From positions 682,001 through 746,000 of the forward strand of contig NZ_CP036292.1 in the NCBI RefSeq assembly GCF_007751715.1: a stretch of 64,000 nucleotides of DNA, read 5' to 3'. Position numbers and translations under genes: made by a program. Shown piece by piece: positions 1-64,000 of the stretch. Source of the stretch: Rosistilla oblonga (GTDB taxonomy: Bacteria > Planctomycetota > Planctomycetia > Pirellulales > Pirellulaceae). The stretch's first letter is position 1, and the number at the start of each line of letters is the position of its first letter. The notes beneath the pieces were generated by a model. It had not been told where the DNA came from and did not search any database. It saw only the letters and a list, made by a program, of their open reading frames with translations.

Positions 1-78
1 AAAATCCTCTTATTAGATTCTCGTATGCCAAAAAGATTCCGTCTTTAAAATAAACTTCTCCGTCTTGGGAAACCTTGC

Positions 79-125
79 GGCGCGATCGGGTCATACCTAC
101 TGGGTGAGATTTCCCGATCGCGTCG
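79..125 (-). terminator. Stem-loop just after the giant gene stop codon
   Basis: A perfect 10-bp stem (81-90 with 113-122) encloses a 22-nt loop and begins about 20 bp beyond the stop of the giant minus-strand gene. There is no U-run on the minus-strand side, so it is not a classical intrinsic terminator. It may protect the mRNA 3' end or assist termination. Confidence 0.4.
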
Positions 126-141
126 TTTGCTGCAATGGATC

Positions 142-3100
142 CTATTCGAAGCTTAGGTTTGCGAAGAAGTCGTCGATTGCCGAGGGTTCTTCGGTCGCTT
201 GTTCGGACGCCAGTTCGCCGATCACGTCGTCCAGCGAGCCGCTGGTCGGTGAATCGAAGACGCTAGCGGTCTGTGCCGTCGCCGGAGTCGATTGCTTGGC
301 AGCGATCGTTTCGGGTTCGGCTTGCGGTTGCATGAACTCAGGCGTCAGGACTCCGTTGGCTGCTGGAATCCAGCCAGCGCTTTCTCCCTCGCCAGCGGCG
401 GCTGTCGAGTTGAGATAGTTCAGCACGATCAATGCGTCCAACGGTTCCAGTTGTCCGTTTCCGTTGACATCGACGTATGGGAAGGCGGGGACCGAGCTAT
501 CGATCGGACCCGAACCGTACCTGGCGATCGCATTGATGATTTGCAAGGCATCGATCGGCGAGACGTCGCCGCTGCCGTTGACGTCCAACGCGTTGGTTGG
601 GTTCTGGTGCGTGCTGGCTTGCACGTTGACAACGATATCTTCGACTTCACCGTCGTTCACTTTGCCCAGCGGCGATGAGACGCCGTTGGAGCTCAAGCGG
701 AAGCGACCGTAGGTGGTCCCCGGCTTGGCGGTGGCTGGGACAGCGATCGAATAGGTTTGGTCGCCATCTTGCAGTTGGATGCCGCCGGTGCTGGCGACGA
801 TCGGACCTGGGCTCCAGACGACGCGTTCGCTATCGGAGAACTGGCCGTCTTGGTTCCAGTCGATCCAAGCGTCGAGGATCGCGTTGAGACCGAGGGAGTT
901 GTTCAAGTTGATCTCGACCGCTGCGGTTCCCGATGGAGTCACAACGGCTCCGTTTGCGAAGGCGATGCCATCGTCGATGTCGCCATCGGCAGCGGAGGTG
1001 TCCGTGCCCAAGCGAGCGTCGCTTTCGGGAGTCGCCGTCGAACCGAGCGAGAAGCCAGGGGTGACGGTGTGGCGTGGGCCGTTGTTGGCTTCCAGCGTTC
1101 CGTATTCCGCAGGTGCATCGCCGTAGTCCAAACCGGCTTCGCTGGAGACGAAGATCGTGAACTGGGTCGTTCCGGTCAAAGGATCGTTCGACGACAGGGT
1201 GTTCCCCGCGTTGTCGCTGATCGCTTGGACGCGTGCCGCACCGGCTCCGGTAACCGCTTGGGCACCCTTGACGATGATCTGGTCGCCGATCACTCGCAGC
1301 GAAACACCCGACAGATCGGCCGACTGGATCGAAGACACGATCACCTGGCCTACTTCTTCGCTGGTCAAGTTGCCAGCCAAAACGATTGGCACGGCGGCTT
1401 CGTCGCCAGGCTGACCGACTTGCGTGAAGACGCTGTCGACGAGGTCGAGCGTAACGTCGGCGGCATCGGGCAGCAGGATCTGGCCGCCATCGACGACCTC
1501 TGGATTGAGGCCGAGGTCGGACAACAGGATCGCATCGCGAATCGAAGTCGCGATCGATGTCAGGTCGGTTGTCGAACTGATCTGAATCGGAGTCGCCGAG
1601 GTGTTGTTGACGCTGCCATTGAGGTCGATCTCGAAGAATCGAATTCGGCCGTCGCCGCGTCGGATGCTGAACTGCTGGCCATCGGTGACGCCTTCGGCAA
1701 GCCCCAAGTTGTTTGGGATCTGGATTCCGAAGCCGGTGGTGACGCCGACGCTTCCCTCGACGCCAAGCGTGGAGGTGCCGGTGTCGACCGATGTCAACCG
1801 ATTGCTGGAGAACAGTTGGACTTCGCCGTTGAGGTCGACGACTTGCAAACCGAGTCCCGACAGTTGGATCGCTTGGGCGATCGCTGCGGAGACCTGGTTG
1901 GCCGATTGAGGTTCGCCAGTGCTGGTGCTCGGCGGGATCGAGATTGCGACGTTTCCGGCAAACGCGCTGCCGTTGGTGTCGAATTCGAAAGTCCGTTGGC
2001 TGACACCGTCGAAGATGACAAAGGTTTCGCCATCGTTGACGTTGGCGAAATCGCCTGGCAGTGCGGGGACCGTCAGGATGATGCCGCGTTCGATTTCGAA
2101 CGGCGTTTCAACCGAATTGCCGTCGATCAAACGGATCTGTTGGCCATCGGTGTAGCTGCCGGAGTCCAGCGATTTCAGAACCGCTTGGGCATCGTTGAGC
2201 AGTTCGATTCGGTAGACCGAATCCTCTTTCCAGCGTCCGGCCAGCGGAGTCAGACGAATGATGTCGCCCGAGGAATCGTAGGCAAAGATGTAGTCTTCGC
2301 CTTCGATCAACGGAACGTTGTCTTCGAACAACAACAACGCGTCGGATGTGACCGTGGCGTCGTTGATGCCAACACCACCGCGTGGGTTGGCTGGTTCACC
2401 ACCGTCGACCAACAAGATCTCAAAATAGTTCTTGTTCGATTGGCTGATCTGTACCGAATCGGTCACCGGGTCGGCATCCGAACCGTCGCGTGAGTTGTCC
2501 AGCGGAGTGATCACGATGCCGCGAGGCGGCGCGAGGTCGCCACGATCAAACGCACCGCGGTCCTTGTAGACCAGGCTGCCCTGACCACCGGGGACGTTGT
2601 GAGTTGGGTCGTCGATCCGCAATGCGCCGTTGGCGTCGAAGTCGGGAGCCAGGACTGGCGAAGCGAGCAGGCCAACGGTCTCGCGAACGATCTGCAGTTG
2701 AGGGCGATCGGCCAGCGAGTTGATCGAGCTGTCGATCAGGTCCGACCCTTGAGCCGGAATGAAGATCGAATCGGAGGCCGAGACAAACAGGTTCGTGAAC
2801 GGATCGACAAAGCGTGCCAGGACGTTGTCTAGCAGTGCCGAGTTAGGATCGTTCAGGGCGACCGTGTTGGCTTGGAACGTGTTCGCTCCAAGCACCACAG
2901 GATGGTTTGGCACGACGTTGCCAGAGGCATCGATCGCGGTTTCGTTGTTGACAAAGACGTTGTTCAGCAGCGTCGGGCTGACGCCGTTGGAGAGTGCGAT
3001 TCCGACTCCGCCAGCCTCGAACTGATCGGCTGGTACCGAGGTGATCGCACCGACGGCGTCGATGTCGGCACCAACGGCTTGATCCAGTGCACTGCCGAAG

Positions 3101-6100
3101 TTTTGGTCGGTGATCCGCACAAACGAGATTCGGTCGTTGGGACCAAATCCGTAGCGATCGATGTCGATCTGGTTGGCACCACCGACGGATGTACCGACGC
3201 TGGTGTACGTGATGCCGTCGACGCTGACTTCGACAAGTACCGGTTCGGCGTTGCCGACTTCGAAGATTTCCAAGTCGGGCGATGCGTCGCCGCTGCCGAC
3301 CAATCGGTTGTCGACGAATTGCACGGTGATCGATCCGCCGCCACCCAAAGAGACAGCCCCTTGGCCAGCGTTTGGAGTTGGTTCGGCGACGCCACCGGTG
3401 TAGTCCGGAACGCCCAGGATCTCAGCGGAGATCTGCAGTCCCAACGCGGGAGGCGTCGTTGTGCTGGGGTCGTAAGAGACGACGACATCGGCGAACGAGA
3501 TGCTGCCGTTGGCGTACGTTGTCCCATCGTAGGTCGCTGGGCCGGGCGATTCGGTTGGGCTGATCGTGCCGCCAATGATTGTGTTGTTGACGATTCGATC
3601 GAACGCAACCATCGAGCGTTGCGAGCCGTTGGATGTGTCGATTCCTTGCACGTTGATGCCGCCGGAGCGGTTGTAGGCAAGCAGGTTGCTTTGCACCACA
3701 ACTCCGGGAGCCAGGCCGGCGTGGACGACGCCGTTGGCATCGACGTAGGAGTTCAGTTCGACCAAGTTCTTGGGGTACATGAACTTGCCGACGTCGGCAC
3801 CATGATCCAGATCGATTCCGAATTGCGAGGAGTACGAAACCGCAACTCCTTCGATCTTGATAACGCCCTGCTCTTCGCTGCCGGTGTTCGAATCGCCGCG
3901 GCGATCCAAGGCCAACGCCTGAGTCGATTGAGCGAACAATTCAACGGTCGGCAGTTCATCGGTGCCAGGCTTGCGCGAATCGCCGAGGATTTGCGACGAC
4001 AGGCCCGACAGGTTTTCGATGATGTTGACGTTCCCCGACAGGTTGATCCGCGAATCGCCCGCCGCGGCGGCTGTTGCGGAGGTCTCTCCGCTGGAGCTCA
4101 ACGCGCTGATGTCCAACAACGCTTGGACGTCGGGAAGATTGATCGCATCGGTGATCTTCGCCGCGATATCCGCTGCGGTTTCCGAAACGCTTTCGCCGCT
4201 GATCGGATTGACCACGCCGGTGCTGTAGTAGATCGGAACGCTGCCTTCCAGCGGTTCGATAGCCGAAGCTTCGTTGACAAACTCAAACGTGATGCTGGTT
4301 TGCCCGTCGCTGAGCGTGAAGCTCAGACGCGTGTCCGGATCGATGTCCTCGAGCGTCGGGTCGTTGTTCCGCAGTAGGATCAAATCGGCCAGAGCGGTCG
4401 CGGCAGCGTCGAGCTCTTCGGCGCTGAGGGTCTCGAGCGTCACGCCCTGCACCAAACGATCGTTGGTGTCGAAGGATCGGAACATCGAAACCGGGTTCGG
4501 CAGGCTCTGCGAAAGGACGTATTCGCTGGCTCCACGAATCTCCAACTGGTATTCGCCAGTTTGAGTCGAGGCGACGTCGTCACCATTGAGGTCGAAGCCG
4601 CTGTTGGGGACAAAGTCATTGGTGTTGCCAGCGGAGGTGACAAATTCACCTCGCTCGCGGAAGCCGATGATGAAGTCGTCCAGGTAGACGCCGCGGTGAT
4701 CGTTGTCGCGAGCCATTTCAACGGTTGGCGAACCAAAGGCATCACCGGTGCGAACCGGGATGTTCAGCGGGCCAGCGTTGTTGATTCGCAATCCAGGCAG
4801 GCTCAGCACGCCACCTTGCTGCGTGATGATCTGGCCGGCTCCCAACGTGTCGCGAATCGCGTCGGCAATCGCCGAAGCGACTTCGGTCGCGGTCATGTCG
4901 CGGTTGATGTTGACCGGGATGCCGCTGGATCCATCGTTGCCGACAACATCGATCGTGCTGTTGGCCGAGAAGAGAGCGGGTCCGGTGCCGTTGAGGATCA
5001 CTTGATCGCCGGCGACGCGGATGTCGTAAGGCCGCGTGCTGACAAGTTCCAGCGAATAAGCTCCGCTCTTGCCAAACGTGCGTCCGCCGAGGTTGTCCGT
5101 CGGATCGTAGTTGCCGTTGCCTTCGCCGCTGATGCCGATGTAGTAGGTGCCGTCGGCGGGAGCTTCAAAGGAGACGACGGTGTTGCCATCGACCGACAGT
5201 TCGCGAGCCAATTCGACGCCTTGAGCGTTAAACACTCGAGCGATCGGATTCAACGCGGGGGCCAGAGTCGATTCGGTGACGGTCAACATGATCGTTTGGC
5301 CGGCCGACAGTTCCATTCGCATCATGTCGACGTCGACAGTTTGCTGCGAACCATTGGGCGTGCCGATCGAACCGTTGGCGTTGATCGTCGTTTGACCGCC
5401 TGGGACCTGGAGAATGTTCGCAGTCGACATGTTGTCGTTCTGCTGCGACGCGTCCTGGTCGGTGTCGTAGTCGGTGTTGGTGACCGTGGTGTAGTTCGCG
5501 ATCGCGTCGTGCAGCGATTGTGCGATCTCTTCGCCGCTTTGCGTAGGGTCGTAGACGACCGCAACGTTTGGACTGAGCACGGTCGATGCATCGGTCGTGA
5601 ACTGGTAGACCACGTCGTCGATTGCGATCAATTCGCCGTTGGCAATTTGGTTGCCGGCGGGGATTGTCAACAGTGGCGACAACACGAACTCGTAATCGCG
5701 GCCGCTGATCTGGAAGCGATCGCCATCGAGGATCTCTTCCCCGGTGACTGCTTGCAGTTCGGATTGACCAAACTCCATGCTGCCCGAGGTGCTGAATTCG
5801 AATCGCAGCTTGAGGTCTTTCTGACCCGCGAAATCGTCCAACGCGATGCGAGCTTGTCGCCAAGTGCCGGTGTTGTCAAACGTTTCTTGAGCCTGGTCCA
5901 AAGTCAACACATCGCTGACCGAAAGGTTCGGATTGACAGTGCTTGCGGTTGCCGAGTCGCTGTTGGTCGACAGTAGGAATTCGCTGCCGTCCTCATCGAC
6001 CAGATAGACTCGCAGCGAGTCCTCTAGTTGGCGATCGCCATCGCTATCGGTTTCCAGGAAGTAGTTGAAGTAGAACGTCGGCAGGTCGGCGGAATTGTAG

Positions 6101-9100
6101 CCTTCCAAGCTGAACGCGTTGCTGACCAGTTCGCCGTGGGCACCACCAGCGAAATCGTAGGTTCCGTTGACCGTCGTGCCATCGACGCGAGTCGTCCGGG
6201 CGTTGAGCGTGCCGGTCGAGATCGTGTCGTCCAAACCGAAGTACCAGCTGGTTCCGCCAGCGGTCGCGGTTCGCGTGTCGTTGAACGTGGCGTTGATGCC
6301 GTGGCCAGGCAGCGTGATCGGAGTCGTGCTGCCCGCGAACGTGTCACTGGTGACATGCCACAGGTTGTAATCGAGATTGCCGAAGTCGAAGCCGGTTGCT
6401 CCGGCAACTCCTGTCGAGATCCGCGACGCACCGTTGGCGAAGATCGGCTGCAGTTCACCACGCGTGTTGAACGCATAGATGTCGCCGTTGCCGGTGATAC
6501 CAAACAGCAGGTCGGAATAAGCACCGCCGGCGAGGTTTTCAGGACCTGCCGAGAGGCCGGTGAAGTTGATCCCCAACAGATCGGTCGCGGTGTCGACGTA
6601 ATCGCCGATGTTTTGCGTGAAGTTAACGCGAACCGGAGAGATGACGCCCGAATCGATACGGTACAGACCGCCCGCGTTGCTGACGGCATACATGTCGCCG
6701 CTGGTCGGGACTGCGATGCCGGTGACTTGGCCGCCAGGAGCGATGCCCGCGACGTCCAGTGCTCCCGCCGCGGTCAGCACATTCGCTCCGCTGAACGCAA
6801 CCGTGTTGCCATCGACAGTCGCGGTGACGCTGGTCAACAGACCTGAATCGACAGCGGCTTGGATCGCATCGACGACGCGTGCTCCGATATCCGCAGCGGT
6901 ATCGTCGACGTCGAACGGAATGACAGTTGGTCCACCGGTGGTGTTGGCGGTTCCCACGATCGAAATCGCTTGCCCGACGCCCAGTGGCGTATCGAGGTCG
7001 AGATCGATGATCGGGTTGTCGGTGAAGTCGATCCGCGTGCCAGCGGTTGCGATCGCAACTTGGTTGGCTCGCAGAACGTCGGAGACGGCGCGAGTCAGGT
7101 CGGTGGCCGAGAGGTCTTCGTCGACGACGATCGCCGTTGCGTTGGCGGTGGTGATTCCATCGGCACCCAGCGAGCTAACGCCCAGTCCGATCGTGGTCGC
7201 CGCTCCGGTGGCACCGGTCAGGACGATCTCGCCGGTGTTCGATGCGGTCGCACGGATTCCGATGTCCGCGGCGTTGATCGCCGAGGCCAAGATGGTTGCT
7301 GCCGAAGCATCGGTCGTCGAAGCATCGAGATTTACAGCAAACAAGTCGGGACGCGAGAAGTCGCGGCCTGTAAAGTCGCGGCCGTCGCTGTCGAATTCAA
7401 ACGTATACGCCATGCCAGTCGACTTGCTGGTCAACGTAACGCGTGAGCCTTCGGCGACACCGCCTGCCAACGGATCTTCGGATCCGACGACGTCCAATCG
7501 AATGCCCGTGTCGAATTCGAACAACTGGCCGCCGACGGTGATCGTTTCACCGTCCCGCAGGAAGGTTCCCCCGCGGACGTTGCTGCTCAACTGGATCGCC
7601 GATCCCAGATCGAACTGGAACAGCACCGAACCGGCGTTAACAAAGTCGCGGATCGTGAAGGTCAAGCCATCGGTCAAGCTTGGTGCCAGGAATCCGTTGG
7701 CGTCGACCACCGATGCGGCGGTCACGCCCAAGCGGGTGCTGGGCAGGTTGTTTGGATTGCCGGTCTCGATGTAACCGCGTTCGCGTGGGTCGGTGTAAGC
7801 TCCTGCGAATCCGGCGGCTGGCGGATTTGCTGGCAGTCCAACGCCATTAATATTGCCTGTCGAAGGATTGATCTCCCACAGGATGTTGTTGGTCCAAATG
7901 ACTTCGTTGCCAGGACCGCGGTCGCCAACGATAAACCCACGTTCGGCACCGTTGACCGCGTCGAAGGTGATCGCGTTGACGGTCACGCCCGAATCGGTTT
8001 GCACGATCGTTCGCGTGACGTTGCCGTTTGCATCGACCGTGGCAAGCGTTTCGTGAGTGGTCAGGTTCGTTCCGGTGGGCGTCAGGTCGGTGACGTTACC
8101 GAAACCTGTATCGATGTTGAAGTAGTGCCAGGAGGCGTCATCGACGATGCCGTTGATGTTGTACCCGAACAAGTCGCCGTTGGCACGCAGCGCGATGTCG
8201 TTGAAGATCTGTCCGCCGGTGGTGCCGATCGTTCCGTAGTTTTGCCCGGTGTAAGCGTTCACCAGACGAAGGTTGTCGGCGCTGCCGCTGGTGCTGACGT
8301 ACAACTTCATGTCGTTCAGCGTCAACGGACTCGCAGCGGTTATGGGGTCAAACAACAGCGATTGCAGGGTCGTTGGAGCGTAGGTGCTGCCGCCGACAAA
8401 GCTGACGTGATCCTCGGCGATTCGGATCAACGATTCGATCGGTTCGAGTCGGACCAACGGATTGGTTGCCGCGGCGGTGGTGAATTGATCCAGCACCGAT
8501 GGCATGTTGTTCAAGCCGCTGATCGCAACGTAATAGGTCTGCGAATTGCTGGTCGCATCGCCTTGAGCACTCAGTTCGACCGCACCGATGAATGGATCGG
8601 CGGTGCCGGTTGAACCGCGTGACAGCGAGGTGAAGTCGGACGAGTTCGGGTTGCCCGGTTGGTCGTCGGCAACATTGCTGTCCAGACCGGTCAGGATCAA
8701 TTGCCCGTTTTGGTCGAAGACCCACAGCGAGAAGTCGCCGCGTCCGAGGCCGTCGGCGTAATCGAGATCGAAGACCGTCGAGACGTAGTTTCGCAGGCTG
8801 CTCTCGCTGGCCGAGTCGGCGATCGAGAACTGGAACCAGTCGATGTCGGTGTCCGAACTGATCGCACCGGCGATCGAAAGCGAATCGTTCGAATTTGGAT
8901 CGCCTTGCGTGCCGTAAGGGCCCAGCTGTTGAGCGGTTGCAAGCGTGTCGTTGTTGTCGCTGCCAGCTTGGTCGATGAATTCAACCGCGTCGCCCAACAG
9001 CGGCGAATTAAATGGCTGGCCAATCACCGAGACGCCGGTGGTGGCGTAACGGATGTCGGCGAGGTTCAAATACGAACCGGCGGTCTCGTCGCTCTCGGCC

Positions 9101-12100
9101 AAACGAATGCTCAATTCGTAAGGGCCCGACGTCAAACCGTCGTATTTGCCTTCGTCGATCTTGGCGCCGGTTACTGGCGAGAAGAGCTTCGAAACCGGAT
9201 CGTTCAGCTGCAGGTTGCTGCTGCGAACGCGGACCTGATAGGTGAAGACTTCGCCCGTCTCACCCGGCAGCACAACGCGCAGACCGGGATCGTTCGGGTT
9301 GGTCGAATACAGATCTTGCGGCGTGTTGAAGGCCGAGTTCGCCGAAGCGGTGAACATCGAATTGTTGAGCGAGTTCACTTGTCCGCTGCTGACGGTGCGT
9401 TCCAGCGAGCCCGCGTTTTCGTCGCGGATGATCAGTCCCGAATCGATCGCTTCGGAGATCGACCCGTTGGAGATCGCTACGATGCTGTCGGAGATGCCGT
9501 CGTTGTCGGCGTCGTCGCCGCTAGACATCACGCGAACCAGTTCGATCACCGAATCGAGCGAGCTGTTGGTGCGGTCGATCTCCAACCAGACCTCGGTTCC
9601 CGCTTCGGCGTCAAACGAGTAGACGTCGACGTCGGAAGGTTGATCGATGTTGCCGTAGACTTGGAATCCGATCCGGCGGTTTTCGCTGCCAGCGGAGGTC
9701 GACGGAGCCAATTCGCCCAGGTATTGAGCCAATGCGATTTGGTCGTTGCGATTGACCGACAGGTCCCCTTCCTGTTCGACAGCCGCTTCGACGTTGCGAT
9801 CGTGAGCCGCTTCGCGAAGCACGATGCCATCCCAATCGCCCGGCTTGCCGAGGCCAACGGTGTCGTCGAAGACGTCTTCGATCAATTCGAGTGCCGACGT
9901 GATCGTGACGGTGGTTGCGGTCGGGTTCACCAACCAAGCGTGTGCCGTGGTTGTGATCGCTGGCCCATAAACTGGTGCTGGGAGATCGGTGACGTTCGCC
10001 AATGGGACCGATGCGGTGTCGATCGTTCCCGTGGGTGTGAACGGTAGGTTGAACACGGGGTCGGTGATCAGATCGGGGAATTCGTCGGCGATCCAACCTT
10101 CGTAGTTGGCTCCTTCGAGTCCCGTTCCCTGTTCGAACGTGCCGTAGTGTCGGAAACCAACGCGTTCGGGACCGTCGAGAACGGTCACGCGGTAATCGTT
10201 GGTGCCCGGCGTTCCCTCGGTGAACAACAGGTCGCCCGCGTCGCTGGCGATCACTGGATCGTAGTAGTTGATGAAACGCAAGTCGCCCAGCGGAGTCGGG
10301 CTGGAGAGCGTCAGTTTGGTGATCAGCGTGGGCGATCCATCTTCGAACGATTGTTCGACACGCCAATTGATCAAGCCGTTTTCGCCGGTGAACGTTCCTT
10401 CGCTGTAGACGACATCGTCCGATAGGAACGTGGTCGGCGTGGTGATCGTTGTGGTACCCAGTTCGACCGCAGCACCGTCGGCACCGACATCGATGAAGTT
10501 CAGGTAATCGAACAACGCGTCTTGCTGTTGGAAGAACGTGTTGGCGCCCTGGGTGGTGACTTCGTTGAATCCTCCACCCACGGTAGCGCCGACACCACCG
10601 CCCGCTTCGGGTTGGAACGAGAAGTGGCCCGCGACGTCGTTGGCGACGTCGTTGTCGATGATCGTGCCGCGAGGGATCTCGGGGCCGGTTGGCAACAGCA
10701 GAGTTGTGCTTCCGATTTCGTCGTTGCGGCTGTTGTTGGTATCGGTTTGCGGCTTGCCTTGCGTATCGAAGCCCGAACCGACCGTGTCGTCGGACAGCGA
10801 TGTCAGGATTACCGATTTGCCTGGCTGACCAATCACTTGCAATGCACCGCCAATTCGATCGGCCAAGCCGTTGAATTGCTCTGCGGATCCACTGGCGTCG
10901 CCGCCAGCGATGATCGTCGCCGGGGACTGCTCGGATTGGAACTTCACGACCAGGCTGCGGTCGGGAGCACTTTCCAGTCGCAGGCTGCCATAGACTTCGT
11001 GGTTGGGGATCGAGATCGTTCCTCGCACGACGTGAACGATGTCGGTGTCGTCCCAGACGCCAGCTGTGGCAAGTTCGCCGCCGCGGACCTCCATGCCGTT
11101 GATGGCGTTGTTTTCCAGGACGTTATCGAAGACCAAAGGTCCCTGGTTGCCAAGGCTGGTGCCCTGCACTTTCTCCAAGCGTCCGATGCTTGTTCCAGGA
11201 TCGCTGACGTAGGTGTTGTCGAGCGAATTGAGGTCGAAGTTCATCGCGACGGCGTCGTTGTTGATGAACGTGTTCGAAGCGATCGTTGGTTGTGCACCAC
11301 GCACAAAGATAACCGCTGCCTCGTGCGTCTGCATGCCGGTGCGATCGCTGTCGCCAGCTGCAAAACCGGTTCCGCTCTCTTCCACGCGACTGTTCGTCAA
11401 ACGCAGATCGCCCTGGTGGACTTCGATCGGATTGAAGAACGACAGCTTGCCGTCGATCCGCGCTCCGCCGCCGGCTCCCGTGACCCGGACGTGATCCAAG
11501 CTGGCCTGAGCTCCCGGGCCGACGTAGATGCCGCCCCAGTCTCCTGCTTGGAAGACGGTGTTGGCGTTCGCTTGGTTGGTCGAGAAAGTTCCGCCGCGAC
11601 CGAAGCGTTGGTCGTCGAGGCTGGTGAAGACGATCTGTTGGCCAGCGGTTCCTTCGGCCAGCAACTGGGCTCCCTGTTCGACTTCGATGACCGCACCGGA
11701 CAGCTTGACGATCACGCCGGGGTCGATCGCCAAACGAGCATCCATTCGCGGACGCAGGTTTTCGATCAACGTCATCCCGCTGACCAATCCGGCGTCGGTG
11801 AATTGAGTGGATGTGTTGTCGGAGATCAACGCGATCATGCGGAATGCATCGCCGTTGAACGATCGGTAGACGCGGCGTGCGACCACGCTAGGGTTGGCCG
11901 ACGTCGGTAGATTGCTCAACTGGATCGTGTTGTCGTCGATATCGATCCCGGGAACGCTGATCGCTTCGGTGGCAAACGAAACCGCAAGTTCGTTTCCGTT
12001 GGCGTCGACGTAACTGACCTTGTATTCGTATTCGCCCGCAGGCAGTTCGCCGCCAGCGGTTGCTGTCAGTTCGACATCGTCGACGTTGGGGCGATTGACA

Positions 12101-15100
12101 TCGATCGCGGCTCCGGCGGCTAGTCCGGTGTCGCGGAATTCGGTGCTGCTGCCGTTGAGCGTTGCCACCAGTTGATAGCTGCCGCCATCGACCGATCGGT
12201 ACAGTCGGCGAGCGACAAAATCGCTGCCGGCAGGAACCGCTGGCAATTGTTCCAACTGGATCGTTCCGTTGGCGGCGGTTGTCGTCACGGTGCCGGTCGC
12301 GTTGGAAACGGGGCTCTCGTTGCCGTTCTGCGTCACGTACGACAAGCGGTAGCTGTATTCACCAACGGGCAGAGTGCCGCCCGCGGTTGCGGTCAAGCGA
12401 ACGATGCGTGTTGGTGGTGCTGTCGATTCGACGATCGCACCGCCGGGAGTTCCTTGGATCTCCAGGTTCTCGGCGATCACGTGAACGACGTCCAAGTCGT
12501 CGAAGCGGGCTTGCACGGAGAGCTTTTCAACGCCGTTGCCGTCGCGAGTCTGCGAGCGGATGAACATTCCGTTGATCGAATTGTCTTCGAACAGAACGTT
12601 GTAGACCGACGGGCCGACTCGCGTGTAATCGGGAGTGGCTTGACCTTCGAAGAGCGTGAACTTGTCGTCTTCGAACGTGTTCGCGGAAGCTTCGATCGCA
12701 GCGTCGGCATTGCTGGTGAAGGTGCTGTTGGCGATCGTGGCGCGAGTTCCGGAGAGTTCGATCGGGCTGATCACTTCCGGCTTCGCTTCGACAAGAATCG
12801 TACCACCGCCGTAACGGAAATCACCGTATTGGACGTGGTTCAAGAAGATTCCTTCGGCTTCGTAATCGATCCGGCTCTCGTCGACCTTATCGACGTCGGA
12901 GCGGAAGTCGATACCGCCCCAATCTCCCGGCGACGCAACGTTTCCGCTCTGCGTGCCGCCGATCGAAGTGTCGGCCAGCGATGTGAAGACGACGTCGCCG
13001 CTGACGGGAGTTACCGTCGCTTGGCTGCCGTTGGCTCCAACAAACAATGGAGTTCCCAAGACCTGCAGCGAACCGCCGCTGAAATCGACCACGGGGCTGC
13101 TGCTGCCGACGCCGATGCGGGCGCGGCGAAGCTTCAGGATCGAACCCGAATCGATCATCACGGTGACGTCTTGCGGGACTTGGAAGCTCGATCCGTCAGC
13201 CAATTCGCGGCCGAAGTCATCGAATCCGATCAGGTACGGTTGGTTGTCGGCGGTGGTCGCCAGGTTGCCGTCGCCGCTGGGCAGGATCCGGATGATCTCG
13301 GTTCCCTGCGAGGTCGCGCCGGACAAGGCTGTCGAGATCGTGGTCACAGCGCCCTTGGCTGTTCCGCTGATCGCGTTGTTGACCATCGGAGTGATCGTGC
13401 CGCCATCCTTTTTGACGAACACGGTGTCGGTGAACGATGCCGATTCGAACCAGAAGTCGAACGCACCGCCAGCGATTCCATCGTTGTCGCCGTCGAGAGC
13501 GATGCCGGTGGTGTCGGTGATCGTCGTTGCGCTGGATGGCTTGAACGACATCCGCAGTTCGTAAGCCCCTTCGCTGAGTCCGCCGAGTCCCGAATCTTCG
13601 ATCATCGGGTCGTAGCTGTCGTTGCCGCTGGCGCTGACGCCGATGTAATAGGTGCCGGCGGGCAGGTCGACGGTGATCTCGGAATCTTCGCTCCAATAAT
13701 CGTCGTTCCCCGCCCATTCTTCGATCGTGCCGTTGGATAGCTCGCGATACAGTCGCAGGTTGGTATCGAGCAAGCTGGCGCTGCCGGCCAGTCGTTCGGC
13801 AAACGTTTCGATCGTCACCTCGCCCGAGGTTGGCACCGAAAATTTGTAGATGTCGATGTCGGTGCTATCGGGCCGGTAGGAGTACTGGCCTTCGATGATG
13901 TCGCGAGGCGACGGATACAGCGGATCGGCGCTGGCGTCCAATGGCGACAGGAAGTCCGAGACGCCGATCAGATCTTTGACCATCCCGGTGGCCAGTTCAA
14001 AGAACTGTTGGCCGAACAAGTCGTCGTCGGATTCGTCGACAAGTCGCGAATTGATCACGCCCAGGTCGTCGGAGACCTCCCAGCTGACGCTGGTGTTGAG
14101 GGTTTCGCCAACTGCGATCTGCAAGCCCATGTCGGCGCTTTCGACAAACTGCACGCCCAGGTATTGGCTGTACAGATCCAACACTTCGCGAACACGTTGC
14201 TTCTGCTGTTCGGTGATGTTGTTGAACAGAACGCGATCGTCGTCGACGGTGGCCGTCGTCGGATCGTCGCCGCGGTATTGGCCGAAGAAGTTGTAGAAGT
14301 AGGTCGAGATGCCATCCAACGCGTCGGCTTGTGGCGCTCCGTAGCTGGAAGGATCCTCGGGACGGAATTCCTGCACGCCCGGTGCACCGGCACCGCCGGG
14401 GAAGTCGATCAGGTATTCGTTGTTCGAAACCGGGACGCCATTGATGAATTCCGTCTTGGCGATCGCGCCTTCGATCACAACCGAAGAGATGTTGTTGGGG
14501 GAGACGATCCAGTCGTTGCGGATGTCGCGAGCCAGAGCGAAGCTGTCGCCAGGTTCGACGACTGCCGGAAGCACGGTCGGATCGGTTCCGCGAACATCGG
14601 TTTCGCCAACGCGCAAGCGGAACTGTTTGACATCGGTTCCCGGAAACAGACTGTACAGGTCGCCGGAGAACTGCAGCACGGCAACGCCGGTGCCTGGGTT
14701 GTAGTTGACCGACACAGGAGTTCGGGTGACGTCGTCGGCGCCCGTTTCAGTGCCGCCGGTCGAGATCAATTGATACAGCGCCGTGTTCCGTACGGTGCTG
14801 GCGTCCAGCGGGTCGTTGAGGTCGAAATAGACCCAGACCTGATCGCGCAGCTGTTGCCCGTTGACGATCGGTTGTGGCACGATGGCTTGAATCGTCGGGG
14901 CCGAGTTGATCGTGAATTCGATCGTTTGGTCGACGCCATTGTTGAACTTGTCGCCCTGAGTGTTCTGCAAGGCGTTGGCGCTGGTGCCGTCGATTTGGAT
15001 GCGGTAGCGATCCTGTGGCAGGTCGTCGGCAAATCGGAAGACGACCTCGCGTTGGCTGGCATCGACAAAGCCGACGTAGCCGGGGACGACTTCGATATCC

Positions 15101-16104
15101 AAGTCGCCGTTTTGCAGCGAGAATTCGATCGGCGAAAACGCGCTGAGGTCCAGACCGATGGTCGACGACGCACTGCCGGTTTCCAGTTCGGCGGAGACCA
15201 GCAGGCTGGCTTGCGGGTGGGCGTTGATCGCCGTCACCAATTGGCCGACGGTGGTTCGCGACGCGGGGTTGCTGTTGATCAAGACTTCGATCCGGTCCCC
15301 AATGACCGACACGATCGGGGGCGCACCGGCGACCCGGAACGATTGCCGGACATCGATCGCCAAATCTTGACCGGCGACGCCACTTGCGACTGCGGTGAAG
15401 CGAACTTGAGTATTGGCAGCGCCCAGCTGCGATGTCGCTTGAGCGCGATCGGAGCCCTTCAGCGTCAGCGTCTGACCCTGTTGCGCAGTCCGGCCGACGT
15501 CGAAGAACGTCTGCCCGCTGACCGATGCGACGCGCAGCAAGGCCGCGGCATCGGGGTTTTGCGCGATTCCGTATTGAATGTCCGAAGCGCGAGTGACCAG
15601 AGCGGGGTTCGAATTCAGTTCGATCTGAATCCGTTGTCCTGCCACGGTGACGATCGGCAGCGTTTTGTCGGTTCGGCTGACCTTGGTGAAGACGATCTCC
15701 AGATTGTCCCCCGCCGATCCCGATTGAACCGCTTCGAACGTCAGTTCCACAGCCCCCGACGAACCGAGATCGGTCACCGCCGAAGCGGAGGCGAATTCGC
15801 CGTCGCTGCCAGCGCGGATGATCTTGATTCCGTCGAGCGAATTGGGGTCGAGCGAAGCCAATTCGTCGAACCGCAGCGTGATCTCGCGCGGCGACGTGTT
15901 CAGCTCTGCCATATCCTGCAGCAACGGTTCCGTGTCAGGCTGAACGCCAACCAACATCGGACCGGCATCCAGCATCTGGCGGCCTTCGAGCGTCTCCAGC
16001 AGCGACCGACGGCTGTTCAGCCGCTGGCGTTTCGCAGCGCGATCGCTTCTGCGGGACTTGTTGGAACTGTCATTCACCGACGATCCAGTTTTCCGGATAG
16101 CCAT
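142..16104 (-). CDS. Giant secreted multidomain adhesin with C-terminal GEVED and dockerin domains (5320 aa)
   Basis: Predicted exported cell-surface or matrix protein. The basic N-terminus is followed near residues 34-46 by a motif of the planctomycete LEPR-XLL type (RRSLLETLEGRQML), seen at the start of many giant planctomycete proteins. Then come Ig-like Big repeats (about 50-150 and 400-500), a stretch resembling part of a metalloprotease fold (about 620-690), a pre-peptidase C-terminal-like domain (about 735-855, ending in a TYYIGVS motif), long parallel beta-helix stretches, further PPC-like modules, a DYGDAPAEYG...GEVED domain (about 4990-5160) and a two-repeat type I dockerin (about 5165-5226, DVNGSGDVSPIDAL and DVNGNGQLEPLDAL). 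The start is supported by GAAGAGG 6-7 bp upstream of the ATG. The frame is open over 16 kb. Likely role is attachment or matrix; the dockerin implies calcium-dependent docking, with no cohesin partner in the window. High confidence that it is real, moderate for role. Confidence 0.93.
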   Translation of the reverse strand: MAIRKTGSSVNDSSNKSRRSDRAAKRQRLNSRRSLLETLEGRQMLDAGPMLVGVQPDTEPLLQDMAELNTSPREITLRFDELASLDPNSLDGIKIIRAGSDGEFASASAVTDLGSSGAVELTFEAVQSGSAGDNLEIVFTKVSRTDKTLPIVTVAGQRIQIELNSNPALVTRASDIQYGIAQNPDAAALLRVASVSGQTFFDVGRTAQQGQTLTLKGSDRAQATSQLGAANTQVRFTAVASGVAGQDLAIDVRQSFRVAGAPPIVSVIGDRIEVLINSNPASRTTVGQLVTAINAHPQASLLVSAELETGSASSTIGLDLSAFSPIEFSLQNGDLDIEVVPGYVGFVDASQREVVFRFADDLPQDRYRIQIDGTSANALQNTQGDKFNNGVDQTIEFTINSAPTIQAIVPQPIVNGQQLRDQVWVYFDLNDPLDASTVRNTALYQLISTGGTETGADDVTRTPVSVNYNPGTGVAVLQFSGDLYSLFPGTDVKQFRLRVGETDVRGTDPTVLPAVVEPGDSFALARDIRNDWIVSPNNISSVVIEGAIAKTEFINGVPVSNNEYLIDFPGGAGAPGVQEFRPEDPSSYGAPQADALDGISTYFYNFFGQYRGDDPTTATVDDDRVLFNNITEQQKQRVREVLDLYSQYLGVQFVESADMGLQIAVGETLNTSVSWEVSDDLGVINSRLVDESDDDLFGQQFFELATGMVKDLIGVSDFLSPLDASADPLYPSPRDIIEGQYSYRPDSTDIDIYKFSVPTSGEVTIETFAERLAGSASLLDTNLRLYRELSNGTIEEWAGNDDYWSEDSEITVDLPAGTYYIGVSASGNDSYDPMIEDSGLGGLSEGAYELRMSFKPSSATTITDTTGIALDGDNDGIAGGAFDFWFESASFTDTVFVKKDGGTITPMVNNAISGTAKGAVTTISTALSGATSQGTEIIRILPSGDGNLATTADNQPYLIGFDDFGRELADGSSFQVPQDVTVMIDSGSILKLRRARIGVGSSSPVVDFSGGSLQVLGTPLFVGANGSQATVTPVSGDVVFTSLADTSIGGTQSGNVASPGDWGGIDFRSDVDKVDESRIDYEAEGIFLNHVQYGDFRYGGGTILVEAKPEVISPIELSGTRATIANSTFTSNADAAIEASANTFEDDKFTLFEGQATPDYTRVGPSVYNVLFEDNSINGMFIRSQTRDGNGVEKLSVQARFDDLDVVHVIAENLEIQGTPGGAIVESTAPPTRIVRLTATAGGTLPVGEYSYRLSYVTQNGNESPVSNATGTVTTTAANGTIQLEQLPAVPAGSDFVARRLYRSVDGGSYQLVATLNGSSTEFRDTGLAAGAAIDVNRPNVDDVELTATAGGELPAGEYEYKVSYVDANGNELAVSFATEAISVPGIDIDDNTIQLSNLPTSANPSVVARRVYRSFNGDAFRMIALISDNTSTQFTDAGLVSGMTLIENLRPRMDARLAIDPGVIVKLSGAVIEVEQGAQLLAEGTAGQQIVFTSLDDQRFGRGGTFSTNQANANTVFQAGDWGGIYVGPGAQASLDHVRVTGAGGGARIDGKLSFFNPIEVHQGDLRLTNSRVEESGTGFAAGDSDRTGMQTHEAAVIFVRGAQPTIASNTFINNDAVAMNFDLNSLDNTYVSDPGTSIGRLEKVQGTSLGNQGPLVFDNVLENNAINGMEVRGGELATAGVWDDTDIVHVVRGTISIPNHEVYGSLRLESAPDRSLVVKFQSEQSPATIIAGGDASGSAEQFNGLADRIGGALQVIGQPGKSVILTSLSDDTVGSGFDTQGKPQTDTNNSRNDEIGSTTLLLPTGPEIPRGTIIDNDVANDVAGHFSFQPEAGGGVGATVGGGFNEVTTQGANTFFQQQDALFDYLNFIDVGADGAAVELGTTTITTPTTFLSDDVVYSEGTFTGENGLINWRVEQSFEDGSPTLITKLTLSSPTPLGDLRFINYYDPVIASDAGDLLFTEGTPGTNDYRVTVLDGPERVGFRHYGTFEQGTGLEGANYEGWIADEFPDLITDPVFNLPFTPTGTIDTASVPLANVTDLPAPVYGPAITTTAHAWLVNPTATTVTITSALELIEDVFDDTVGLGKPGDWDGIVLREAAHDRNVEAAVEQEGDLSVNRNDQIALAQYLGELAPSTSAGSENRRIGFQVYGNIDQPSDVDVYSFDAEAGTEVWLEIDRTNSSLDSVIELVRVMSSGDDADNDGISDSIVAISNGSISEAIDSGLIIRDENAGSLERTVSSGQVNSLNNSMFTASANSAFNTPQDLYSTNPNDPGLRVVLPGETGEVFTYQVRVRSSNLQLNDPVSKLFSPVTGAKIDEGKYDGLTSGPYELSIRLAESDETAGSYLNLADIRYATTGVSVIGQPFNSPLLGDAVEFIDQAGSDNNDTLATAQQLGPYGTQGDPNSNDSLSIAGAISSDTDIDWFQFSIADSASESSLRNYVSTVFDLDYADGLGRGDFSLWVFDQNGQLILTGLDSNVADDQPGNPNSSDFTSLSRGSTGTADPFIGAVELSAQGDATSNSQTYYVAISGLNNMPSVLDQFTTAAATNPLVRLEPIESLIRIAEDHVSFVGGSTYAPTTLQSLLFDPITAASPLTLNDMKLYVSTSGSADNLRLVNAYTGQNYGTIGTTGGQIFNDIALRANGDLFGYNINGIVDDASWHYFNIDTGFGNVTDLTPTGTNLTTHETLATVDANGNVTRTIVQTDSGVTVNAITFDAVNGAERGFIVGDRGPGNEVIWTNNILWEINPSTGNINGVGLPANPPAAGFAGAYTDPRERGYIETGNPNNLPSTRLGVTAASVVDANGFLAPSLTDGLTFTIRDFVNAGSVLFQFDLGSAIQLSSNVRGGTFLRDGETITVGGQLFEFDTGIRLDVVGSEDPLAGGVAEGSRVTLTSKSTGMAYTFEFDSDGRDFTGRDFSRPDLFAVNLDASTTDASAATILASAINAADIGIRATASNTGEIVLTGATGAATTIGLGVSSLGADGITTANATAIVVDEDLSATDLTRAVSDVLRANQVAIATAGTRIDFTDNPIIDLDLDTPLGVGQAISIVGTANTTGGPTVIPFDVDDTAADIGARVVDAIQAAVDSGLLTSVTATVDGNTVAFSGANVLTAAGALDVAGIAPGGQVTGIAVPTSGDMYAVSNAGGLYRIDSGVISPVRVNFTQNIGDYVDTATDLLGINFTGLSAGPENLAGGAYSDLLFGITGNGDIYAFNTRGELQPIFANGASRISTGVAGATGFDFGNLDYNLWHVTSDTFAGSTTPITLPGHGINATFNDTRTATAGGTSWYFGLDDTISTGTLNARTTRVDGTTVNGTYDFAGGAHGELVSNAFSLEGYNSADLPTFYFNYFLETDSDGDRQLEDSLRVYLVDEDGSEFLLSTNSDSATASTVNPNLSVSDVLTLDQAQETFDNTGTWRQARIALDDFAGQKDLKLRFEFSTSGSMEFGQSELQAVTGEEILDGDRFQISGRDYEFVLSPLLTIPAGNQIANGELIAIDDVVYQFTTDASTVLSPNVAVVYDPTQSGEEIAQSLHDAIANYTTVTNTDYDTDQDASQQNDNMSTANILQVPGGQTTINANGSIGTPNGSQQTVDVDMMRMELSAGQTIMLTVTESTLAPALNPIARVFNAQGVELARELSVDGNTVVSFEAPADGTYYIGISGEGNGNYDPTDNLGGRTFGKSGAYSLELVSTRPYDIRVAGDQVILNGTGPALFSANSTIDVVGNDGSSGIPVNINRDMTATEVASAIADAIRDTLGAGQIITQQGGVLSLPGLRINNAGPLNIPVRTGDAFGSPTVEMARDNDHRGVYLDDFIIGFRERGEFVTSAGNTNDFVPNSGFDLNGDDVASTQTGEYQLEIRGASEYVLSQSLPNPVSMFRSFDTNDRLVQGVTLETLSAEELDAAATALADLILLRNNDPTLEDIDPDTRLSFTLSDGQTSITFEFVNEASAIEPLEGSVPIYYSTGVVNPISGESVSETAADIAAKITDAINLPDVQALLDISALSSSGETSATAAAAGDSRINLSGNVNIIENLSGLSSQILGDSRKPGTDELPTVELFAQSTQALALDRRGDSNTGSEEQGVIKIEGVAVSYSSQFGIDLDHGADVGKFMYPKNLVELNSYVDANGVVHAGLAPGVVVQSNLLAYNRSGGINVQGIDTSNGSQRSMVAFDRIVNNTIIGGTISPTESPGPATYDGTTYANGSISFADVVVSYDPSTTTPPALGLQISAEILGVPDYTGGVAEPTPNAGQGAVSLGGGGSITVQFVDNRLVGSGDASPDLEIFEVGNAEPVLVEVSVDGITYTSVGTSVGGANQIDIDRYGFGPNDRISFVRITDQNFGSALDQAVGADIDAVGAITSVPADQFEAGGVGIALSNGVSPTLLNNVFVNNETAIDASGNVVPNHPVVLGANTFQANTVALNDPNSALLDNVLARFVDPFTNLFVSASDSIFIPAQGSDLIDSSINSLADRPQLQIVRETVGLLASPVLAPDFDANGALRIDDPTHNVPGGQGSLVYKDRGAFDRGDLAPPRGIVITPLDNSRDGSDADPVTDSVQISQSNKNYFEILLVDGGEPANPRGGVGINDATVTSDALLLFEDNVPLIEGEDYIFAYDSSGDIIRLTPLAGRWKEDSVYRIELLNDAQAVLKSLDSGSYTDGQQIRLIDGNSVETPFEIERGIILTVPALPGDFANVNDGETFVIFDGVSQRTFEFDTNGSAFAGNVAISIPPSTSTGEPQSANQVSAAIAQAIQLSGLGLQVVDLNGEVQLFSSNRLTSVDTGTSTLGVEGSVGVTTGFGIQIPNNLGLAEGVTDGQQFSIRRGDGRIRFFEIDLNGSVNNTSATPIQISSTTDLTSIATSIRDAILLSDLGLNPEVVDGGQILLPDAADVTLDLVDSVFTQVGQPGDEAAVPIVLAGNLTSEEVGQVIVSSIQSADLSGVSLRVIGDQIIVKGAQAVTGAGAARVQAISDNAGNTLSSNDPLTGTTQFTIFVSSEAGLDYGDAPAEYGTLEANNGPRHTVTPGFSLGSTATPESDARLGTDTSAADGDIDDGIAFANGAVVTPSGTAAVEINLNNSLGLNAILDAWIDWNQDGQFSDSERVVWSPGPIVASTGGIQLQDGDQTYSIAVPATAKPGTTYGRFRLSSNGVSSPLGKVNDGEVEDIVVNVQASTHQNPTNALDVNGSGDVSPIDALQIINAIARYGSGPIDSSVPAFPYVDVNGNGQLEPLDALIVLNYLNSTAAAGEGESAGWIPAANGVLTPEFMQPQAEPETIAAKQSTPATAQTASVFDSPTSGSLDDVIGELASEQATEEPSAIDDFFANLSFE

Positions 16105-16595
16105 TCACCGACCTCTTCGTAAACCCTTGCGGGCGAACAACTTATGGGCCAAACGATTCGGCCCTCTGATTTAGGCTCAACACCTATAATGACAAAGCTT
16201 TTCGGAGCACTTCGCAACGCGAATGACGGCAATCCCGAATGCCAAAATAGACAAGCTGGGCAGGATGCGTAAGTATTCTGCCGCATTGGCTGGATTGTAG
16301 TTGAGACGACCGTCAGTGCAACGAAAAACAAAGTGAAACCCCATTCCGCGTCGGCGTAAAAGCGCTTGTGCCTAATGTGCAGCCTCGGCGGAACGGTTCG
16401 ATTTTGATACTTGTCACTCTGGGAAAGTTCCGTGGCTTTGCAGATCCTTCCCTGCGATCCCCACAACTGGCGGGCGAGGTCGCGTTTTTCTTGGGGTTTA
16501 AAACGATCTTGCCGCCACTGGCCCGACGCTGGTAATGTCCCCCGTAATTAGCGACAAACTTCCTCATAAACCCGAAGTAGACAAAGGTGCACGTT
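16105..16595. other. Divergent intergenic region
   Basis: About 490 bp between the giant minus-strand gene and the TPR lipoprotein gene. It should hold both promoters. A TATAAT string near 16186 has no good -35 partner and is far from the plus-strand start. No RNA gene or repeat was recognised. Confidence 0.5.
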
Positions 16596-17339
16596 ATGCA
16601 CTCCTTCCGGAAATCCCAACTAAAATGCCCCCTGACGGCTGCGGCATTGTTCGTTTTGTCGCTTTCGGGCTGCCAATTTGCCGCCAGCGGACAAAACGCG
16701 CAGGGGGTCCGGTTGTACGAGCAGGGACAATATTCCGCCGCGCTGCAGCAATTTCAGCAGGCGATTGCTTCGGACCCAAAAAATCCTGACAGTTATTACA
16801 ATCTGGCCGCCACAACTCACAGGTTGGGAAAAGAGCGGAACGATCGCAGTTTGCTCGACCAATCCGAATCGCTCTACAACCAGTGCCTCGACCTCGATCC
16901 GTCGCATGTCGATTGCCATCGCGGTTTGGCTGTTCTGTTAGTCGAGACCGATCGCCCCGATCGAGCCTTTGCGTTGATGAGGAACTGGGCGACCAGCCAG
17001 CCTCAGTTGGCTGATGCCCGAATCGAACTGGCGCGGTTGTACCAAGAGTTTGGCGAGGGAGAGACGGCGCAGAAGTTTCTCGAGGACGCCATCCATCAAG
17101 ACGGAAACAATGCCCGCGCGTGGCTCGCGTTGGGCCAAATCCGCGAAGCGGCTGGAGATTACCAGCAGGCTCTGCAGGATTATCAACGCAGCTACGACCT
17201 GAACAGCATGCAGCCTCAGGTTGCCGAGCGGATCGCATCGATGAACCGCCAGATCGTCAGCGGCGCTGGCGGAGTGACCGCCAGCGGCACCCGATTGGCT
17301 CAGCAATCCGCCGCCGACGTCTCCAAGGGGCGTTATTAA
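16596..17339 (+). CDS. TPR-repeat lipoprotein
   Basis: Short exported protein (about 247 aa). The N-terminus has a basic stretch, a hydrophobic segment and a lipobox (LSLSGC, Cys about residue 25), so it is probably a lipoprotein. The rest is made of tetratricopeptide-like helices: GVRLYEQGQYSAALQQF, PDSYYNLAATTHRLG, and a later unit with ARAWLALGQIREAAGDYQQAL. An in-frame GTG lies 9 bp upstream, but AAAGG at 16583-16587 is placed 8 bp before the ATG chosen here. TPR lipoproteins usually act as scaffolds in envelope assembly; the partner is unknown. It converges with lpxB across a repeat-filled gap. Confidence 0.85.
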   Translation: MHSFRKSQLKCPLTAAALFVLSLSGCQFAASGQNAQGVRLYEQGQYSAALQQFQQAIASDPKNPDSYYNLAATTHRLGKERNDRSLLDQSESLYNQCLDLDPSHVDCHRGLAVLLVETDRPDRAFALMRNWATSQPQLADARIELARLYQEFGEGETAQKFLEDAIHQDGNNARAWLALGQIREAAGDYQQALQDYQRSYDLNSMQPQVAERIASMNRQIVSGAGGVTASGTRLAQQSAADVSKGRY

Positions 17340-17394
17340 TCAGCGTTTCCCGCCAGCCGAGTAGCGGAACTCGCCAAGAGTTTCGTTGGGCACT

Positions 17395-17670
17395 CGCTTT
17401 GGATCGAAAGTCTTGACGACTTCCGCTACGCCCGGAATACTAGCACGAAGCGCAAGCGAGTGAATTTGTACGCCACTCGCTTGCGCTTCGTGCTGGTATG
17501 CGGGATCGCGGTGTGGATCGAAAGTCTCGACGACTTCCGCTACGCCCAAAAGATGCGACCACTACGCGCAAGCGAGTGATTTTGTTCGCCACTCGCTTGC
17601 GCTTCGTGCTCGTATCTTGGGCTCATTGAGTGACTTCTTGCGTCACTCGCTTGCGCTTCGTGCTGGGATG
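17395..17670. repeat. Palindromic and direct intergenic repeats between convergent genes
   Basis: The gap between the TPR gene and lpxB is filled with repeats. A perfect 21-bp inverted repeat (17442-17462 with 17474-17494, core CACTCGCTTGCGCTTCGTGCT) can form a long hairpin. The same core recurs at about 17591 and 17643, and an imperfect opposite arm lies at about 17556. A second motif (GGATCGAAAGTC.TGACGACTTC, then CGCTACGCCC) occurs twice, near 17401 and 17515. These may act as bidirectional terminators or mRNA-protecting elements for the two convergent transcripts. No gene is evident. Confidence 0.8.
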
Positions 17671-18858
17671 TTACGCGGCGCGGCGGATTGGGGGCTCGCG
17701 GTGATCGCCCATCAGTTCGATCAACTCCGCGGCGGCTCGCTCCGAAGCGCCTGGGGCTGCGTATTTACTGCGCAATGTTTGCAACTGCTGTTGCAGGTCG
17801 GCTAGATACTCGGGCTCGCTGAGCATGCGGTCGGCTGCCGCGACGACTTCGCGGATCACCGGTTCGGGATCCCCGGCGGAGACGAATTCGGGGAACAGCG
17901 TCTTTTCTGCGATCAGGTTTGGCAGCGTCATACTCTTGGTGGAAACGAGCACCGAGGCGAGGGCCTTTAAGATCCGGCCGACGCGATATAGCACGACAGC
18001 GGGGGTCGATCGGGCCATCAGTTCTAGGCTGACCGAACCGGAGACCATGATCGCCGATTCGGCAGCTTCTACGATTTCGCTGGTCTTGCCGACGAAGAAG
18101 TCCAGCGGCAGCGATTGGTCTTCGGCGGTCAGTTGTTCGCGACACCAGAGGCATTGCCGGTCGCGGAAACATGCGACTTGGAAACGGACGTCGGGATGGC
18201 GCTTGGTCAGTCGGCGGATCGCTTCGAGCTGCAGCGGCCAATTCTTGGTGACTTCGCCGCGCCGCGACCCTGGCAATACGGCAACCAACCGCTTCCCGTC
18301 GGCTTTGAGTTGATCGAACCGTTCGATCGTGGGGCGGTCGAGTCGCTGTTTCGCAACCGCATCAAAAAACGGATGCCCAACGTATTCGGCATCGATTCCG
18401 CGATCGCGGTACCAATTGTATTCGAATGGCAGCACGCACAGCACTTTGTCGACGTACTTGCGAACCTTGCGAAGCCGCCAGGGGGCCCAAGCCCACAATT
18501 GGGGTGGCAGGTAATAGTAGACGGGAATTCCGCACGCCTTGGCGCGTTTGGCGATGTGCCAGTTGAATCCGGGGAAATCGACAAGCACCACCGCCTGCGG
18601 TGGCTCTTGGGCAAAGATCTGTTTGGCTTGTTGGGCGACGCGGTAGAACTCCGCGATCTTTGGAGCGACCTCGACGACTCCCATCACCGCCAATTGGGTT
18701 AGTTCGAAATCGATCTGGCACCCGGCCTGCTCCATTTCGCTGCCGCCAAATCCGCGAAATCGCAGCTGGGGATCGCGCGCCCGCAGCGCGTCGATCAGGC
18801 GAGCGGAGTGTTGATCGCCGCTTGGTTCACCGGCAGAGAAGAAGATTGATCGATTCAT
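17671..18858 (-). CDS. lpxB: Lipid-A-disaccharide synthase
   Basis: GT19 glycosyltransferase that joins UDP-2,3-diacylglucosamine and lipid X to form the lipid A disaccharide at the inner membrane. The 395-aa product has the family landmarks: N-terminal SAGEPSGDQH, PPQLWAW in the middle, LPGSRRGEV in the donor-binding half and SGSVSLELM near the C-terminus. The frame stays open 36 codons further upstream, but the ATG at 18858 puts the protein directly at the conserved MNRSIFFSAGEPSGD start. It stands alone, away from other lpx genes. Its presence agrees with planctomycetes having an LPS-type outer membrane. Confidence 0.93.
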   Translation of the reverse strand: MNRSIFFSAGEPSGDQHSARLIDALRARDPQLRFRGFGGSEMEQAGCQIDFELTQLAVMGVVEVAPKIAEFYRVAQQAKQIFAQEPPQAVVLVDFPGFNWHIAKRAKACGIPVYYYLPPQLWAWAPWRLRKVRKYVDKVLCVLPFEYNWYRDRGIDAEYVGHPFFDAVAKQRLDRPTIERFDQLKADGKRLVAVLPGSRRGEVTKNWPLQLEAIRRLTKRHPDVRFQVACFRDRQCLWCREQLTAEDQSLPLDFFVGKTSEIVEAAESAIMVSGSVSLELMARSTPAVVLYRVGRILKALASVLVSTKSMTLPNLIAEKTLFPEFVSAGDPEPVIREVVAAADRMLSEPEYLADLQQQLQTLRSKYAAPGASERAAAELIELMGDHREPPIRRAA

Positions 18859-18997
18859 GGGGGCGTGATAGGGTTGCAGGAGGGATCGTCCCAAATAGAC
18901 ACATGTATTCGCAGCCGAAAAATTGGTCAATACGAACCGTGTCGCTAGCATCATCTTTGGTGCCACCTGCTAGCTCACTTCAAACCTGGAACTTGCG

Positions 18998-19480
18998 ATG
19001 AACCTGCCCGAATCGCCCGACTATTTAAATTCCCTGCAAGGCGGCTGGGAGGCGCTCGGCAACGGGGCGCCGACGCTGGTCGCGTTGGCTCAATTGTGTG
19101 CTCGTTCGATGGTCGAAGGAACGCGCGACAAAACTCCGCTGAGCGTCGAAGCGAAAGCGATCTTGTATGCAGCTCGCAATCGAGGCGTGATCGAGGTCCG
19201 CGGAGTGAACACGGCGTTTGAAGCGACCGCGCGATTGTTGGCCGTCTATATCGAAGAGGGCGAACATCGAACGATCGCGTTTCGCAATCGGGAGCGGCCG
19301 CAGGTGACGGTCCGGTTTTTCGAAGCCTTCTGCCAACTGTGTCGCCACGGTTTGGTGTTGCATCACCTGTACCGCGACTTTTCGTTGACCGATCGGGGAT
19401 TTGCGATCGCTGCGAAGATCGAACGCGAAGAGGTTGCCGAGGCGCTGGGCGAAGCGACCGAATTTGGGCTGCACGATTAA
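18998..19480 (+). CDS. Conserved-looking hypothetical protein (160 aa)
   Basis: Not recognised as a named family. It is a soluble, mostly alpha-helical 160-aa protein without a signal peptide. Features include a QLCARSMVEG segment, a Cys pair in the middle (FFEAFCQLCRHGLVLHHLY) and an acidic helical C-terminus. The second half resembles a winged-helix or small regulatory fold (FSLTDRGFAIAAKIE), which is only a suggestion. It is divergent from lpxB with about 140 bp between starts and is followed by a convergent gene whose terminator lies at 19531-19570. Base composition and codon use match neighbouring genes. Confidence 0.72.
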   Translation: MNLPESPDYLNSLQGGWEALGNGAPTLVALAQLCARSMVEGTRDKTPLSVEAKAILYAARNRGVIEVRGVNTAFEATARLLAVYIEEGEHRTIAFRNRERPQVTVRFFEAFCQLCRHGLVLHHLYRDFSLTDRGFAIAAKIEREEVAEALGEATEFGLHD

Positions 19481-19530
19481 TCGCAGCAGCGGTCGTTGGC
19501 GGGCGTGGCGGAGATCGCCGATGTCGGCGC

Positions 19531-19570
19531 AAAAAAAAAACGGCCCGGAGAGCCGAAGCTGACCGGGCCG
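19531..19570 (-). terminator. Intrinsic terminator of the Cys-rich protein gene
   Basis: Read on the minus strand, an 8-bp GC stem (CGGCCCGG with CCGGGCCG, 14-nt loop) is followed directly by a run of ten T. It lies about 40 bp beyond the stop of the Cys-rich gene. Confidence 0.85.
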
Positions 19571-19611
19571 TTTATCGAATCACGTCTGAAGGATCTAGCA
19601 TCCTACTCGCA

Positions 19612-20460
19612 TTAGCGAGCGTAGCGGGTGCTAGCCTGAATGACGCGACGCTTGCTGTTCAAGTAAGCACTTGGGTCTACAACCGGTGCTGGTGGCATTG
19701 GAGCAGCGTCTTCAACTACTGGAGCTTCAACTTGAACCGAAGTTCCGCCGTTGCAGCTCGAGCAAGCTGGTGCTGCTGGAGCAGCGTAGCTACCTGCACA
19801 TCCGCAGCTGTCGCAAGCCGAGTCGCAGTCGCTCTTCTTGCAGCACTTCAGGCCGCCGAACAACTTCGACAACAGGCCACCGCTCTTCTTCTTTCCGCAT
19901 GGGTCGCAACCGCAAGCTGGTTCGCAGCAAGAAGCCGATCCGCAGAGCGAAGTTTCGCATCCGCAAGCTGGTTCGCAGCAAGCAGCAGCTTCACATCCGC
20001 AAGCTGGTTCGCAGCAAGCCGAAGTTTCGCAGCACGAATCGCAGCCGTTCTTCTTTCCGCCGAACAATTTCGACAGCAGGCCACAGCACTTCTTCTTCGA
20101 GCCGAAGCACGATTTGCTGTCGCAGCAAGCTGGTTCGCAGCAAGAGGTTTCGCAACCGCAAGCTGGTTCGCAGCAAGATGCACCGCACAGCGAAGATTCA
20201 ACTCCGCAGGTTGGTTCGCAGCAAGAGGTTCCGCAAGCCGAAGCTTCGCAACCGCAGGCTGGTTCGCAAACCGATTCACAACAAGAAGTTTCACAACCAC
20301 ATGCTGGTTCACAAACGTCCGCACAGCCAGTTTCGCAGCAGCTGCTGCTTCCACCACCACACTTCAGTCCCAACATACGGTCCAATAGGTCAAATCCGAA
20401 ACCTTGCGAGCAGATGCTCATTCCGATAATCAAGGTCGTCGACAGGATTGCACGCTTCAT
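19612..20460 (-). CDS. Cysteine-rich secreted repeat protein (282 aa, about 19% Cys)
   Basis: Starts with a signal peptide (MKRAILSTTLIIGMSICSQGFG) and continues as a low-complexity protein with about 53 cysteines. Its core is a degenerate 10-12 residue repeat of the form CCEPACGCET, present about eight times and interrupted twice by KKK..GLLSKLFGG blocks and by CCDSKSC. The C-terminal third is Ala/Pro-rich and ends with a Cys-free tail. An AGGAG ribosome binding site lies 10 bp before the ATG and an intrinsic terminator follows, so it is a single-gene unit. The Cys density suggests extensive disulfide cross-linking or metal binding. Planctomycete walls are known to be rich in proteins with cystine, so a structural envelope role is plausible but inferred. 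Confidence 0.85.
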   Translation of the reverse strand: MKRAILSTTLIIGMSICSQGFGFDLLDRMLGLKCGGGSSSCCETGCADVCEPACGCETSCCESVCEPACGCEASACGTSCCEPTCGVESSLCGASCCEPACGCETSCCEPACCDSKSCFGSKKKCCGLLSKLFGGKKNGCDSCCETSACCEPACGCEAAACCEPACGCETSLCGSASCCEPACGCDPCGKKKSGGLLSKLFGGLKCCKKSDCDSACDSCGCAGSYAAPAAPACSSCNGGTSVQVEAPVVEDAAPMPPAPVVDPSAYLNSKRRVIQASTRYAR

Positions 20461-20954
20461 TGCACCACGTCTCCTAACGTTAGTTCGACGTTTTTTGAAA
20501 CCTAGTTTTCACTCACACGGAAAGTGGCGGCCAAGGACACGGTCGGCGGACGAAGTCGCCGCCGATCAAGCCCTGATGGGCCGGCTAGCACTTTAGAGGT
20601 CAACATTCCAGGTGGAACGCCAACCCTCCGACTTCGTTCTGCTTGCACTGCCACTGACAGTCCCACCTAGGGATGGTGAGACCAGTGAGTTCAATTTTGT
20701 TCAGGTTCTAGACCAGCTCAGACCATCCACTAGTCTGATATTCGCACTGGCCTTAGTTGTCGTCTCAGGCGGCCTCAACGCGAGGTAAGGCACTGGACTC
20801 GTAACACGTCACTTACCGTATCGACCCGGAGATCGGGTTCTCTTGACATCGGAATGGTAATTTCGGCAGGATGCTGAAGTTGGGCGGATGCGTAAAGAAT
20901 GCCGGTTTGACGACTTTTTCTGACCGTATCGGTTATCGCATGGAAATGCGTCGG
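20461..20954. promoter_or_regulatory. Long structured intergenic region upstream of the Cys-rich gene
   Basis: About 500 bp without a convincing gene. It contains several inverted repeats: CCAGGTGG (20608) with CCACCTAGG (20663), GGATGGT (20671) with ACCATCC (20722), and a GGCGGAC/GTC.GCCGCC hairpin near 20548. TTGACA at 20843-20848 has no good -10. It may contain the 5' leader of the Cys-rich gene or a small RNA. No known RNA family was recognised. Confidence 0.4.
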
Positions 20955-20993
20955 CGGTACGTATAAAATGCGTTCGGTACGTTAAATAGCGTT
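20955..20993 (+). repeat. Tandem 20-bp direct repeat in the cupin promoter region
   Basis: Two adjacent copies of CGGTACGT.TAAA.TGCGTT-like sequence (20955-20974 and 20975-20993) lie about 40-75 bp before the cupin ATG. The first copy includes TATAAA, a possible -10. Such an arrangement is typical of an operator or overlapping promoter elements. Confidence 0.45.
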
Positions 20994-21031
20994 CACGTTT
21001 GCCCCACCTCCAACCGCGCATAGACTCTCCC

Positions 21032-21388
21032 ATGCCAAAAGCCCCTGCCTTTGTGGTGGCTCATCTGCCCGATTTGCCTGGCACCCCCTGTCCGTGTGGT
21101 ACGGCGCGTCGTGCATTTGCGGAGGTCGAGTCGTTTCCGGCAACTGTCCACCTCACCGAAATCGCTGCAACCGCCAAAGTCCACTACCATAAGACCTTGA
21201 CTGAAACGTATGTCGTCCAAGAATGCGACGACGACGCCTTCATCGAACTCGACGGCCAAGCCCACCCGGTCCGTCCCGGCACAGCGATCTTGATTTCCCC
21301 TGGCACCCGCCATCGCGCGGTCGGCAAGATGAAGGTCATCATCTTCTGTACTCCCAAGTTTGATCCCAACGACGAATGGTTTGACTGA
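21032..21388 (+). CDS. Cupin-domain protein
   Basis: Small single-domain cupin (118 aa from the ATG at 21032; a TTG 33 bp upstream is in frame but less likely). Cupin motif 1 is KVHYHKTLTETYVVQE with its metal-binding HxH and Glu, and motif 2 is PGTAILISPGTRHRAVG. A PCPCGTARR segment lies near the N-terminus. The fold usually binds a divalent metal and may be an isomerase, dioxygenase or sugar-binding protein; the substrate cannot be deduced. It is a single gene. Confidence 0.85.
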   Translation: MPKAPAFVVAHLPDLPGTPCPCGTARRAFAEVESFPATVHLTEIAATAKVHYHKTLTETYVVQECDDDAFIELDGQAHPVRPGTAILISPGTRHRAVGKMKVIIFCTPKFDPNDEWFD

Positions 21389-21496
21389 TGCCCCGCTGAT
21401 CAGGAGCGGAACTCTCGATTCGGCTGATTGGATGGATTCTTGTTTCGCAGTTTCAAAACACCCACCTAGGCTTCCAACAACACCAAGCTCTTAACA

Positions 21497-23722
21497 ATGA
21501 TGATGCGAACATACCTATTGATCCTCCCGACCCTTTTGCTCCTGGCAGGTGCTGCCTTCGGGCAAGCCCCCAAAGCCGCGGATTGGAGCTATTGGCGGGG
21601 CCCCAATTACAACGGAACCAGTTCGGCGACCGGATTGCCGGCGACCTGGGATCCCGATGGAGGCGAGGGCAGCAATCTGAAATGGCACCGCGATGACCTC
21701 GCCGGCCGCAGCACCCCCGTCGCGATGGACGGCAAGCTGTACCTGATCACCCGCGCCGATCCCGGCACCGAGATCGAAGGCGAACGCGTCGTTTGCATCG
21801 ATGCCGCAACGGGCGAGACGGTTTGGGAACACAAGTTTAACGTCTGGATGTCAGATGTCCCCGACACCCGCGTCGGTTGGGCCAGCGTTGTCGCCGATCC
21901 GGAAACCGGCAACGTCTATGCGTTGGGCGTCTGCGACATCTTTATGTGTCTCGATGGAAAGACGGGCGAGGAGAAGTGGAGCGTTCCGCTGCACGAGTTC
22001 CTCGGAATGTTGAGCACCTACGGCGGACGAACCAACTTTCCGATCATCCACGAAGACCTGGTGATCATCAGCGGCATCATCATTAACTGGGGCGATGCGG
22101 CTAAGCCAAACCATCGCTTCCTGGCGATGGACAAGCGAACCGGCGAAATCGTTTGGTTCAGCCCAACCCGCGATCTCCCCGACGACACCTCGTACAGCGC
22201 TCCGAGCCTGGCGGTTATCAACGGTCAATTGCAGATGGTCGTCGGCGGTGGCGATGGTGCGGTCTGGGGTTTCCAGCCTCGCACCGGCAAGACGTTGTGG
22301 AACTACCAGTTCTCGCGTCGCGGTCTGTTTGCGACTCCATTGGTTGTTGGCAACCGTGTCTATGCCGGCCATGGTGAAGAAAATATGGAAGGGACCTCGA
22401 TGGGCGCTCTAGCGGCGATCGAGATCGAAGGTACCGGTTCGGATACCAAGGCCAAAGAGCTTTGGAAGATGGAGGGGCTGATCCTCAATCGCAGTTCACC
22501 ACTGGTGATCGGCGACCGACTGTACATTGTCGATGATCGCTGCAAGTTGTGGGTCGTCGACGCCAAGACGGGCGAAATGATTCAAGAGCGTGTTGCTCTG
22601 GGCGACCGCAAGCAATGGGCCAGCCTGGTCTACGCCGACGGTCGGATCTACGCAGTCACCGAAAACGGCCGCTGGGCCTTTATGGAACTCTCCGACGCGG
22701 GAGTCGACATCACCGACAAGGGCCGGATCAGCAATGAAGCCTTCTACGCTTCGCCGATCGTTTACGATGGCGCGATCTATTTTGTTGGCACCTCGGGGAT
22801 CTATTGTATCGCTGACGAGAAAGCGAAGCCGGGCGTAGCGCCAGCTCCCGAAGCTGCCAAAGAGATGGCTAACGACGACAAGACGCCGGCTTGGGTTCAA
22901 GTTGTCCCCGCCGAAGCGATCGTTCGTCCGGGCGAGAAGATCGATTACAAAGTGCGTCTGTTCAACCAGAACGGCCAGTTCATCGAAGAGGCATCCGATC
23001 CGAAGCTGACCGTTGTCGGTGGTGGTTCGGTCGATGGAACGACATTTGACGCCGCCGACCAAAACGGTTCGCACTACGCGGCGACCGTGACCGCAACGGT
23101 TGGCGATCTGCAGGGCAGCTCGCGAGTTCGCGTGGTCCCTGCCCTACCCTGGAAGTTCACCTTCGACGAACTCGACGACGCCCCGGTCACTTGGGTCGGC
23201 GCTCGCTACCGCCACGTGATCCGCGAAGTCGACGGATCGCCAGCTTTGGTCAAGGTCTCGACGATTCCTAAGGGAGCTCGCAGTCGCGGTTGGATGGGAC
23301 ATTGGGATCTCGCCAACTACACGATCTCCGCCGATGTCAAAGGCCAGCAGGTCGGAACCCAGTTGCCCGATATCGGGTTGACGGCGATGGGCTACGCCTT
23401 GGATTTGCAAGGCAACAGCCAGAAGCTGCAGATTCGCACCTGGTACGCTCAACTGCGGATGGCCAAAACGGTTCCATTCGAATGGAAGGCCGACGTTTGG
23501 TACCGGATGAAATTGCAAGCTGGCATCGAAGAGCAGGATGGCAAGAAGGTCGCCGTCTTGAAGGGGAAAGTTTGGCCTCGCGATGACAAGGAACCAAGCG
23601 AATGGACGGTCACCGCGGTCGATCATTCGCCAAATCTCTCGGGCAGTCCTGGTCTGTACGGGAACGCCAAAGTCTGCGAGTTGTACTTGGATAACATCGA
23701 AGTCACCGCAAACGAACAGTAA
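21497..23722 (+). CDS. Secreted PQQ-like beta-propeller protein with C-terminal lectin-like domain
   Basis: A 741-aa protein with a cleavable signal peptide (ends near AAFGQA). Residues about 25-450 form a beta-propeller of PQQ-binding-like (BamB-type) blades with repeated D..TG...W units (CIDAATGETVWEH, CLDGKTGEEKW, VVDAKTGEM). A short Ig-like linker (about 470-560) follows, then a C-terminal concanavalin A-like domain (about 560-735) containing ISADVKGQQ and LYLDNIEV. In planctomycetes such proteins are abundant in the periplasm or on the surface, with mostly unknown ligands. Ligand residues for PQQ itself were not verified. The next gene, 12 bp or more downstream, encodes a second propeller, so co-transcription is likely. 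Confidence 0.88.
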   Translation: MMMRTYLLILPTLLLLAGAAFGQAPKAADWSYWRGPNYNGTSSATGLPATWDPDGGEGSNLKWHRDDLAGRSTPVAMDGKLYLITRADPGTEIEGERVVCIDAATGETVWEHKFNVWMSDVPDTRVGWASVVADPETGNVYALGVCDIFMCLDGKTGEEKWSVPLHEFLGMLSTYGGRTNFPIIHEDLVIISGIIINWGDAAKPNHRFLAMDKRTGEIVWFSPTRDLPDDTSYSAPSLAVINGQLQMVVGGGDGAVWGFQPRTGKTLWNYQFSRRGLFATPLVVGNRVYAGHGEENMEGTSMGALAAIEIEGTGSDTKAKELWKMEGLILNRSSPLVIGDRLYIVDDRCKLWVVDAKTGEMIQERVALGDRKQWASLVYADGRIYAVTENGRWAFMELSDAGVDITDKGRISNEAFYASPIVYDGAIYFVGTSGIYCIADEKAKPGVAPAPEAAKEMANDDKTPAWVQVVPAEAIVRPGEKIDYKVRLFNQNGQFIEEASDPKLTVVGGGSVDGTTFDAADQNGSHYAATVTATVGDLQGSSRVRVVPALPWKFTFDELDDAPVTWVGARYRHVIREVDGSPALVKVSTIPKGARSRGWMGHWDLANYTISADVKGQQVGTQLPDIGLTAMGYALDLQGNSQKLQIRTWYAQLRMAKTVPFEWKADVWYRMKLQAGIEEQDGKKVAVLKGKVWPRDDKEPSEWTVTAVDHSPNLSGSPGLYGNAKVCELYLDNIEVTANEQ

Positions 23723-23860
23723 TCCGCGGCGGCCATGATCCCGCCCATTGATCCCCTGTTTGCCGAGCACTGCAGGCAGGGGGCGTTCACGACGGGCAAA
23801 GTGTCCGTCTCACCGAACCTTTCTGGAAAACAAAATACCTCCGCCCCACGGCTCAAAAAA

Positions 23861-26152
23861 ATGAACAGTGAAATTAAAACTTGGTGCATGCTGACACTGG
23901 CTGTCATCAGTGGCAGTTTTGCCGCAACGTCGATGAGTGGTTGTCGCAAGCCGACCGATCCAGCTGGGGTCTCTAGCAACACGACAGCGGACGACAGCAA
24001 CGTGACCGCCGCCGACAGCAACGTGACGGCTGCGGAGACACCGATCGCGGCGGCCGACGACAACGAGGCCACTGCTGAAATGCAGTTGAAGGCTGTCGAC
24101 ACTCCTGTCGCCGCAAAACCTGCTGCGGCCGAAGTCAAAGAAACGCCGGTTGCTGAAGTTAAGGAAGCACCAGCGGCTGAACCAAAAGAAGCACCCGTGG
24201 CTGAAGCCAAGGAAGAGCCAGCGGTCAAGCTTGCTGCTGCACCGAAGGCGACCAAGACCGCTGCCGCACCGGCTGGCAAGAGCGACGATCCTGCCGCCGT
24301 TCTCGAAGCGGGTGGCGATTGGCCGCAGTGGGCCGGAACGCGTCTGCGTAACAACACTCCCAACGTCAAGGGAATCGCGAAGTCATGGAACATTGGCAAG
24401 TTCGATCGCCGGACCGGTGAATGGGACGGCACCAATGCCGAGAACATCAAGTGGTTCGCGAAATTGGGCAGCCAAACCTACGGCAACCCCGTCGTCGCCG
24501 GTGGCCGCGTCTTTTGCGGTACCAACAACAGCGGTGGCTACCTGAAGCGTTATCCCGGTGACATCGACCTCGGATGTTTGATCTGTTTCGACGAAGAGAC
24601 GGGTGAATTTCTGTGGCAGCACAGCAGCGAAAAACTGATCACCGGCCGCGTCCACGACTGGCCGCTGCAAGGTATCTGTTGTGCTCCGTTGGTCGAAGGC
24701 GATCGCTTGTGGTTCGTCACCAGCCGCGGCGAAGTCCGCTGCTTGGACACCAAGGGGTTTCATGACGGCAGCGACGATGGCGAAGTCAAGGGCGAGCGGG
24801 GACGCGTCGCCGATCTGCCTGTTGCCAAGCCCGAATTTAAAGAGGCCGTTGCCGGACTCGACAAGGGTGAGCTGACGCAAGCTCTGTTGGATCTGTTGAC
24901 CGAACATGGCGAACCGATCGAAGGAACCGCCGAAGTCACAACCGTTGCCGCTGGCAAGAAGTGGTCGATCAAAGCGACGATCGACGGCGCTGCTCGCGAT
25001 CTCGAAGCTGTGGTTGCCGGCCCGCGTTTGAGCGTCTTCAAGACGATCACCGCCGACGACAAGGAAGAGGCTGACGTGTTGTGGGTTTACAACATGATGG
25101 AAGAACTGGGGATCAGCCAGCACAATATGTGCAGCTGCTCGGTCACCAGCTACGGCGACCTGTTGTTCGTCAACACCAGCAACGGTGTCGATGAATCGCA
25201 CATCGTCCTCCCCTCCCCCGACGCGCCAAGCTTCATCTGCATGAACAAGAACACCGGCGAGGTTTTGTGGACCGACAAGTCGCCTGGAACGAACATCGTT
25301 CACGGCCAATGGTCCAGCCCAACCGTGGCGGAACTCGGTGGCGTCGTCCAAGCGATCTTTGCTGGCGGCGACGGCTGGGTCTACAGCTTCAAAGCTGATC
25401 AGGGTGGCGATGGCAATCCTGAACTGCTGTGGAAGTTTGACGCCAACCCTAAGACTTCGAAGTGGATCTTGGGCGGAGCCGGAACGCGTAACAACATCAT
25501 CGCCACGCCCGTCGTTCACGACGGTCTGGTCTACGTCGCTGTCGGTCAGGATCCCGAGCACGGCGAAGGCCAAGGTCACCTGTGGTGTATCGATCCGACC
25601 AAGCGCGGCGACATCAGTTCGGAATTGGCGATGAAGATCGAAGGCGACAAGCGTGTGCCGATTCCGCATCGTCGTTTGCAAGCTGTTATCGAAGAGGATG
25701 GCGAAGTTGCGATCGATAACCCGAACTCGGGCGTCGTTTGGCACTACGCATCGTTCGATCAGAACGGCGACGGCGAGATCGACTTTGAAGAAGAGATGCA
25801 CCGCAGCTGTGGTACCGTGGCGATCCAAGGCGATCTGCTGTACGTGGCCGATTTCTCGGGCATGTTGCACTGCTTGGATCCTAAGGGCTCCGAAAATGGC
25901 GAGCCGATCGTCCACTTCACCTACGACATGCTGGCTCAAGCTTGGGGCAGCCCGTTGATCGCCGATGGCCATGTTTACATCGGTGACGAAGACGGCGACG
26001 TGGCGATCTTCGAGCTCGGCAAGGACAACAAGGAACCGATCGATGAGATCAACATGGGAACCAGCGTCTACAGCACGCCGATCGCTGCCAATGGCGTGAT
26101 CTATATCAGCACGAAGGACAAGCTGTTTGCGATCGCTCCGCCAAAGGAATAA
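23861..26152 (+). CDS. PQQ-like beta-propeller lipoprotein with EF-hand motif
   Basis: The ATG at 23861 gives an N-terminus with a hydrophobic segment and a lipobox (TSMSGC), so it is a probable lipoprotein of 763 aa. The frame is open 42 codons further upstream, but that extension would bury the signal. Residues about 30-140 form an Ala/Glu/Pro/Lys-rich linker built from repeated AEVKE.P units. The rest is a beta-propeller with PQQ-like blades (CFDEETGEFLWQH, CMNKNTGEVLWTD). One loop near residue 635 carries DQNGDGEIDFEEE, a canonical EF-hand calcium loop. It ends with an intrinsic terminator. The function is unknown; the close pairing with the upstream propeller suggests a shared job. Confidence 0.87.
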   Translation: MNSEIKTWCMLTLAVISGSFAATSMSGCRKPTDPAGVSSNTTADDSNVTAADSNVTAAETPIAAADDNEATAEMQLKAVDTPVAAKPAAAEVKETPVAEVKEAPAAEPKEAPVAEAKEEPAVKLAAAPKATKTAAAPAGKSDDPAAVLEAGGDWPQWAGTRLRNNTPNVKGIAKSWNIGKFDRRTGEWDGTNAENIKWFAKLGSQTYGNPVVAGGRVFCGTNNSGGYLKRYPGDIDLGCLICFDEETGEFLWQHSSEKLITGRVHDWPLQGICCAPLVEGDRLWFVTSRGEVRCLDTKGFHDGSDDGEVKGERGRVADLPVAKPEFKEAVAGLDKGELTQALLDLLTEHGEPIEGTAEVTTVAAGKKWSIKATIDGAARDLEAVVAGPRLSVFKTITADDKEEADVLWVYNMMEELGISQHNMCSCSVTSYGDLLFVNTSNGVDESHIVLPSPDAPSFICMNKNTGEVLWTDKSPGTNIVHGQWSSPTVAELGGVVQAIFAGGDGWVYSFKADQGGDGNPELLWKFDANPKTSKWILGGAGTRNNIIATPVVHDGLVYVAVGQDPEHGEGQGHLWCIDPTKRGDISSELAMKIEGDKRVPIPHRRLQAVIEEDGEVAIDNPNSGVVWHYASFDQNGDGEIDFEEEMHRSCGTVAIQGDLLYVADFSGMLHCLDPKGSENGEPIVHFTYDMLAQAWGSPLIADGHVYIGDEDGDVAIFELGKDNKEPIDEINMGTSVYSTPIAANGVIYISTKDKLFAIAPPKE

Positions 26153-26182
26153 AGCGGCAGCTTTCGACAGTTAATCCCGCAC

Positions 26183-26210
26183 AACCCGGCTGCTCGCAGC
26201 CGGGTTTTTT
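26183..26210 (+). terminator. Intrinsic terminator after the propeller pair
   Basis: An 11-bp stem (AACCCGGCTGC with GCAGCCGGGTT) with a 2-nt loop runs directly into six T. It lies 30 bp after the stop of the second propeller gene. Confidence 0.9.
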
Positions 26211-26261
26211 CGTGGCGAATGCTTCTCTGGGGCTGGCTTTGCCGTGGACAACATGCCCATC

Positions 26262-26354
26262 GATGCAAAGAATACATTGCACCGGTGCCTGTTTAAAATC
26301 GTCAGACGATCGACAGCCGGCATTTTCAGCTTGGGATGCAAGCAATACATTGCA
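26262..26354 (+). promoter_or_regulatory. Pair of dyad sites TGCAA-N8-TTGCA upstream of the receiver/panD genes
   Basis: Two nearly identical 20-mers (26262-26281 and 26335-26354, two differences) each contain the inverted repeat TGCAA-N8-TTGCA. Their start-to-start distance is 73 bp, close to seven helical turns. They lie 50-140 bp before the receiver-like gene, as expected for a pair of operators bound by a dimeric regulator. Confidence 0.45.
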
Positions 26355-26402
26355 TGCTCGTCGGTTGGATAACCTCCCCCCTGCCCTGGAATCTCGCACA
26401 TC

Positions 26403-26771
26403 ATGCAGACCGTTCTCGATATTGGAAACTGTAGCCCGGATCATTCCGCGATCCGAACGCTGATCGAAGGCAACTTCGACGCTCGTGTGGTGCAGGCCCA
26501 TGGAGCGGCTGATGCGATGGAGATCCTGGGCCGCCAGGAGGTCGCGTTGATCACCGTCAATCGTAAGCTGGATCGCGATTACAGCGACGGGATGGAGATC
26601 ATTCGGCAACTGAAAAACGACCCGAAGACCCAAGCGATCCCCGTGATGTTGATTACCAATTTTCCCGAACATCAAGACGCGGCGATGGCGATCGGCGCCG
26701 AGCGTGGTTTTGGAAAGTTGCAGTTGCGAGCCGCCGAGACGAAACAATCGCTGGCCGCATTTCTATCGTAG
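26403..26771 (+). CDS. Receiver-like protein lacking the phospho-acceptor Asp
   Basis: A stand-alone 122-aa CheY-like fold. The sequence follows receiver topology: VLDIGNCSPDHSAIRTLI at the start, the beta-3 strand ALITVNRKL, DGMEIIRQLKNDP, then IPVMLITNF with the switch Thr and GFGKLQL with the conserved Lys. At the beta-3 phosphorylation position there is Asn (about residue 53) instead of Asp, and the acidic pocket at beta-1 is reduced to one Asp (VLDIG). It is therefore probably a pseudo-receiver that signals by binding rather than phosphorylation. It is followed 15 bp later by panD, with a pair of dyad sites upstream. No output domain is present. Confidence 0.75.
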   Translation: MQTVLDIGNCSPDHSAIRTLIEGNFDARVVQAHGAADAMEILGRQEVALITVNRKLDRDYSDGMEIIRQLKNDPKTQAIPVMLITNFPEHQDAAMAIGAERGFGKLQLRAAETKQSLAAFLS

Positions 26772-26786
26772 GACTATTGACTCGCC

Positions 26787-27191
26787 ATGCCATTTCGCAA
26801 ACTTCTCAGTGCCAAGATTCATCGCGCGACCGTCACGGGAGCCGATCTGGAATACGAAGGCAGCATCACGATTCCGCCGGAGTTGATGGAAGCCGCCGGG
26901 ATCGTTCCCTATGAATCGATCCAGATCTGGAACGTGACGCGCGGTTCGCGATTGGAAACCTACGCGATCGAAGGCGTTCGCGGTTCGAGCGATATCTGTG
27001 CCAACGGTGCCGCGGCGCACCACGTCTATCCCGGCGACAAAGTCATCCTGGCCACCTTCGCCTTCTACGATCGCGACGATGCCGCAACGCATTGCCCGCG
27101 GCTGATCTTTGTCGACGATCACAACCAGATCAAACACGAAGGCCCCGAGATCGCCGGCCCCCAACGCCGCGCCGAACCCGCCGGATCGTAA
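26787..27191 (+). CDS. panD: Aspartate 1-decarboxylase
   Basis: Pyruvoyl-dependent enzyme that converts L-aspartate to beta-alanine for pantothenate and CoA synthesis. The 134-aa proenzyme has the family start (LLSAKIHRATVT), the self-cleavage site YEGSIT (Gly25-Ser26, where Ser becomes the pyruvoyl group), and the conserved NGAAAHHVYPGDKVI segment. Length is normal, with about 10 extra C-terminal residues. It is co-directional and 15 bp downstream of the receiver-like gene, probably in one operon. No other pan genes are nearby. A dense palindromic repeat cluster follows. Confidence 0.95.
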   Translation: MPFRKLLSAKIHRATVTGADLEYEGSITIPPELMEAAGIVPYESIQIWNVTRGSRLETYAIEGVRGSSDICANGAAAHHVYPGDKVILATFAFYDRDDAATHCPRLIFVDDHNQIKHEGPEIAGPQRRAEPAGS

Positions 27192-27229
27192 GCACGAGCC
27201 GCCGCAGCGATCTCAGCTCCAGGCACGAA

Positions 27230-28095
27230 GATCTTCAGGCCGGAGGCCGGCACACAACCTGCCGGCCGCGTAAGCCGCCGGTATCTGGGGGCTGCGAGGA
27301 TCATGTTCCGAGGCCGGAGGCCGACACAGGACCTGCCGGTGGTGTAAGCCACCGGTATGTACATCCAGCAAGGAAAGGCCAGCCCGGAGGGCGACGCATG
27401 GGATTCTACGTGTGTCGCCCTCCGGGCTTTGTTATGGCCGGCGAGTCTGGAACCGGTGGCTTGCACCACCGGCAGTTAATGTGTCGCCCTCCGGGCTCAG
27501 CCAAACGAACCGCCACAACCAGCTCCCCCCGTCGCCTCTCCAAGGCCGGAGGCCGGCACACGACCTACCGGTGGTGTAAGCCACCGGGATCTAGAGCCGC
27601 GCAAACATCTTCAGGCCGGAGGCCGACACAAGAACTGCCGGTGGTGTAAGCCACCGGTAGGCATCGCCCAGCAAGAAGAGACCAGCCCGGAGGGCGACAC
27701 ATGGGATTCTAATTGTGTCGCCCTCCGGGCTTTGTTGTGGCCGGCGAGCCTGGAACCGGTGGCTTACACCACCGGCAATGGATGTGCCGCCCTCCGGGCT
27801 CAGCCAAACGAACCGCCACAACCAGCTCCCCCCGTCGCCTCTTCAGGCCGGAGGCCGACACACGAACTGCTGGTGGTGTAAACCACCGGGGTCCAGAACC
27901 ACGCAGATGTCTTCAAGGCCGGAGGCCGGCACACGACCTGCCGGTGGTGTAAGCCACCGGGGTCCAGAACCGCGCAGATTTCTCAAGGCCGGAGGCCGGC
28001 ACACGACCTACCGGTGGTGTAAACCACCGGTAGGAATGGTCGAGCAAGAAAACAGCAGCCCGGAGGGCGACACATGCCCTGCCCTCCGGAACTGA
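27230..28095. repeat. Cluster of palindromic intergenic repeats (copy 1)
   Basis: About 870 bp made of alternating short units: GGCCGGAGGCCG-ACACA (seven copies), the perfect palindrome CCGGTGGTGTAAGCCACCGG and variants, and the pair CCCGGAGGGCGACACAT / GTGTCGCCCTCCGGGC followed by TTTGTTGTGGCCGGCGA. Units alternate in orientation, so the region can form many hairpins. A second cluster with the same units is at 33985-35030. Reading frames here are by-products of the repeats and are not annotated. Confidence 0.9.
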
Positions 28096-28118
28096 CTATC
28101 TGAAAGATTCGGCTCTGC

Positions 28119-30131
28119 TTAGCGTGCTGTCAGCACCGACTTGGTTCCCAGGTTCGCTTTGCTGCCGCGCGGGCTGTGGTCCAACACGTAGGGACCGAGC
28201 GTCCGATCGAAGTGCAGCAACAGATGCGTCTTTTCAGAAGGCATCAGCCGCTCTGCCGGTTCGAAGGCTTCGCTGTAAAGAGCTTCGGCGGTCAAGCGAA
28301 CCTCGTCGATCTTGCCGATGAAGGGACGCGTCGGTTGGCCGCTGTTGTCCGGGTCGGCACCGACGTACAGCGGATGTTTGTTCTTCTTCCGTTTCCCCTT
28401 GGCGTCGACGGCGGAGATCGGTTTGCCATCGATGAATAGACGGACCTGTTTGCCGTCGAAGACGCCGGCGACGTGAGTCCACTGGCCAACGGGCAGCTTC
28501 TCTTGGGCTTTGGCGGAGTAATATTTGCCGTCCAGATTGAGGTCGAACTGCGGCACTCCTTCGTTGCAGAAGATCGCGTAATCGCTCTGTTGCGTCTTCG
28601 CGACAGCCGCTCGCATCCCCTCGCTCTGACTTGGGTTCAGCCAGGCTTCCAGTGTGAAAGGACCATCGGGCAGTCCGATCGCGTCGCTGGCGATGCGGGC
28701 AGCCGACTGTTCCCCTTTGACTTCCAGGCAGTGGTCGGTTTGGTTGGTGAAATAATCGGCGGGGACAGCGGCCAAGTCGAGCTCGACCGGCGTCGAGACG
28801 CTGGGCAGTTGGATGCGAGCGGTTTCGCCGACGAAGACGCGGTCCAGCGTGATCCGTGGGATCGTCCACGACGCTTGGGGATCCGCGACGCGGCGCAGTT
28901 TGACAACAAAGGTCTCGGTCGCTCCGGCCGCCAACGTCAGGTGGTCGTGATCCAGCGAGCTGAGCCAGTCGCGCGATGCGGTATCGATCGACGCGGTGAC
29001 TTGCATTTTGCGAGGCGACGAATTGTGCAGCTTCACCGTTACCTGCCCCGTCGCCGATCCATCGGTCTGCAACAACAGATCGCTTGCGGTGATCTGCGGT
29101 CGCACTTTGCGAGCCGCTTGGATTTCAGCTAAGAACTCGGGCGTGAACTCTTTGGGATCCATCACGGCACCGACCGGCAACGCGGCGACGGAGATATCGT
29201 CCGGCCGAACGGTGACGATGTTCAAGTGATGCAGGTATCCGGCGCCGGGGATCTCGGCGGAAAGATGACCGCCGGTGGTCGCCAGCGTGTAATAGGCGAT
29301 GCCATCTTTGTGGCCGTCGAAACGCATGTGGTGGATGTGCCCGGCGAAGACAGCCGATACGTTCCCCGCCTTTTTCATCATGCCGTGTACGGTGTCCCAG
29401 TTGGTTCCGGTGTAACCGCCACCGGTCCAGCGTGGATGGTGCAGGAAGACGAAGACATGGTCGAGGCTCTTGTGCCGGTCGAGCGCTTCGCCGAGGAACT
29501 TCAACTGCTGCTCGCTCATCTGTTGCAGCTTGCCGTCGTTGAAGGCCTTTTTGTTGCTGACCGGATCTCCCTCGTCGCTGTAGAGGACGATGAAGCCGGC
29601 GTTCTTGTGGCGGAACGTGTACCACAGCGGGCCGAAGTGCTGTTCGTAATTCGAATCGTGTTGGCCGGCTGGTGCGGGACCCTTGCCTCGCCAATAGACG
29701 TCGTGATTTCCGGCGACCGGGAACCAACGCATCTTCAGCTGGTTCATGATCTCCTTGTATTCGGCCATCTGACGCATCCATTCGGGCTTCTCGTTGTAGC
29801 CCTGAATCAGATCGCCGACCGTCATCACCAGATCGGGCGACAGTAGGTTGGTGTCGGCGACCGCTTGTTCCAGGACCTTCAGCCCCTCGGGGACGCCACC
29901 GGTTCGGTCACCGTAGACGACGAAGTGGAAGACGTCTTCTTCTTTGGCCAGCGGCAGCACTTGGGCCTTGCCGCGAGTGGTGAAGAAGCTGTCGTTGGCC
30001 CGATGTTTGTGATCGTGCGAATGGCCGGCGACACCTTCGTGTGACAAGGCGATGCTGGTTATCGCGAGGGATGTACAAAGGCCTAGCAGTCCGCTGGCCA
30101 CAAAACGAGCGGTCGATGGTTTTACAGTCAT
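28119..30131 (-). CDS. Secreted calcineurin-like metallophosphoesterase with LamG-type domain
   Basis: A 670-aa exported protein (signal peptide ending near IALSHEG, then a His-rich stretch SHDHKH). The phosphoesterase domain (about 65-310) shows the metal-binding blocks GDRTGG, GDLIQG, GNHD, a later FLHHP and GHIHH. The first block has Arg where many members have His, a known variant. Residues about 330-450 form a beta-rich linker, and about 460-660 form a concanavalin A/LamG-like domain (FTLEAWLNPSQSEGM, LFIDGKPIS, KIDEVRLTAEALY). It probably hydrolyses a phosphoester in the periplasm or outside; the substrate is unknown. It is divergent from the sulfatase gene with a shared 120-bp promoter region. 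Confidence 0.9.
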   Translation of the reverse strand: MTVKPSTARFVASGLLGLCTSLAITSIALSHEGVAGHSHDHKHRANDSFFTTRGKAQVLPLAKEEDVFHFVVYGDRTGGVPEGLKVLEQAVADTNLLSPDLVMTVGDLIQGYNEKPEWMRQMAEYKEIMNQLKMRWFPVAGNHDVYWRGKGPAPAGQHDSNYEQHFGPLWYTFRHKNAGFIVLYSDEGDPVSNKKAFNDGKLQQMSEQQLKFLGEALDRHKSLDHVFVFLHHPRWTGGGYTGTNWDTVHGMMKKAGNVSAVFAGHIHHMRFDGHKDGIAYYTLATTGGHLSAEIPGAGYLHHLNIVTVRPDDISVAALPVGAVMDPKEFTPEFLAEIQAARKVRPQITASDLLLQTDGSATGQVTVKLHNSSPRKMQVTASIDTASRDWLSSLDHDHLTLAAGATETFVVKLRRVADPQASWTIPRITLDRVFVGETARIQLPSVSTPVELDLAAVPADYFTNQTDHCLEVKGEQSAARIASDAIGLPDGPFTLEAWLNPSQSEGMRAAVAKTQQSDYAIFCNEGVPQFDLNLDGKYYSAKAQEKLPVGQWTHVAGVFDGKQVRLFIDGKPISAVDAKGKRKKNKHPLYVGADPDNSGQPTRPFIGKIDEVRLTAEALYSEAFEPAERLMPSEKTHLLLHFDRTLGPYVLDHSPRGSKANLGTKSVLTAR

Positions 30132-30250
30132 TTGTATAAAGAAGGTCGTGGAGAGAGGGATGCCCCGAGTTTTTAGAGGTGCTATTCTAGACGATCCGCG
30201 ATAATTCAGGCGTGCAATCTATGTGAAGATTGTACGAAGAGTGATCGCGA

Positions 30251-31780
30251 ATGTGTTGGTTTGTTTTTTACGTTGTCGTTAATCGAGTGGTCGTGCGGAT
30301 GAGTTTTGTTCGGATCGGGATGGCTGGCGTTGTCATCTGCAGCGTGTTGTGTGGCGGTTTGGTTGCGGCGGACGATGTGGCCAGCGGGCAAACCGAATCG
30401 GTGAAGCGTCCATTAAACGTGTTGTTTATTATCTCGGATGATCTGACGTTGAACGCCTTGTCGTGTTACGGCAACGAGGTTTGTCAGACGCCGAATATCG
30501 ACGCCTTGGCTCGCTCCGGCACTCGGTTCACCCACGCCTATTGCCAGGGGACCTATTGCGGTCCGTCGCGAGCATCGTTCATGTCGGGCTATTACCCGCA
30601 CGCGACGGGGATCCTGGGATACATCAGTCCTCGCAAAGCGATCGGCGACCGCGCCACATGGGCTCAGCATTTCAAGAACTCCGGCTACTACACCTCGCGG
30701 GTCAGCAAGATCTTTCACATGGGAGTTCCCGGCGGGATCGAAAAGGGTGACGACGGGGCCGACGATCCGATCTCGTGGACCGAGCGTTTTAATAGCCAGG
30801 GACCGGAATGGCGGGCTCCCGGCAAAGGGGAGACGCTGGAGAACAATCCCGATGGCAAGAAGCCGGCGGTCGGCGGCAACACGTTTGTCGTCGTCGAGGC
30901 CGATGGCGACGACTTGGTCCACAGCGACGGACGGACCGCGGAAAAGGTGTGCCAGTTGATTCATGAGCACAAGGACGAGCCGTTTTTCCTGGGTGTTGGG
31001 TTTGTCCGGCCGCACGTTCCCTTTGTTGCTCCCGCGTCGTATCACGAACCGTTTCCCGAAGCGGAGATGCAGTTGCCTGAAAAAGTGGCTGGCGACTGGG
31101 ACGACATCCCGAAGCTGGGGATCAATTACAAAACCAGCAAGAACATGAAGATGGACGTTCAGCGGCAACGCAAAGCGGTCGCCGGGTATTACGCTTCGGT
31201 CGCTTACATGGACGCTCAAGTGGGCAAGGTGATGGCGGCGCTGCAGGAGGCGGGGATTGCCGATCGCACGATCGTGATCTTCACCAGCGACCACGGCTAC
31301 CATCTGGGCGAACACGATTTCTGGGCCAAGGTCAGCCTGCACGAAGAATCGGTGCTGGTGCCGTTGATCATCCGCGTTCCAGGGAAACAGCCCGCGGTTT
31401 GCGAATCGTTGACCGAGTTGATCGATCTCTATCCGACCGTCTCCAGTTTGTGTGGCTTGGAGGTTCCCAAGCGACTGCAGGGAACCGACATCTCGGGAAT
31501 GCTGGACGATCCCGAACTGGAGCTTCGCGAGACGGCGTTCAGCGTCAACGGCAAAGGCTTCCTGATCCGCAGCCAACGTTACGCCTACATCCGCTACCGC
31601 GAGAACGCTTCGGGGGGCGAAGAGTTATTCGACATGCAAACCGATCCTCAGCAGTACACCAACCTCGTCGACGATCCAGCTTACGCGGCGACGCTGGAAA
31701 AGATGCGTGCCGAATTCGCCAAGACGATGCGCCGCGTCCGCGACAACGACCTCGCCGTGTCTCCGCGCTCCAAGAACTAG
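30251..31780 (+). CDS. Sulfatase (iduronate-2-sulfatase-like)
   Basis: Type I sulfatase that hydrolyses sulfate esters, probably on algal or host polysaccharides. It has the maturation motif CGPSR followed by ASFMSG, whose Cys must be converted to formylglycine by a separate enzyme. Metal-binding blocks are VLFIISDDL at the N-terminus and SDHGYHLGEHDFW in the C-terminal half, the latter typical of the iduronate-sulfatase-like group. GAAGAG before 30251 supports this start; the ATG at 30299 would give a more conventional signal peptide ending near GLVAAD. Its neighbours are a metallophosphoesterase and, downstream, the accessory region. Confidence 0.92.
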   Translation: MCWFVFYVVVNRVVVRMSFVRIGMAGVVICSVLCGGLVAADDVASGQTESVKRPLNVLFIISDDLTLNALSCYGNEVCQTPNIDALARSGTRFTHAYCQGTYCGPSRASFMSGYYPHATGILGYISPRKAIGDRATWAQHFKNSGYYTSRVSKIFHMGVPGGIEKGDDGADDPISWTERFNSQGPEWRAPGKGETLENNPDGKKPAVGGNTFVVVEADGDDLVHSDGRTAEKVCQLIHEHKDEPFFLGVGFVRPHVPFVAPASYHEPFPEAEMQLPEKVAGDWDDIPKLGINYKTSKNMKMDVQRQRKAVAGYYASVAYMDAQVGKVMAALQEAGIADRTIVIFTSDHGYHLGEHDFWAKVSLHEESVLVPLIIRVPGKQPAVCESLTELIDLYPTVSSLCGLEVPKRLQGTDISGMLDDPELELRETAFSVNGKGFLIRSQRYAYIRYRENASGGEELFDMQTDPQQYTNLVDDPAYAATLEKMRAEFAKTMRRVRDNDLAVSPRSKN

Positions 31781-31984
31781 CCGCCAGCGCACTGGCGTCA
31801 GAGCAAATCACTGGCTGAGCCTGCGCCAAGCATTTTTTAGTTTGGGGTATCAGCCGCCACTCGCTAGCGTCCGGTTCTCTCGGTCTACACCGCACAAGCA
31901 CCGACAAATTCCCCTGAGCGCAAGCACGCAACCGTCCAGCGGGACCACCGAGGATGCTTGAAATGCCTAGTCGGATTCGTCACA

Positions 31985-32245
31985 ATGTGTTCCTCAATAG
32001 GGTGGTCTGTTGTCTTGAGTGATCCGGGGACAGGCGCGTCGCCTACGAGATCGCAGGATAGTTCGTTTCGGTCGGGGATCTGGTGAGAATAAGTTGACCA
32101 GAGGTAACCCGCGGACCAGTGAGAGCAGGTCCCTCATTCAACGCTTGAGTTCCCCGGTTCCCGCCCTGAGAGCAAAGCGGATGTCACTTTATTCATGCTC
32201 GAATGTTCGGGTGAGAAACATCGTTATGCTACTTACCCTTACCTG
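31985..32245 (+). repeat. Dispersed element B, copy 1
   Basis: Fills most of the 500-bp gap between the sulfatase and the HEPN-like gene. The best conserved part (32103-32230) shares GTAACC, the CAACGCTTGAGTT..CCGGTTCC block and a terminal GGTGAGAAACATCGTTATGC block with copies at 37564-37685 and 42637-42765. Each copy ends shortly before a gene start. A short reading frame inside is judged spurious. It may be a leader RNA, a promoter module or a decayed mobile element. Confidence 0.6.
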
Positions 32246-32277
32246 AAACATCCGCTGCGTACCCTGCCCAGTCAATC

Positions 32278-32886
32278 GTGATGGAGTACATCATGGCAAA
32301 CTGCACAAAGTCTATCGTGTCACGTGAACGTGAAGTTAACATGTTCGCAGAACTCTCTCACGGTCATTTCGTATTGTGCGAAAATCTACGTGAACAACGC
32401 TCCGGACATCAATACGAATCGATGTCATGCCTGATCGTGGCGGCATTCAAATTTGAAGCATTTCTCAATGATATTGGTTCGCGGTTATTACCTTATTGGG
32501 ATGAAATCGACCGCATCTCGCATCGCAACAAACTTGCCGTTATAGCAAAACAAATTGACTTTCCTGTAGACTATAGCAAGCGGCCATTCCAAACCTTGAT
32601 TGCATTATTCGACGCGAGAAACGAACTTGCGCACGCAAGACCCCAATCTTTAGTGCAAACAGCAAAGGAAGAATCCGGCACTCCGGAAGAGCTGCGTAGG
32701 AGGAAGCCGTTGACAAAGTGGGAATCGCTCTGCACGCTGTCTTTTGCTGAACAGGCATATACCGACACTGAACAGATCGCGGATAAACTTTGGGTTGCTG
32801 CGGGGTACAACATCAACGAACTCCGATCCAGGGGCATGTCGTATTCAATGTCTAGCATCCCCTCCTCAAGAGGAAAGCAAGCATAA
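32278..32886 (+). CDS. HEPN-like protein, putative RNase (first cassette gene)
   Basis: About 200 aa, soluble and alpha-helical, with no signal peptide. The central helix carries RNELAH (within FDARNELAHARP), which fits the RNxxxH catalytic motif of HEPN ribonucleases, and is preceded by a helix with FKFEAFLNDIG typical of that fold. HEPN proteins occur in toxin-antitoxin and phage-defence systems, but no antitoxin gene is adjacent. The start could be 32278 or the ATG at 32293 (MANCTK). The stop codon lies inside the 5' end of attC-1, as in integron cassettes. A+T content is higher than in flanking backbone genes, suggesting transfer. Family call is from the motif only. Confidence 0.62.
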   Translation: MMEYIMANCTKSIVSREREVNMFAELSHGHFVLCENLREQRSGHQYESMSCLIVAAFKFEAFLNDIGSRLLPYWDEIDRISHRNKLAVIAKQIDFPVDYSKRPFQTLIALFDARNELAHARPQSLVQTAKEESGTPEELRRRKPLTKWESLCTLSFAEQAYTDTEQIADKLWVAAGYNINELRSRGMSYSMSSIPSSRGKQA

Positions 32887-32970
32887 CCAACCAATGCACC
32901 GGAGCGGCGGTGGATAATTTCCTGTTTACTTGCACGCCAACCGCCGCCACCCGGTGATTGGTAACGTTCG
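32883..32970 (+). other. attC: attC-like recombination site 1
   Basis: Imperfect dyad: ACCAAT-g-CACCGG-agc-GGCGG on the left pairs with CCGCC-gccac-CCGGTG-ATTGGT on the right, leaving an extrahelical base and an asymmetric unpaired spacer as in integron attC sites. The 5' end reads GCATAAC and the 3' end contains AACGTT. It overlaps the stop codon of the upstream gene. This is the best preserved site in the window. Confidence 0.7.
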
Positions 32971-32983
32971 CCCATAAACTTTC

Positions 32984-33313
32984 ATGCCGATACCTGATTC
33001 CGAACGAGCCGTAGTGGAGGACGCGAAGGTACGTGACTACCTTCTCAATCCGGCGCATCCTGACGGTGGTTCCAAGGCGATCTGGTTTCACTCGCTTGGC
33101 TACGACCGCGATGAATCGCACCACCTTGCCGCCGCTCTACTTGCCATCGCTCGAAATTGCCGAACGTTCGATACCGAAACCACTGGCTTTGGTGTAAAAT
33201 ACAAGGCGTTGGGGACTGTTGGGCGGCCCGAACACCGCCCCGGTGTCGTTTTGACTGTCTGGATCGTCGAGGACGATGATCCTCCACGACTGGTAACTGC
33301 GTATCCTGAATGA
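32984..33313 (+). CDS. DUF6883-like protein
   Basis: A 109-aa protein matching, from memory, the DUF6883 pattern: ERAVV..AKVRDYLLNPAHP near the N-terminus, KAIWFHSLGYDRDE, and the C-terminal VWIVEDDDPPRLVTAYPE. Proteins of this family are often encoded with DUF4926 partners and appear as domains in polymorphic toxins, but the biochemical role is not established. The stop codon overlaps the next start (ATGA), so the two are translationally coupled. It lies directly after attC-1. Confidence 0.75.
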   Translation: MPIPDSERAVVEDAKVRDYLLNPAHPDGGSKAIWFHSLGYDRDESHHLAAALLAIARNCRTFDTETTGFGVKYKALGTVGRPEHRPGVVLTVWIVEDDDPPRLVTAYPE

Positions 33314-33543
33314 TTGCCATGATTGCCGAACACTCGCTCGTTGTCCTTGATGCTGATCCGCCTCACGAGAAACTCACTCGCGGCGACGTGGGGACCGTTG
33401 TGCACGTCTACAAGGGCGGTAGGGGATACGAAGTCGAATTTGTTGATGGTGGTGGTCAGACAGTTGCGCTTGTAACCGTCGGTTCCGACGATGTGCGGCC
33501 CATCAAGGCTGGTGAACTGCTCCACACCCGCAAAACCGCATAG
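33310..33543 (+). CDS. DUF4926-like protein, coupled partner of the DUF6883 gene
   Basis: A 77-aa SH3-like beta protein with the typical core LTRGDVGTVVHVYKGGRGYEVEFVD. Its ATG overlaps the stop of the DUF6883 gene by four bases; a second in-frame ATG lies three codons later. The tight pairing of a small beta-barrel protein with a DUF6883 protein suggests a toxin-antidote or substrate-adaptor pair, which is inference. No attC follows directly; element A copy 1 comes next. Confidence 0.78.
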   Translation: MIAMIAEHSLVVLDADPPHEKLTRGDVGTVVHVYKGGRGYEVEFVDGGGQTVALVTVGSDDVRPIKAGELLHTRKTA

Positions 33544-33560
33544 GGGCGGAGAAAATAAAG

Positions 33561-33619
33561 TGTCAGGACGCTTTCAGACACGCCGGTTTATTAGAGAGTC
33601 CGGACCGCTTTGATTTTGC
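33561..33619 (+). repeat. Dispersed element A, copy 1
   Basis: A 60-bp sequence sharing GCCGGTTTAT.AGAGAGTC..GAC..CTTTGATTTTGC with copies 2-6. It ends 12 bp before the HNH gene ATG, so it could supply that gene's promoter or leader. Confidence 0.6.
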
Positions 33620-33630
33620 ATGAACAAAGA

Positions 33631-33942
33631 ATGAACAGCTGGGGCATCTCTCTCGAAATGGAGACAGCGATCCGCGAACGTGATCAGGCGTGCGTTTACT
33701 GCGGGATTGCATTCCTCGAAGCGGGCGCGAATGGCGGTTCACGAAAACGCGTTGCGACCTGGGAGCACATCGAAAACGACGCTCGCATCGTTACGCTGGA
33801 GAACATCGCCTTGTGTTGCAATTCATGCAACGCAAGCAAGGGAGCAAAAGAGTTGGTGGGCTGGCTGGCATCTGACTACTGCCAACGTAAGAGCATTTCC
33901 CGGGATTCTGTCGCGAGCGTCGTCCAGGCACACTTGGTCTAG
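33631..33942 (+). CDS. HNH endonuclease-like protein
   Basis: A 103-aa protein with a zinc-ribbon HNH fold: CVYCG near residue 22, WEHIENDARIVTLENIALCCNSCNASKG in the middle with the catalytic His and the second CxxC pair. The ATG at 33631 is preferred over a TTG 21 bp upstream. Small stand-alone HNH proteins act as nucleases in restriction, mobile elements or defence; the target is unknown. It follows element A copy 1 and precedes the second palindromic repeat cluster, with no attC detected behind it. Confidence 0.8.
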   Translation: MNSWGISLEMETAIRERDQACVYCGIAFLEAGANGGSRKRVATWEHIENDARIVTLENIALCCNSCNASKGAKELVGWLASDYCQRKSISRDSVASVVQAHLV

Positions 33943-33984
33943 CCCCAGATCGAACTCACACGCCATGGCACCTTGGGGTTGGCT

Positions 33985-35030
33985 AAGAAGAGACGAACCC
34001 GGAGGGAGACACGTTGGAGTTTCATGTAGATGTGTCGCCCTCCGGGCTTTGTTGTGTTTGGCGATCTTGGGACCGGTGACTGACGCCACCGGCAGTTGAT
34101 GTGACGCCCTTCGGGCTCTGCGGGTCCAGTCGGCCACAACCAACCTGCGACTACTCAGGCCGGAGGCTGACACACGACCTGCCGGCGGTGTAAGCCGCCG
34201 GGGTCCAGAACCGCACTCAAAACCTTCTCAGGCCGGAGTCCGACACAGGAACTGCCGGTGGTGTAAACCACCGGTAGGCACCGCCTAGCAAGAATCGACC
34301 AGACCGGAGGGCGGCACATGGGCTTCTGGTATGTGTCGCCCTCCGGGCTTTGTTGTGTTTGGCGATCTTGGAACCGGTGGTTTACACCACCGGCAGTTGC
34401 TGTTCCGCCCTCCGGGCTCTGCCAGTCCGGTCGGCGACAACCAACCGTCGCCTACTCAGGCCGGAGGCCGACACGCGACCTGCCGGCGGTGTAAGCCGCC
34501 GGGGTCCAGAACCGCACTCAAAACCTTTTCAGGCCGGAGGCCGACACAGGAATTGCCGGTGGTGTAAACCACCGGTAGGCACCGCCCAGCAAGAATCGAC
34601 CAGGCCGGAGGACGACACATGGGCTTCTGGTATGTGTCGCCCTCCGGGCTTTGTTGTGTTTGGCGATCTTGGAACCGGTGGTTTACACCACCGGCAGTTG
34701 CTGTTCCGCCCTCCGGGCTCTGCCAGTCCGGTCGGCGACAACCAACCGTCGCCTACTCAGGCCGGAGGCCGACACGCGACCTGCCGGCGGTGTAAGCCGC
34801 CGGGGTCCAGAACCGCACTCAAAACCTTCTCAGGCCGGAGTCCGACACACGACTTGCCGGTGGTGTAAACCACCGGTAGGCACCGCCTAGCAAGAATCGA
34901 CCAGACCGGAGGACGACAAATGAGCTTCTGAATGTGTCGCCCTCCGGGCTTTGTTGTGGCCAGCGATCCTGGGACCGGTGTTTTACACCACGGGCAGTTC
35001 CTGTTCCGCCCTCCGGACTCGGCCAGTTCC
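33985..35030. repeat. Cluster of palindromic intergenic repeats (copy 2)
   Basis: About 1 kb built from the same units as the cluster at 27230-28095. Here a composite of roughly 300 bp is repeated nearly perfectly in tandem (starting near 34320 and 34623, both with ATGTGTCGCCCTCCGGGC then TTTGTTGTGTTTGGCGATC), which indicates a recent duplication. No gene is called inside. Confidence 0.9.
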
Positions 35031-35045
35031 ACACCACCTACACTA

Positions 35046-35090
35046 GCGGTCCGGTTTGTTAAAGTGTTATTGCGTCTTTGAATTCGCCAG
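35046..35090 (+). repeat. Dispersed element A, copy 2 (partial)
   Basis: Short degraded copy with GGTCCGGTTTGTTAAAGTG..ATTGCGTCTTTGAATTCGCCAG, aligned to the 3' half of element A. Confidence 0.4.
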
Positions 35091-35096
35091 AAGGTT

Positions 35097-35471
35097 TTAC
35101 TTTCCTGCCACAACCGCATAAGTCGCCAGCCCGAGCATGATGCTGGTCACCGGTCCCCACAACCGCCGCTCGGGGCGTGACGGTGTGATCCAGTTCAGCA
35201 GCGTGCTGAGCGACTGCACTCCCAGTGCCGCCCACCCGGTCCAGTTCTGCCAGTGGGGCGCCAGGCCAGCGGCCGACGTGATTCCCGCTGCCATGAAGGC
35301 GAGCAATGCGGCAGATAAGAGAGCCACCACACGTCCCTTGGCTGGCAACGCCCCGGGATGCTGGCCTCCTTGTGTCAGCGGTCCCCATGGCGCGCCGGCG
35401 ATCAGGCAACACTGAAACAGGATCACGCCGATGATGATCATCGCGTACGAAATTGCGGCTAGGTGGGGCAT
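35097..35471 (-). CDS. Small membrane protein, unknown (124 aa)
   Basis: Predicted integral membrane protein with about four hydrophobic segments: residues 5-27 (ISYAMIIIGVILFQCC), 48-70 (VVALLSAALLAFMAAGI), 76-92 and 104-121 (VTSIMLGLATYAVVA). No known family was recognised. It is one of the few minus-strand genes of the accessory region. A short open frame lies 14 bp upstream on the same strand and could be co-transcribed. Confidence 0.65.
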   Translation of the reverse strand: MPHLAAISYAMIIIGVILFQCCLIAGAPWGPLTQGGQHPGALPAKGRVVALLSAALLAFMAAGITSAAGLAPHWQNWTGWAALGVQSLSTLLNWITPSRPERRLWGPVTSIMLGLATYAVVAGK

Positions 35472-35485
35472 GAGGTCGATTGTGG

Positions 35486-35692
35486 TTACAGAGGGTTTAG
35501 GGCACCTTCATAGCCACCTCGGTGGTGATGATCCAGGTGGGCTTTGAATTTGCTCGCTCTCTTGTCTACTTGCAAGTCGTTCGACCGTCCCCACTGCTTC
35601 CCGCCGCGATCCAATGTTGGAAACGGATGACGAGAGCTATGTTTGCCGCGCAGGTTGTCACGAGCTAAGATGCTGACTGGTGAACCAATCAT
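35486..35692 (-). CDS. Small basic protein, uncertain (68 aa)
   Basis: Possible gene with a very polar, basic product rich in Lys, Arg, His and Gly (for example KQWGRSNDLQVDKRASKF and HHHRGGYEG). It is co-directional with the membrane protein, 14 bp away. Its ATG overlaps the start of the plus-strand antitoxin-like gene back to back (35690-35692), which is unusual; a TTG inside, before DRGGKQW, could be the true start. Function unknown and coding status unproven. Confidence 0.35.
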   Translation of the reverse strand: MIGSPVSILARDNLRGKHSSRHPFPTLDRGGKQWGRSNDLQVDKRASKFKAHLDHHHRGGYEGALNPL

Positions 35693-35909
35693 GACTGACT
35701 TGCTTGAAAAAGCGTTTGAGCACGCATCAAAACTGCCTCCTCAACAGCAAGACGCACTTGCGAAATGGCTGCTTAACGAGATCGCGGCAGACAACGCATG
35801 GGACGCTACTTTTGCAAAATCACACGCTTTGCTGGCGTCACTCGCTTCGGAAGCGCTGCAGGAGAAGGACGGTGGCGACGCTCAACCACTCGTTCCAGAT
35901 GAACTTTGA
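35691..35909 (+). CDS. Antitoxin-like small protein
   Basis: A 72-aa acidic helical protein (MTDLLEKAFEHASKLPPQQQDALAKWLLNEI) of the kind commonly found directly upstream of RelE/ParE-type toxins in planctomycetes and cyanobacteria. The ATG at 35691 is chosen because the conserved-looking sequence starts there, although the frame extends 48 bp further. The stop codon overlaps the start of the next gene (ATGA). Likely role is neutralising that toxin and regulating the operon. Confidence 0.72.
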   Translation: MTDLLEKAFEHASKLPPQQQDALAKWLLNEIAADNAWDATFAKSHALLASLASEALQEKDGGDAQPLVPDEL

Positions 35910-36148
35910 AATCGTTAACGACCCGTCGTTTTCGCGATTGTTTCGCTTCCCTACCTCAGCACATCCAAAAGCAAACTCGCGATGCCTACCGGAAATTCCT
36001 GGCCGATCCATCCCACCCCGGCTTACGATTCAAGCGAATTGCTGACACCTTTGATTTCCCTAGTGAGATAACCATCCTGCACATTCAACGCTGCAGAACG
36101 ATGGCATGGTGCGGAGTCGCCGATCGAGCCTTTTTAAGTCGAGCATAA
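35906..36148 (+). CDS. RelE/ParE-like toxin with a C-terminus replaced by attC sequence
   Basis: The first about 50 residues match the RelE/ParE mRNase-gyrase-inhibitor fold (TTRRFRDCFASLPQHIQKQTRDAYRKFLADPSHPGLRFKRI, given here as a pattern spanning 5-45). The part expected to carry the catalytic beta-strands (a YSVRI..YRA..W.WIGSH pattern) is absent: from about nucleotide 36060 the frame runs through attC-2 and ends after an unrelated 25-residue tail. It is therefore probably truncated and inactive, or has a changed activity. It overlaps the antitoxin-like gene by four bases. A frameshift near 36045 may also have contributed, since LISLVR appears in another frame there. Confidence 0.6.
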   Translation: MKSLTTRRFRDCFASLPQHIQKQTRDAYRKFLADPSHPGLRFKRIADTFDFPSEITILHIQRCRTMAWCGVADRAFLSRA

Positions 36149-36182
36149 ACCGCGGCCGTCGCGGTTATGCCAAAACGTTAGA
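36091..36182 (+). other. attC: attC-like recombination site 2 (degenerate)
   Basis: Left arm starts GCAGAACGATGGCAT and contains CGGAGTCGCCG; right arm contains CGCGGCCGTCGCGG, then ATGCC and AACGTTAG. GGCAT pairs with ATGCC and the inner GC blocks pair imperfectly. A local hairpin at 36143-36170 (GCATAAACCGCG with CGCGGTTATGC, one bulge) is an alternative explanation for part of it. Confidence 0.45.
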
Positions 36183-36192
36183 ACACAACAAC

Positions 36193-37203
36193 ATGATGTA
36201 TGTACGCTTATTGCTTGTCGCTTCCGTTCTGGTCCTTGGGTTTGCGCGTGTGGGATACACTCAGTCGCCGTTTATTGTGCTGATGGATCCTGCGGGATCC
36301 GACGCCAACGACGGTTTGACGGCTGGCACGCCCGTCGTGACACTCCAGCGGGTGCAGCAGATCTTGAAGTCGACGCTTGCCGACAATCCCAGAGACGCGG
36401 AGGTTCGGATTGGTCCCGGCACCTACCGCGGGCAGAGCATTCGCTGGACATTCACGATGCCCGAACACACGATCACCTTCATGCCCCGCGCTGGCGACAA
36501 GGTGCGGCCGGTTTTTGATGGCGTGAAGAATCGCGGAACTTGGTTCCACCTCGACCACTCCTCGGGGCAAGCGACAGGGCTGAACTTCCAGTACATCCAC
36601 GTTACGCGTTACGCGACAGCGATCTCGCTGAACGGGAACCGGAATGCGGTGGAAACGTGTAATCGCGGCAACTCGATATACGGCTGCATGTTCTCCGACG
36701 TTGGCGAGGGATCGACGGCCGCAGTGCGACTCGTCAATTCCAAAGACAATTCGATCGTCAACAATCATTTCGTGAACATCACCAGGTCGAGCCGGTACGG
36801 GCTGTTGCACGCAATCTATATCGCGCACCATTCGTCGGGGAATCAGATTCTTCGCAACCGATTCCAGGACTGCTGCGGCGATCCGGTTCGCGTTCGCGAT
36901 GCATCCAACAACAACATTGTCAATGAAAACACGTTCATCCGCGCGGGGATCGCTGCAGCGTATTCCCAGTGGTACTGTGACCACCGTCGCAACGATGACG
37001 ACAACCCACGCAATGATTGTTCGAAGCCCACACCGGAATGTCCTTCGTGGAACAACCAGTTCCGCAATAATCGCCTGCTGAAAACATACAACGGCGAACG
37101 GCTGCCCGCATGGGCTTTTGCGCAAGACGATGTTGTTGCCCTGTGTCCGCCGCCGTCGCCGGGTGCAAAGAGATTGGAAACCAGTGGCAACAGGCACGAA
37201 TAG
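36193..37203 (+). CDS. Secreted right-handed beta-helix protein
   Basis: A 336-aa exported protein (signal peptide to about residue 24, ending GYTQS). The start DPAGSDANDGLTAGTPVVTLQRV is typical of pectate-lyase-like parallel beta-helix proteins, followed by short NSIVNNHFVNI and NQILRNRFQDC coils. A Cys-rich loop near 265-285 (YCDHRRNDDDNPRNDC) may bind a metal or form disulfides. It may be a polysaccharide lyase or a binding protein; catalytic residues were not identified. The frame is open upstream of the ATG at 36193, but the signal peptide fixes the start. It lies directly after attC-2, with no attC behind it. Confidence 0.8.
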   Translation: MMYVRLLLVASVLVLGFARVGYTQSPFIVLMDPAGSDANDGLTAGTPVVTLQRVQQILKSTLADNPRDAEVRIGPGTYRGQSIRWTFTMPEHTITFMPRAGDKVRPVFDGVKNRGTWFHLDHSSGQATGLNFQYIHVTRYATAISLNGNRNAVETCNRGNSIYGCMFSDVGEGSTAAVRLVNSKDNSIVNNHFVNITRSSRYGLLHAIYIAHHSSGNQILRNRFQDCCGDPVRVRDASNNNIVNENTFIRAGIAAAYSQWYCDHRRNDDDNPRNDCSKPTPECPSWNNQFRNNRLLKTYNGERLPAWAFAQDDVVALCPPPSPGAKRLETSGNRHE

Positions 37204-37703
37204 CCTATGGTCTAGCAAACGAGTGAACCGGCATGCTGAATCCGGACGGAGCTGGCTGGGCAGCGCAACACAGCAATCCGTTGCGTTCCGCCACAGTCGC
37301 TTGCGGCGGAAACCGCGTTCTATAGCGCAGCGTTGCCCCGTCTCTTTTGGTTTGCCTGCCCTCGGCTGTCGCTTCACAGTTGGAGAGCTCAAGGTCTACT
37401 CTCGCTGCGTATCTGTGTGTTGATGACGCTACGCATGGCCGCGATTGTTTGTGTCACCCTGAGGAAAATCCTTGCACCGTGCAGTCTGGGCTGTAAGAAT
37501 TGATTCGCCGGGAGGGGGGGGAGGTCGTCGGTCGCTAAGCCACGCGTCAGGGATCCGCCGGGAATTAGTCGACCGATCCTGCGGGCAAGACCTCCATCTG
37601 ACGCTTGTGATCGCCGGTTCCCCGGTGACAACTAATCAAATCTCCTGTTCTGCCTGGTCGTTCAGGTGAGAGTCGTTGTTGTGCCCATGCAAGGAGAGCT
37701 CAC
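37204..37703 (+). repeat. Gap holding dispersed element B, copy 2
   Basis: The first about 260 bp show no gene or clear structure. From about 37470 the sequence aligns with copy 3 of element B (CTTGCAC.G.GCAG...), and the conserved part is at 37564-37685 (GACGCTTGTGATCGCCGGTTCC, then GTTCAGGTGAGAGTCGTTGTTGTG). It ends six bp before the ribosome binding site of the amidohydrolase gene. Confidence 0.55.
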
Positions 37704-39077
37704 TTGAGGTCGATCCACATTATCCTTGCCAGTGCTGCTGTGGTGCTGACGATACTGGCTCCACTGGCCCGTGCTCAGCAAGCTGAAGAAGAAACTCCCA
37801 GCTACACGCTGATTACTGATGTCAATGTCTTCGATGGCGTGGCCGATCGGCTTACTCCGGGAAGAGTCTTGATCGAGGGCAACTTGATTCGGGCCGTCGG
37901 TCCCAACGTAGAGGCGCCGGATGGCGCGGTGGTGATCGACGGTGGCGGCCGCACGTTGATGCCGGGATTGATCAATTGCCATGTTCACCTTGCCCTGCCC
38001 GACGCGATTGCGAACGTGGAGAGCAAGCTGTTGTTCGCCGACGTGGTCCTGGGTTCACAGTTAATGGCCCGCGGATATTTGATGGACGGATTTACCACAG
38101 TGCGTGATGCCGGTGGAAACGTTTTTGGAATCAAGAAGTTCATCGACCGCGGCTTGCTGCCGGGGCCACGGATCTACCCGTCCGGTGCGCTGATCAGTCA
38201 ATTGGGCGGCCATTTCGATTTGCGAAACCTGACTCAGCAGAAGACCGAATCGCACATGGAACGAATCGGCAATATCGCCATCTGCGACGGAGTGCCCGAA
38301 GTCCTTGTCGCGGCTCGTCGCAATTTTCGCCTGCAGGCGTCGCAGCTCAAGATCTGCGTCGGTGGCGGTGCTGCTTCCGATTTCGACCCGGTCGACACGA
38401 TGCAGTTTACCGCCGATGAGATTCGGGCTGCGGTCACGACAGCAAACAACTGGCACACTTATGTCGGGGCTCACATTTTTACACCGCAAGCGATGCATAT
38501 CGCCGCAGACAATGGTGTCATGGTCTTTGATCATGCATTCCTGATCGACGAAGACGCGATGAAAAAAGTGGTTGAGAAGGGAATCTTCCTTGTTCCGCAA
38601 ATGAACGGTTTGTCTCCTGAACTCCTGCGGAATCCAATCCTTGGCCCGGTGAACCTCGCCAAGATTAGAACCGTTCACGGCCAGGCAGGTGACTTTGTTG
38701 CGTTGATTAAGAAGTTCAAACCGAAGATTGTTTTCGCGGACGATGCCTTTGGTACCGAGGACGTGGTCTTCAAGCAGCGTCGTTATGAGTTGGGATATCG
38801 GGCATCCCTCTTCGGTAACTTTGAGACGTTGCGGCAAGCGACATCGGCAGCCGGCGAACTGATGGCATTGACCGGCCCACGCAACCCTTATTCGGGCAAG
38901 CTGGGCGTCATCGAAGAGGGTGCGCTGGCCGACATGCTGATCGTGGACGGTAATCCCCTCGATGATATTTCGGTCATCGGCGGAACGATGGAGTGGTTCG
39001 ATGCGCCTCCGCCCGAACCAATCGAGACGATCCGCGTGATCATGAAAGACGGGAAGATATTTAAGAACACGCTTTAG
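37704..39077 (+). CDS. Secreted amidohydrolase (imidazolonepropionase/Xaa-Pro dipeptidase-like)
   Basis: A 457-aa metal-dependent hydrolase of the COG1228 type. It has a signal peptide (to about APLARAQQ), an N-terminal beta-sandwich strand set, the first metal motif GLINCHVHLAL, a Lys-containing KICVGGGAASDF, and FADDAFGTED near the C-terminal metal site. Typical HAH-type second ligands read here as VGAHIFTPQA, so His spacing differs from the usual form. The start is TTG, supported by AAGGAG at 37691-37696. Substrates of this group are amides or dipeptides. The gene ends 14 bp before attC-7. Unusually large for a cassette, so it may have been captured otherwise. Confidence 0.85.
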   Translation: MRSIHIILASAAVVLTILAPLARAQQAEEETPSYTLITDVNVFDGVADRLTPGRVLIEGNLIRAVGPNVEAPDGAVVIDGGGRTLMPGLINCHVHLALPDAIANVESKLLFADVVLGSQLMARGYLMDGFTTVRDAGGNVFGIKKFIDRGLLPGPRIYPSGALISQLGGHFDLRNLTQQKTESHMERIGNIAICDGVPEVLVAARRNFRLQASQLKICVGGGAASDFDPVDTMQFTADEIRAAVTTANNWHTYVGAHIFTPQAMHIAADNGVMVFDHAFLIDEDAMKKVVEKGIFLVPQMNGLSPELLRNPILGPVNLAKIRTVHGQAGDFVALIKKFKPKIVFADDAFGTEDVVFKQRRYELGYRASLFGNFETLRQATSAAGELMALTGPRNPYSGKLGVIEEGALADMLIVDGNPLDDISVIGGTMEWFDAPPPEPIETIRVIMKDGKIFKNTL

Positions 39078-39090
39078 AGGCGTAGGTAAG

Positions 39091-39181
39091 GCATGACAAT
39101 CCGTTGACCGTGGATCCACGGGCGACGCGGTTTGGTGAAATCGATGTCGGTTGCCACGGGCCGATTGCCGGTGGCGTTCTG
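39091..39181 (+). other. attC: attC-like recombination site 7 (degenerate)
   Basis: Left arm GACAATCCGTTGACCGTGG..CACGGGCGACG; right arm GTTGCCACGGGCC..ATTGCCGGTGGCGTTCTG. The layout and the terminal GCGTTCTGC agree with attC sites 3 and 6, but pairing is imperfect. Sites are numbered in the order found, not by position. Confidence 0.42.
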
Positions 39182-39202
39182 CTGTAGAAGGATGTGCTCG
39201 CT

Positions 39203-39742
39203 TTGAAATTTACAATCGTTGTTGCTGTTTCGTTTTTTGTATTGCTTTGGCGGCCTGAACTGTCGCTTGCGTCCGACTACGACGCAGTTGTAGCAGCTGT
39301 GCGATTCTTTGAGAAATCGCAGCTTAGCGGCCAAGTCGACGAGGTTGAGCCTCTGTTGAAAAAGGGAGCGACTCGTAAACGCGGTAAGCCGGGATCACTC
39401 ATCGAGATATTGCGGCGGGAGCAAGAGCATATTCGCAAGACGGCGCCCATGCGGGACGTGCGGCTTCGTGAAATCTATGTGGTGCGTGAAGACGAACAGG
39501 AACAGCTCAAGGATCGAACGCTGCGTTATATGCGTGCAAAAGGCAAGAATGTCACGGATGAGGAAGCCGATGTTCCCGCAGATGTGATCGCGAAAGCGTA
39601 TGGGCTTACAGAAAATCGGACCGTTTGCATGCTGTTCTACGAGCTGAGCCGAGGAGAAGATGCCATTTCGGTCAATCTCGTGCTGGTTGCGTTGGAGGAG
39701 ATCGAGGGCAAGTTTTTGGTTGCACATGTCTGGGATGACTAA
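39203..39742 (+). CDS. Secreted hypothetical protein (about 180 aa)
   Basis: Exported protein with a short signal peptide (FTIVVAVSFFVLLW, cleavage near LSLAS) and a charged helical body rich in Glu, Arg and Lys (for example LIEILRREQEHIRKTAP). No family was recognised. A GTG at 39194 is in frame, but AAGGA at 39188-39192 is spaced correctly only for the TTG at 39203. The gene sits between attC-7 and attC-6 and so forms a single-gene cassette: it starts 22 bp after one site and stops 18 bp before the next. Confidence 0.7.
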   Translation: MKFTIVVAVSFFVLLWRPELSLASDYDAVVAAVRFFEKSQLSGQVDEVEPLLKKGATRKRGKPGSLIEILRREQEHIRKTAPMRDVRLREIYVVREDEQEQLKDRTLRYMRAKGKNVTDEEADVPADVIAKAYGLTENRTVCMLFYELSRGEDAISVNLVLVALEEIEGKFLVAHVWDD

Positions 39743-39759
39743 TTCTGCGAGGGCAAATC

Positions 39760-39850
39760 GCAGAACCATCACATGCAGCGAAGATCGCGATCAGGCATTT
39801 GTTAATGGAATATTAACCACGCGATTTCGGTGATGTGTACCGTTATTGGG
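39760..39850 (+). other. attC: attC-like recombination site 6
   Basis: Left arm CAGAACCATCACATGCAGCGAAGATCGCG; right arm CGCGATTTCGGTGATGTGTACCGTTA (each given as a pattern). CGCGAT/ATCGCG and the GTGATG/CATCAC blocks pair with extrahelical bases in between. It starts 18 bp after the upstream stop codon. Confidence 0.6.
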
Positions 39851-40094
39851 CAGTTCGATTTCCCTGACCATGTATGAACCGGATAGGCGAGTGCATCGGA
39901 ATTTGAAATGAGAGCGTAAGCTTGCCGCCCGGTTACGCGGGATGTGCGTCGAGAGAATCGACTTAATTTTGACAAAGATGAGCTGACGTGAAGTCGTCTC
40001 CCCTATGATATGCCAGCGAGCGCAATCGCACGTCCTACCCGCCAGCGTATGCGTTCAAATTTATGGCGGGGCAACTCAACGAACGAAAGATACT
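39851..40094 (+). other. Upstream region of the arylsulfatase gene
   Basis: About 240 bp. A TTGACA at 39969-39974 and TATGAT at 40004-40009 are present, but their 29-bp spacing argues against a standard promoter. No gene or known repeat was seen. Confidence 0.35.
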
Positions 40095-41822
40095 ATGAAA
40101 ACGCAGCTACGCATCCACCGCTGGATGTCAGCCCTCCCGGTCACGGCACTGTTGGCAGCCTGCCTGATGTCTGTTGGCGCCACCGCTCAAGCGGAGGAGA
40201 AAAAGCCGAACATCATGTTCATCATGGCGGATGACATCGGATGGATGCAGCCGGGTTGTTATCATCGAGGCTTGATGGTCGGGGAAACTCCCAATATCGA
40301 CCGGCTTGCCAGCGAGGGCGGCCTCTTCATGCACTACTACGCCCAGCAAAGCTGCACGGCCGGGCGGACAGCGTTTTTCACCGGCATGAATCCGATGCGG
40401 GCCGGAATGCTGATGCCCCAGTTGCCAGGTGCGATTTCGTACCTGCGCCCCGGCACGCCAAGCCTGGCGAAGTTCCTTTTAGATCAGGGCTACAGCACCG
40501 GTGAGTTCGGCAAGAACCACCTCGGCGATCATCCCGATTCCCTGCCGACCGCGCATGGATTCCAGGAATTCTGGGGTTACCTCTACCACCTGGATGCGAT
40601 GCAAGGAGTCAGCTTCCCCGACATCAACAAGAGTCCGACCGAACAAGCCGTCGTGCCGCCGATGAAGATGGTGCCGATCCCCGGCATTCCTGAAACGCCC
40701 GGCGCGATCACTCCCGAAGAAGGCGTTTGCATGGCTGCGCCGCGGCCGATTCTGTGGATGAAATCCTCCGATGGCACCGCAAAGAATCAGAGTGGCAAGG
40801 ACGAAGGACCGCTGACTCTAGAACGCTCGAAGACTATCGATGAGGAAATTTCCGCCAAGGTCGTGGACTGGCTCGATCGCCAAGATCCCGAGAAGACGGA
40901 CAAGCCCTTTTTCTGCTGGTATAACCCGGCCCGCATGCACATCACCACGATGTTGTCGCCCAAGTATGAAGCCATGCTTGGCGTGAAGGGGGGGAAGGAT
41001 TGGGGAATCAACGAAGTCGGCATGAAGCAGCTCGACGACAACATCGGTGTCGTCCTCAAAAAGCTCGAGGACATGGGTGAACTCGACAATACGATCATCG
41101 TCTTCACGACCGACAACGGCGCGGAAGTCATCACCTTCCCTGATGGAGGCACCACTCCATTCAAAGGCGGCAAGCTGACTACCTGGGAGGGCGGCATGCG
41201 TGCTCCCTGCGTCGTCCGCTGGCCCGGAAAGATTAAGCCGGGCACTATCTTCAAAGAAATCTTCGCCTCCCAAGACTGGCTGCCCACGCTCGTCGAAATC
41301 GCGGGCGGTGCCAAGGATAACGACCTCAATGATCAAATCATGGCGGGCAAATATCCCGGTATCGTGAAGACCAAGCTCGATGGGTTCAATCAGACCGAAT
41401 ACCTGACGGGTGAGTCGAAAGAATCGGCTCGCGACACGTTCTTCTACTACACCGGCGCACAACCCTCGGCCGTGCGATACAAGAACTGGAAGTTCTACTA
41501 CACAATGGTCGGTGCCGGTGCGATGGATGGACTGATGGGGGCTCAAACCTACCACTGGACTCAGCTTGCCAATATCAAACGCGATCCATTCGAGATCAGC
41601 GTCGGTGCCGATACGAAGTCGCTGATGAGTTACGCCGGAGCACTCGCAGCACCTAGCACTGCGTACGTCTACGACTGGAACCTGTTGCCGATCGGCCAAC
41701 TTCTGTGGGAGAAGGAGCTGATGTCATATAAAAAGTTCCCGCCTCTGCAGATGGCAGCCAGCTACAACCTCGACCAGATCTTGGAGTCGTTGAAAAGCCA
41801 AAGTGGCTCCCGCTCGGACTGA
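40095..41822 (+). CDS. Arylsulfatase
   Basis: A 575-aa exported type I sulfatase. The N-terminus is a signal peptide (MKTQLRIHRW, hydrophobic core, GATAQAEE). The metal site begins with NIMFIMADDIGW, and the formylglycine motif is CTAGRTAFFTG (Cys87), the variant with Ala in place of Pro. TTDNGAEV lies in the C-terminal half. The frame extends 30 codons upstream of the chosen ATG without a signal sequence. It needs an external formylglycine-generating enzyme. It is followed by an intrinsic terminator. Presence inside the cassette region, behind attC-6, is unusual for such a large gene. Confidence 0.92.
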   Translation: MKTQLRIHRWMSALPVTALLAACLMSVGATAQAEEKKPNIMFIMADDIGWMQPGCYHRGLMVGETPNIDRLASEGGLFMHYYAQQSCTAGRTAFFTGMNPMRAGMLMPQLPGAISYLRPGTPSLAKFLLDQGYSTGEFGKNHLGDHPDSLPTAHGFQEFWGYLYHLDAMQGVSFPDINKSPTEQAVVPPMKMVPIPGIPETPGAITPEEGVCMAAPRPILWMKSSDGTAKNQSGKDEGPLTLERSKTIDEEISAKVVDWLDRQDPEKTDKPFFCWYNPARMHITTMLSPKYEAMLGVKGGKDWGINEVGMKQLDDNIGVVLKKLEDMGELDNTIIVFTTDNGAEVITFPDGGTTPFKGGKLTTWEGGMRAPCVVRWPGKIKPGTIFKEIFASQDWLPTLVEIAGGAKDNDLNDQIMAGKYPGIVKTKLDGFNQTEYLTGESKESARDTFFYYTGAQPSAVRYKNWKFYYTMVGAGAMDGLMGAQTYHWTQLANIKRDPFEISVGADTKSLMSYAGALAAPSTAYVYDWNLLPIGQLLWEKELMSYKKFPPLQMAASYNLDQILESLKSQSGSRSD

Positions 41823-41846
41823 TCATTACCGATTGATCATTTGTTG

Positions 41847-41883
41847 CGCGGGTCGCTCTTCGTGAGCGACCCGCGATTTTTGG
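41847..41883 (+). terminator. Intrinsic terminator of the arylsulfatase gene
   Basis: A 12-bp stem (CGCGGGTCGCTC with GAGCGACCCGCG), 5-nt loop, then ATTTTT. It lies 25 bp beyond the stop codon. Confidence 0.9.
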
Positions 41884-42006
41884 TCTCGGGAATCAAACAT
41901 CGGACGGCGTTGGAACCTAACGAGTCCGTGGCCCCGGGCGGTGATGCGGGGGGCTTGTAAACAACGTTACTTGGCCGCCGCCAGGTGCTTTGGCAGGAAG
42001 TAACGA

Positions 42007-42072
42007 AGGTTTCAGCACTCTTTTAGGCGGGCCGGTTTGTCAGAGAGTCTTGACGCCTTTGATTTTGCCAGC
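42007..42072 (+). repeat. Dispersed element A, copy 3
   Basis: Well-preserved copy: TTTCAGCACTCTTTTAGGCG, GGCCGGTTTGTCAGAGAGTC, TTGACGCCTTTGATTTTGCC. It ends 15 bp before the start of the next gene. ACTCT/AGAGT and AGGCG/CGCCT blocks give it weak dyad symmetry. Confidence 0.65.
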
Positions 42073-42086
42073 GGGGACGGATCGCT

Positions 42087-42485
42087 GTGACACGTAACAA
42101 CAATCTTACTTGGCTGGATTTTGTGGATCGGCTAACCGATCCACCTTCCGACGGTCCCATTCAGCGTTTGGGAATCGGGCTAGCGGTTTCTGCCCTCACT
42201 TTTGTCTATGGCCTCTGTTGGCTGTTGTTTCCGCCTGAGTCTGTGAGCCTGCCGCTGAGTCCTCGTTATGGCACCGGCCAGCAGTTTGCCACGAGCACCA
42301 GTGGGCACATTCCGGTCGCCGTCGGATTGGCGTTTGTGCTGCTGGGGCTGTACCTGCACTTTCACTGGTACTGGGGCAACCACCCACGATTAAACGCGTA
42401 TTACGTACTGCTGCAAGGAATCGCCTTGCTGGGATTGGCTGCATCGATCATCTACGGATTTGCTGCTTTTGCCCCCACGTCTTGA
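42087..42485 (+). CDS. Small membrane protein, unknown (132 aa)
   Basis: Three predicted membrane segments (about residues 28-48, 74-94 and 105-127) and no recognised family. It starts with GTG directly behind element A copy 3 and is followed by element B copy 3, so it forms a unit bounded by dispersed elements rather than by attC sites. The hydrophilic N-terminus (NNLTWLDFVDRLTDPPSDG) probably faces the cytoplasm. Confidence 0.65.
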   Translation: MTRNNNLTWLDFVDRLTDPPSDGPIQRLGIGLAVSALTFVYGLCWLLFPPESVSLPLSPRYGTGQQFATSTSGHIPVAVGLAFVLLGLYLHFHWYWGNHPRLNAYYVLLQGIALLGLAASIIYGFAAFAPTS

Positions 42486-42511
42486 TGCGGACCCGAGAGC
42501 GAAATTCTTGC

Positions 42512-42765
42512 ACGGGGTAGATCGTCTTGTTAAAATTTCTGTCTCCGGTGGTGGGGCGGTTTGAGGCCTGACGCAGGAACGAAGCGCAGCCAAAGCAAAT
42601 CGTTTCTCGAGAGGCCGGGTGGGGCTGCGTCGACCCGAAGTAACCTGTAGGCCAATGAGGACAGGACCTCCACTCAACACTTGTGTTCGTCGGTTCCTCG
42701 TAGAGAAACAGGCAGATTCCTCTGTTCTCACCTGTTTGCTGAAGTGAGATGCATGGTTCTGCTAC
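42512..42765 (+). repeat. Dispersed element B, copy 3
   Basis: Lies between the membrane protein and the next secreted protein gene. The conserved part is 42637-42765 (GTAACCTGTAGGCCAATGAG, CAACACTTGTGTTCGTCGGTTCC, GAAGTGAGATGCATGGTTCTGC as pattern blocks). A CGCAGCC...GGCTGCG hairpin (42587-42628) is seen in the less conserved 5' part. It ends 16 bp before the next ATG. Confidence 0.6.
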
Positions 42766-42781
42766 AACAGGATCGCAATTC

Positions 42782-43342
42782 ATGCTGAACTACAAACTTC
42801 ATTTGCCGCTCCTGATTTCTCTTCTTGCGAATACCGTCCACGCCGACAAACCTGACCTTCCTTCGCCACCAGCGGGATTCGAATGGCAATGGTGCGAGGA
42901 TGTGAGCGTTGGGATATTGCATCCGAATCAATGGCACTTCAAAACGCAAAACCAAAATGCAACTCGTGGATACTTCATCACAAAGGAACCAATCGACGAT
43001 TCCGGTGAGTTCAGTACCGGGCTTTCGCTGAATGTGATTCCGAATGTCGGAAAGAAACAGGGCGGACTTGCATCAGATTTCGCCAGGTCATTCGTGCGTG
43101 CGGCAATTCAGGATAAGGACTCGATACTTCAGATCATCCCACCGCGAAGTGCTGGGCCCGCAAAGACATTTGGCTGTCGAATCAAAACGGACGGGACTGT
43201 AATGCACTATTTCCTGATTGCGGACGACAATCGAGATGTTTTGTACTTGTTCATGTACGAGAGTCCGGAACAAGAATGGACGTCAGCGTGGAATATAGGG
43301 CAAACAATCCTGCAGAAGCTTTATGTTGACTTCCCGGAGTGA
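42782..43342 (+). CDS. Secreted hypothetical protein (186 aa)
   Basis: Signal peptide of about 20 residues (LPLLISLLANTVHA), then a soluble domain with the pattern WQWCEDVSVGILHPNQWHFK and a C-terminal WTSAWNIGQTILQKLYVDF. It resembles small planctomycete proteins of the PsbP-like/DUF1795-like type (an alpha-beta fold with a 'P..W' start), but this is only a resemblance. The ATG at 42782 is preceded by AGGATCG at the right spacing. It stops 5 bp before attC-3, so it is a likely cassette gene. Confidence 0.7.
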   Translation: MLNYKLHLPLLISLLANTVHADKPDLPSPPAGFEWQWCEDVSVGILHPNQWHFKTQNQNATRGYFITKEPIDDSGEFSTGLSLNVIPNVGKKQGGLASDFARSFVRAAIQDKDSILQIIPPRSAGPAKTFGCRIKTDGTVMHYFLIADDNRDVLYLFMYESPEQEWTSAWNIGQTILQKLYVDFPE

Positions 43343-43346
43343 TGAG

Positions 43347-43440
43347 GGCAGAAACATCGAGTGCACCGGAGAACGCGAGCTAAGCGACGTGGTCGTTATG
43401 AAATTTTCAGCGCGTTTTCGGTGACGCGTGACGTTCTGCC
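43347..43440 (+). other. attC: attC-like recombination site 3
   Basis: Outer ends are inverted repeats (GGCAGAA-a-C and GTTCTGCC), inner arms are GTGCACCGGAGAACGCG and CGCGTTTTCGGTGACGCG. The stem is broken by extrahelical bases and unpaired spacers, as in attC. It starts 5 bp after a stop codon. Confidence 0.65.
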
Positions 43441-43492
43441 GAATGAAGTGCTGCTTGTGTCAGTGGATGCTGCCCCCCACTAGAATGTTGGC

Positions 43493-43990
43493 ATGGACAC
43501 CGTATACATCGAAACCTCAATCGTCAGCCACGCTTCGGCACGCCCAAGCCCCAACATTCCAATCGCGGCACTGCAACATCAAGCCCGCGAGTGGTGGGCT
43601 GTCGAACTGCCGAAATTCAATCTTGTCACTTCGCAGCTTACGATTGTTGAGGCATCTCACGGCGATCCAGCTGCGGCCGCCGATCGACTTAAAATGCTCG
43701 ATGGCCTGCCATTGGTTCCGCTCGGCCCTGATGTCGATGCATTGGCCAAACTGATACTGTCCAAGCATCTGATGCCCCAGAAGGCCGCAGCCGATGCGGT
43801 GCACGTTGCCGCAGCCGCGATAGCTGGTGTAAACTATCTTCTGACGCAAAACTGCAAGCACATAGCGAATGCTCACGAACTTCCGAGGGTCTATCGCTTA
43901 TTGGAAGAACAGGGCTATGACCAACTGCTGGTTTGCACGCCGACTGAATTCTTAGGCGGAGAATACGATGACGAAGAATCTAATACTTGA
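43493..43990 (+). CDS. PIN-domain (VapC-like) toxin
   Basis: A 165-aa PIN-domain ribonuclease-type toxin. It has the acidic first motif YIETSIVSH (Glu in the usual Asp position, as in many members of this clade), an acidic VEASHGDP in the middle, KAAADAVHVAAAA with the third acidic residue and LLTQNCKHIAN near the end. It begins 52 bp after attC-3. It overlaps the next gene by 23 bp; the toxin is first and the antitoxin second, the reverse of classical vapBC order. It likely cleaves RNA when released from its partner. Confidence 0.88.
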   Translation: MDTVYIETSIVSHASARPSPNIPIAALQHQAREWWAVELPKFNLVTSQLTIVEASHGDPAAAADRLKMLDGLPLVPLGPDVDALAKLILSKHLMPQKAAADAVHVAAAAIAGVNYLLTQNCKHIANAHELPRVYRLLEEQGYDQLLVCTPTEFLGGEYDDEESNT

Positions 43991-44180
43991 AGAATTGCAT
44001 GCGACGCGGGAAAGACTGCTCGAGGAATCCGGCGGCACAATATCTGGCCTACTAGACCGCCTACGCGCGGAACAAGCAGAGTCGAACCGCCCAACCTACG
44101 AACCGGCGAACCAAGCGACTCAACGGAGCGGCGGTGGTGACGTTTCCGCCAATGGTGAATCCGCTCCCACCGCCCGCTGA
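43968..44180 (+). CDS. Antitoxin-like partner of the PIN toxin, with an attC-encoded tail
   Basis: A 70-aa protein. The first about 40 residues match a common partner of this PIN group (NLILEELHATRERLLEESGG, then LLDRLRAEQAE). From about residue 47 the frame reads through attC-4, giving a Gly/Ser/Ala-rich tail (QRSGGGDVSANGESAP). The missing natural stop suggests that the end of the gene was lost or formed when the cassette was made. The start overlaps the toxin gene. Confidence 0.72.
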   Translation: MTKNLILEELHATRERLLEESGGTISGLLDRLRAEQAESNRPTYEPANQATQRSGGGDVSANGESAPTAR

Positions 44181-44197
44181 TCACCAACGTTCCTTGC
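44105..44197 (+). other. attC: attC-like recombination site 4
   Basis: Left arm GGCGAACCAAGCGACTCAACGG followed by AGCGGCGGTGG; right arm CCACCGCCCGCTGATCACCAACGTTCC as a pattern. GCGGTGG pairs with CCACCGC. The arm spacing (about 35 nt) matches site 1. It lies inside the 3' end of the antitoxin frame. Confidence 0.58.
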
Positions 44198-44331
44198 TGG
44201 GACCATGGCGCTGTTCTTGATGGAAACGCAGTTGGAAAAAGGGGCTAAGGGACGGCTCAAAAATTAAATCCCTGAATCCCTGCTAGAATGAACAAGCGGG
44301 GCTTCGGGGATCTAACGGCAAGGAGTCGGTC

Positions 44332-45533
44332 ATGATTGGGTATAGCGAATCTATCGAATCGAAAATGCGACACCTATATGAGTCGCTCAACGAAAAGGAC
44401 CGTCGGCGGTACGCGGCAATCGAGGCGGAAAAACTTCCGCATGGCGGAACGGAATACATCGCGAAACTGTTTGACTGCGATCCTAAAACCATCCGACATG
44501 GCAGTCGCGACATCGAAGCGTTGCCTTTTGATGAGGCAAAACGACGGGTCCGAAAAAAGGGGCGGGCAGGCCGAATGCTAGCTGCTCGCAGCCGGGCCTC
44601 CTCGACGCGATCCGAAAAGAGATCGAAACTGAAACAGCTGGCTCGCCAGTGACTCCGGGCGAGCTTTGGACGAATCGCTCATGCCGTGATCTGTCCAAGA
44701 TCATTGAAGAGCTCGGCTTCGTAGTATCGCCCAACACGATCGATCGTCTGCTCCGCGAAGAGCTTGGGTTGGGTAGGCGACAAGCACTCAAGGACGTTGC
44801 AATTGGCAGTGCACCCGACCGTGATGCCCAGTTCCAGCGGATCGCCGAACTCCGTAGGCACTACCATATGCGCGATTGGCCCATCATTAGTATCGATACA
44901 AAAAAGAAGGAAATGCTCGGCAATTTCCATCGTCAGGGCGTCTGCCGAACCAGTGGACGCGTCCACACCTTCGACCATGACTTCCCATCTGCCGGCGAAG
45001 GGAAAGTGATCCCCTACGGAGTATACGACGTGAGGACGAACGCAGCCTTGATGACGCTCGCGCGTGGATCGGACACGGGCGAACTGGTGGGAGATTCGAT
45101 TCGCATGTGGTGGAACCGGATGGGGAGGTATCGTTACGATGGAGCCAAGCAAATGTTGATACTGGCCGACAGCGGCGGCAGCAATGGTTGCCGCGTGCGG
45201 CTATTCCATGAACAACTCTGGAAGATATCAGAGCACTTGGGGATCACGCTTCGCGTCGCACACCTCCCGTCCTATTGCTCGAAATACAACCCCATCGACC
45301 ACCGCTTGTTCTGCCATGTTACCAGGTCACTCAAAGGCGTGGTGTTTCACAGCATAGGAGCGATTCGCAACGCGGCATCTCGAACAGCCACGAGCACGGG
45401 GCTGCAGGTTAAAGTAGCAATTTTGAAACGGATTTATCGGCGTGGAGTACAGGCGACCGAGCGATTCTTAAACGGAGATTATATCCGGCACGACGCCGAG
45501 CTCCCAAAGTACAATTACACCACAACGGGCTAA
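44332..45533 (+). CDS. ISAzo13-family transposase made by probable -1 frameshift
   Basis: The first frame (44332-44652) encodes the N-terminal DNA-binding part with LNEKDRRRYAAIEAEKL. The second frame is open from 44559 to 45533 and encodes the catalytic part of DDE_Tnp_ISAZ013 type, with SIDTKKKEMLGN (first Asp), ILADSGGSNG (second Asp) and YNPIDHRLF, where family members usually have Glu (PIEHRLF). The frames join at A AAA AAG (44553-44559), a classic -1 slippery site in the correct phase. The fused product would be about 400 aa, the normal family length. AAGGAG lies 6 bp before the ATG. The Glu-to-Asp change may reduce activity. Confidence 0.85.
44553..44559 (+). promoter_or_regulatory. 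Slippery heptamer A AAA AAG
   Basis: In the frame of the N-terminal part the codons are AAA (44554-44556) and AAG (44557-44559), preceded by A. A -1 slip enters the frame that stays open to the end of the catalytic domain. The first frame otherwise ends at 44652. Confidence 0.7.
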
Positions 45534-45582
45534 CCCCGTCCCGGGAATTAATTTCTGAGCCGTCCCTAACAGACAAAACCGG

Positions 45583-45648
45583 AGGTTTCAGCACTCTTTT
45601 TGAGCGGGCCGGTTTCTCAATGAATCTTGGCACCTTTGATTTCGTCGG
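45583..45648 (+). repeat. Dispersed element A, copy 4
   Basis: Copy with TTTCAGCACTC, GAGCGGGCCGGTTTCTCAA and CACCTTTGATTTCGTCGG. It lies just after the IS, in the 330-bp gap before the next gene. The rest of the gap (45650-45850) shows nothing recognisable. Confidence 0.6.
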
Positions 45649-45864
45649 TCTGTAAATTGTAAATTTTACATCTATTTGAAACGATCGGAGCGTGACAGCA
45701 AACGGTCGGAACAACCTAGCCCCCTTAGTTGGTTGCCTAAATCTCCAGCCCTTCCAGTTAGCATCGTCATCAATGATTGGCATCCGGTTTGCTAATCTTC
45801 GCTTTTGAGACGCGGCACCTGTTGTGTCGCGGCAAGACACCAATCCCTTCATGGAGGAAGAGAG

Positions 45865-46422
45865 ATGATTTTAATGCTTGCAGTTTTGATGACGGTCGCA
45901 AACGATGCTCCGCAAATCTCAAATGGTCGATTTGAACAGTCTGTCAAGACTTCGGGACTTCCGTCGTCCTGGTTGTTTACTTCACTCCCATCGAAACATC
46001 ACCTTGTAACATACCGAACCAAGGTGGTCGGCGAAGGTGATCAGGCGTCTAATGCTCTCGCGATTCACGTCGCAGGCGGTCACCCCGACGAGAGTGTCGC
46101 TTACAATGCACATCAAGAGCTGAAGGGGCTGGCTGTCGGTAAAACGTATCGCGTGTCTGCTAAGATGACTGCGAGCGGCCTCTCCACTGCGCCGATGATT
46201 GTTCTGGAATGCCTTAACGCAAACGGTGGCAAGCATCTCGGATTCGCGCGGTCTGAAGAACGGCGACTATCCGGCGATGTCACTGCATGGGAGCGGTTCG
46301 AGACTGACATCACGGTCCCGGAAGGGACAGCAGTCGTACGACTACGAATTGGAATTCCTGCAAAGGGAAACGCAGGAGGGACGGCTGTGATTGACGACGT
46401 CGAAATCGCGGAAGTCAAATAG
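45865..46422 (+). CDS. Hypothetical protein with a carbohydrate-binding-like fold (185 aa)
   Basis: Starts with a short hydrophobic segment (MILMLAVLMTVANDAPQ) that may be a signal peptide, and continues as an all-beta domain. The pattern NGRFEQSV..SGLPSSWLF, GKTYRVSAKMTA and the C-terminal AVIDDVEIAEV is typical of CBM4/9-like jelly-roll domains. The start is fixed by GGAGGAAGAGAG directly upstream of 45865. It stops 20 bp before attC-5. The ligand is unknown. Confidence 0.75.
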   Translation: MILMLAVLMTVANDAPQISNGRFEQSVKTSGLPSSWLFTSLPSKHHLVTYRTKVVGEGDQASNALAIHVAGGHPDESVAYNAHQELKGLAVGKTYRVSAKMTASGLSTAPMIVLECLNANGGKHLGFARSEERRLSGDVTAWERFETDITVPEGTAVVRLRIGIPAKGNAGGTAVIDDVEIAEVK

Positions 46423-46442
46423 CAGACGCTCTTCAATTAGAG

Positions 46443-46535
46443 ACCGAACAATGTGATTCCTGTGGAGCGACGGTGGTGGTGCGATTTCATTTGAATCGTC
46501 AACTCTCGCCGCGCTCTGATCGTGGAAAGTATTTT
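46443..46535 (+). other. attC: attC-like recombination site 5 (degenerate)
   Basis: Left arm CCGAACAATGTGATTCC then GGAGCGACGG; right arm CTCGCCGCGCTCTGATCGTGG. GAGCG-a-CGG pairs with CCG-CGCTC, but the outer arm pairing is weak and the 3' AACGTT-type end is altered to GGAAAGTA. Confidence 0.42.
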
Positions 46536-46569
46536 GCAATGAAATTTACCGGACCTCACGGAGTACGCC

Positions 46570-47052
46570 ATGCATCAAATAGCGTTCGCAACGATACTGG
46601 TTTTGTGCAGCAGCATCTTTTCGCCAACGGCACTCGCCGGGCGTTCAATCACGTTGTTCAACGAGATCGACGAAAAGACCGGCCATGACAATCACATGGT
46701 CGCGGTAGAGTTGTTTGGCGATCGCGCCGAAATCACCTACTGTCACGGCACTGATATTGTCGACATCTTGCCGCTGATTCGTTTCTTGCAGGATGGAAGC
46801 GACCACGCAATCACGTTAAGGCGTGTTCATATCCGTGAGATTGACGTTGAGAGACGCGGTTGGGTTATTGTTTGGATTTTCAACCGAATCAAGGATTCCG
46901 CACCCAGCATTTTGGTCTATTCCTCGAACGACGTTTCCCAACGCACCGCGATGTCGATCGGTCGTTCGTTCAGGGCGATGCGAAAGGTTCCAGTTGTCTA
47001 CCGTTCTCGGGATGAACTCATGGAGTTCTACACGGATGAAACCACGGAATGA
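46570..47052 (+). CDS. Secreted hypothetical protein (160 aa)
   Basis: Signal peptide (FATILVLCSSIFSPTALAG) followed by a small alpha/beta domain with ITLFNEIDEKTGHDNH and a basic patch RSFRAMRKVPVVYRSRDEL. No family was recognised. It begins 35 bp after attC-5 and is followed by element A copy 5 rather than an attC site. Codon use and A+T content resemble other cassette genes. Confidence 0.68.
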   Translation: MHQIAFATILVLCSSIFSPTALAGRSITLFNEIDEKTGHDNHMVAVELFGDRAEITYCHGTDIVDILPLIRFLQDGSDHAITLRRVHIREIDVERRGWVIVWIFNRIKDSAPSILVYSSNDVSQRTAMSIGRSFRAMRKVPVVYRSRDELMEFYTDETTE

Positions 47053-47077
47053 AAGGACTGCCCCCAAGATATGCAGA

Positions 47078-47140
47078 TCTCAGGACTCTGTCAGGCGGGC
47101 TGGTTTATCAGGGAGTCTTGTCACCTTTGATTTCGCCGGC
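47078..47140 (+). repeat. Dispersed element A, copy 5
   Basis: Copy with GGACTCTGTCAGGCGGGC, GGTTTATCAGGGAGTC and CACCTTTGATTTCGCCGGC. It ends 33 bp before the lipoprotein gene. Confidence 0.62.
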
Positions 47141-47172
47141 AGTGAAGAGACTCAGCACGTTAGGGGGGCGTC

Positions 47173-47808
47173 ATGCAACGATTCGGCATTCTTCTTTTTG
47201 TCTTCGTCGCCGGATGTCGTGAGCAGCCAGATCCGCCGGCAGCGGCAACTCCACAGGTGCAGCGGGTTGACAAGGTTGTGGGAACCGAAGGGCATTCTGC
47301 CAACGGACCTCAGCTTTCGGAAGCAATCGTTGGTGGTATTGTGCTCACGCCAAAAGTGGTCATCGATGGGAAGCTCTCGCTGCTTCTTCCTGAGGATTTC
47401 TCGGAGATGGATGAGGAGAGGCTGAAGCTCAAATATCCGAACGAGCTGCGACCAACGCTTGTGTACACCAACGAATCAGCAGCAATCAACGTCGCCATTA
47501 ATCACACGACGAAGCGGATGCGACGGAGTGAGATCGACGCGTTCCATAAAAAGATGGAAGGCACGTACCGCAAATTCCATCCGACGGCAACATGGTTCCA
47601 TAGCGGTGTTGTCGACATCGACGGGCGCGACTGGATAAAACTAGATTTGCGGACCCCCGCAAGCGATACTGAAATACGTAACATCATGGTCGGAACATCG
47701 GTGAAGGGACGGCTGTTACTTGTATCTTTCAACGTCACCAAGCAACTGGAGGACCAGTGGCTTGAGGCAGCGGAGGCAATTATTCAGTCGCTTCGCGTCC
47801 GAGATTAG
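47173..47808 (+). CDS. Hypothetical lipoprotein (211 aa)
   Basis: Lipobox FVAGC at residues 11-15 after a short hydrophobic stretch, so probably a lipoprotein. The mature part starts with a Pro/Ala-rich linker, then a domain with LLLPEDFSEMDEERLKLKYP and VGTSVKGRLLLVSFNVTKQL. The layout resembles small PsbP/DUF1795-like folds (KLSLLLPEDF..M and a C-terminal ..SLRV), which is only tentative and similar to the protein at 42782. It is the last cassette-like gene before the backbone resumes. Confidence 0.7.
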   Translation: MQRFGILLFVFVAGCREQPDPPAAATPQVQRVDKVVGTEGHSANGPQLSEAIVGGIVLTPKVVIDGKLSLLLPEDFSEMDEERLKLKYPNELRPTLVYTNESAAINVAINHTTKRMRRSEIDAFHKKMEGTYRKFHPTATWFHSGVVDIDGRDWIKLDLRTPASDTEIRNIMVGTSVKGRLLLVSFNVTKQLEDQWLEAAEAIIQSLRVRD

Positions 47809-47878
47809 CCGAAGTGGATTGAATGCTGCATCTCGCCGCCCCGTCGCAACGCAACGTTGGAGTAGCTAAGGTGTGGGG

Positions 47879-47953
47879 ACTCTTGTAGGCGGGGCCGGTC
47901 GAATCTGACGTCAGCGCGTGACGTGTCCACCCGGATGCATGAAAACGTTATCA
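47879..47953 (+). repeat. Partial element A (copy 6) and a half attC-like site
   Basis: ACTCTTGTAGGCGGGGCCGGT (47879-47899, as pattern) matches the 5' half of element A. CCACCCGGATGCATGAAAACGTTATC at 47928-47953 resembles the right arm of an attC site, with no left arm. This marks the downstream edge of the accessory region. Confidence 0.38.
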
Positions 47954-47982
47954 CAACTTTACCGTTCTGATGCCAAGCAAGG

Positions 47983-49782
47983 TTACGCGGCGTCTTTGCC
48001 TTGTTGGCGGAGCAGGCGTTTCATTCGCTTCCGCTCCGCTTTGCTCATCGAGGACCAGTCGATGTTGTCGACGTCCACCGATTCGTCTTCCGCGGCATGA
48101 TGTGATTCGGTGTGGTCGTCTTGTTCGTAGTCGTCGTTTTGCCAGTTGTCGTTTTGAGTCTCGTCCTCGTAAGTCTCGTCCTCGTAAGTCTCATCGTCGT
48201 TTGAATCTACTTCGGCCGCCGGCTTGGCCTTGCGGCTGAACCAGCCCTTGCTCTTGGCTGGTGCTACGTCCTCTTGAGTTTCATCGGTTGCGTCGTCGCT
48301 CGATTCTTCATCGGTCGCCGCGGGCTTGGCCTTGCGACCGAACCAACCCTTGCGTTTGGCGGGTGCTTCGTCGTCGTCGGCCGGTTCATCATCGGACTCC
48401 CCTGCCCCATCCTCTGCGGCAGGCTTGGCCTTGCGACCGAACCAACCCTTGCGTTTGGCGGGTGCTTCGCCGTCGTCGGCTTGTTCGTCATCGGAGTCCC
48501 CTGCCCCATCCTCTGCGGCAGGCTTGGCCTTGCGGCTGAACCAACCCTTGCGTTTGGGCGGTGCTTCGCCGTCGTCGGCTTGTTCGTCATCGGAGTCCCC
48601 TACCCCATCCTCTGCGGCAGGCTTCGCCTTGCGGCTGAACCAACCCTTGCGTTTGGCGGGTGCTTCGTCGTCGTCAGCTTCGCGGGCGACTTCACGCTCT
48701 TCGTCGTCGATTGGCTGGTCGGTCTCGTCGGCGGCTGGCTTCGGTTTGCGGCGGAACCAGCCTCGCTTAGCGGGCTGTTCTTCCTCTGGCTCCGGTTCCG
48801 TTTCTGCGGCGGCGGGCTTTTTGCGCGAGCGCGATGGTTTGGGAGCTTCAGCTGGTTCGTCGAGCGCTTCGCGGTCGAGGTGTTTGCGGCCGAATCGCGG
48901 CAATCGCAGCCGTCCGTTTTGGCCGTCGGTCTGGTTCAATCCGCGGACGTCGCGGTAGATCGAACGGAGGTAGGTGATCAGCGACAGGAAGACGGCGATG
49001 CGGCCGATCAGGGGGCCAGCGCCGAAGACCATGGCTGTCGCCAGCGGACCGGCTTCGATAAAGTTCCAGCGGATTGGCAGGCGCGAGGCGACGGCGACCG
49101 ACCCGGTGACCAGCCAGAAAGCGGCGGCGGGGCTGTGCCGCATCTCGATCAACAGCCGCGCGGTCATCGCAAATCCGGCAACGCACAACAGCAGCCGCAA
49201 CCAATCGCCGCCAGCCATCGGAGCGCGGCCTGCCAGCAGCGTATCGAGAATCGCACCGCACCAATCGAGGGTGCCTGCGATCGAATCGACACTTAATAGG
49301 ATCAGCATCGCCATCACAGGACGCCAGATTCGATAATGGCCTCGATAATCGTCGGCACGATGGCGGCGCAGTTGGTAGATCAGGAAACCGACACCAGCGG
49401 AAAGGGCGAGCGAAATCGAACCAAACCAGCCGCCGAAGCTGGCCGGATTGTCTAACCGCAGCGGTCGGGCGAGTTCGGGGTATTGGTACAGCGGGGCCCA
49501 GGTCATGCTCAGGTAGTGGCCGGTGATCAACAGGCAGACCGCCAGCAGTGCGAACGATTTGACTGCCAGCAGCGATCGTCGTCGGACGGGGACCAGTTCG
49601 AACCACCGCGCACGCAATCGGCGTTGGACTCGGGCGCCGTAAGCGGCTGGGGCGGTGCGCGATGCGGCCGACCGCAGCTTGGTTTGGCTGCGCGGCGTGT
49701 CGCTAGCCGGATCCAGCGAGAGGATCTGGGCTGAAATCATCCGGCGACGGCGGCTCTGAAGGGATCTGCGATCGTGACTCAT
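47983..49782 (-). CDS. Membrane protein with a C-terminal tail of 33-residue repeats
   Basis: About 599 aa from the ATG at 49782 (the frame extends 22 codons further). A basic N-terminal region is followed by six hydrophobic segments between about residues 65 and 280 (for example SFALLAVCLLITGHYL, VMAMLILLSVDSIAG, IAVFLSLITYLRSIY). The C-terminal half is cytoplasmic-looking and disordered, with six units around KRKGWFSRKAKPAAED separated by acidic DSDDEQADDGEA blocks. Four of the units are nearly identical at 99-bp spacing in DNA. The tail ends with a basic MSKAERKRMKRLLRQQ. No family was recognised. Function unknown; the alternating charge suggests a binding or phase-separating tail. Confidence 0.85.
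   Translation of the reverse strand: MSHDRRSLQSRRRRMISAQILSLDPASDTPRSQTKLRSAASRTAPAAYGARVQRRLRARWFELVPVRRRSLLAVKSFALLAVCLLITGHYLSMTWAPLYQYPELARPLRLDNPASFGGWFGSISLALSAGVGFLIYQLRRHRADDYRGHYRIWRPVMAMLILLSVDSIAGTLDWCGAILDTLLAGRAPMAGGDWLRLLLCVAGFAMTARLLIEMRHSPAAAFWLVTGSVAVASRLPIRWNFIEAGPLATAMVFGAGPLIGRIAVFLSLITYLRSIYRDVRGLNQTDGQNGRLRLPRFGRKHLDREALDEPAEAPKPSRSRKKPAAAETEPEPEEEQPAKRGWFRRKPKPAADETDQPIDDEEREVAREADDDEAPAKRKGWFSRKAKPAAEDGVGDSDDEQADDGEAPPKRKGWFSRKAKPAAEDGAGDSDDEQADDGEAPAKRKGWFGRKAKPAAEDGAGESDDEPADDDEAPAKRKGWFGRKAKPAATDEESSDDATDETQEDVAPAKSKGWFSRKAKPAAEVDSNDDETYEDETYEDETQNDNWQNDDYEQDDHTESHHAAEDESVDVDNIDWSSMSKAERKRMKRLLRQQGKDAA
48305..48705 (-). repeat. Four tandem 99-bp coding repeats
   Basis: Near-identical 99-bp units with the landmark ACCAACCCTTGCGTTTGG begin near 48340, 48439, 48541 and 48640. 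They encode the KGWF..KAKPAAED units of the membrane protein. Such repeats can change in number by slippage or recombination. Confidence 0.85.
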
Positions 49783-50007
49783 GGGCCCGGTGAATAGGGG
49801 TGGAGCTGCAATCGCTGGCCGGTTTGCGTCGGTCCAGCGAGAGCGCAATCGGGAGAGTAGCGAAAACGGGAGGTTGGAGCCAACAGCAGCCTGAAACGTT
49901 CGCTTTTGCGAAAATCGAATTTTGCCAAACGGGGAACGAAACCTAGGCTTGGGGTGAGTACCGCTGTTGACCCCGCAACATTACGCTAAGCCCCCTGCGT
50001 CTCCCAT

Positions 50008-52224
50008 ATGATCGATACGACCCCGACTTCTAAACCCAGTCAGCCCGCCGAAAACCCTCCTCTAGCCGGCGCTGTCGATGGAATAGAACGGATTTCTAGC
50101 CTGTTGGGAGATCTGAACCGTTTGCCCTCGGGGACGGTCGCCAGTCGGCAGGAGTACGACGCCGATGGGGCACACGAGAATCAATTGCTAGCGGTCCGTT
50201 TGGGCGTCGCGACTTCGCTGTTCTATTCGCTGCGTTGCAAGCATCGCCAAACCGCCGACCACAGTTTGCGGGTCGCGTTGGGGTGTTCGGTCTGGGCCGA
50301 CCGGCTGCAATTGCCGGCGGAACTGCGCGACCGATTGGAGGTTGCCGCACTGCTGCACGATATTGGCAACATCGCCACGCCCGATCGCGTGCTGAAGAAA
50401 CCGGGCCATCTGAGCAACGATGAGCGGTTGATCATGGATCAGGCTCCCGATGTCGCCTGCGAAATCTTGGCTGGTTGTTGCAGCGACGAAGGCTTGTTGG
50501 ACATCCTCCGCTACAGCCGTCATTGGTACAGCGGAGGGAACGGCAGCGGGCAGGTTCAGGGTGACGATCTGCCGTTGGGAGCTCGGATGTTAGCGATCGT
50601 CGAGTCGTTTGATTCGATGACGACCGATCAAGTTTATCGGCGTGCCTTCAGCCAAGAGCGGGCTGTGGCCGAGTTGTTTCAGTGTGCGGGAAACCAATTC
50701 GATCCCGATCTGGTCCGCGATTACGCGGCCTTGTTGGAGAATCGGCCCGAGTTGATGTACGCCTCAGCGGCGCGTCGCTGGTTGCAGGATCTGCAGGGCG
50801 ATTCGTCGAACCGCTTCTGGTCGGCGGCTCCGGAGAAAACAGGTGCTGCGGCGGGAGAACGCCAGACAAGGCAGCTGCTGTTCCACCAACATCTGCTCGA
50901 CACGATGTGCGATGGCGTGGTTGCGATCGATGGCGAGGGGGTGATCACGCACTGGAACTACGCCTTTGAAAGGATGACTAATATCGCCGCCGACGCGATG
51001 ATCGGGCAGGTCTGGTCCGATTCGTTGATTCGTTGGGACGATGCCCGCGCCAGTTCCGGCGATGTAGCGAGCTTGAGTAAATGCCTGACGACGGGCGGCC
51101 AAACCAGGCGGCGGATGCGGATGGGATTGCCCGACGGGAAGGAGGTTCCCGTCAAAGTGAACTTCATTCCGATTCTCGGAGAGGAGAATCGGGTGCAGGG
51201 AGCGTTGGCGATCATCAACGACATCTCGCAAGAGGAATCGCTGGAACAGAAGGTCCAGTCGCTGCACGTCAAAGCGACTCGCGACGGTTTGACCGGCGTG
51301 GCCAATCGCGCCGAATTCGATCGGGCGTTGGGCGACGTGGTCGAATTTGCTGCCGCGGGCAAGGGGCCGGCGAGTCTGATCCTTTGCGATATCGATCGAT
51401 TTAAATCGGTCAACGATAACTACGGTCACCAGGCTGGCGATGACGCGCTGATCAGCTTCTCCTCCGTCTTGGTCCGTCACAGTCGCGATGGCGACTTGGT
51501 GGCTCGTTATGGCGGCGAGGAGTTTGCGTTGCTGTGTCCCGGTTGCGACAACGCCACCGCGGCGAAACGGGCAGAGACGATCCGCAGCGATCTGGAGCGA
51601 ATCACGCAACCGTCGCTGGCGAACAAATGTATCACCGCCAGCTTTGGCGTGACCGAATATCAATCGGGCGACACCGAATCGACGATCGTCGCGCGGGCCG
51701 ATCGAGCGCTTTACAAAGCCAAAGAAAACGGCCGCAACCGCGTCGTGCAGCTCGGTTCGGGGCTGCGTGAACCTGTCGAATCGGTGAGCGAACGATCCAA
51801 GGGTTGGTTCCAGTGGCTGCTGACGCCGTCGAAGTCGGATCAGGTGACGGCTAAGTTGGTGACGCGAGCACCGGTCGAGATGGTGATCGAAAAACTGCGC
51901 GGCTTTATCGCCGACCACAACGCGGAAATCCTCAAGGTCAAAGACCAGCAATTGGAGTTGCGGTTGGATGTCCGAACGTCGCTGCATGGCCGCCGCAACG
52001 CCGATGGCGTCTCTGCGTTTCATCTGCTGGTGAACCTCGGGGAACGCCAAGTCCCCACCGGACCTCACGGAGGGGCATCGCAGCTGATGGAGACGGTGAT
52101 CGACGCCAGTGTCAGTCCTTGGCGGAGTCGCGATCGCCGCAACCGCGAGGTCAAAGGGGCGTGCCGCAACGTGGTCGCCAGTCTGAAAAGCTATCTGATG
52201 GCCGATTACGCCCAGCGACCGTAA
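50008..52224 (+). CDS. HD-domain / PAS / GGDEF signalling protein (putative diguanylate cyclase)
   Basis: A 738-aa cytoplasmic protein. Residues about 60-240 are an HD-GYP-like domain: HDIGN keeps the HD pair, but the later MDQAP and SRHWYSGGNGSG replace the usual His and GYP motifs, so phosphodiesterase activity is doubtful. A PAS domain follows (about 290-400, GVVAIDGEGVITHWN). The GGDEF domain (about 415-575) has RYGGEEF and an RDGD I-site five residues upstream, so it should make cyclic di-GMP with product inhibition. A unique tail of about 150 residues follows (ELRLDVRTSLHGRRN). Probable output: switching between surface and motile states. Confidence 0.9.
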   Translation: MIDTTPTSKPSQPAENPPLAGAVDGIERISSLLGDLNRLPSGTVASRQEYDADGAHENQLLAVRLGVATSLFYSLRCKHRQTADHSLRVALGCSVWADRLQLPAELRDRLEVAALLHDIGNIATPDRVLKKPGHLSNDERLIMDQAPDVACEILAGCCSDEGLLDILRYSRHWYSGGNGSGQVQGDDLPLGARMLAIVESFDSMTTDQVYRRAFSQERAVAELFQCAGNQFDPDLVRDYAALLENRPELMYASAARRWLQDLQGDSSNRFWSAAPEKTGAAAGERQTRQLLFHQHLLDTMCDGVVAIDGEGVITHWNYAFERMTNIAADAMIGQVWSDSLIRWDDARASSGDVASLSKCLTTGGQTRRRMRMGLPDGKEVPVKVNFIPILGEENRVQGALAIINDISQEESLEQKVQSLHVKATRDGLTGVANRAEFDRALGDVVEFAAAGKGPASLILCDIDRFKSVNDNYGHQAGDDALISFSSVLVRHSRDGDLVARYGGEEFALLCPGCDNATAAKRAETIRSDLERITQPSLANKCITASFGVTEYQSGDTESTIVARADRALYKAKENGRNRVVQLGSGLREPVESVSERSKGWFQWLLTPSKSDQVTAKLVTRAPVEMVIEKLRGFIADHNAEILKVKDQQLELRLDVRTSLHGRRNADGVSAFHLLVNLGERQVPTGPHGGASQLMETVIDASVSPWRSRDRRNREVKGACRNVVASLKSYLMADYAQRP

Positions 52225-52404
52225 ACTGGAGGGTTAAGGGGCGAGCGATGCCGCTGGCGGCGGGGCTGGTCTCGCCGTGGTTTGGAACGCTTGCAGGCCC
52301 CTTGTCGCGGCCGACGGCTACTCTTATGGTGCCTAAATAGGGTGCTGCGACAGCAGCCCCGCGACCTCATGCAAACCCTGGCACTTGATAAACGGAGAGA
52401 CATC

Positions 52405-53028
52405 ATGGCTTACGAATTGCCTGCACTTCCTTATGCTCACGACGCATTGGCACCACACATCGATGCTCGCACGATGGAGATCCACCACGGGAAACACCAT
52501 CAGGCTTACATCACCAAAGTCAACGACGCGATCGCCGGTACCGATCTGGAAAGCAAGTCGATCGAAGATCTGATCTCCGATCTCTCGGCCGTTCCCGCCG
52601 ACAAGCTGGGTGCGGTTCGCAACAACGGCGGTGGACACGCCAATCACTCGTTGTTCTGGACCGTGATGGGCCCTGGATGTGGCGGTGCTCCCAGCGGCGA
52701 CCTGGCGGCTGCGATCGACAGCGACCTGGGCGGATTGGAAGCATTCAAGACAGCGTTTGCCAACGCCGGAGCGACTCGCTTTGGTAGCGGTTGGGCTTGG
52801 TTGTACGTCAGCGAAGGCAAGTTGAAAGTTGGCAGCACCGCCAACCAAGACAGTCCTTTGATGGGCGAAGCCGTTGCCGGTATCGGTGGCACGCCGCTGC
52901 TGGGCTTGGACGTTTGGGAACACGCCTACTACCTGAACTACCAAAACCGTCGCCCCGACTACATCAACGCCTTCTGGGAAGTTGTTAACTGGAGCGCTGT
53001 TGCCGATCGTTTTGCAGCGGCCAAATAA
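52405..53028 (+). CDS. sodA: Superoxide dismutase, Mn-type
   Basis: Converts superoxide to oxygen and hydrogen peroxide. The 207-aa protein has all four metal ligands: His27 in EIHHGKHH, His of HANHSLFW, Asp and His of [17 protein letters not shown] and the Gln in TANQDSPL point to the manganese form. The start is fixed by GGAGAGAC 7 bp before the ATG and by the conserved [10 protein letters not shown] beginning; the frame extends upstream into the gap. No signal peptide, so cytoplasmic. It is a single gene ending in a terminator. Confidence 0.96.
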
Positions 53029-53101
53029 GCTGCTTCGGATCGCTTTGAAACAGATCGACTCCCCGAGCGAAGTCTCGCTTGGGGCATGATCGATAAACGA
53101 C

Positions 53102-53136
53102 AAAAGCCGGCTCGCATCTGCGTCCGGCTTTTTTTT
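53102..53136 (+). terminator. Intrinsic terminator after sodA
   Basis: AAAAGCCGG pairs with CCGGCTTTT around a 13-nt loop and runs into eight T. It lies between the convergent sodA and prmC genes and may serve both. Confidence 0.85.
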
Positions 53137-53158
53137 GTGCGCTGGTTGGGCGGCTGGT

Positions 53159-54049
53159 TTATTTGCCGCGAGCGACGCTGATGATCCGCTTGTGGCCGGA
53201 CAGATCTTTGATCACGCGGACGTCTTCAGCCGCGTCGACGTGGGCCAGGTGTTCGGTCACGCTGTCGGCGATCATCGGGCTGAGTTCGAAGATCAGCCGG
53301 CCGCCGGGCTTCAGTCGCGGCAGCGCTTCGTCGATCAGGCGGACGATCGTTTCGGTCCCGTCGGGGCCGCCGACCAACGCTTGTCGCGGCTCAAAATCGC
53401 GGACCGATTTGTCCAGCTCCGCATATTCGGCTTCGCTGACATACGGTGGGTTGCTGCAGATCATGTCCAGCGGTTGTGTGGCGGGAAGCTTTGCCAGCAG
53501 ATCGCTTTCGATAAATTTGATCCGGTCTTGGACCTTGTGATCCGCCGCGTTCAGTTCGGCCATCCGCAGCGCCGCCGGCGAGATATCGATCGCCGAAACG
53601 TGAGCGTTGGGCAGGTTCTTGGCCAGGCAGATCGCGATGATTCCGCTGCCGGTGCCGACATCGGCGATCTGCAGTTTGTCGTTGGTCTGGCCGAGTCGTT
53701 TGAATTCGTCCAACGCCTCGATCACCAGGTGTTCGGTCTCGGGACGAGGGATCAGCGTATCTTCGCTCACGCGGAACGACAGCGAATAGAACTCTTTGCG
53801 TCCGAGCAGTTGCGAAACGGGCGTCCCCTCGCCGCGGCGGCGGACCAGTTCGCGAAACGTGGTCCGCACCGCCTCGTCGGGTTCCTCGTTAAAGGCGGTG
53901 TAGAGTTCGATCCGTTGGCAACCGCGGGCTTCGGCGAGCAGCAGTTCAGCATCCAGGCGGGGCGAATCCGAGCCCGATTTGCCGAAGTACTCCGTCGTCC
54001 ATTCCAGCAGTTTCAGGATGGTCCACTTCTCGGCTTGTTGGGCACTCAT
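53159..54049 (-). CDS. prmC: Peptide chain release factor N5-glutamine methyltransferase
   Basis: Methylates the Gln of the GGQ motif of release factors. The 296-aa product has an N-terminal helical domain (LLEWTTEYFGKSG, DAELLLAEARG), the SAM-binding VGTGSGIIAI and the catalytic SNPPYVSE. It is the last gene of a rpmE-prfA-prmC set on the minus strand, 29 bp after prfA, whose product is its substrate. Confidence 0.95.
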   Translation of the reverse strand: MSAQQAEKWTILKLLEWTTEYFGKSGSDSPRLDAELLLAEARGCQRIELYTAFNEEPDEAVRTTFRELVRRRGEGTPVSQLLGRKEFYSLSFRVSEDTLIPRPETEHLVIEALDEFKRLGQTNDKLQIADVGTGSGIIAICLAKNLPNAHVSAIDISPAALRMAELNAADHKVQDRIKFIESDLLAKLPATQPLDMICSNPPYVSEAEYAELDKSVRDFEPRQALVGGPDGTETIVRLIDEALPRLKPGGRLIFELSPMIADSVTEHLAHVDAAEDVRVIKDLSGHKRIISVARGK

Positions 54050-54078
54050 GTTCCTGGTTCCTCGTTTGATGCGGCGAT

Positions 54079-55161
54079 TTAGACCTCGCCCATGTCGCCC
54101 CGCAGCTGGTCGCGATCGTATTCGATCATCGCATCGGTGACCGGTTGCAGGTCGCCCGCGATGATCTGATCCAGCTTGTACAGGGTCAGGTTGATGCGGT
54201 GGTCGCTGAGTCGGTTTTGGGGGAAGTTGTAGGTCCGGATCCGCTGGCTGCGGTCTCCCGATCCGATCAGGCTCTTCCGCGTATCGGCTCGTCTGGCCAG
54301 TTCCTCTTCCCGCTTCTGTTCGTAGATCCGCGTCTTTAATACACGCAGCGCCTTGGCCAAGTTCTTGTGCTGGCTCTTTTCATCCTGGCACTGAACGACG
54401 ATTCCGGTGTCGTGGTGCGTCAGCCGGATCGCCGATTCGGTCTTGTTGACGTGCTGGCCACCGGGGCCCGACGCGCAGAACTTGTCGATTCGGTAGTCTT
54501 CGGTTTTCAGGGTGACTTCCACATCCTCGGGCTCGGGCATCACCGCGACGGTGGCGGCGGAGGTGTGGACGCGGCCTTGAGTTTCGGTCTCGGGGACGCG
54601 TTGCACGCGGTGCCCTCCCGATTCGTATTGCAAGTCGCGGAAGACGCTTTCGCCTTCGAAAGCCAACGTGATCTCTTTGAACCCGCCCAGCTCGGTCGCG
54701 CTCGAATCGAGGATCTCGGTTTTCCAACCGACGCGTTCGGCGTGTTTGCGATACATTTCGAACAGATCGCGAGCGAACAGCGCCGCTTCGTCGCCGCCGG
54801 TCCCCGATCGGATTTCCATCACGCAGCGTGTCCGGTGGCTGTCTTCACCGCCGACGGTCATCGTCAACAATTCATCCCACAGCGCTTCGCGTTTCTTTCG
54901 CAGGCTGTCGGCTTCCTCTTCAGCCATCTCCCGTTCGTCGGGATCGTCGGTCTCTTCGATGATCTCTTTGCAGCCGCGGATCTCATCGGTCAGCTTCTTG
55001 AACGTGCGGAACTTGTTGGCCATCTTGGCCAGTCCGCCATGTTCGCGAGCGACAGCCGACATCAGCGTCCCGTCGGACTGAACCGCCGGGTCGGACATTT
55101 GGCGTTCGAGGTCGAGGAACCGTTTCAGCTTTTCGTCTAGCGTGTCGCGAATGGAAGTCAT
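54079..55161 (-). CDS. prfA: Peptide chain release factor 1
   Basis: Recognises UAA and UAG stop codons and triggers peptide release on the ribosome. The 360-aa protein has the normal length, an N-terminal coiled-coil domain, and the GGQ loop in [17 protein letters not shown]. It is followed 29 bp later by prmC, which methylates this GGQ. A terminator lies between rpmE and this gene, so prfA-prmC may have its own promoter or depend on read-through. Confidence 0.97.
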
Positions 55162-55236
55162 GGTATTGGTCGCTGGGCACGCAGCCGGCGTGCCGATGAA
55201 CTTCTGTAAGACGCGCCGGCTGCGCGCCTTATAAGC

Positions 55237-55271
55237 ATAAAAACAGCCATCGCGTTATTACGCGACGGCTG
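55237..55271 (-). terminator. Intrinsic terminator of rpmE
   Basis: On the minus strand CAGCCGTCGCG and CGCGATGGCTG form an 11-bp stem with one G-U pair and a 6-nt loop, followed by TTTTT. It separates rpmE from prfA. A second GC-rich hairpin (GGCACGCAGCCGGCGTGCC) lies at about 55176-55195, before prfA. Confidence 0.75.
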
Positions 55272-55296
55272 GATGTTGGTCGTTCCGATTCGGTAG

Positions 55297-55533
55297 CTAC
55301 TTCTTCTTCTTGCCCTTGGCCAAACTGGCGTAGCTGCCGGCAGCAAATTTCTTCTGGAACTTATCGATCCGACCCGCGGTATCAACAAATTTCAGCTTGC
55401 CCGTGTAGAAGGGGTGACACATGTTGCAAATGTCGATCTTCAGTTCGGGCTGAACGCTGCGTGTTGTAAACGTGTTACCGCAACCACAAGTGACCTCGGT
55501 GGCTTGGTAATTAGGGTGGATTCCCTCTTTCAT
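55297..55533 (-). CDS. rpmE: 50S ribosomal protein L31
   Basis: A 78-aa zinc-type L31. It has the start [16 protein letters not shown] and the metal-binding CGCG...CNMC set followed by HPFYTGK, and a Lys-rich C-terminus (LAKGKKKK). The frame is open about 100 codons upstream, but the conserved start is clear. The four-Cys form is the zinc-bound version, usually used when zinc is sufficient. Gene order rpmE-prfA-prmC is common in bacteria. Confidence 0.96.
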
Positions 55534-55967
55534 CGTTTTGGCTCCGGTATCGGCGACAGAGATTGGCTTTGTACAATCTCGGATCGGGCGTTGATTTAAA
55601 ATTGGATCTGTTGGCGGGTGCCGCACAGTTTGCTGGATGTCCGAATCACGAATAGTATGCGATAACCAGGGGTTTAGGCAAGCCCTGATGGTTTTGTGCC
55701 TCGCAGTAAAGCGATTCGTAAACGCGATTTTCCGCAATGGCGAACCCCCTCGAAAGTAGGGGGGGGCCGGTCTGCGCGCACGGTTCTCCGAGGTTTTTCT
55801 TCGTTGCTTTGGCAGCTTCGGCTTCAGCCACAATCGGGAATTCCTCCGTATTGCCCGGTTTGCCTAATTTTCTGGCTCCCGCTGCCCTGCTTCGCCAGTG
55901 CGGTGACATTATTTAATGAGCAGCGGGATGAGGGACGCTCCCGATGCGGGCGACTTCACCTGGGGGG
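55534..55967. other. Gap between rpmE and the phosphorylase gene
   Basis: About 430 bp with no convincing gene. It should contain the rpmE promoter. A CCCCCT...AGGGGG hairpin lies at about 55745-55765. An 87-codon minus-strand frame has no family resemblance or clear ribosome binding site and was not accepted. Confidence 0.45.
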
Positions 55968-58520
55968 CTAACGTTGCCAGAGGCATAGATTCAGTTCCAG
56001 CGGGATCGCAACGCCGCGGTGGACGGGGATCACTCGCGCTGTGTAATCGTTGGCGCTTTCGCTGCTGGGGACCGATCCCTGGTAGATCGCCCACGGGGTG
56101 CCGTCGGGGCCGGGGCGGCTGCCGGTCCGCTGCATCGCCACCCGGCGCGGTTCTCCCCCATCGATTCCGACGGCGAACATTTCCACCGTGACGAAGCTGG
56201 GATCCAGTCCATCCAGATAGACCTCCACCTCAAAGTGATGTTCGTTGGCATCGGTGTGGCATTGCACCGTTCCAAATCGCAGCGAGCCCCATTTCTCTTT
56301 CAGCGATGTTTCCCAGTTGACAATGCTGGTTGCCAGTTGGCCGTCGAAGGCGATTCGTTCGCGGTAGGCTTTGGCGGCCGGCAGGTAATGCTGCTCGGTG
56401 TATTGGCGGACGGTCCGCGCGGCCGAATATTCGGGCGTTAGCGTCGCCATGCTGTTTCGCATCCGCTGCAGCCACGCCGTCGGAATGCCCTGCGCGTCGC
56501 GATCGTAGAATTCGGGAACGACTTCGTTTTCCAGGATCTGGTACAGCTGTTCGGCCTCGAGCTCATCGATCGCCGCCGCGTCGTCGTGTTCCAGGCCGTC
56601 TCCCAACGCCCATCCGAGTTCGGGCTGATAGGCTTCCGCCCACCATCCATCGAGTTCCGAAAGGTTGATGCCGCCGTTGACCAACACCTTCATCCCGCTG
56701 GTGCCGCTGGCTTCCCAGGGGCGTCGCGGCGTGTTGACCCAGACGTCGACGCCTTGGACCAACCGCTCGGTCATCAGCATGTCGTAATCGCTCAGGAAGA
56801 TCACGTGCTTGCGAGCCTGAGGGTGCCGAATGAATTGGACCCATTGGCGGATCATCTGCTGGCCTGCAGCGTCGGCGGGATGTGCTTTCCCTGCCAGGAT
56901 CAATTGCACAGGTCGCTCGGGATCGCTCAGCAATCGCAGCAAGCGGTCGGGATCGTGTAGCAGTAGATTCGGGCGTTTATAAGTTGCAAAGCGTCGAGCA
57001 AAACCGAGCGTCAGCGCGTGGGGATCGAACAGGTGTTTCGCCGCTTCGACTTCGCTCTCCTCGGCGCCCGAGGAGGCCAGTGAACGCGACAGATGCTCGC
57101 GAGCGAATTCGACAAGCGACTTGGTCGAATCGATCCGCAGCCGCCATAGTTTGGTGTCGGAGACCTTGCGGATCGCGTCGGGCAATTTGGGGCACGGTTC
57201 CCGCCATCGCTCCTTGCCACAGACCTCGGTCCACAATTGGTCCGCCGCCGCGGAATCCCAGCTGGGCATGTGAACTCCGTTGGTGATATGACCGACGGGG
57301 ACTTCCGGTTCGGGCCAACGTGGGAACAGTGGTTCAAAGATTTGGCGGCTGACTTCGCCATGCAATCGGCTGACACCATTGATCGCTCCGCTGCCGCGGA
57401 TCGCCAGGTAGGCCATGTTGAACATTTCGTTGTGGTCGTCGGGCGATTGTCGTCCGAGCGCCAACAGGTTTTGGACATCGATCCCCAGCATCTGCGTGGC
57501 GTAGCGGCCTAGGTATTGTTCGATCAACTGAGGCGAGAACCTATCGAAACCGGCTGCCACGGCGGTGTGAGTGGTGAACAGGTTGCCCGCTCGTGTTGCG
57601 GCAAGTGCGACTTCAAACGAATGCCCTGTGGCGTTCATGAAGCTGCGGGCGCGTTCGAGCACCGCAAACGCGGCGTGCCCTTCGTTCAGATGGCAAACCT
57701 CCGGGGCGATGCCGAGCGCTTCGAGCAGCCGCCAGCCGCCGATGCCGAGCACGAGTTCTTGTTTTAGGCGGAGTTCGGGGCCGCCGCCGTAGAGTTCGCT
57801 GGTGATGCTGCGGTGGGCGGGATAGTTTGCCGCATCGTTGCTGTCTAAAAGATAAAGCTTCACGCGGCCGACCTGAGCTTGCCAGGCTCGCAGCCAAACC
57901 GAATATCCCGGCAGCATGATCTCCAATCGCAACCACTGACCATCGGGGCGACGCAGCGGTGTGATCGGCAACTGCCCCGGATCGTTGTAGGGGAACAACG
58001 CCTGTTGCGACCCCTCGGCGTCGATCGTTTGCCGGAAGTAGCCCTGCTGATACAGTAGCCCAACGCCGACCACGGGGACGCCCAGATCGCTGACCGCCTT
58101 TAATTGATCCCCCGCCACGTTCCCGAGGCCGCCGGAATAGATCGGCAACGCTTCGCTTAACATGAACTCCATGCTGAAGTAAGCCGCTTGCGTCAGTTCC
58201 GCATCGGCATGCTGCTGCTGGAACCAAGGCGTCGCTTCGTGCAGCTGCCGCCAAGCTTGCAGTTCCTGGTCCAGGTTTTTGCGAAACGCTGGGTCGCCTA
58301 ACAATTGCTCGACACGTTTTCGCGACACGGTTTGCAGCACGACCCACGGATTGTGCGTCATGTCCCAGAGTTCGCGATCGAGTTCGCGCCAGATGATGTC
58401 GGTCGAGTGGTTCCAGGAAGAACGCAGGTCGAGCGCCAGCGTCGCCAACGCGTCGAACCCATCGATGTCGGTCGGCAGCGAGGGGTAGCGAATGGAATCG
58501 CTTTGAAAAATCTCTTTCAT
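55968..58520 (-). CDS. glgP: Alpha-glucan (glycogen) phosphorylase
   Basis: GT35 phosphorylase that releases glucose-1-phosphate from glycogen. The product of 850 aa from the ATG at 58520 belongs to the shorter alpha-glucan phosphorylase branch (starts near FDALATLALDLRSSWNH). It has SGGLGNVAGDQLKA, HLNEGHAAFAVLER, THTAVAAGFDRF and the PLP-lysine region EASGTSGMKVLVNGG. The frame extends 50 codons upstream, but AGGA 9 bp before 58520 supports this start. It is followed by a C-terminal extension with a beta-rich domain. It stands alone, without glgA, glgB or glgC in the window. Confidence 0.94.
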   Translation of the reverse strand: MKEIFQSDSIRYPSLPTDIDGFDALATLALDLRSSWNHSTDIIWRELDRELWDMTHNPWVVLQTVSRKRVEQLLGDPAFRKNLDQELQAWRQLHEATPWFQQQHADAELTQAAYFSMEFMLSEALPIYSGGLGNVAGDQLKAVSDLGVPVVGVGLLYQQGYFRQTIDAEGSQQALFPYNDPGQLPITPLRRPDGQWLRLEIMLPGYSVWLRAWQAQVGRVKLYLLDSNDAANYPAHRSITSELYGGGPELRLKQELVLGIGGWRLLEALGIAPEVCHLNEGHAAFAVLERARSFMNATGHSFEVALAATRAGNLFTTHTAVAAGFDRFSPQLIEQYLGRYATQMLGIDVQNLLALGRQSPDDHNEMFNMAYLAIRGSGAINGVSRLHGEVSRQIFEPLFPRWPEPEVPVGHITNGVHMPSWDSAAADQLWTEVCGKERWREPCPKLPDAIRKVSDTKLWRLRIDSTKSLVEFAREHLSRSLASSGAEESEVEAAKHLFDPHALTLGFARRFATYKRPNLLLHDPDRLLRLLSDPERPVQLILAGKAHPADAAGQQMIRQWVQFIRHPQARKHVIFLSDYDMLMTERLVQGVDVWVNTPRRPWEASGTSGMKVLVNGGINLSELDGWWAEAYQPELGWALGDGLEHDDAAAIDELEAEQLYQILENEVVPEFYDRDAQGIPTAWLQRMRNSMATLTPEYSAARTVRQYTEQHYLPAAKAYRERIAFDGQLATSIVNWETSLKEKWGSLRFGTVQCHTDANEHHFEVEVYLDGLDPSFVTVEMFAVGIDGGEPRRVAMQRTGSRPGPDGTPWAIYQGSVPSSESANDYTARVIPVHRGVAIPLELNLCLWQR

Positions 58521-58802
58521 GTTCGATCGTCCTGGTGATTTGTCGTCCGTTGTTTCGCCATCGAGCTGCGACATGCGCGATGCCACGAGCCCGCAAGCAC
58601 TCCGTCCCGCATCGCTTGCCAAGATGATATCTGCCGAATGTTGTTGCAACTGCTTGCCGTGTGATTTCATAATTCAATCAGCCCCCCTGCGAGCATGGCA
58701 TCCGACTGACATGCGGTTATTGTCGGGGTAGACTCTAGCTTTTTGCAATTTTCGCCCGCCTCGGAAAAACTCCGGCGCGTTGGCTGCGACTAGGTTGGTT
58801 GA

Positions 58803-61034
58803 ATGAAAGTCTCCGGACATAAACCTGTTAGCAAGAAGCCTGCGAGGACGCCGTCCGCTGCGGTTGCTGCCAGCGGAGCATCGGATCGCTCCTTGGGAAG
58901 CACGTTGTTTGGCGAGGATTCGACCGCGCGGTTCGCTCTCATCGCGTATGTCGTCGTGGTGCTTTGGATCGCGCTGCAACCGCTGGCAGGAGACGATTTG
59001 TGGTGGGATCTCAGTCGCGGACGCGAGGTTCTGAAGGGATCGATCGCTCCGAGTCGTCTGATGTTGGAACTCGATGATCAATCGGAAAGCGATTGGCTGG
59101 GCGGCGTGATCGGTTTCGTCTCCTACGCGGCGTTCGACAGCAATGGGCTGATGTTGTTTCGCTGCGGGTTTGTTTTCGGCGTGGCATTTTTGCTCTGGCG
59201 GTGCGTTCGCGACAATCTCTCGACGGCAACGTTTCTGTTGGCATCGCTGGCGGTCGTCTGCTTGTTGCCTGCTGCTGATTCGGTGTCGCTTGTTTATAAT
59301 GTGTTGGGAGCCGTGGCGACGCTGTGGTTTGCAGATCGCTGGCTCCAGGGTGGTCGATCGGTTTCGTTGTTGATTCTCCTTGGCGTCGGCTTGCTGTGGG
59401 CAAACCTCGGCGCCGGGTATGCCCTCTTTTTGCCGATCGTGATTGGTGTGGCGATCGGACGTTTGGGGGAATCGAGTGTTTCACAGAACGGGGTTATTGT
59501 TGCTCTACTGCTGTTGGCGGCGACCGCTTGGATGAATCCGAGAGGCGGATTGGGGATCCTCGATTCGTTCCAACGCATCCGCGGTAGCCTCGATGTCGAT
59601 GTCGATGTTTCGGGACAAGGCACCGTCGGAGTGATCCAGACCTGGCAGACGTGGAGCGAACGCTATGGGGTTGTTGTTCCGTTGGCGTTTGTCATCTTGT
59701 CGGTCCTTGCGGTCGGGTTGCAGTTTTGTTGGTTGAAGCGTTCGCCGCGGCGCTTTTGGCAGCTCGGTAGCGTCTGGATCGCCGGTCAGTGGCTCGCTTG
59801 GACTTCGCCGGCGAATCTCTCGCTGGCTGCGGTTTGGATTGGGATGACTTGTTTGTCGGCAAGGCTGCCGGCAGATCGAGCGGCTAAGGGTTCCGTGACG
59901 CGGTGGAAACGGGGGCTGTTGCCGGCGTGTTGTCTGGTGCTCGTTGGCATCGCAGCGGTGAAGGCCCCTGCTGATATGGGTTGGGGGATCGATGAGCAGC
60001 AAGATTTTCGCTATCTGCAAAGTGCGTTGCCTGCGATGCTGCCCGCTGGAACGGGATGGGCGGACAGCCTTCGCAGCGGCGGGATGATCGCTTGGATAAA
60101 TCCCGAGGGGGTTCGATTGCAGGACCTGCCGCATCGGGCGATGCTCGGCGGGCGGTTGCGGCAGCAGCACGATATTGCTCGAGATCTCGCGGAGCAACGC
60201 AAGACCAGCTACTACCGAAGCGATGGGGCGCAGGGCGGTTGGTGGTTGTCGCTGCAAGATCGCCAGACGCAATTGCTGCTGGTCGAGGCGGATAATCTGG
60301 AATTGATCGCCGCGTTGGAGCCGACGTTGTGGAAACCGCTAACGCTCGATTCGCCAGTCGTTGCGTATGCGTCGACCGGCAATTCCGCCTATTCGAATCG
60401 GATCCTGGAGACGCTACAACAGAGGCACTTTGTCGACCGAGGCCCTTGGAGCTATCAGCGTCCGCAATCGACAGGCAGCCCGTTTGATCGCGATCGGTTC
60501 GGGCTTGCGATCGAAGGCGGGTCGATCGGGCAATCGATTCGACAAGCCGAGGTTTTTACCGCGATGGGACTTCCCGACGCTGCGATGAGGATCTTGCACG
60601 CCGAACAATTGCGCAGCGGTGCCGAGCCGGCTGAAGCGATCGCGCGGTGTCAAATGATGTTGCTTCATCGGGAATACAAACGGGCTGACCGATGCAGCCA
60701 ATTCCAGGCGTTGGCAACGACCCTGGCCTGCCAGCGTGCGGGGATCGCGTTGGCCGATGCCTTTCCCCTGCCCGACCTGTCGGAATGTTCCGATGCGATG
60801 CGCGGCGCGGTCCAGCTCTATTTGGATGGCCGTTGGCGCGAAGCGATCGAGCTGCTTGGCGTGGGCGGGTTGTCCGATCAAGATCGTTATGGACTGGCGA
60901 TCGTGTTGTTGCAGTTGGGCGATCTCGATGACGGCCGGGCGGTCCTTGTCGCGTTGGCTGAATCGGACGATTCCGCTCTGCGGTTGTTGGCAAGCGAGGC
61001 GCTGGCCAGCTTAGAATTTGATCTAGCCTCTTAA
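58803..61034 (+). CDS. Polytopic membrane protein with a C-terminal helical-repeat domain
   Basis: A 743-aa protein. After a hydrophilic N-terminus there are about ten hydrophobic segments (residues 45-390). The first periplasmic loop contains GDDLWWDLSRGREVLKG and SDWLGGVI, which resembles the D-WW-L..G segment of GT-C glycosyltransferase-like proteins (PMT type). The C-terminal third (about 570-740) is TPR-like (MGLPDAAMRILHAEQLRSG, RWREAIELLGVGGL). Catalytic function is uncertain. The cytochrome gene follows after 36 bp, suggesting one transcription unit. Confidence 0.82.
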   Translation: MKVSGHKPVSKKPARTPSAAVAASGASDRSLGSTLFGEDSTARFALIAYVVVVLWIALQPLAGDDLWWDLSRGREVLKGSIAPSRLMLELDDQSESDWLGGVIGFVSYAAFDSNGLMLFRCGFVFGVAFLLWRCVRDNLSTATFLLASLAVVCLLPAADSVSLVYNVLGAVATLWFADRWLQGGRSVSLLILLGVGLLWANLGAGYALFLPIVIGVAIGRLGESSVSQNGVIVALLLLAATAWMNPRGGLGILDSFQRIRGSLDVDVDVSGQGTVGVIQTWQTWSERYGVVVPLAFVILSVLAVGLQFCWLKRSPRRFWQLGSVWIAGQWLAWTSPANLSLAAVWIGMTCLSARLPADRAAKGSVTRWKRGLLPACCLVLVGIAAVKAPADMGWGIDEQQDFRYLQSALPAMLPAGTGWADSLRSGGMIAWINPEGVRLQDLPHRAMLGGRLRQQHDIARDLAEQRKTSYYRSDGAQGGWWLSLQDRQTQLLLVEADNLELIAALEPTLWKPLTLDSPVVAYASTGNSAYSNRILETLQQRHFVDRGPWSYQRPQSTGSPFDRDRFGLAIEGGSIGQSIRQAEVFTAMGLPDAAMRILHAEQLRSGAEPAEAIARCQMMLLHREYKRADRCSQFQALATTLACQRAGIALADAFPLPDLSECSDAMRGAVQLYLDGRWREAIELLGVGGLSDQDRYGLAIVLLQLGDLDDGRAVLVALAESDDSALRLLASEALASLEFDLAS

Positions 61035-61070
61035 TACTTTTCTATTCCGTCTAAGGATGTTGGAGCGTCG

Positions 61071-62153
61071 ATGCTGAACGCAACAAATCTTCACGTCGCC
61101 GCGTTTGTCGCTGCCTCGCTGCTGATGCTGGGGGCGATCTCGCAACGGACGACCGTCCCTGTAGAGGCATTGCCCGCGATCCAAACGACGCAGGCAGCGG
61201 AGGTCCAACGCTGCGCCGAGTGCCATGCGGAAATCTGCGATTCTTATCTTGCCACGCCGCATCTGCGGACGCTGCGTAAGCCGACCGACGAGGAGGTCTT
61301 TCGCCACTTTGCGGGACAGGACGTGACATCGCGTGGCAACGCGTTTGCTTTCGCCACGCGGGACGACGGGTACGCGTTGACGGCGGCCGATCGAAGCGAC
61401 GAAAAAAAGGTGGATTGGATGTTCGGATCGGGCGAGCATGCGATGACCGGCGTTTCGTTAGAGGTCTCGCCCTGCGGGGTAACCGAGATCCAGCAACTGA
61501 ATGTGTCGTGGTTTCCGCATTGCAATTTGGAAGCGACGCCCGGCAGCGATCATGCTCCCGGTAAACCCTCGTTGGGCGTCCATCTGAATCCCGCCGATTC
61601 TCTGAAGTGCTTCGAGTGCCACAGTTCGCAGATGGCGATCGACGACGGTGCAATCGACTTTGCGAGTTTGGTGCCGGGGATCAGTTGCAATCGTTGTCAT
61701 CTCGATGCGCAGCAGCATGCGGCAAGCGGCGGCTCGCTCCCTAGCGGCGTCGCTTGGGACAAACTGAGCGCGTTGGAATCGATTCAGCGATGTGGTGAAT
61801 GCCATCGGCGAGCGGATGAATTTACCGACGATGAACTGACGCCCGACAACAAACTGTTGATTCGCTTTGCGCCTGTGGGGTTATCTCAAAGTCCCTGTTT
61901 TAAGACGCAGTTAGATGATCCTGATGCGCGGCGATTGGATTGTGTGACCTGTCACGATCCCCACTCGCCAGCTCAGACCGACACGGCGTTTTATACGGCG
62001 AAGTGTAATGACTGCCATGGGGCATCTTCGGGCGGCCTGCCCTGCCCCGACTCGCCACGCAGCGAAAACTGTATGCCTTGTCACATGCCAGTGGTTCAGC
62101 ACGAGCAGTTGCGCGTGACCGATCATTGGATACGGATTCGCGACGATATTTGA
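61071..62153 (+). CDS. Multiheme c-type cytochrome (seven CxxCH sites)
   Basis: A 360-aa exported protein (N-terminal hydrophobic segment VAAFVAASLLMLGAIS). Seven heme-binding sites are visible: CAECH, CFECH, CNRCH, CGECH, CVTCH, CNDCH and CMPCH, with additional His residues as possible axial ligands (for example CHDPHS). The overall layout resembles cytochrome c554-like families found in planctomycetes. It probably carries electrons in the periplasm. It is 36 bp downstream of the membrane protein gene, so the two may form a complex. A terminal partner enzyme is not in the window. Confidence 0.9.
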   Translation: MLNATNLHVAAFVAASLLMLGAISQRTTVPVEALPAIQTTQAAEVQRCAECHAEICDSYLATPHLRTLRKPTDEEVFRHFAGQDVTSRGNAFAFATRDDGYALTAADRSDEKKVDWMFGSGEHAMTGVSLEVSPCGVTEIQQLNVSWFPHCNLEATPGSDHAPGKPSLGVHLNPADSLKCFECHSSQMAIDDGAIDFASLVPGISCNRCHLDAQQHAASGGSLPSGVAWDKLSALESIQRCGECHRRADEFTDDELTPDNKLLIRFAPVGLSQSPCFKTQLDDPDARRLDCVTCHDPHSPAQTDTAFYTAKCNDCHGASSGGLPCPDSPRSENCMPCHMPVVQHEQLRVTDHWIRIRDDI

Positions 62154-62645
62154 TTGCGGCGGGCGACAGAGAAAAAATGATTTTCTCGATTTCTACTGTT
62201 GAACCCTTCTCTCGGTTCCCTTACGTTGAGTTTAGCAGCTTAGGGTGTCGCCACGTGCGTTGGTGTGTGGTTTGCGGTGTTTGCTTTCGCGTTAGCGAAA
62301 TCGGCTGATCTGGTCGATCGCGAACATCTTGTCATAAACTGCCCGCGCAAGTAGCGGGTGACACGCTTGCTTATCACTTAGTTATCAACTCGATCGGTTT
62401 GAGCGAATCTCGGTCTTACGACCATTTGCGGCTACGCAATTCGCACAGGGGATCCCAGGACGTTCGTTTCAGAGCGTCAACGTCTCCTTTGGTCGCAATA
62501 TTCTCTCAATCCAACGAAGCTGGCTGTGTGGTGAGCCTTGCTGCAAATCGGATTGTCTATAGGAAATTGTTTGGTTCCTTACTCTTCGGTTCGTGTCGGA
62601 ATATTCCGGCATTCCTATTCTTGTTTTCTTTTCAGGGTGAATGCA
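62154..62645 (+). other. Upstream region of the DUF1559 gene
   Basis: About 490 bp without an accepted gene. It should contain the promoter for the DUF1559 gene and the end of the cytochrome transcript. No terminator, repeat or RNA family was recognised. A frame starting at 62399 lacks any family resemblance. Confidence 0.4.
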
Positions 62646-63677
62646 ATGGACTCTCGTAGACCTGTCCGTTCTGGCTTTACGCTTGTAGAGCTTCTGGTCG
62701 TCATCGCGATCATCGGTATTTTGGTTGGCCTGTTATTGCCAGCCGTCCAAGCGGCACGCGAAGCGGCGCGACGTATGCAATGCGGTAACAATTTGAAGCA
62801 ACTTGGACTCGCACTGCACAACTATCACGACATTTACAACAAGTTGCCGCCGGCCCGCGTCCGCACCGCCAACATGGGCGTCAACACATGGAACACGAAC
62901 AACATCAACTGGGCGGCTCGAATTCTGGCCCAGATCGAACAGAGTGCAATCTACGATCAGATCGATTGGGAGACTCCCGACGGGCAAAGCAACGCTACCA
63001 ACACACCGCTGCGTCGAAATACGCTTGGTGCTTTCCTCTGCCCATCGGATCCTGGCAACGGTGGGTTTCAGTGGACCGATCCGTCGGGCAATAAGGTTGC
63101 CGGGGCAACTCCTGTAACCGCTGATGGTCACATCAACTATGTGATCTGCGTCGGTCCCGACGCAAATCTTCGCACTAGCCCCGCCAGTTCGCTTGGTTGG
63201 GCGGTCGAAGGCCGTCGCGACATGAACGGCCCCGTGCGAGGAAATGGGATCAATGGCCTGCGCGACTTCCTCGATGGAACCTCCAACACGTTGATGGTTT
63301 CCGAGATCATCGTTGGTCATCCCAATATTCGCGTGAACTCTACCGGCAATGCCAGTACCGTAACGCAAGACGGCAACGGATGTGCGGGATCGTTAAACAC
63401 AGCGACTAATTCGACCACTGCAAGCGGTTCGTCTTGGTTCCGTGGGTATGAACCCAACGATATCGCCTTCACTACGCTGATGACCCCCAATTCCAAGTTA
63501 TGGGATTGTGGCGCCAATTCTGGCAACGTAATGATGGCCGCTCGCAGTGTGCATCCTGGCGGTGTTCAAGCAACTCTAGGAGATGCATCGGTGCGATTCG
63601 TCGGTGAGACCGTCGACTGGGAAACCTGGAAATGGCTCGGAGGACTCCGCGATGGCAATGTCGTTGAGGTCCCTTAG
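62646..63677 (+). CDS. DUF1559-domain prepilin-like protein
   Basis: A 343-aa member of the large planctomycete DUF1559 family. The N-terminus is a type IV pilin-like signal ([19 protein letters not shown] with Glu5 of the mature part), processed by a prepilin peptidase. It continues with [17 protein letters not shown] and [15 protein letters not shown], typical of the family, and ends with the H-X9-DG-like block [26 protein letters not shown] lies 7 bp before the ATG. The frame extends upstream, but that part has no signal. Pseudopilin-like role at the cell surface or in a secretion system is inferred; planctomycetes have dozens of paralogs. Confidence 0.95.
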
Positions 63678-63706
63678 GTCTTAAAGAATCGATGGTTGTT
63701 TAACGC

Positions 63707-63739
63707 ATAGCGGCTGGGAGTACCCGGCCGCTATTTTTT
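63707..63739 (+). terminator. Intrinsic terminator of the DUF1559 gene
   Basis: ATAGCGGCTGGG pairs with CCCGGCCGCTAT (one mismatch) around a 4-nt loop and runs into TTTTTT. It lies 30 bp beyond the stop codon. Confidence 0.9.
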
Positions 63740-64000
63740 GGTCGCGATGTTTCATGTGTCGCTTGTTGGTTGTGATGTGTGGAGAGCTGTTCGCACGTCC
63801 CGCATGCACCGTCGTTGTAAATTGTGCTGCAGAATACGGCATAGCCATCTTGGTCGTTTGGATCTCGCGGCGGTGAAGCTGTATGGCGTGGCGGTGGTTG
63901 GAGTGGGTGTTTGTCTGCGTGGGCTTTGTGTTCGATCCCGTTCTGGTTTCTTGCATAGAGAGAGGGCTGGCATGGAGTCGATCGAGCGGGGCGTTTTCTG
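63740..64000. other. Window end, no gene seen
   Basis: No accepted gene or repeat in the last 260 bp. It may be the upstream region of a gene starting beyond the window. Confidence 0.4.

Follow-up and report, generated by a model that had tools for sequence, protein, structure and literature searches.

Wall proteins of planctomycetes

Planctomycete walls were described as mainly protein in papers of 1984 and 1986 (cited in PMC8567305 and PMC5287468), and they are reported to resist boiling in SDS (PMC8567305, PMC5287468). According to PMC2754498, the sacculus is made of protein and contains disulfide bonds. Since peptidoglycan is reported in several planctomycetes (PMC5287468, PMC10632474), the wall does not, in some of them at least, consist of protein alone. 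Reports place proteins with the YTV domain (PF07639) among the major constituents of Gemmata walls boiled in SDS (PMC5287468), describe them as rich in Cys and present in wall preparations of R. baltica (PMC8567305, citing Hieu 2008), and count them in a nearly planctomycete-only group of essential genes in Planctopirus limnophila (PMC10632474). The wall proteomes described in two of these papers are those of Tuwongella and Gemmata, both Gemmataceae (PMC8567305, PMC5287468). The original prediction called the proteins of these walls poorly described, which needs tempering in view of the YTV proteins reported as major wall constituents (PMC5287468, PMC8567305). As a kind, the Cys-rich planctomycete wall protein is already known, with the YTV proteins as the only ones named in the literature found.

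Two other systems offer a comparison. Chlamydiae, of the same superphylum as the planctomycetes, have disulfide cross-linked, Cys-rich outer-membrane proteins, OmcA and OmcB. The keratin-associated high-sulfur proteins are cross-linked matrix proteins with repeats of the CC-x-P-x-C style.

A Cys-rich protein gene and its surroundings

The window analysed here is a stretch of 64,000 nucleotides from Rosistilla oblonga. Its minus strand holds, at 19612–20460, an intact ORF for a Cys-rich protein of 282 residues, called family A here. The span originally predicted was exact to the base; the gene lies on the minus strand, and a plus-strand reading of the same span contains a stop. Counting gave 54 Cys (19.1%), as had been estimated, and 12 CC pairs. 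The mean Cys content of 25 long, non-overlapping ORFs of the window is 1.09%, in a set picked mechanically that includes a spurious ORF opposite the family A gene and so omits the gene itself; at this background the binomial probability of at least 54 Cys in 282 residues is about 4e-49. The ORF and its neighbours are conserved in other species, which marks it as a real gene, and a chance or spurious ORF was ruled out by the conservation of homologues, the kept neighbours and the codon adaptation. The plus-strand ORF at 19339–20388 was rejected as an antisense open frame, with a codon adaptation of only 0.544.

Upstream, on the opposite strand, lie genes for a Cupin_2 protein and two PQQ proteins, and downstream, again on the other strand, an ORF that no Pfam family matches, followed by lpxB. 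TPR, LpxB, Cupin_2 and PQQ proteins make up the Pfam neighbours of the gene, and the layout suggests that it is transcribed alone. Elsewhere in the window, the minus strand of 142–16104 carries an ORF of 5320 residues with a C-terminal region that looks dockerin-like by eye (DVNGSGDVSPIDALQIINAI...), probably a giant exported surface protein.

Anatomy of the protein

The protein opens with a signal-peptide-like N-terminus of 22 residues (MKRAILSTTLIIGMSICSQGFG; 20395–20460, minus strand, as are all features below), with MKR, a hydrophobic core and SQGFG. This start and its cleavage site were judged by eye, as was its conservation among the listed family A members, and it agrees with the signal peptide originally proposed. 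A lipoprotein was rejected: there is no lipobox, residues 14–17 reading MSIC, with Cys17 preceded by MSI. Cys17 is found in 22 of 31 family A members and replaced by S, G, T or A in the others. Next comes a block conserved in the alignment of homologues, FDLLDRMLG (residues 23–31; 20368–20394), with a predicted helix at residues 23–29.

The remainder alternates between Cys-rich segments and short landmarks. Segment 1 covers residues 32–127 (20080–20367) and ends at a first LLSKLFGG block (residues 128–135; 20056–20079); segment 2 (residues 136–195; 19876–20055) is followed by a second such block (residues 196–203; 19852–19875), for which a helix is predicted at residues 196–201. The two blocks described earlier as breaking the repeats were thus found at residues 128 and 196. 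Segment 3 and a linker (residues 204–237; 19750–19851) carry the last Cys at residue 236, and the chain closes with a conserved tail free of Cys (residues 249–282; 19615–19716), of the form ...PMPPAPVVDPSA...RRVIQAS.YAR. No second copy of this tail was significant in the own genome, the best other match having an E value of 0.5.

The repeat had been called degenerate, and rightly so, since there are six copies of CEPACGC[E/D] (residues 50, 65, 97, 150, 162 and 179) and only two of the exact CCEPACGCET (residues 96 and 161). Across family A, the commonest spacings between Cys are i+4, i+2 and i+1. If the window protein were digested completely with trypsin, 48 of its 53 mature Cys would end up in peptides of 83, 53 and 61 residues, and no more than three of its peptides would measure 7–30 residues. 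Only 2 of the 31 members have fewer than two peptides in this range, so detection by routine tryptic proteomics would be difficult, not impossible.

Homologues and synteny

Short peptides of the window protein served as seeds for a scan of 84,980 species genomes, which therefore favours its repeat wording. The scan gave 90 relatives, of which 80 were kept; these correspond to 78 loci, all with planctomycete titles. The C-terminal DPSA/DPAA tail was present in 33 of these loci. The 31 members referred to as family A are these 33 plus the window protein, less three fragments whose starts are missing (L037, L049 and L051); a short sequence of 101 residues with 12 Cys (L039) was kept. They measure 101–374 residues (median 276) and contain 11.9–24.5% Cys (median 18.8). 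Rhodopirellula baltica, which can be cultured in the laboratory, has an orthologue (L017).

Both ends are common to the members: the start is of the type MKRTIxTxxxVLGxxxCSQSFG, followed by an FDLLDRMLG-like block, and the tail resembles PMPPAPxVDPSASxxxxRRVIQASxxVR. In 26 members, two or more internal LLxKLFG-like blocks were counted. The arrays between the landmarks vary in number and wording (among others CCEPACGCE, CCEAPSC, CGCEEPA, CDAGNGCAEPAC). With a cut after residue 22, the mature Cys count is odd in 16 members and even in 15, which argues against one fixed internal disulfide set. The alignment comprises 27 of the available sequences, with the rows of L030 and L038 stopping before their tails where the match coordinates ended early.

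PQQ genes flank 28 of the 33 tail-bearing loci, on the divergent strand in all 28; a cupin gene is found at 24 and lpxB at 11, in all 11 cases on the same strand as the Cys-rich gene. Some flanks behind these counts are short, and the three fragments begin inside the gene; L030 and L031 had no neighbour match at all. Most tail-bearing loci are one orthologous locus. The gene is real and orthologous: both ends, the segment layout and the divergent PQQ genes are kept while the Cys repeats vary freely.

Distribution

The family profile matched 3 of 148 genomes across the phylum at E <= 1e-6; all three belong to the same family as the window, and they include the genome from which the window comes. 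Outside the order there were no matches among the 144 genomes of this sample, and its one other genome of the order had none either. Within the order, the Pirellulales, 59 of 78 genomes matched and 19 did not, including 10 of the 13 genomes of one family (f2); the profile is of low complexity, so that some of the 59 matches are paralogues, and diverged copies may account for some of the 19 misses. Among the genomes sampled, family A is restricted to one order.

A profile of the tail, for which all members except L031 were used (30 of 31), detected it at E < 1e-3 in 16 of 29 distant loci, these being the best matches only, from other genomes. Several of the remaining 13 end in a variant such as PTPDASA, and a stricter tail pattern matched just two of the 29.

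YTV domains were found in all 78 genomes of the order, with or without family A. Their co-occurrence is uninformative because YTV is universal in the order. The 19 genomes missed by the profile, some of which may hold divergent copies, all have YTV domains, which argues against family A as an indispensable wall part.

A module related to the tails of YTV wall proteins

Three of the 78 loci turned out to be YTV proteins (L075, L077 and L078). Pfam recognises nine YTV stretches in the one from R. baltica BR-MGV (L078) and 11 in that from TBK1r (L077); the protein of Rhodopirellula SM50 (L075) is, by its sequence, a YTV protein with the same C-terminal module. In L077 and L078 the last 75 residues comprise two Cys arrays with GGLLKKLFGG between them. 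A search with this tail in 199 genomes of the window's family gave matches in 32, and in 16 of the 199 the match lies inside a frame of 590–689 residues (13 genomes of genus g191 and three of g192). Twelve of these 16 frames were inspected (L169–L180). All have 14–18 YTV/YKV motifs by pattern count, 11 have an LLKKLF or LLKRLF block and one a variant. The module at their ends is of the type CCEPACGC-GGLLKKLFGG-CC...CGCE. Two match the R. baltica tail at 100%; R. baltica is probably among the 12 genomes, and other named YTV loci may be.

Alignment scores between the YTV tail and family A and group B (see below) were compared with composition-preserving shuffles, giving z values of 8.2–12.4; four tests were made, and in none of them did any of the 500 shuffles reach the observed score. 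The control, a generic stretch rich in Cys from the own genome's YTV protein, gave z 3.5. Family A and the YTV tails appear to be related through this module, judging from the alignments.

The module is not general among YTV proteins. No LLxxLF block was present in 21 right-closed YTV frames from 30 other loci of the order fetched for their YTV domains, nor in five YTV frames read in the own genome; some of the frames compared belong to different sorts of YTV protein that contain few Cys. CCNSGCGC closes the main YTV protein of the own genome, which lacks the LLxKLFG module.

Like the window protein, the YTV proteins have an export-like start, are rich in Cys, built of repeats and strongly biased in codon use, and in two genera their C-terminus is a related module of Cys array and LLKKLFGG. 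The window protein differs from them in being shorter and without a YTV domain, and in belonging to a family that was not found in some YTV-bearing genomes of the order.

Comparison with other Cys-rich proteins

No Pfam family matches the window protein even at E 10, and no NCBIfam family does. None of 27 family A members matches the YTV domain (PF07639) at E 0.01, and neither the window protein nor these 27 match a metallothionein family in Pfam or NCBIfam. One of the 27 matches Keratin_B2_2 (PF13885) at E 0.0034. The window protein has no such match, and its likeness to the repeats of keratin-associated proteins is an analogy only. A resemblance to chlamydial OmcA and OmcB would be one of general character, the window protein having no match to any Pfam family.

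The original prediction asked for paralogues with the same repeat. A group B protein of the own genome has repeats of that type, with z 14.9 to the window protein against shuffles (G000:C1, about 4360190–4360687; L080/L168). Group B, a second and shorter Cys-rich family, shares a signal-peptide-like start and CEPACGCE-type arrays broken by Lys-flanked LFGK/LLKKLF blocks. It differs in its N-terminus (MRRVIVPALL or MRRMILPAFL), in its length of about 175–205 residues and in the lack of the VDPSA/RRVIQAS tail. A third Cys-rich, exported-looking protein is encoded in the own genome at C1 3539011–3539493 (L082); its CGCEQPSCGCEP repeats lead into a long C-terminal part rich in His and Pro. By eye, a protein of Rhodopirellula sallentina (L071) is possibly similar to it.

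Expression signals

Sequence inspection and a comparison of 68 leaders identified a leader with a Shine-Dalgarno-like AGGAG before the ATG (20461–20478, minus strand). This AGGAG is 10 bases from the ATG, in agreement with the ribosome binding site predicted. GGAGA was found at most 20 bases from the start in 66 of the 68 sequences read, and GGAGANGT in 52. Over 40 sequences, the 20 bases before the start hold 15.0 bits of conservation, against 2.9–5.2 for three neighbouring genes, whose start sites were assigned automatically and less surely. The leader type AAGGAGAYGTGGCTC (window 20461–20480, minus strand) is conserved in most of the 68 sequences, including the spacer bases between the Shine-Dalgarno sequence and the ATG.

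A probable intrinsic terminator at 19531–19573 (minus strand) bears out the one originally noted, with an 11-pair stem enclosing a 3-pair hairpin, followed by a run of ten T (folding z = −3.6). A simple consensus scan for terminator-like sites near the family A gene found two, against 1.5 expected by chance. A scan of the same simple kind detected no sigma-70-like promoter on the minus strand between 19400 and 21000.

The reference for codon adaptation was a set of 15 ribosomal-protein genes, chosen by reading through a single stretch of the same genome. Against it the family A gene scored 0.804 (0.781 without Cys codons), the YTV gene 0.815 and group B 0.858. The family A value exceeds that of all 25 window ORFs (0.506–0.779) and of 14 of the 15 ribosomal genes (0.677–0.813). 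Synonymous resampling from 16 window ORFs gave the family A gene z 3.5, or 4.6 without the giant ORF in the background; values for neighbours were 2.1–5.3 for the two PQQ genes and −2.4 and −0.7 for lpxB. The codon bias counts less for family A because the adjoining PQQ genes have part of it. Combined with the conserved leader, it would fit high expression of the gene.

Structure and oxidation machinery

The structure model of the window protein was uninformative (mean pLDDT 50, pTM 0.22). Its only helices, modelled at low confidence, are in the signal peptide and at residues 23–29 and 196–201, the latter two being landmark blocks. Searches for relatives of solved structure gave chance-level matches only (best E 1 with the single sequence and 0.87 with the profile); the best single-sequence match, to a carbonic anhydrase through the Pro-rich tail, was dismissed at E 1.

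The first proposal, in which the LLSKLFGG blocks serve assembly or contact, is plausible from the sequence, because at least two blocks occur in 26 of the 31 members and block 2 is a predicted helix, although of a poor model. A contact with the membrane is not pressed, since the helical moments of the blocks (0.19–0.60) lack a consistent amphipathic signal.

The own genome has one VKOR-family match (L165, C1 4448528–4448926; E <= 0.001) and no DSBA-family match at the same threshold. This combination suggests a VKOR-based oxidation pathway for this Cys-rich envelope.

Proposed function

Family A is probably an abundant protein that is exported and becomes part of a disulfide cross-linked matrix in the Pirellulales wall, as a companion of the YTV proteins. 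A role in the wall or envelope is supported, indirectly, by the export-like start, by the fusion of a related module to YTV proteins and by a codon bias typical of highly expressed genes. On these grounds the wall component of the original prediction is retained, with the co-occurrence with YTV saying little. The reading is weakened by the lack of a DSBA-family match and by the own genome's main YTV protein, its other YTV frames read and the 21 right-closed YTV frames from other genomes, none of which has the LLxKLFG module.

The protein would be exported by Sec and its signal peptide removed. The three Cys-rich arrays, split by short, mostly Lys-flanked LLxKLFG blocks, would then be oxidised to disulfides, and the Cys would form an irregular matrix cross-linked within and between molecules instead of one fixed fold. 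Such an irregular matrix is the most likely form because the number and wording of the repeats drift freely, and so does the parity of the Cys count. Both the LLxKLFG blocks and the conserved tail may position the chain in the wall beside the YTV proteins, the blocks as short contacts and the tail as a retention or assembly signal, and family A, once cross-linked, could fill the space between YTV proteins or link them. Wall location, disulfide state, cross-linking to YTV proteins and the roles of blocks and tail are all what we infer from these features.

Pirellulales are budding, attaching bacteria, and a secreted matrix, holdfast, fibre or bud-pole protein, cross-linked outside the wall and not part of the sacculus, would have the same export-like start, richness in Cys and high-expression codon bias. 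The 19 of 78 genomes of the order in which family A was not found also speak for such a role. It is nevertheless rather unlikely given the similarity of the module to that of the YTV wall proteins, and the window protein carries no Pfam domain of any kind.

The metal-binding function originally offered beside the wall role gained no positive support. An exported, metallothionein-like binder or buffer, its Cys arrays binding soft metals (copper or zinc, for example) in the envelope, would account for the very high Cys content and the short spacings, and the even split of odd and even Cys counts does not require disulfides. Such a binder is unlikely, however: the start leads out of the cytoplasm in a genome with a VKOR-family match, no metallothionein family matches, the Pfam neighbours are not metal transporters or sensors, and the related module is fused to YTV wall proteins.

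That the similarity to the YTV tails is a convergence of low-complexity, Cys-rich sequence, uninformative on location, is very improbable; repeats rich in Cys, Gly, Glu and Pro do inflate alignment scores, as the z of 3.5 for the YTV control illustrates, but the shuffles that raised family A and group B above 8 preserve composition, and the match covers an ordered combination of Cys array, GGLL..LF block, CC and Cys array.

The preferred reading, a cross-linked matrix in the wall, would place family A beside the reported wall proteins as a new case. Family A, its layout and the module it has in common with YTV proteins appear to be undescribed in the open-access literature searched, where the matches listed contain no name, localisation or description of the family and no proteomic, localisation or redox data on the protein or an orthologue. 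It may have been missed because of its few usable tryptic peptides and because the wall proteomes described in the papers cited above are from Gemmataceae, family A having no match among the 144 genomes sampled outside the order. Tentatively, a composite wall can be pictured, in which a YTV scaffold would be filled and cross-linked by an order-specific, keratin-associated-like matrix of family A and group B, with LLxKLFG and Cys arrays as a transferable docking or cross-linking module, swapped onto the scaffold itself in some genera. Beside the YTV proteins, family A thus stands as another Cys-rich family, apparently highly expressed and carrying a YTV-related module, and is put forward as a candidate for the cross-linking matrix of these walls.
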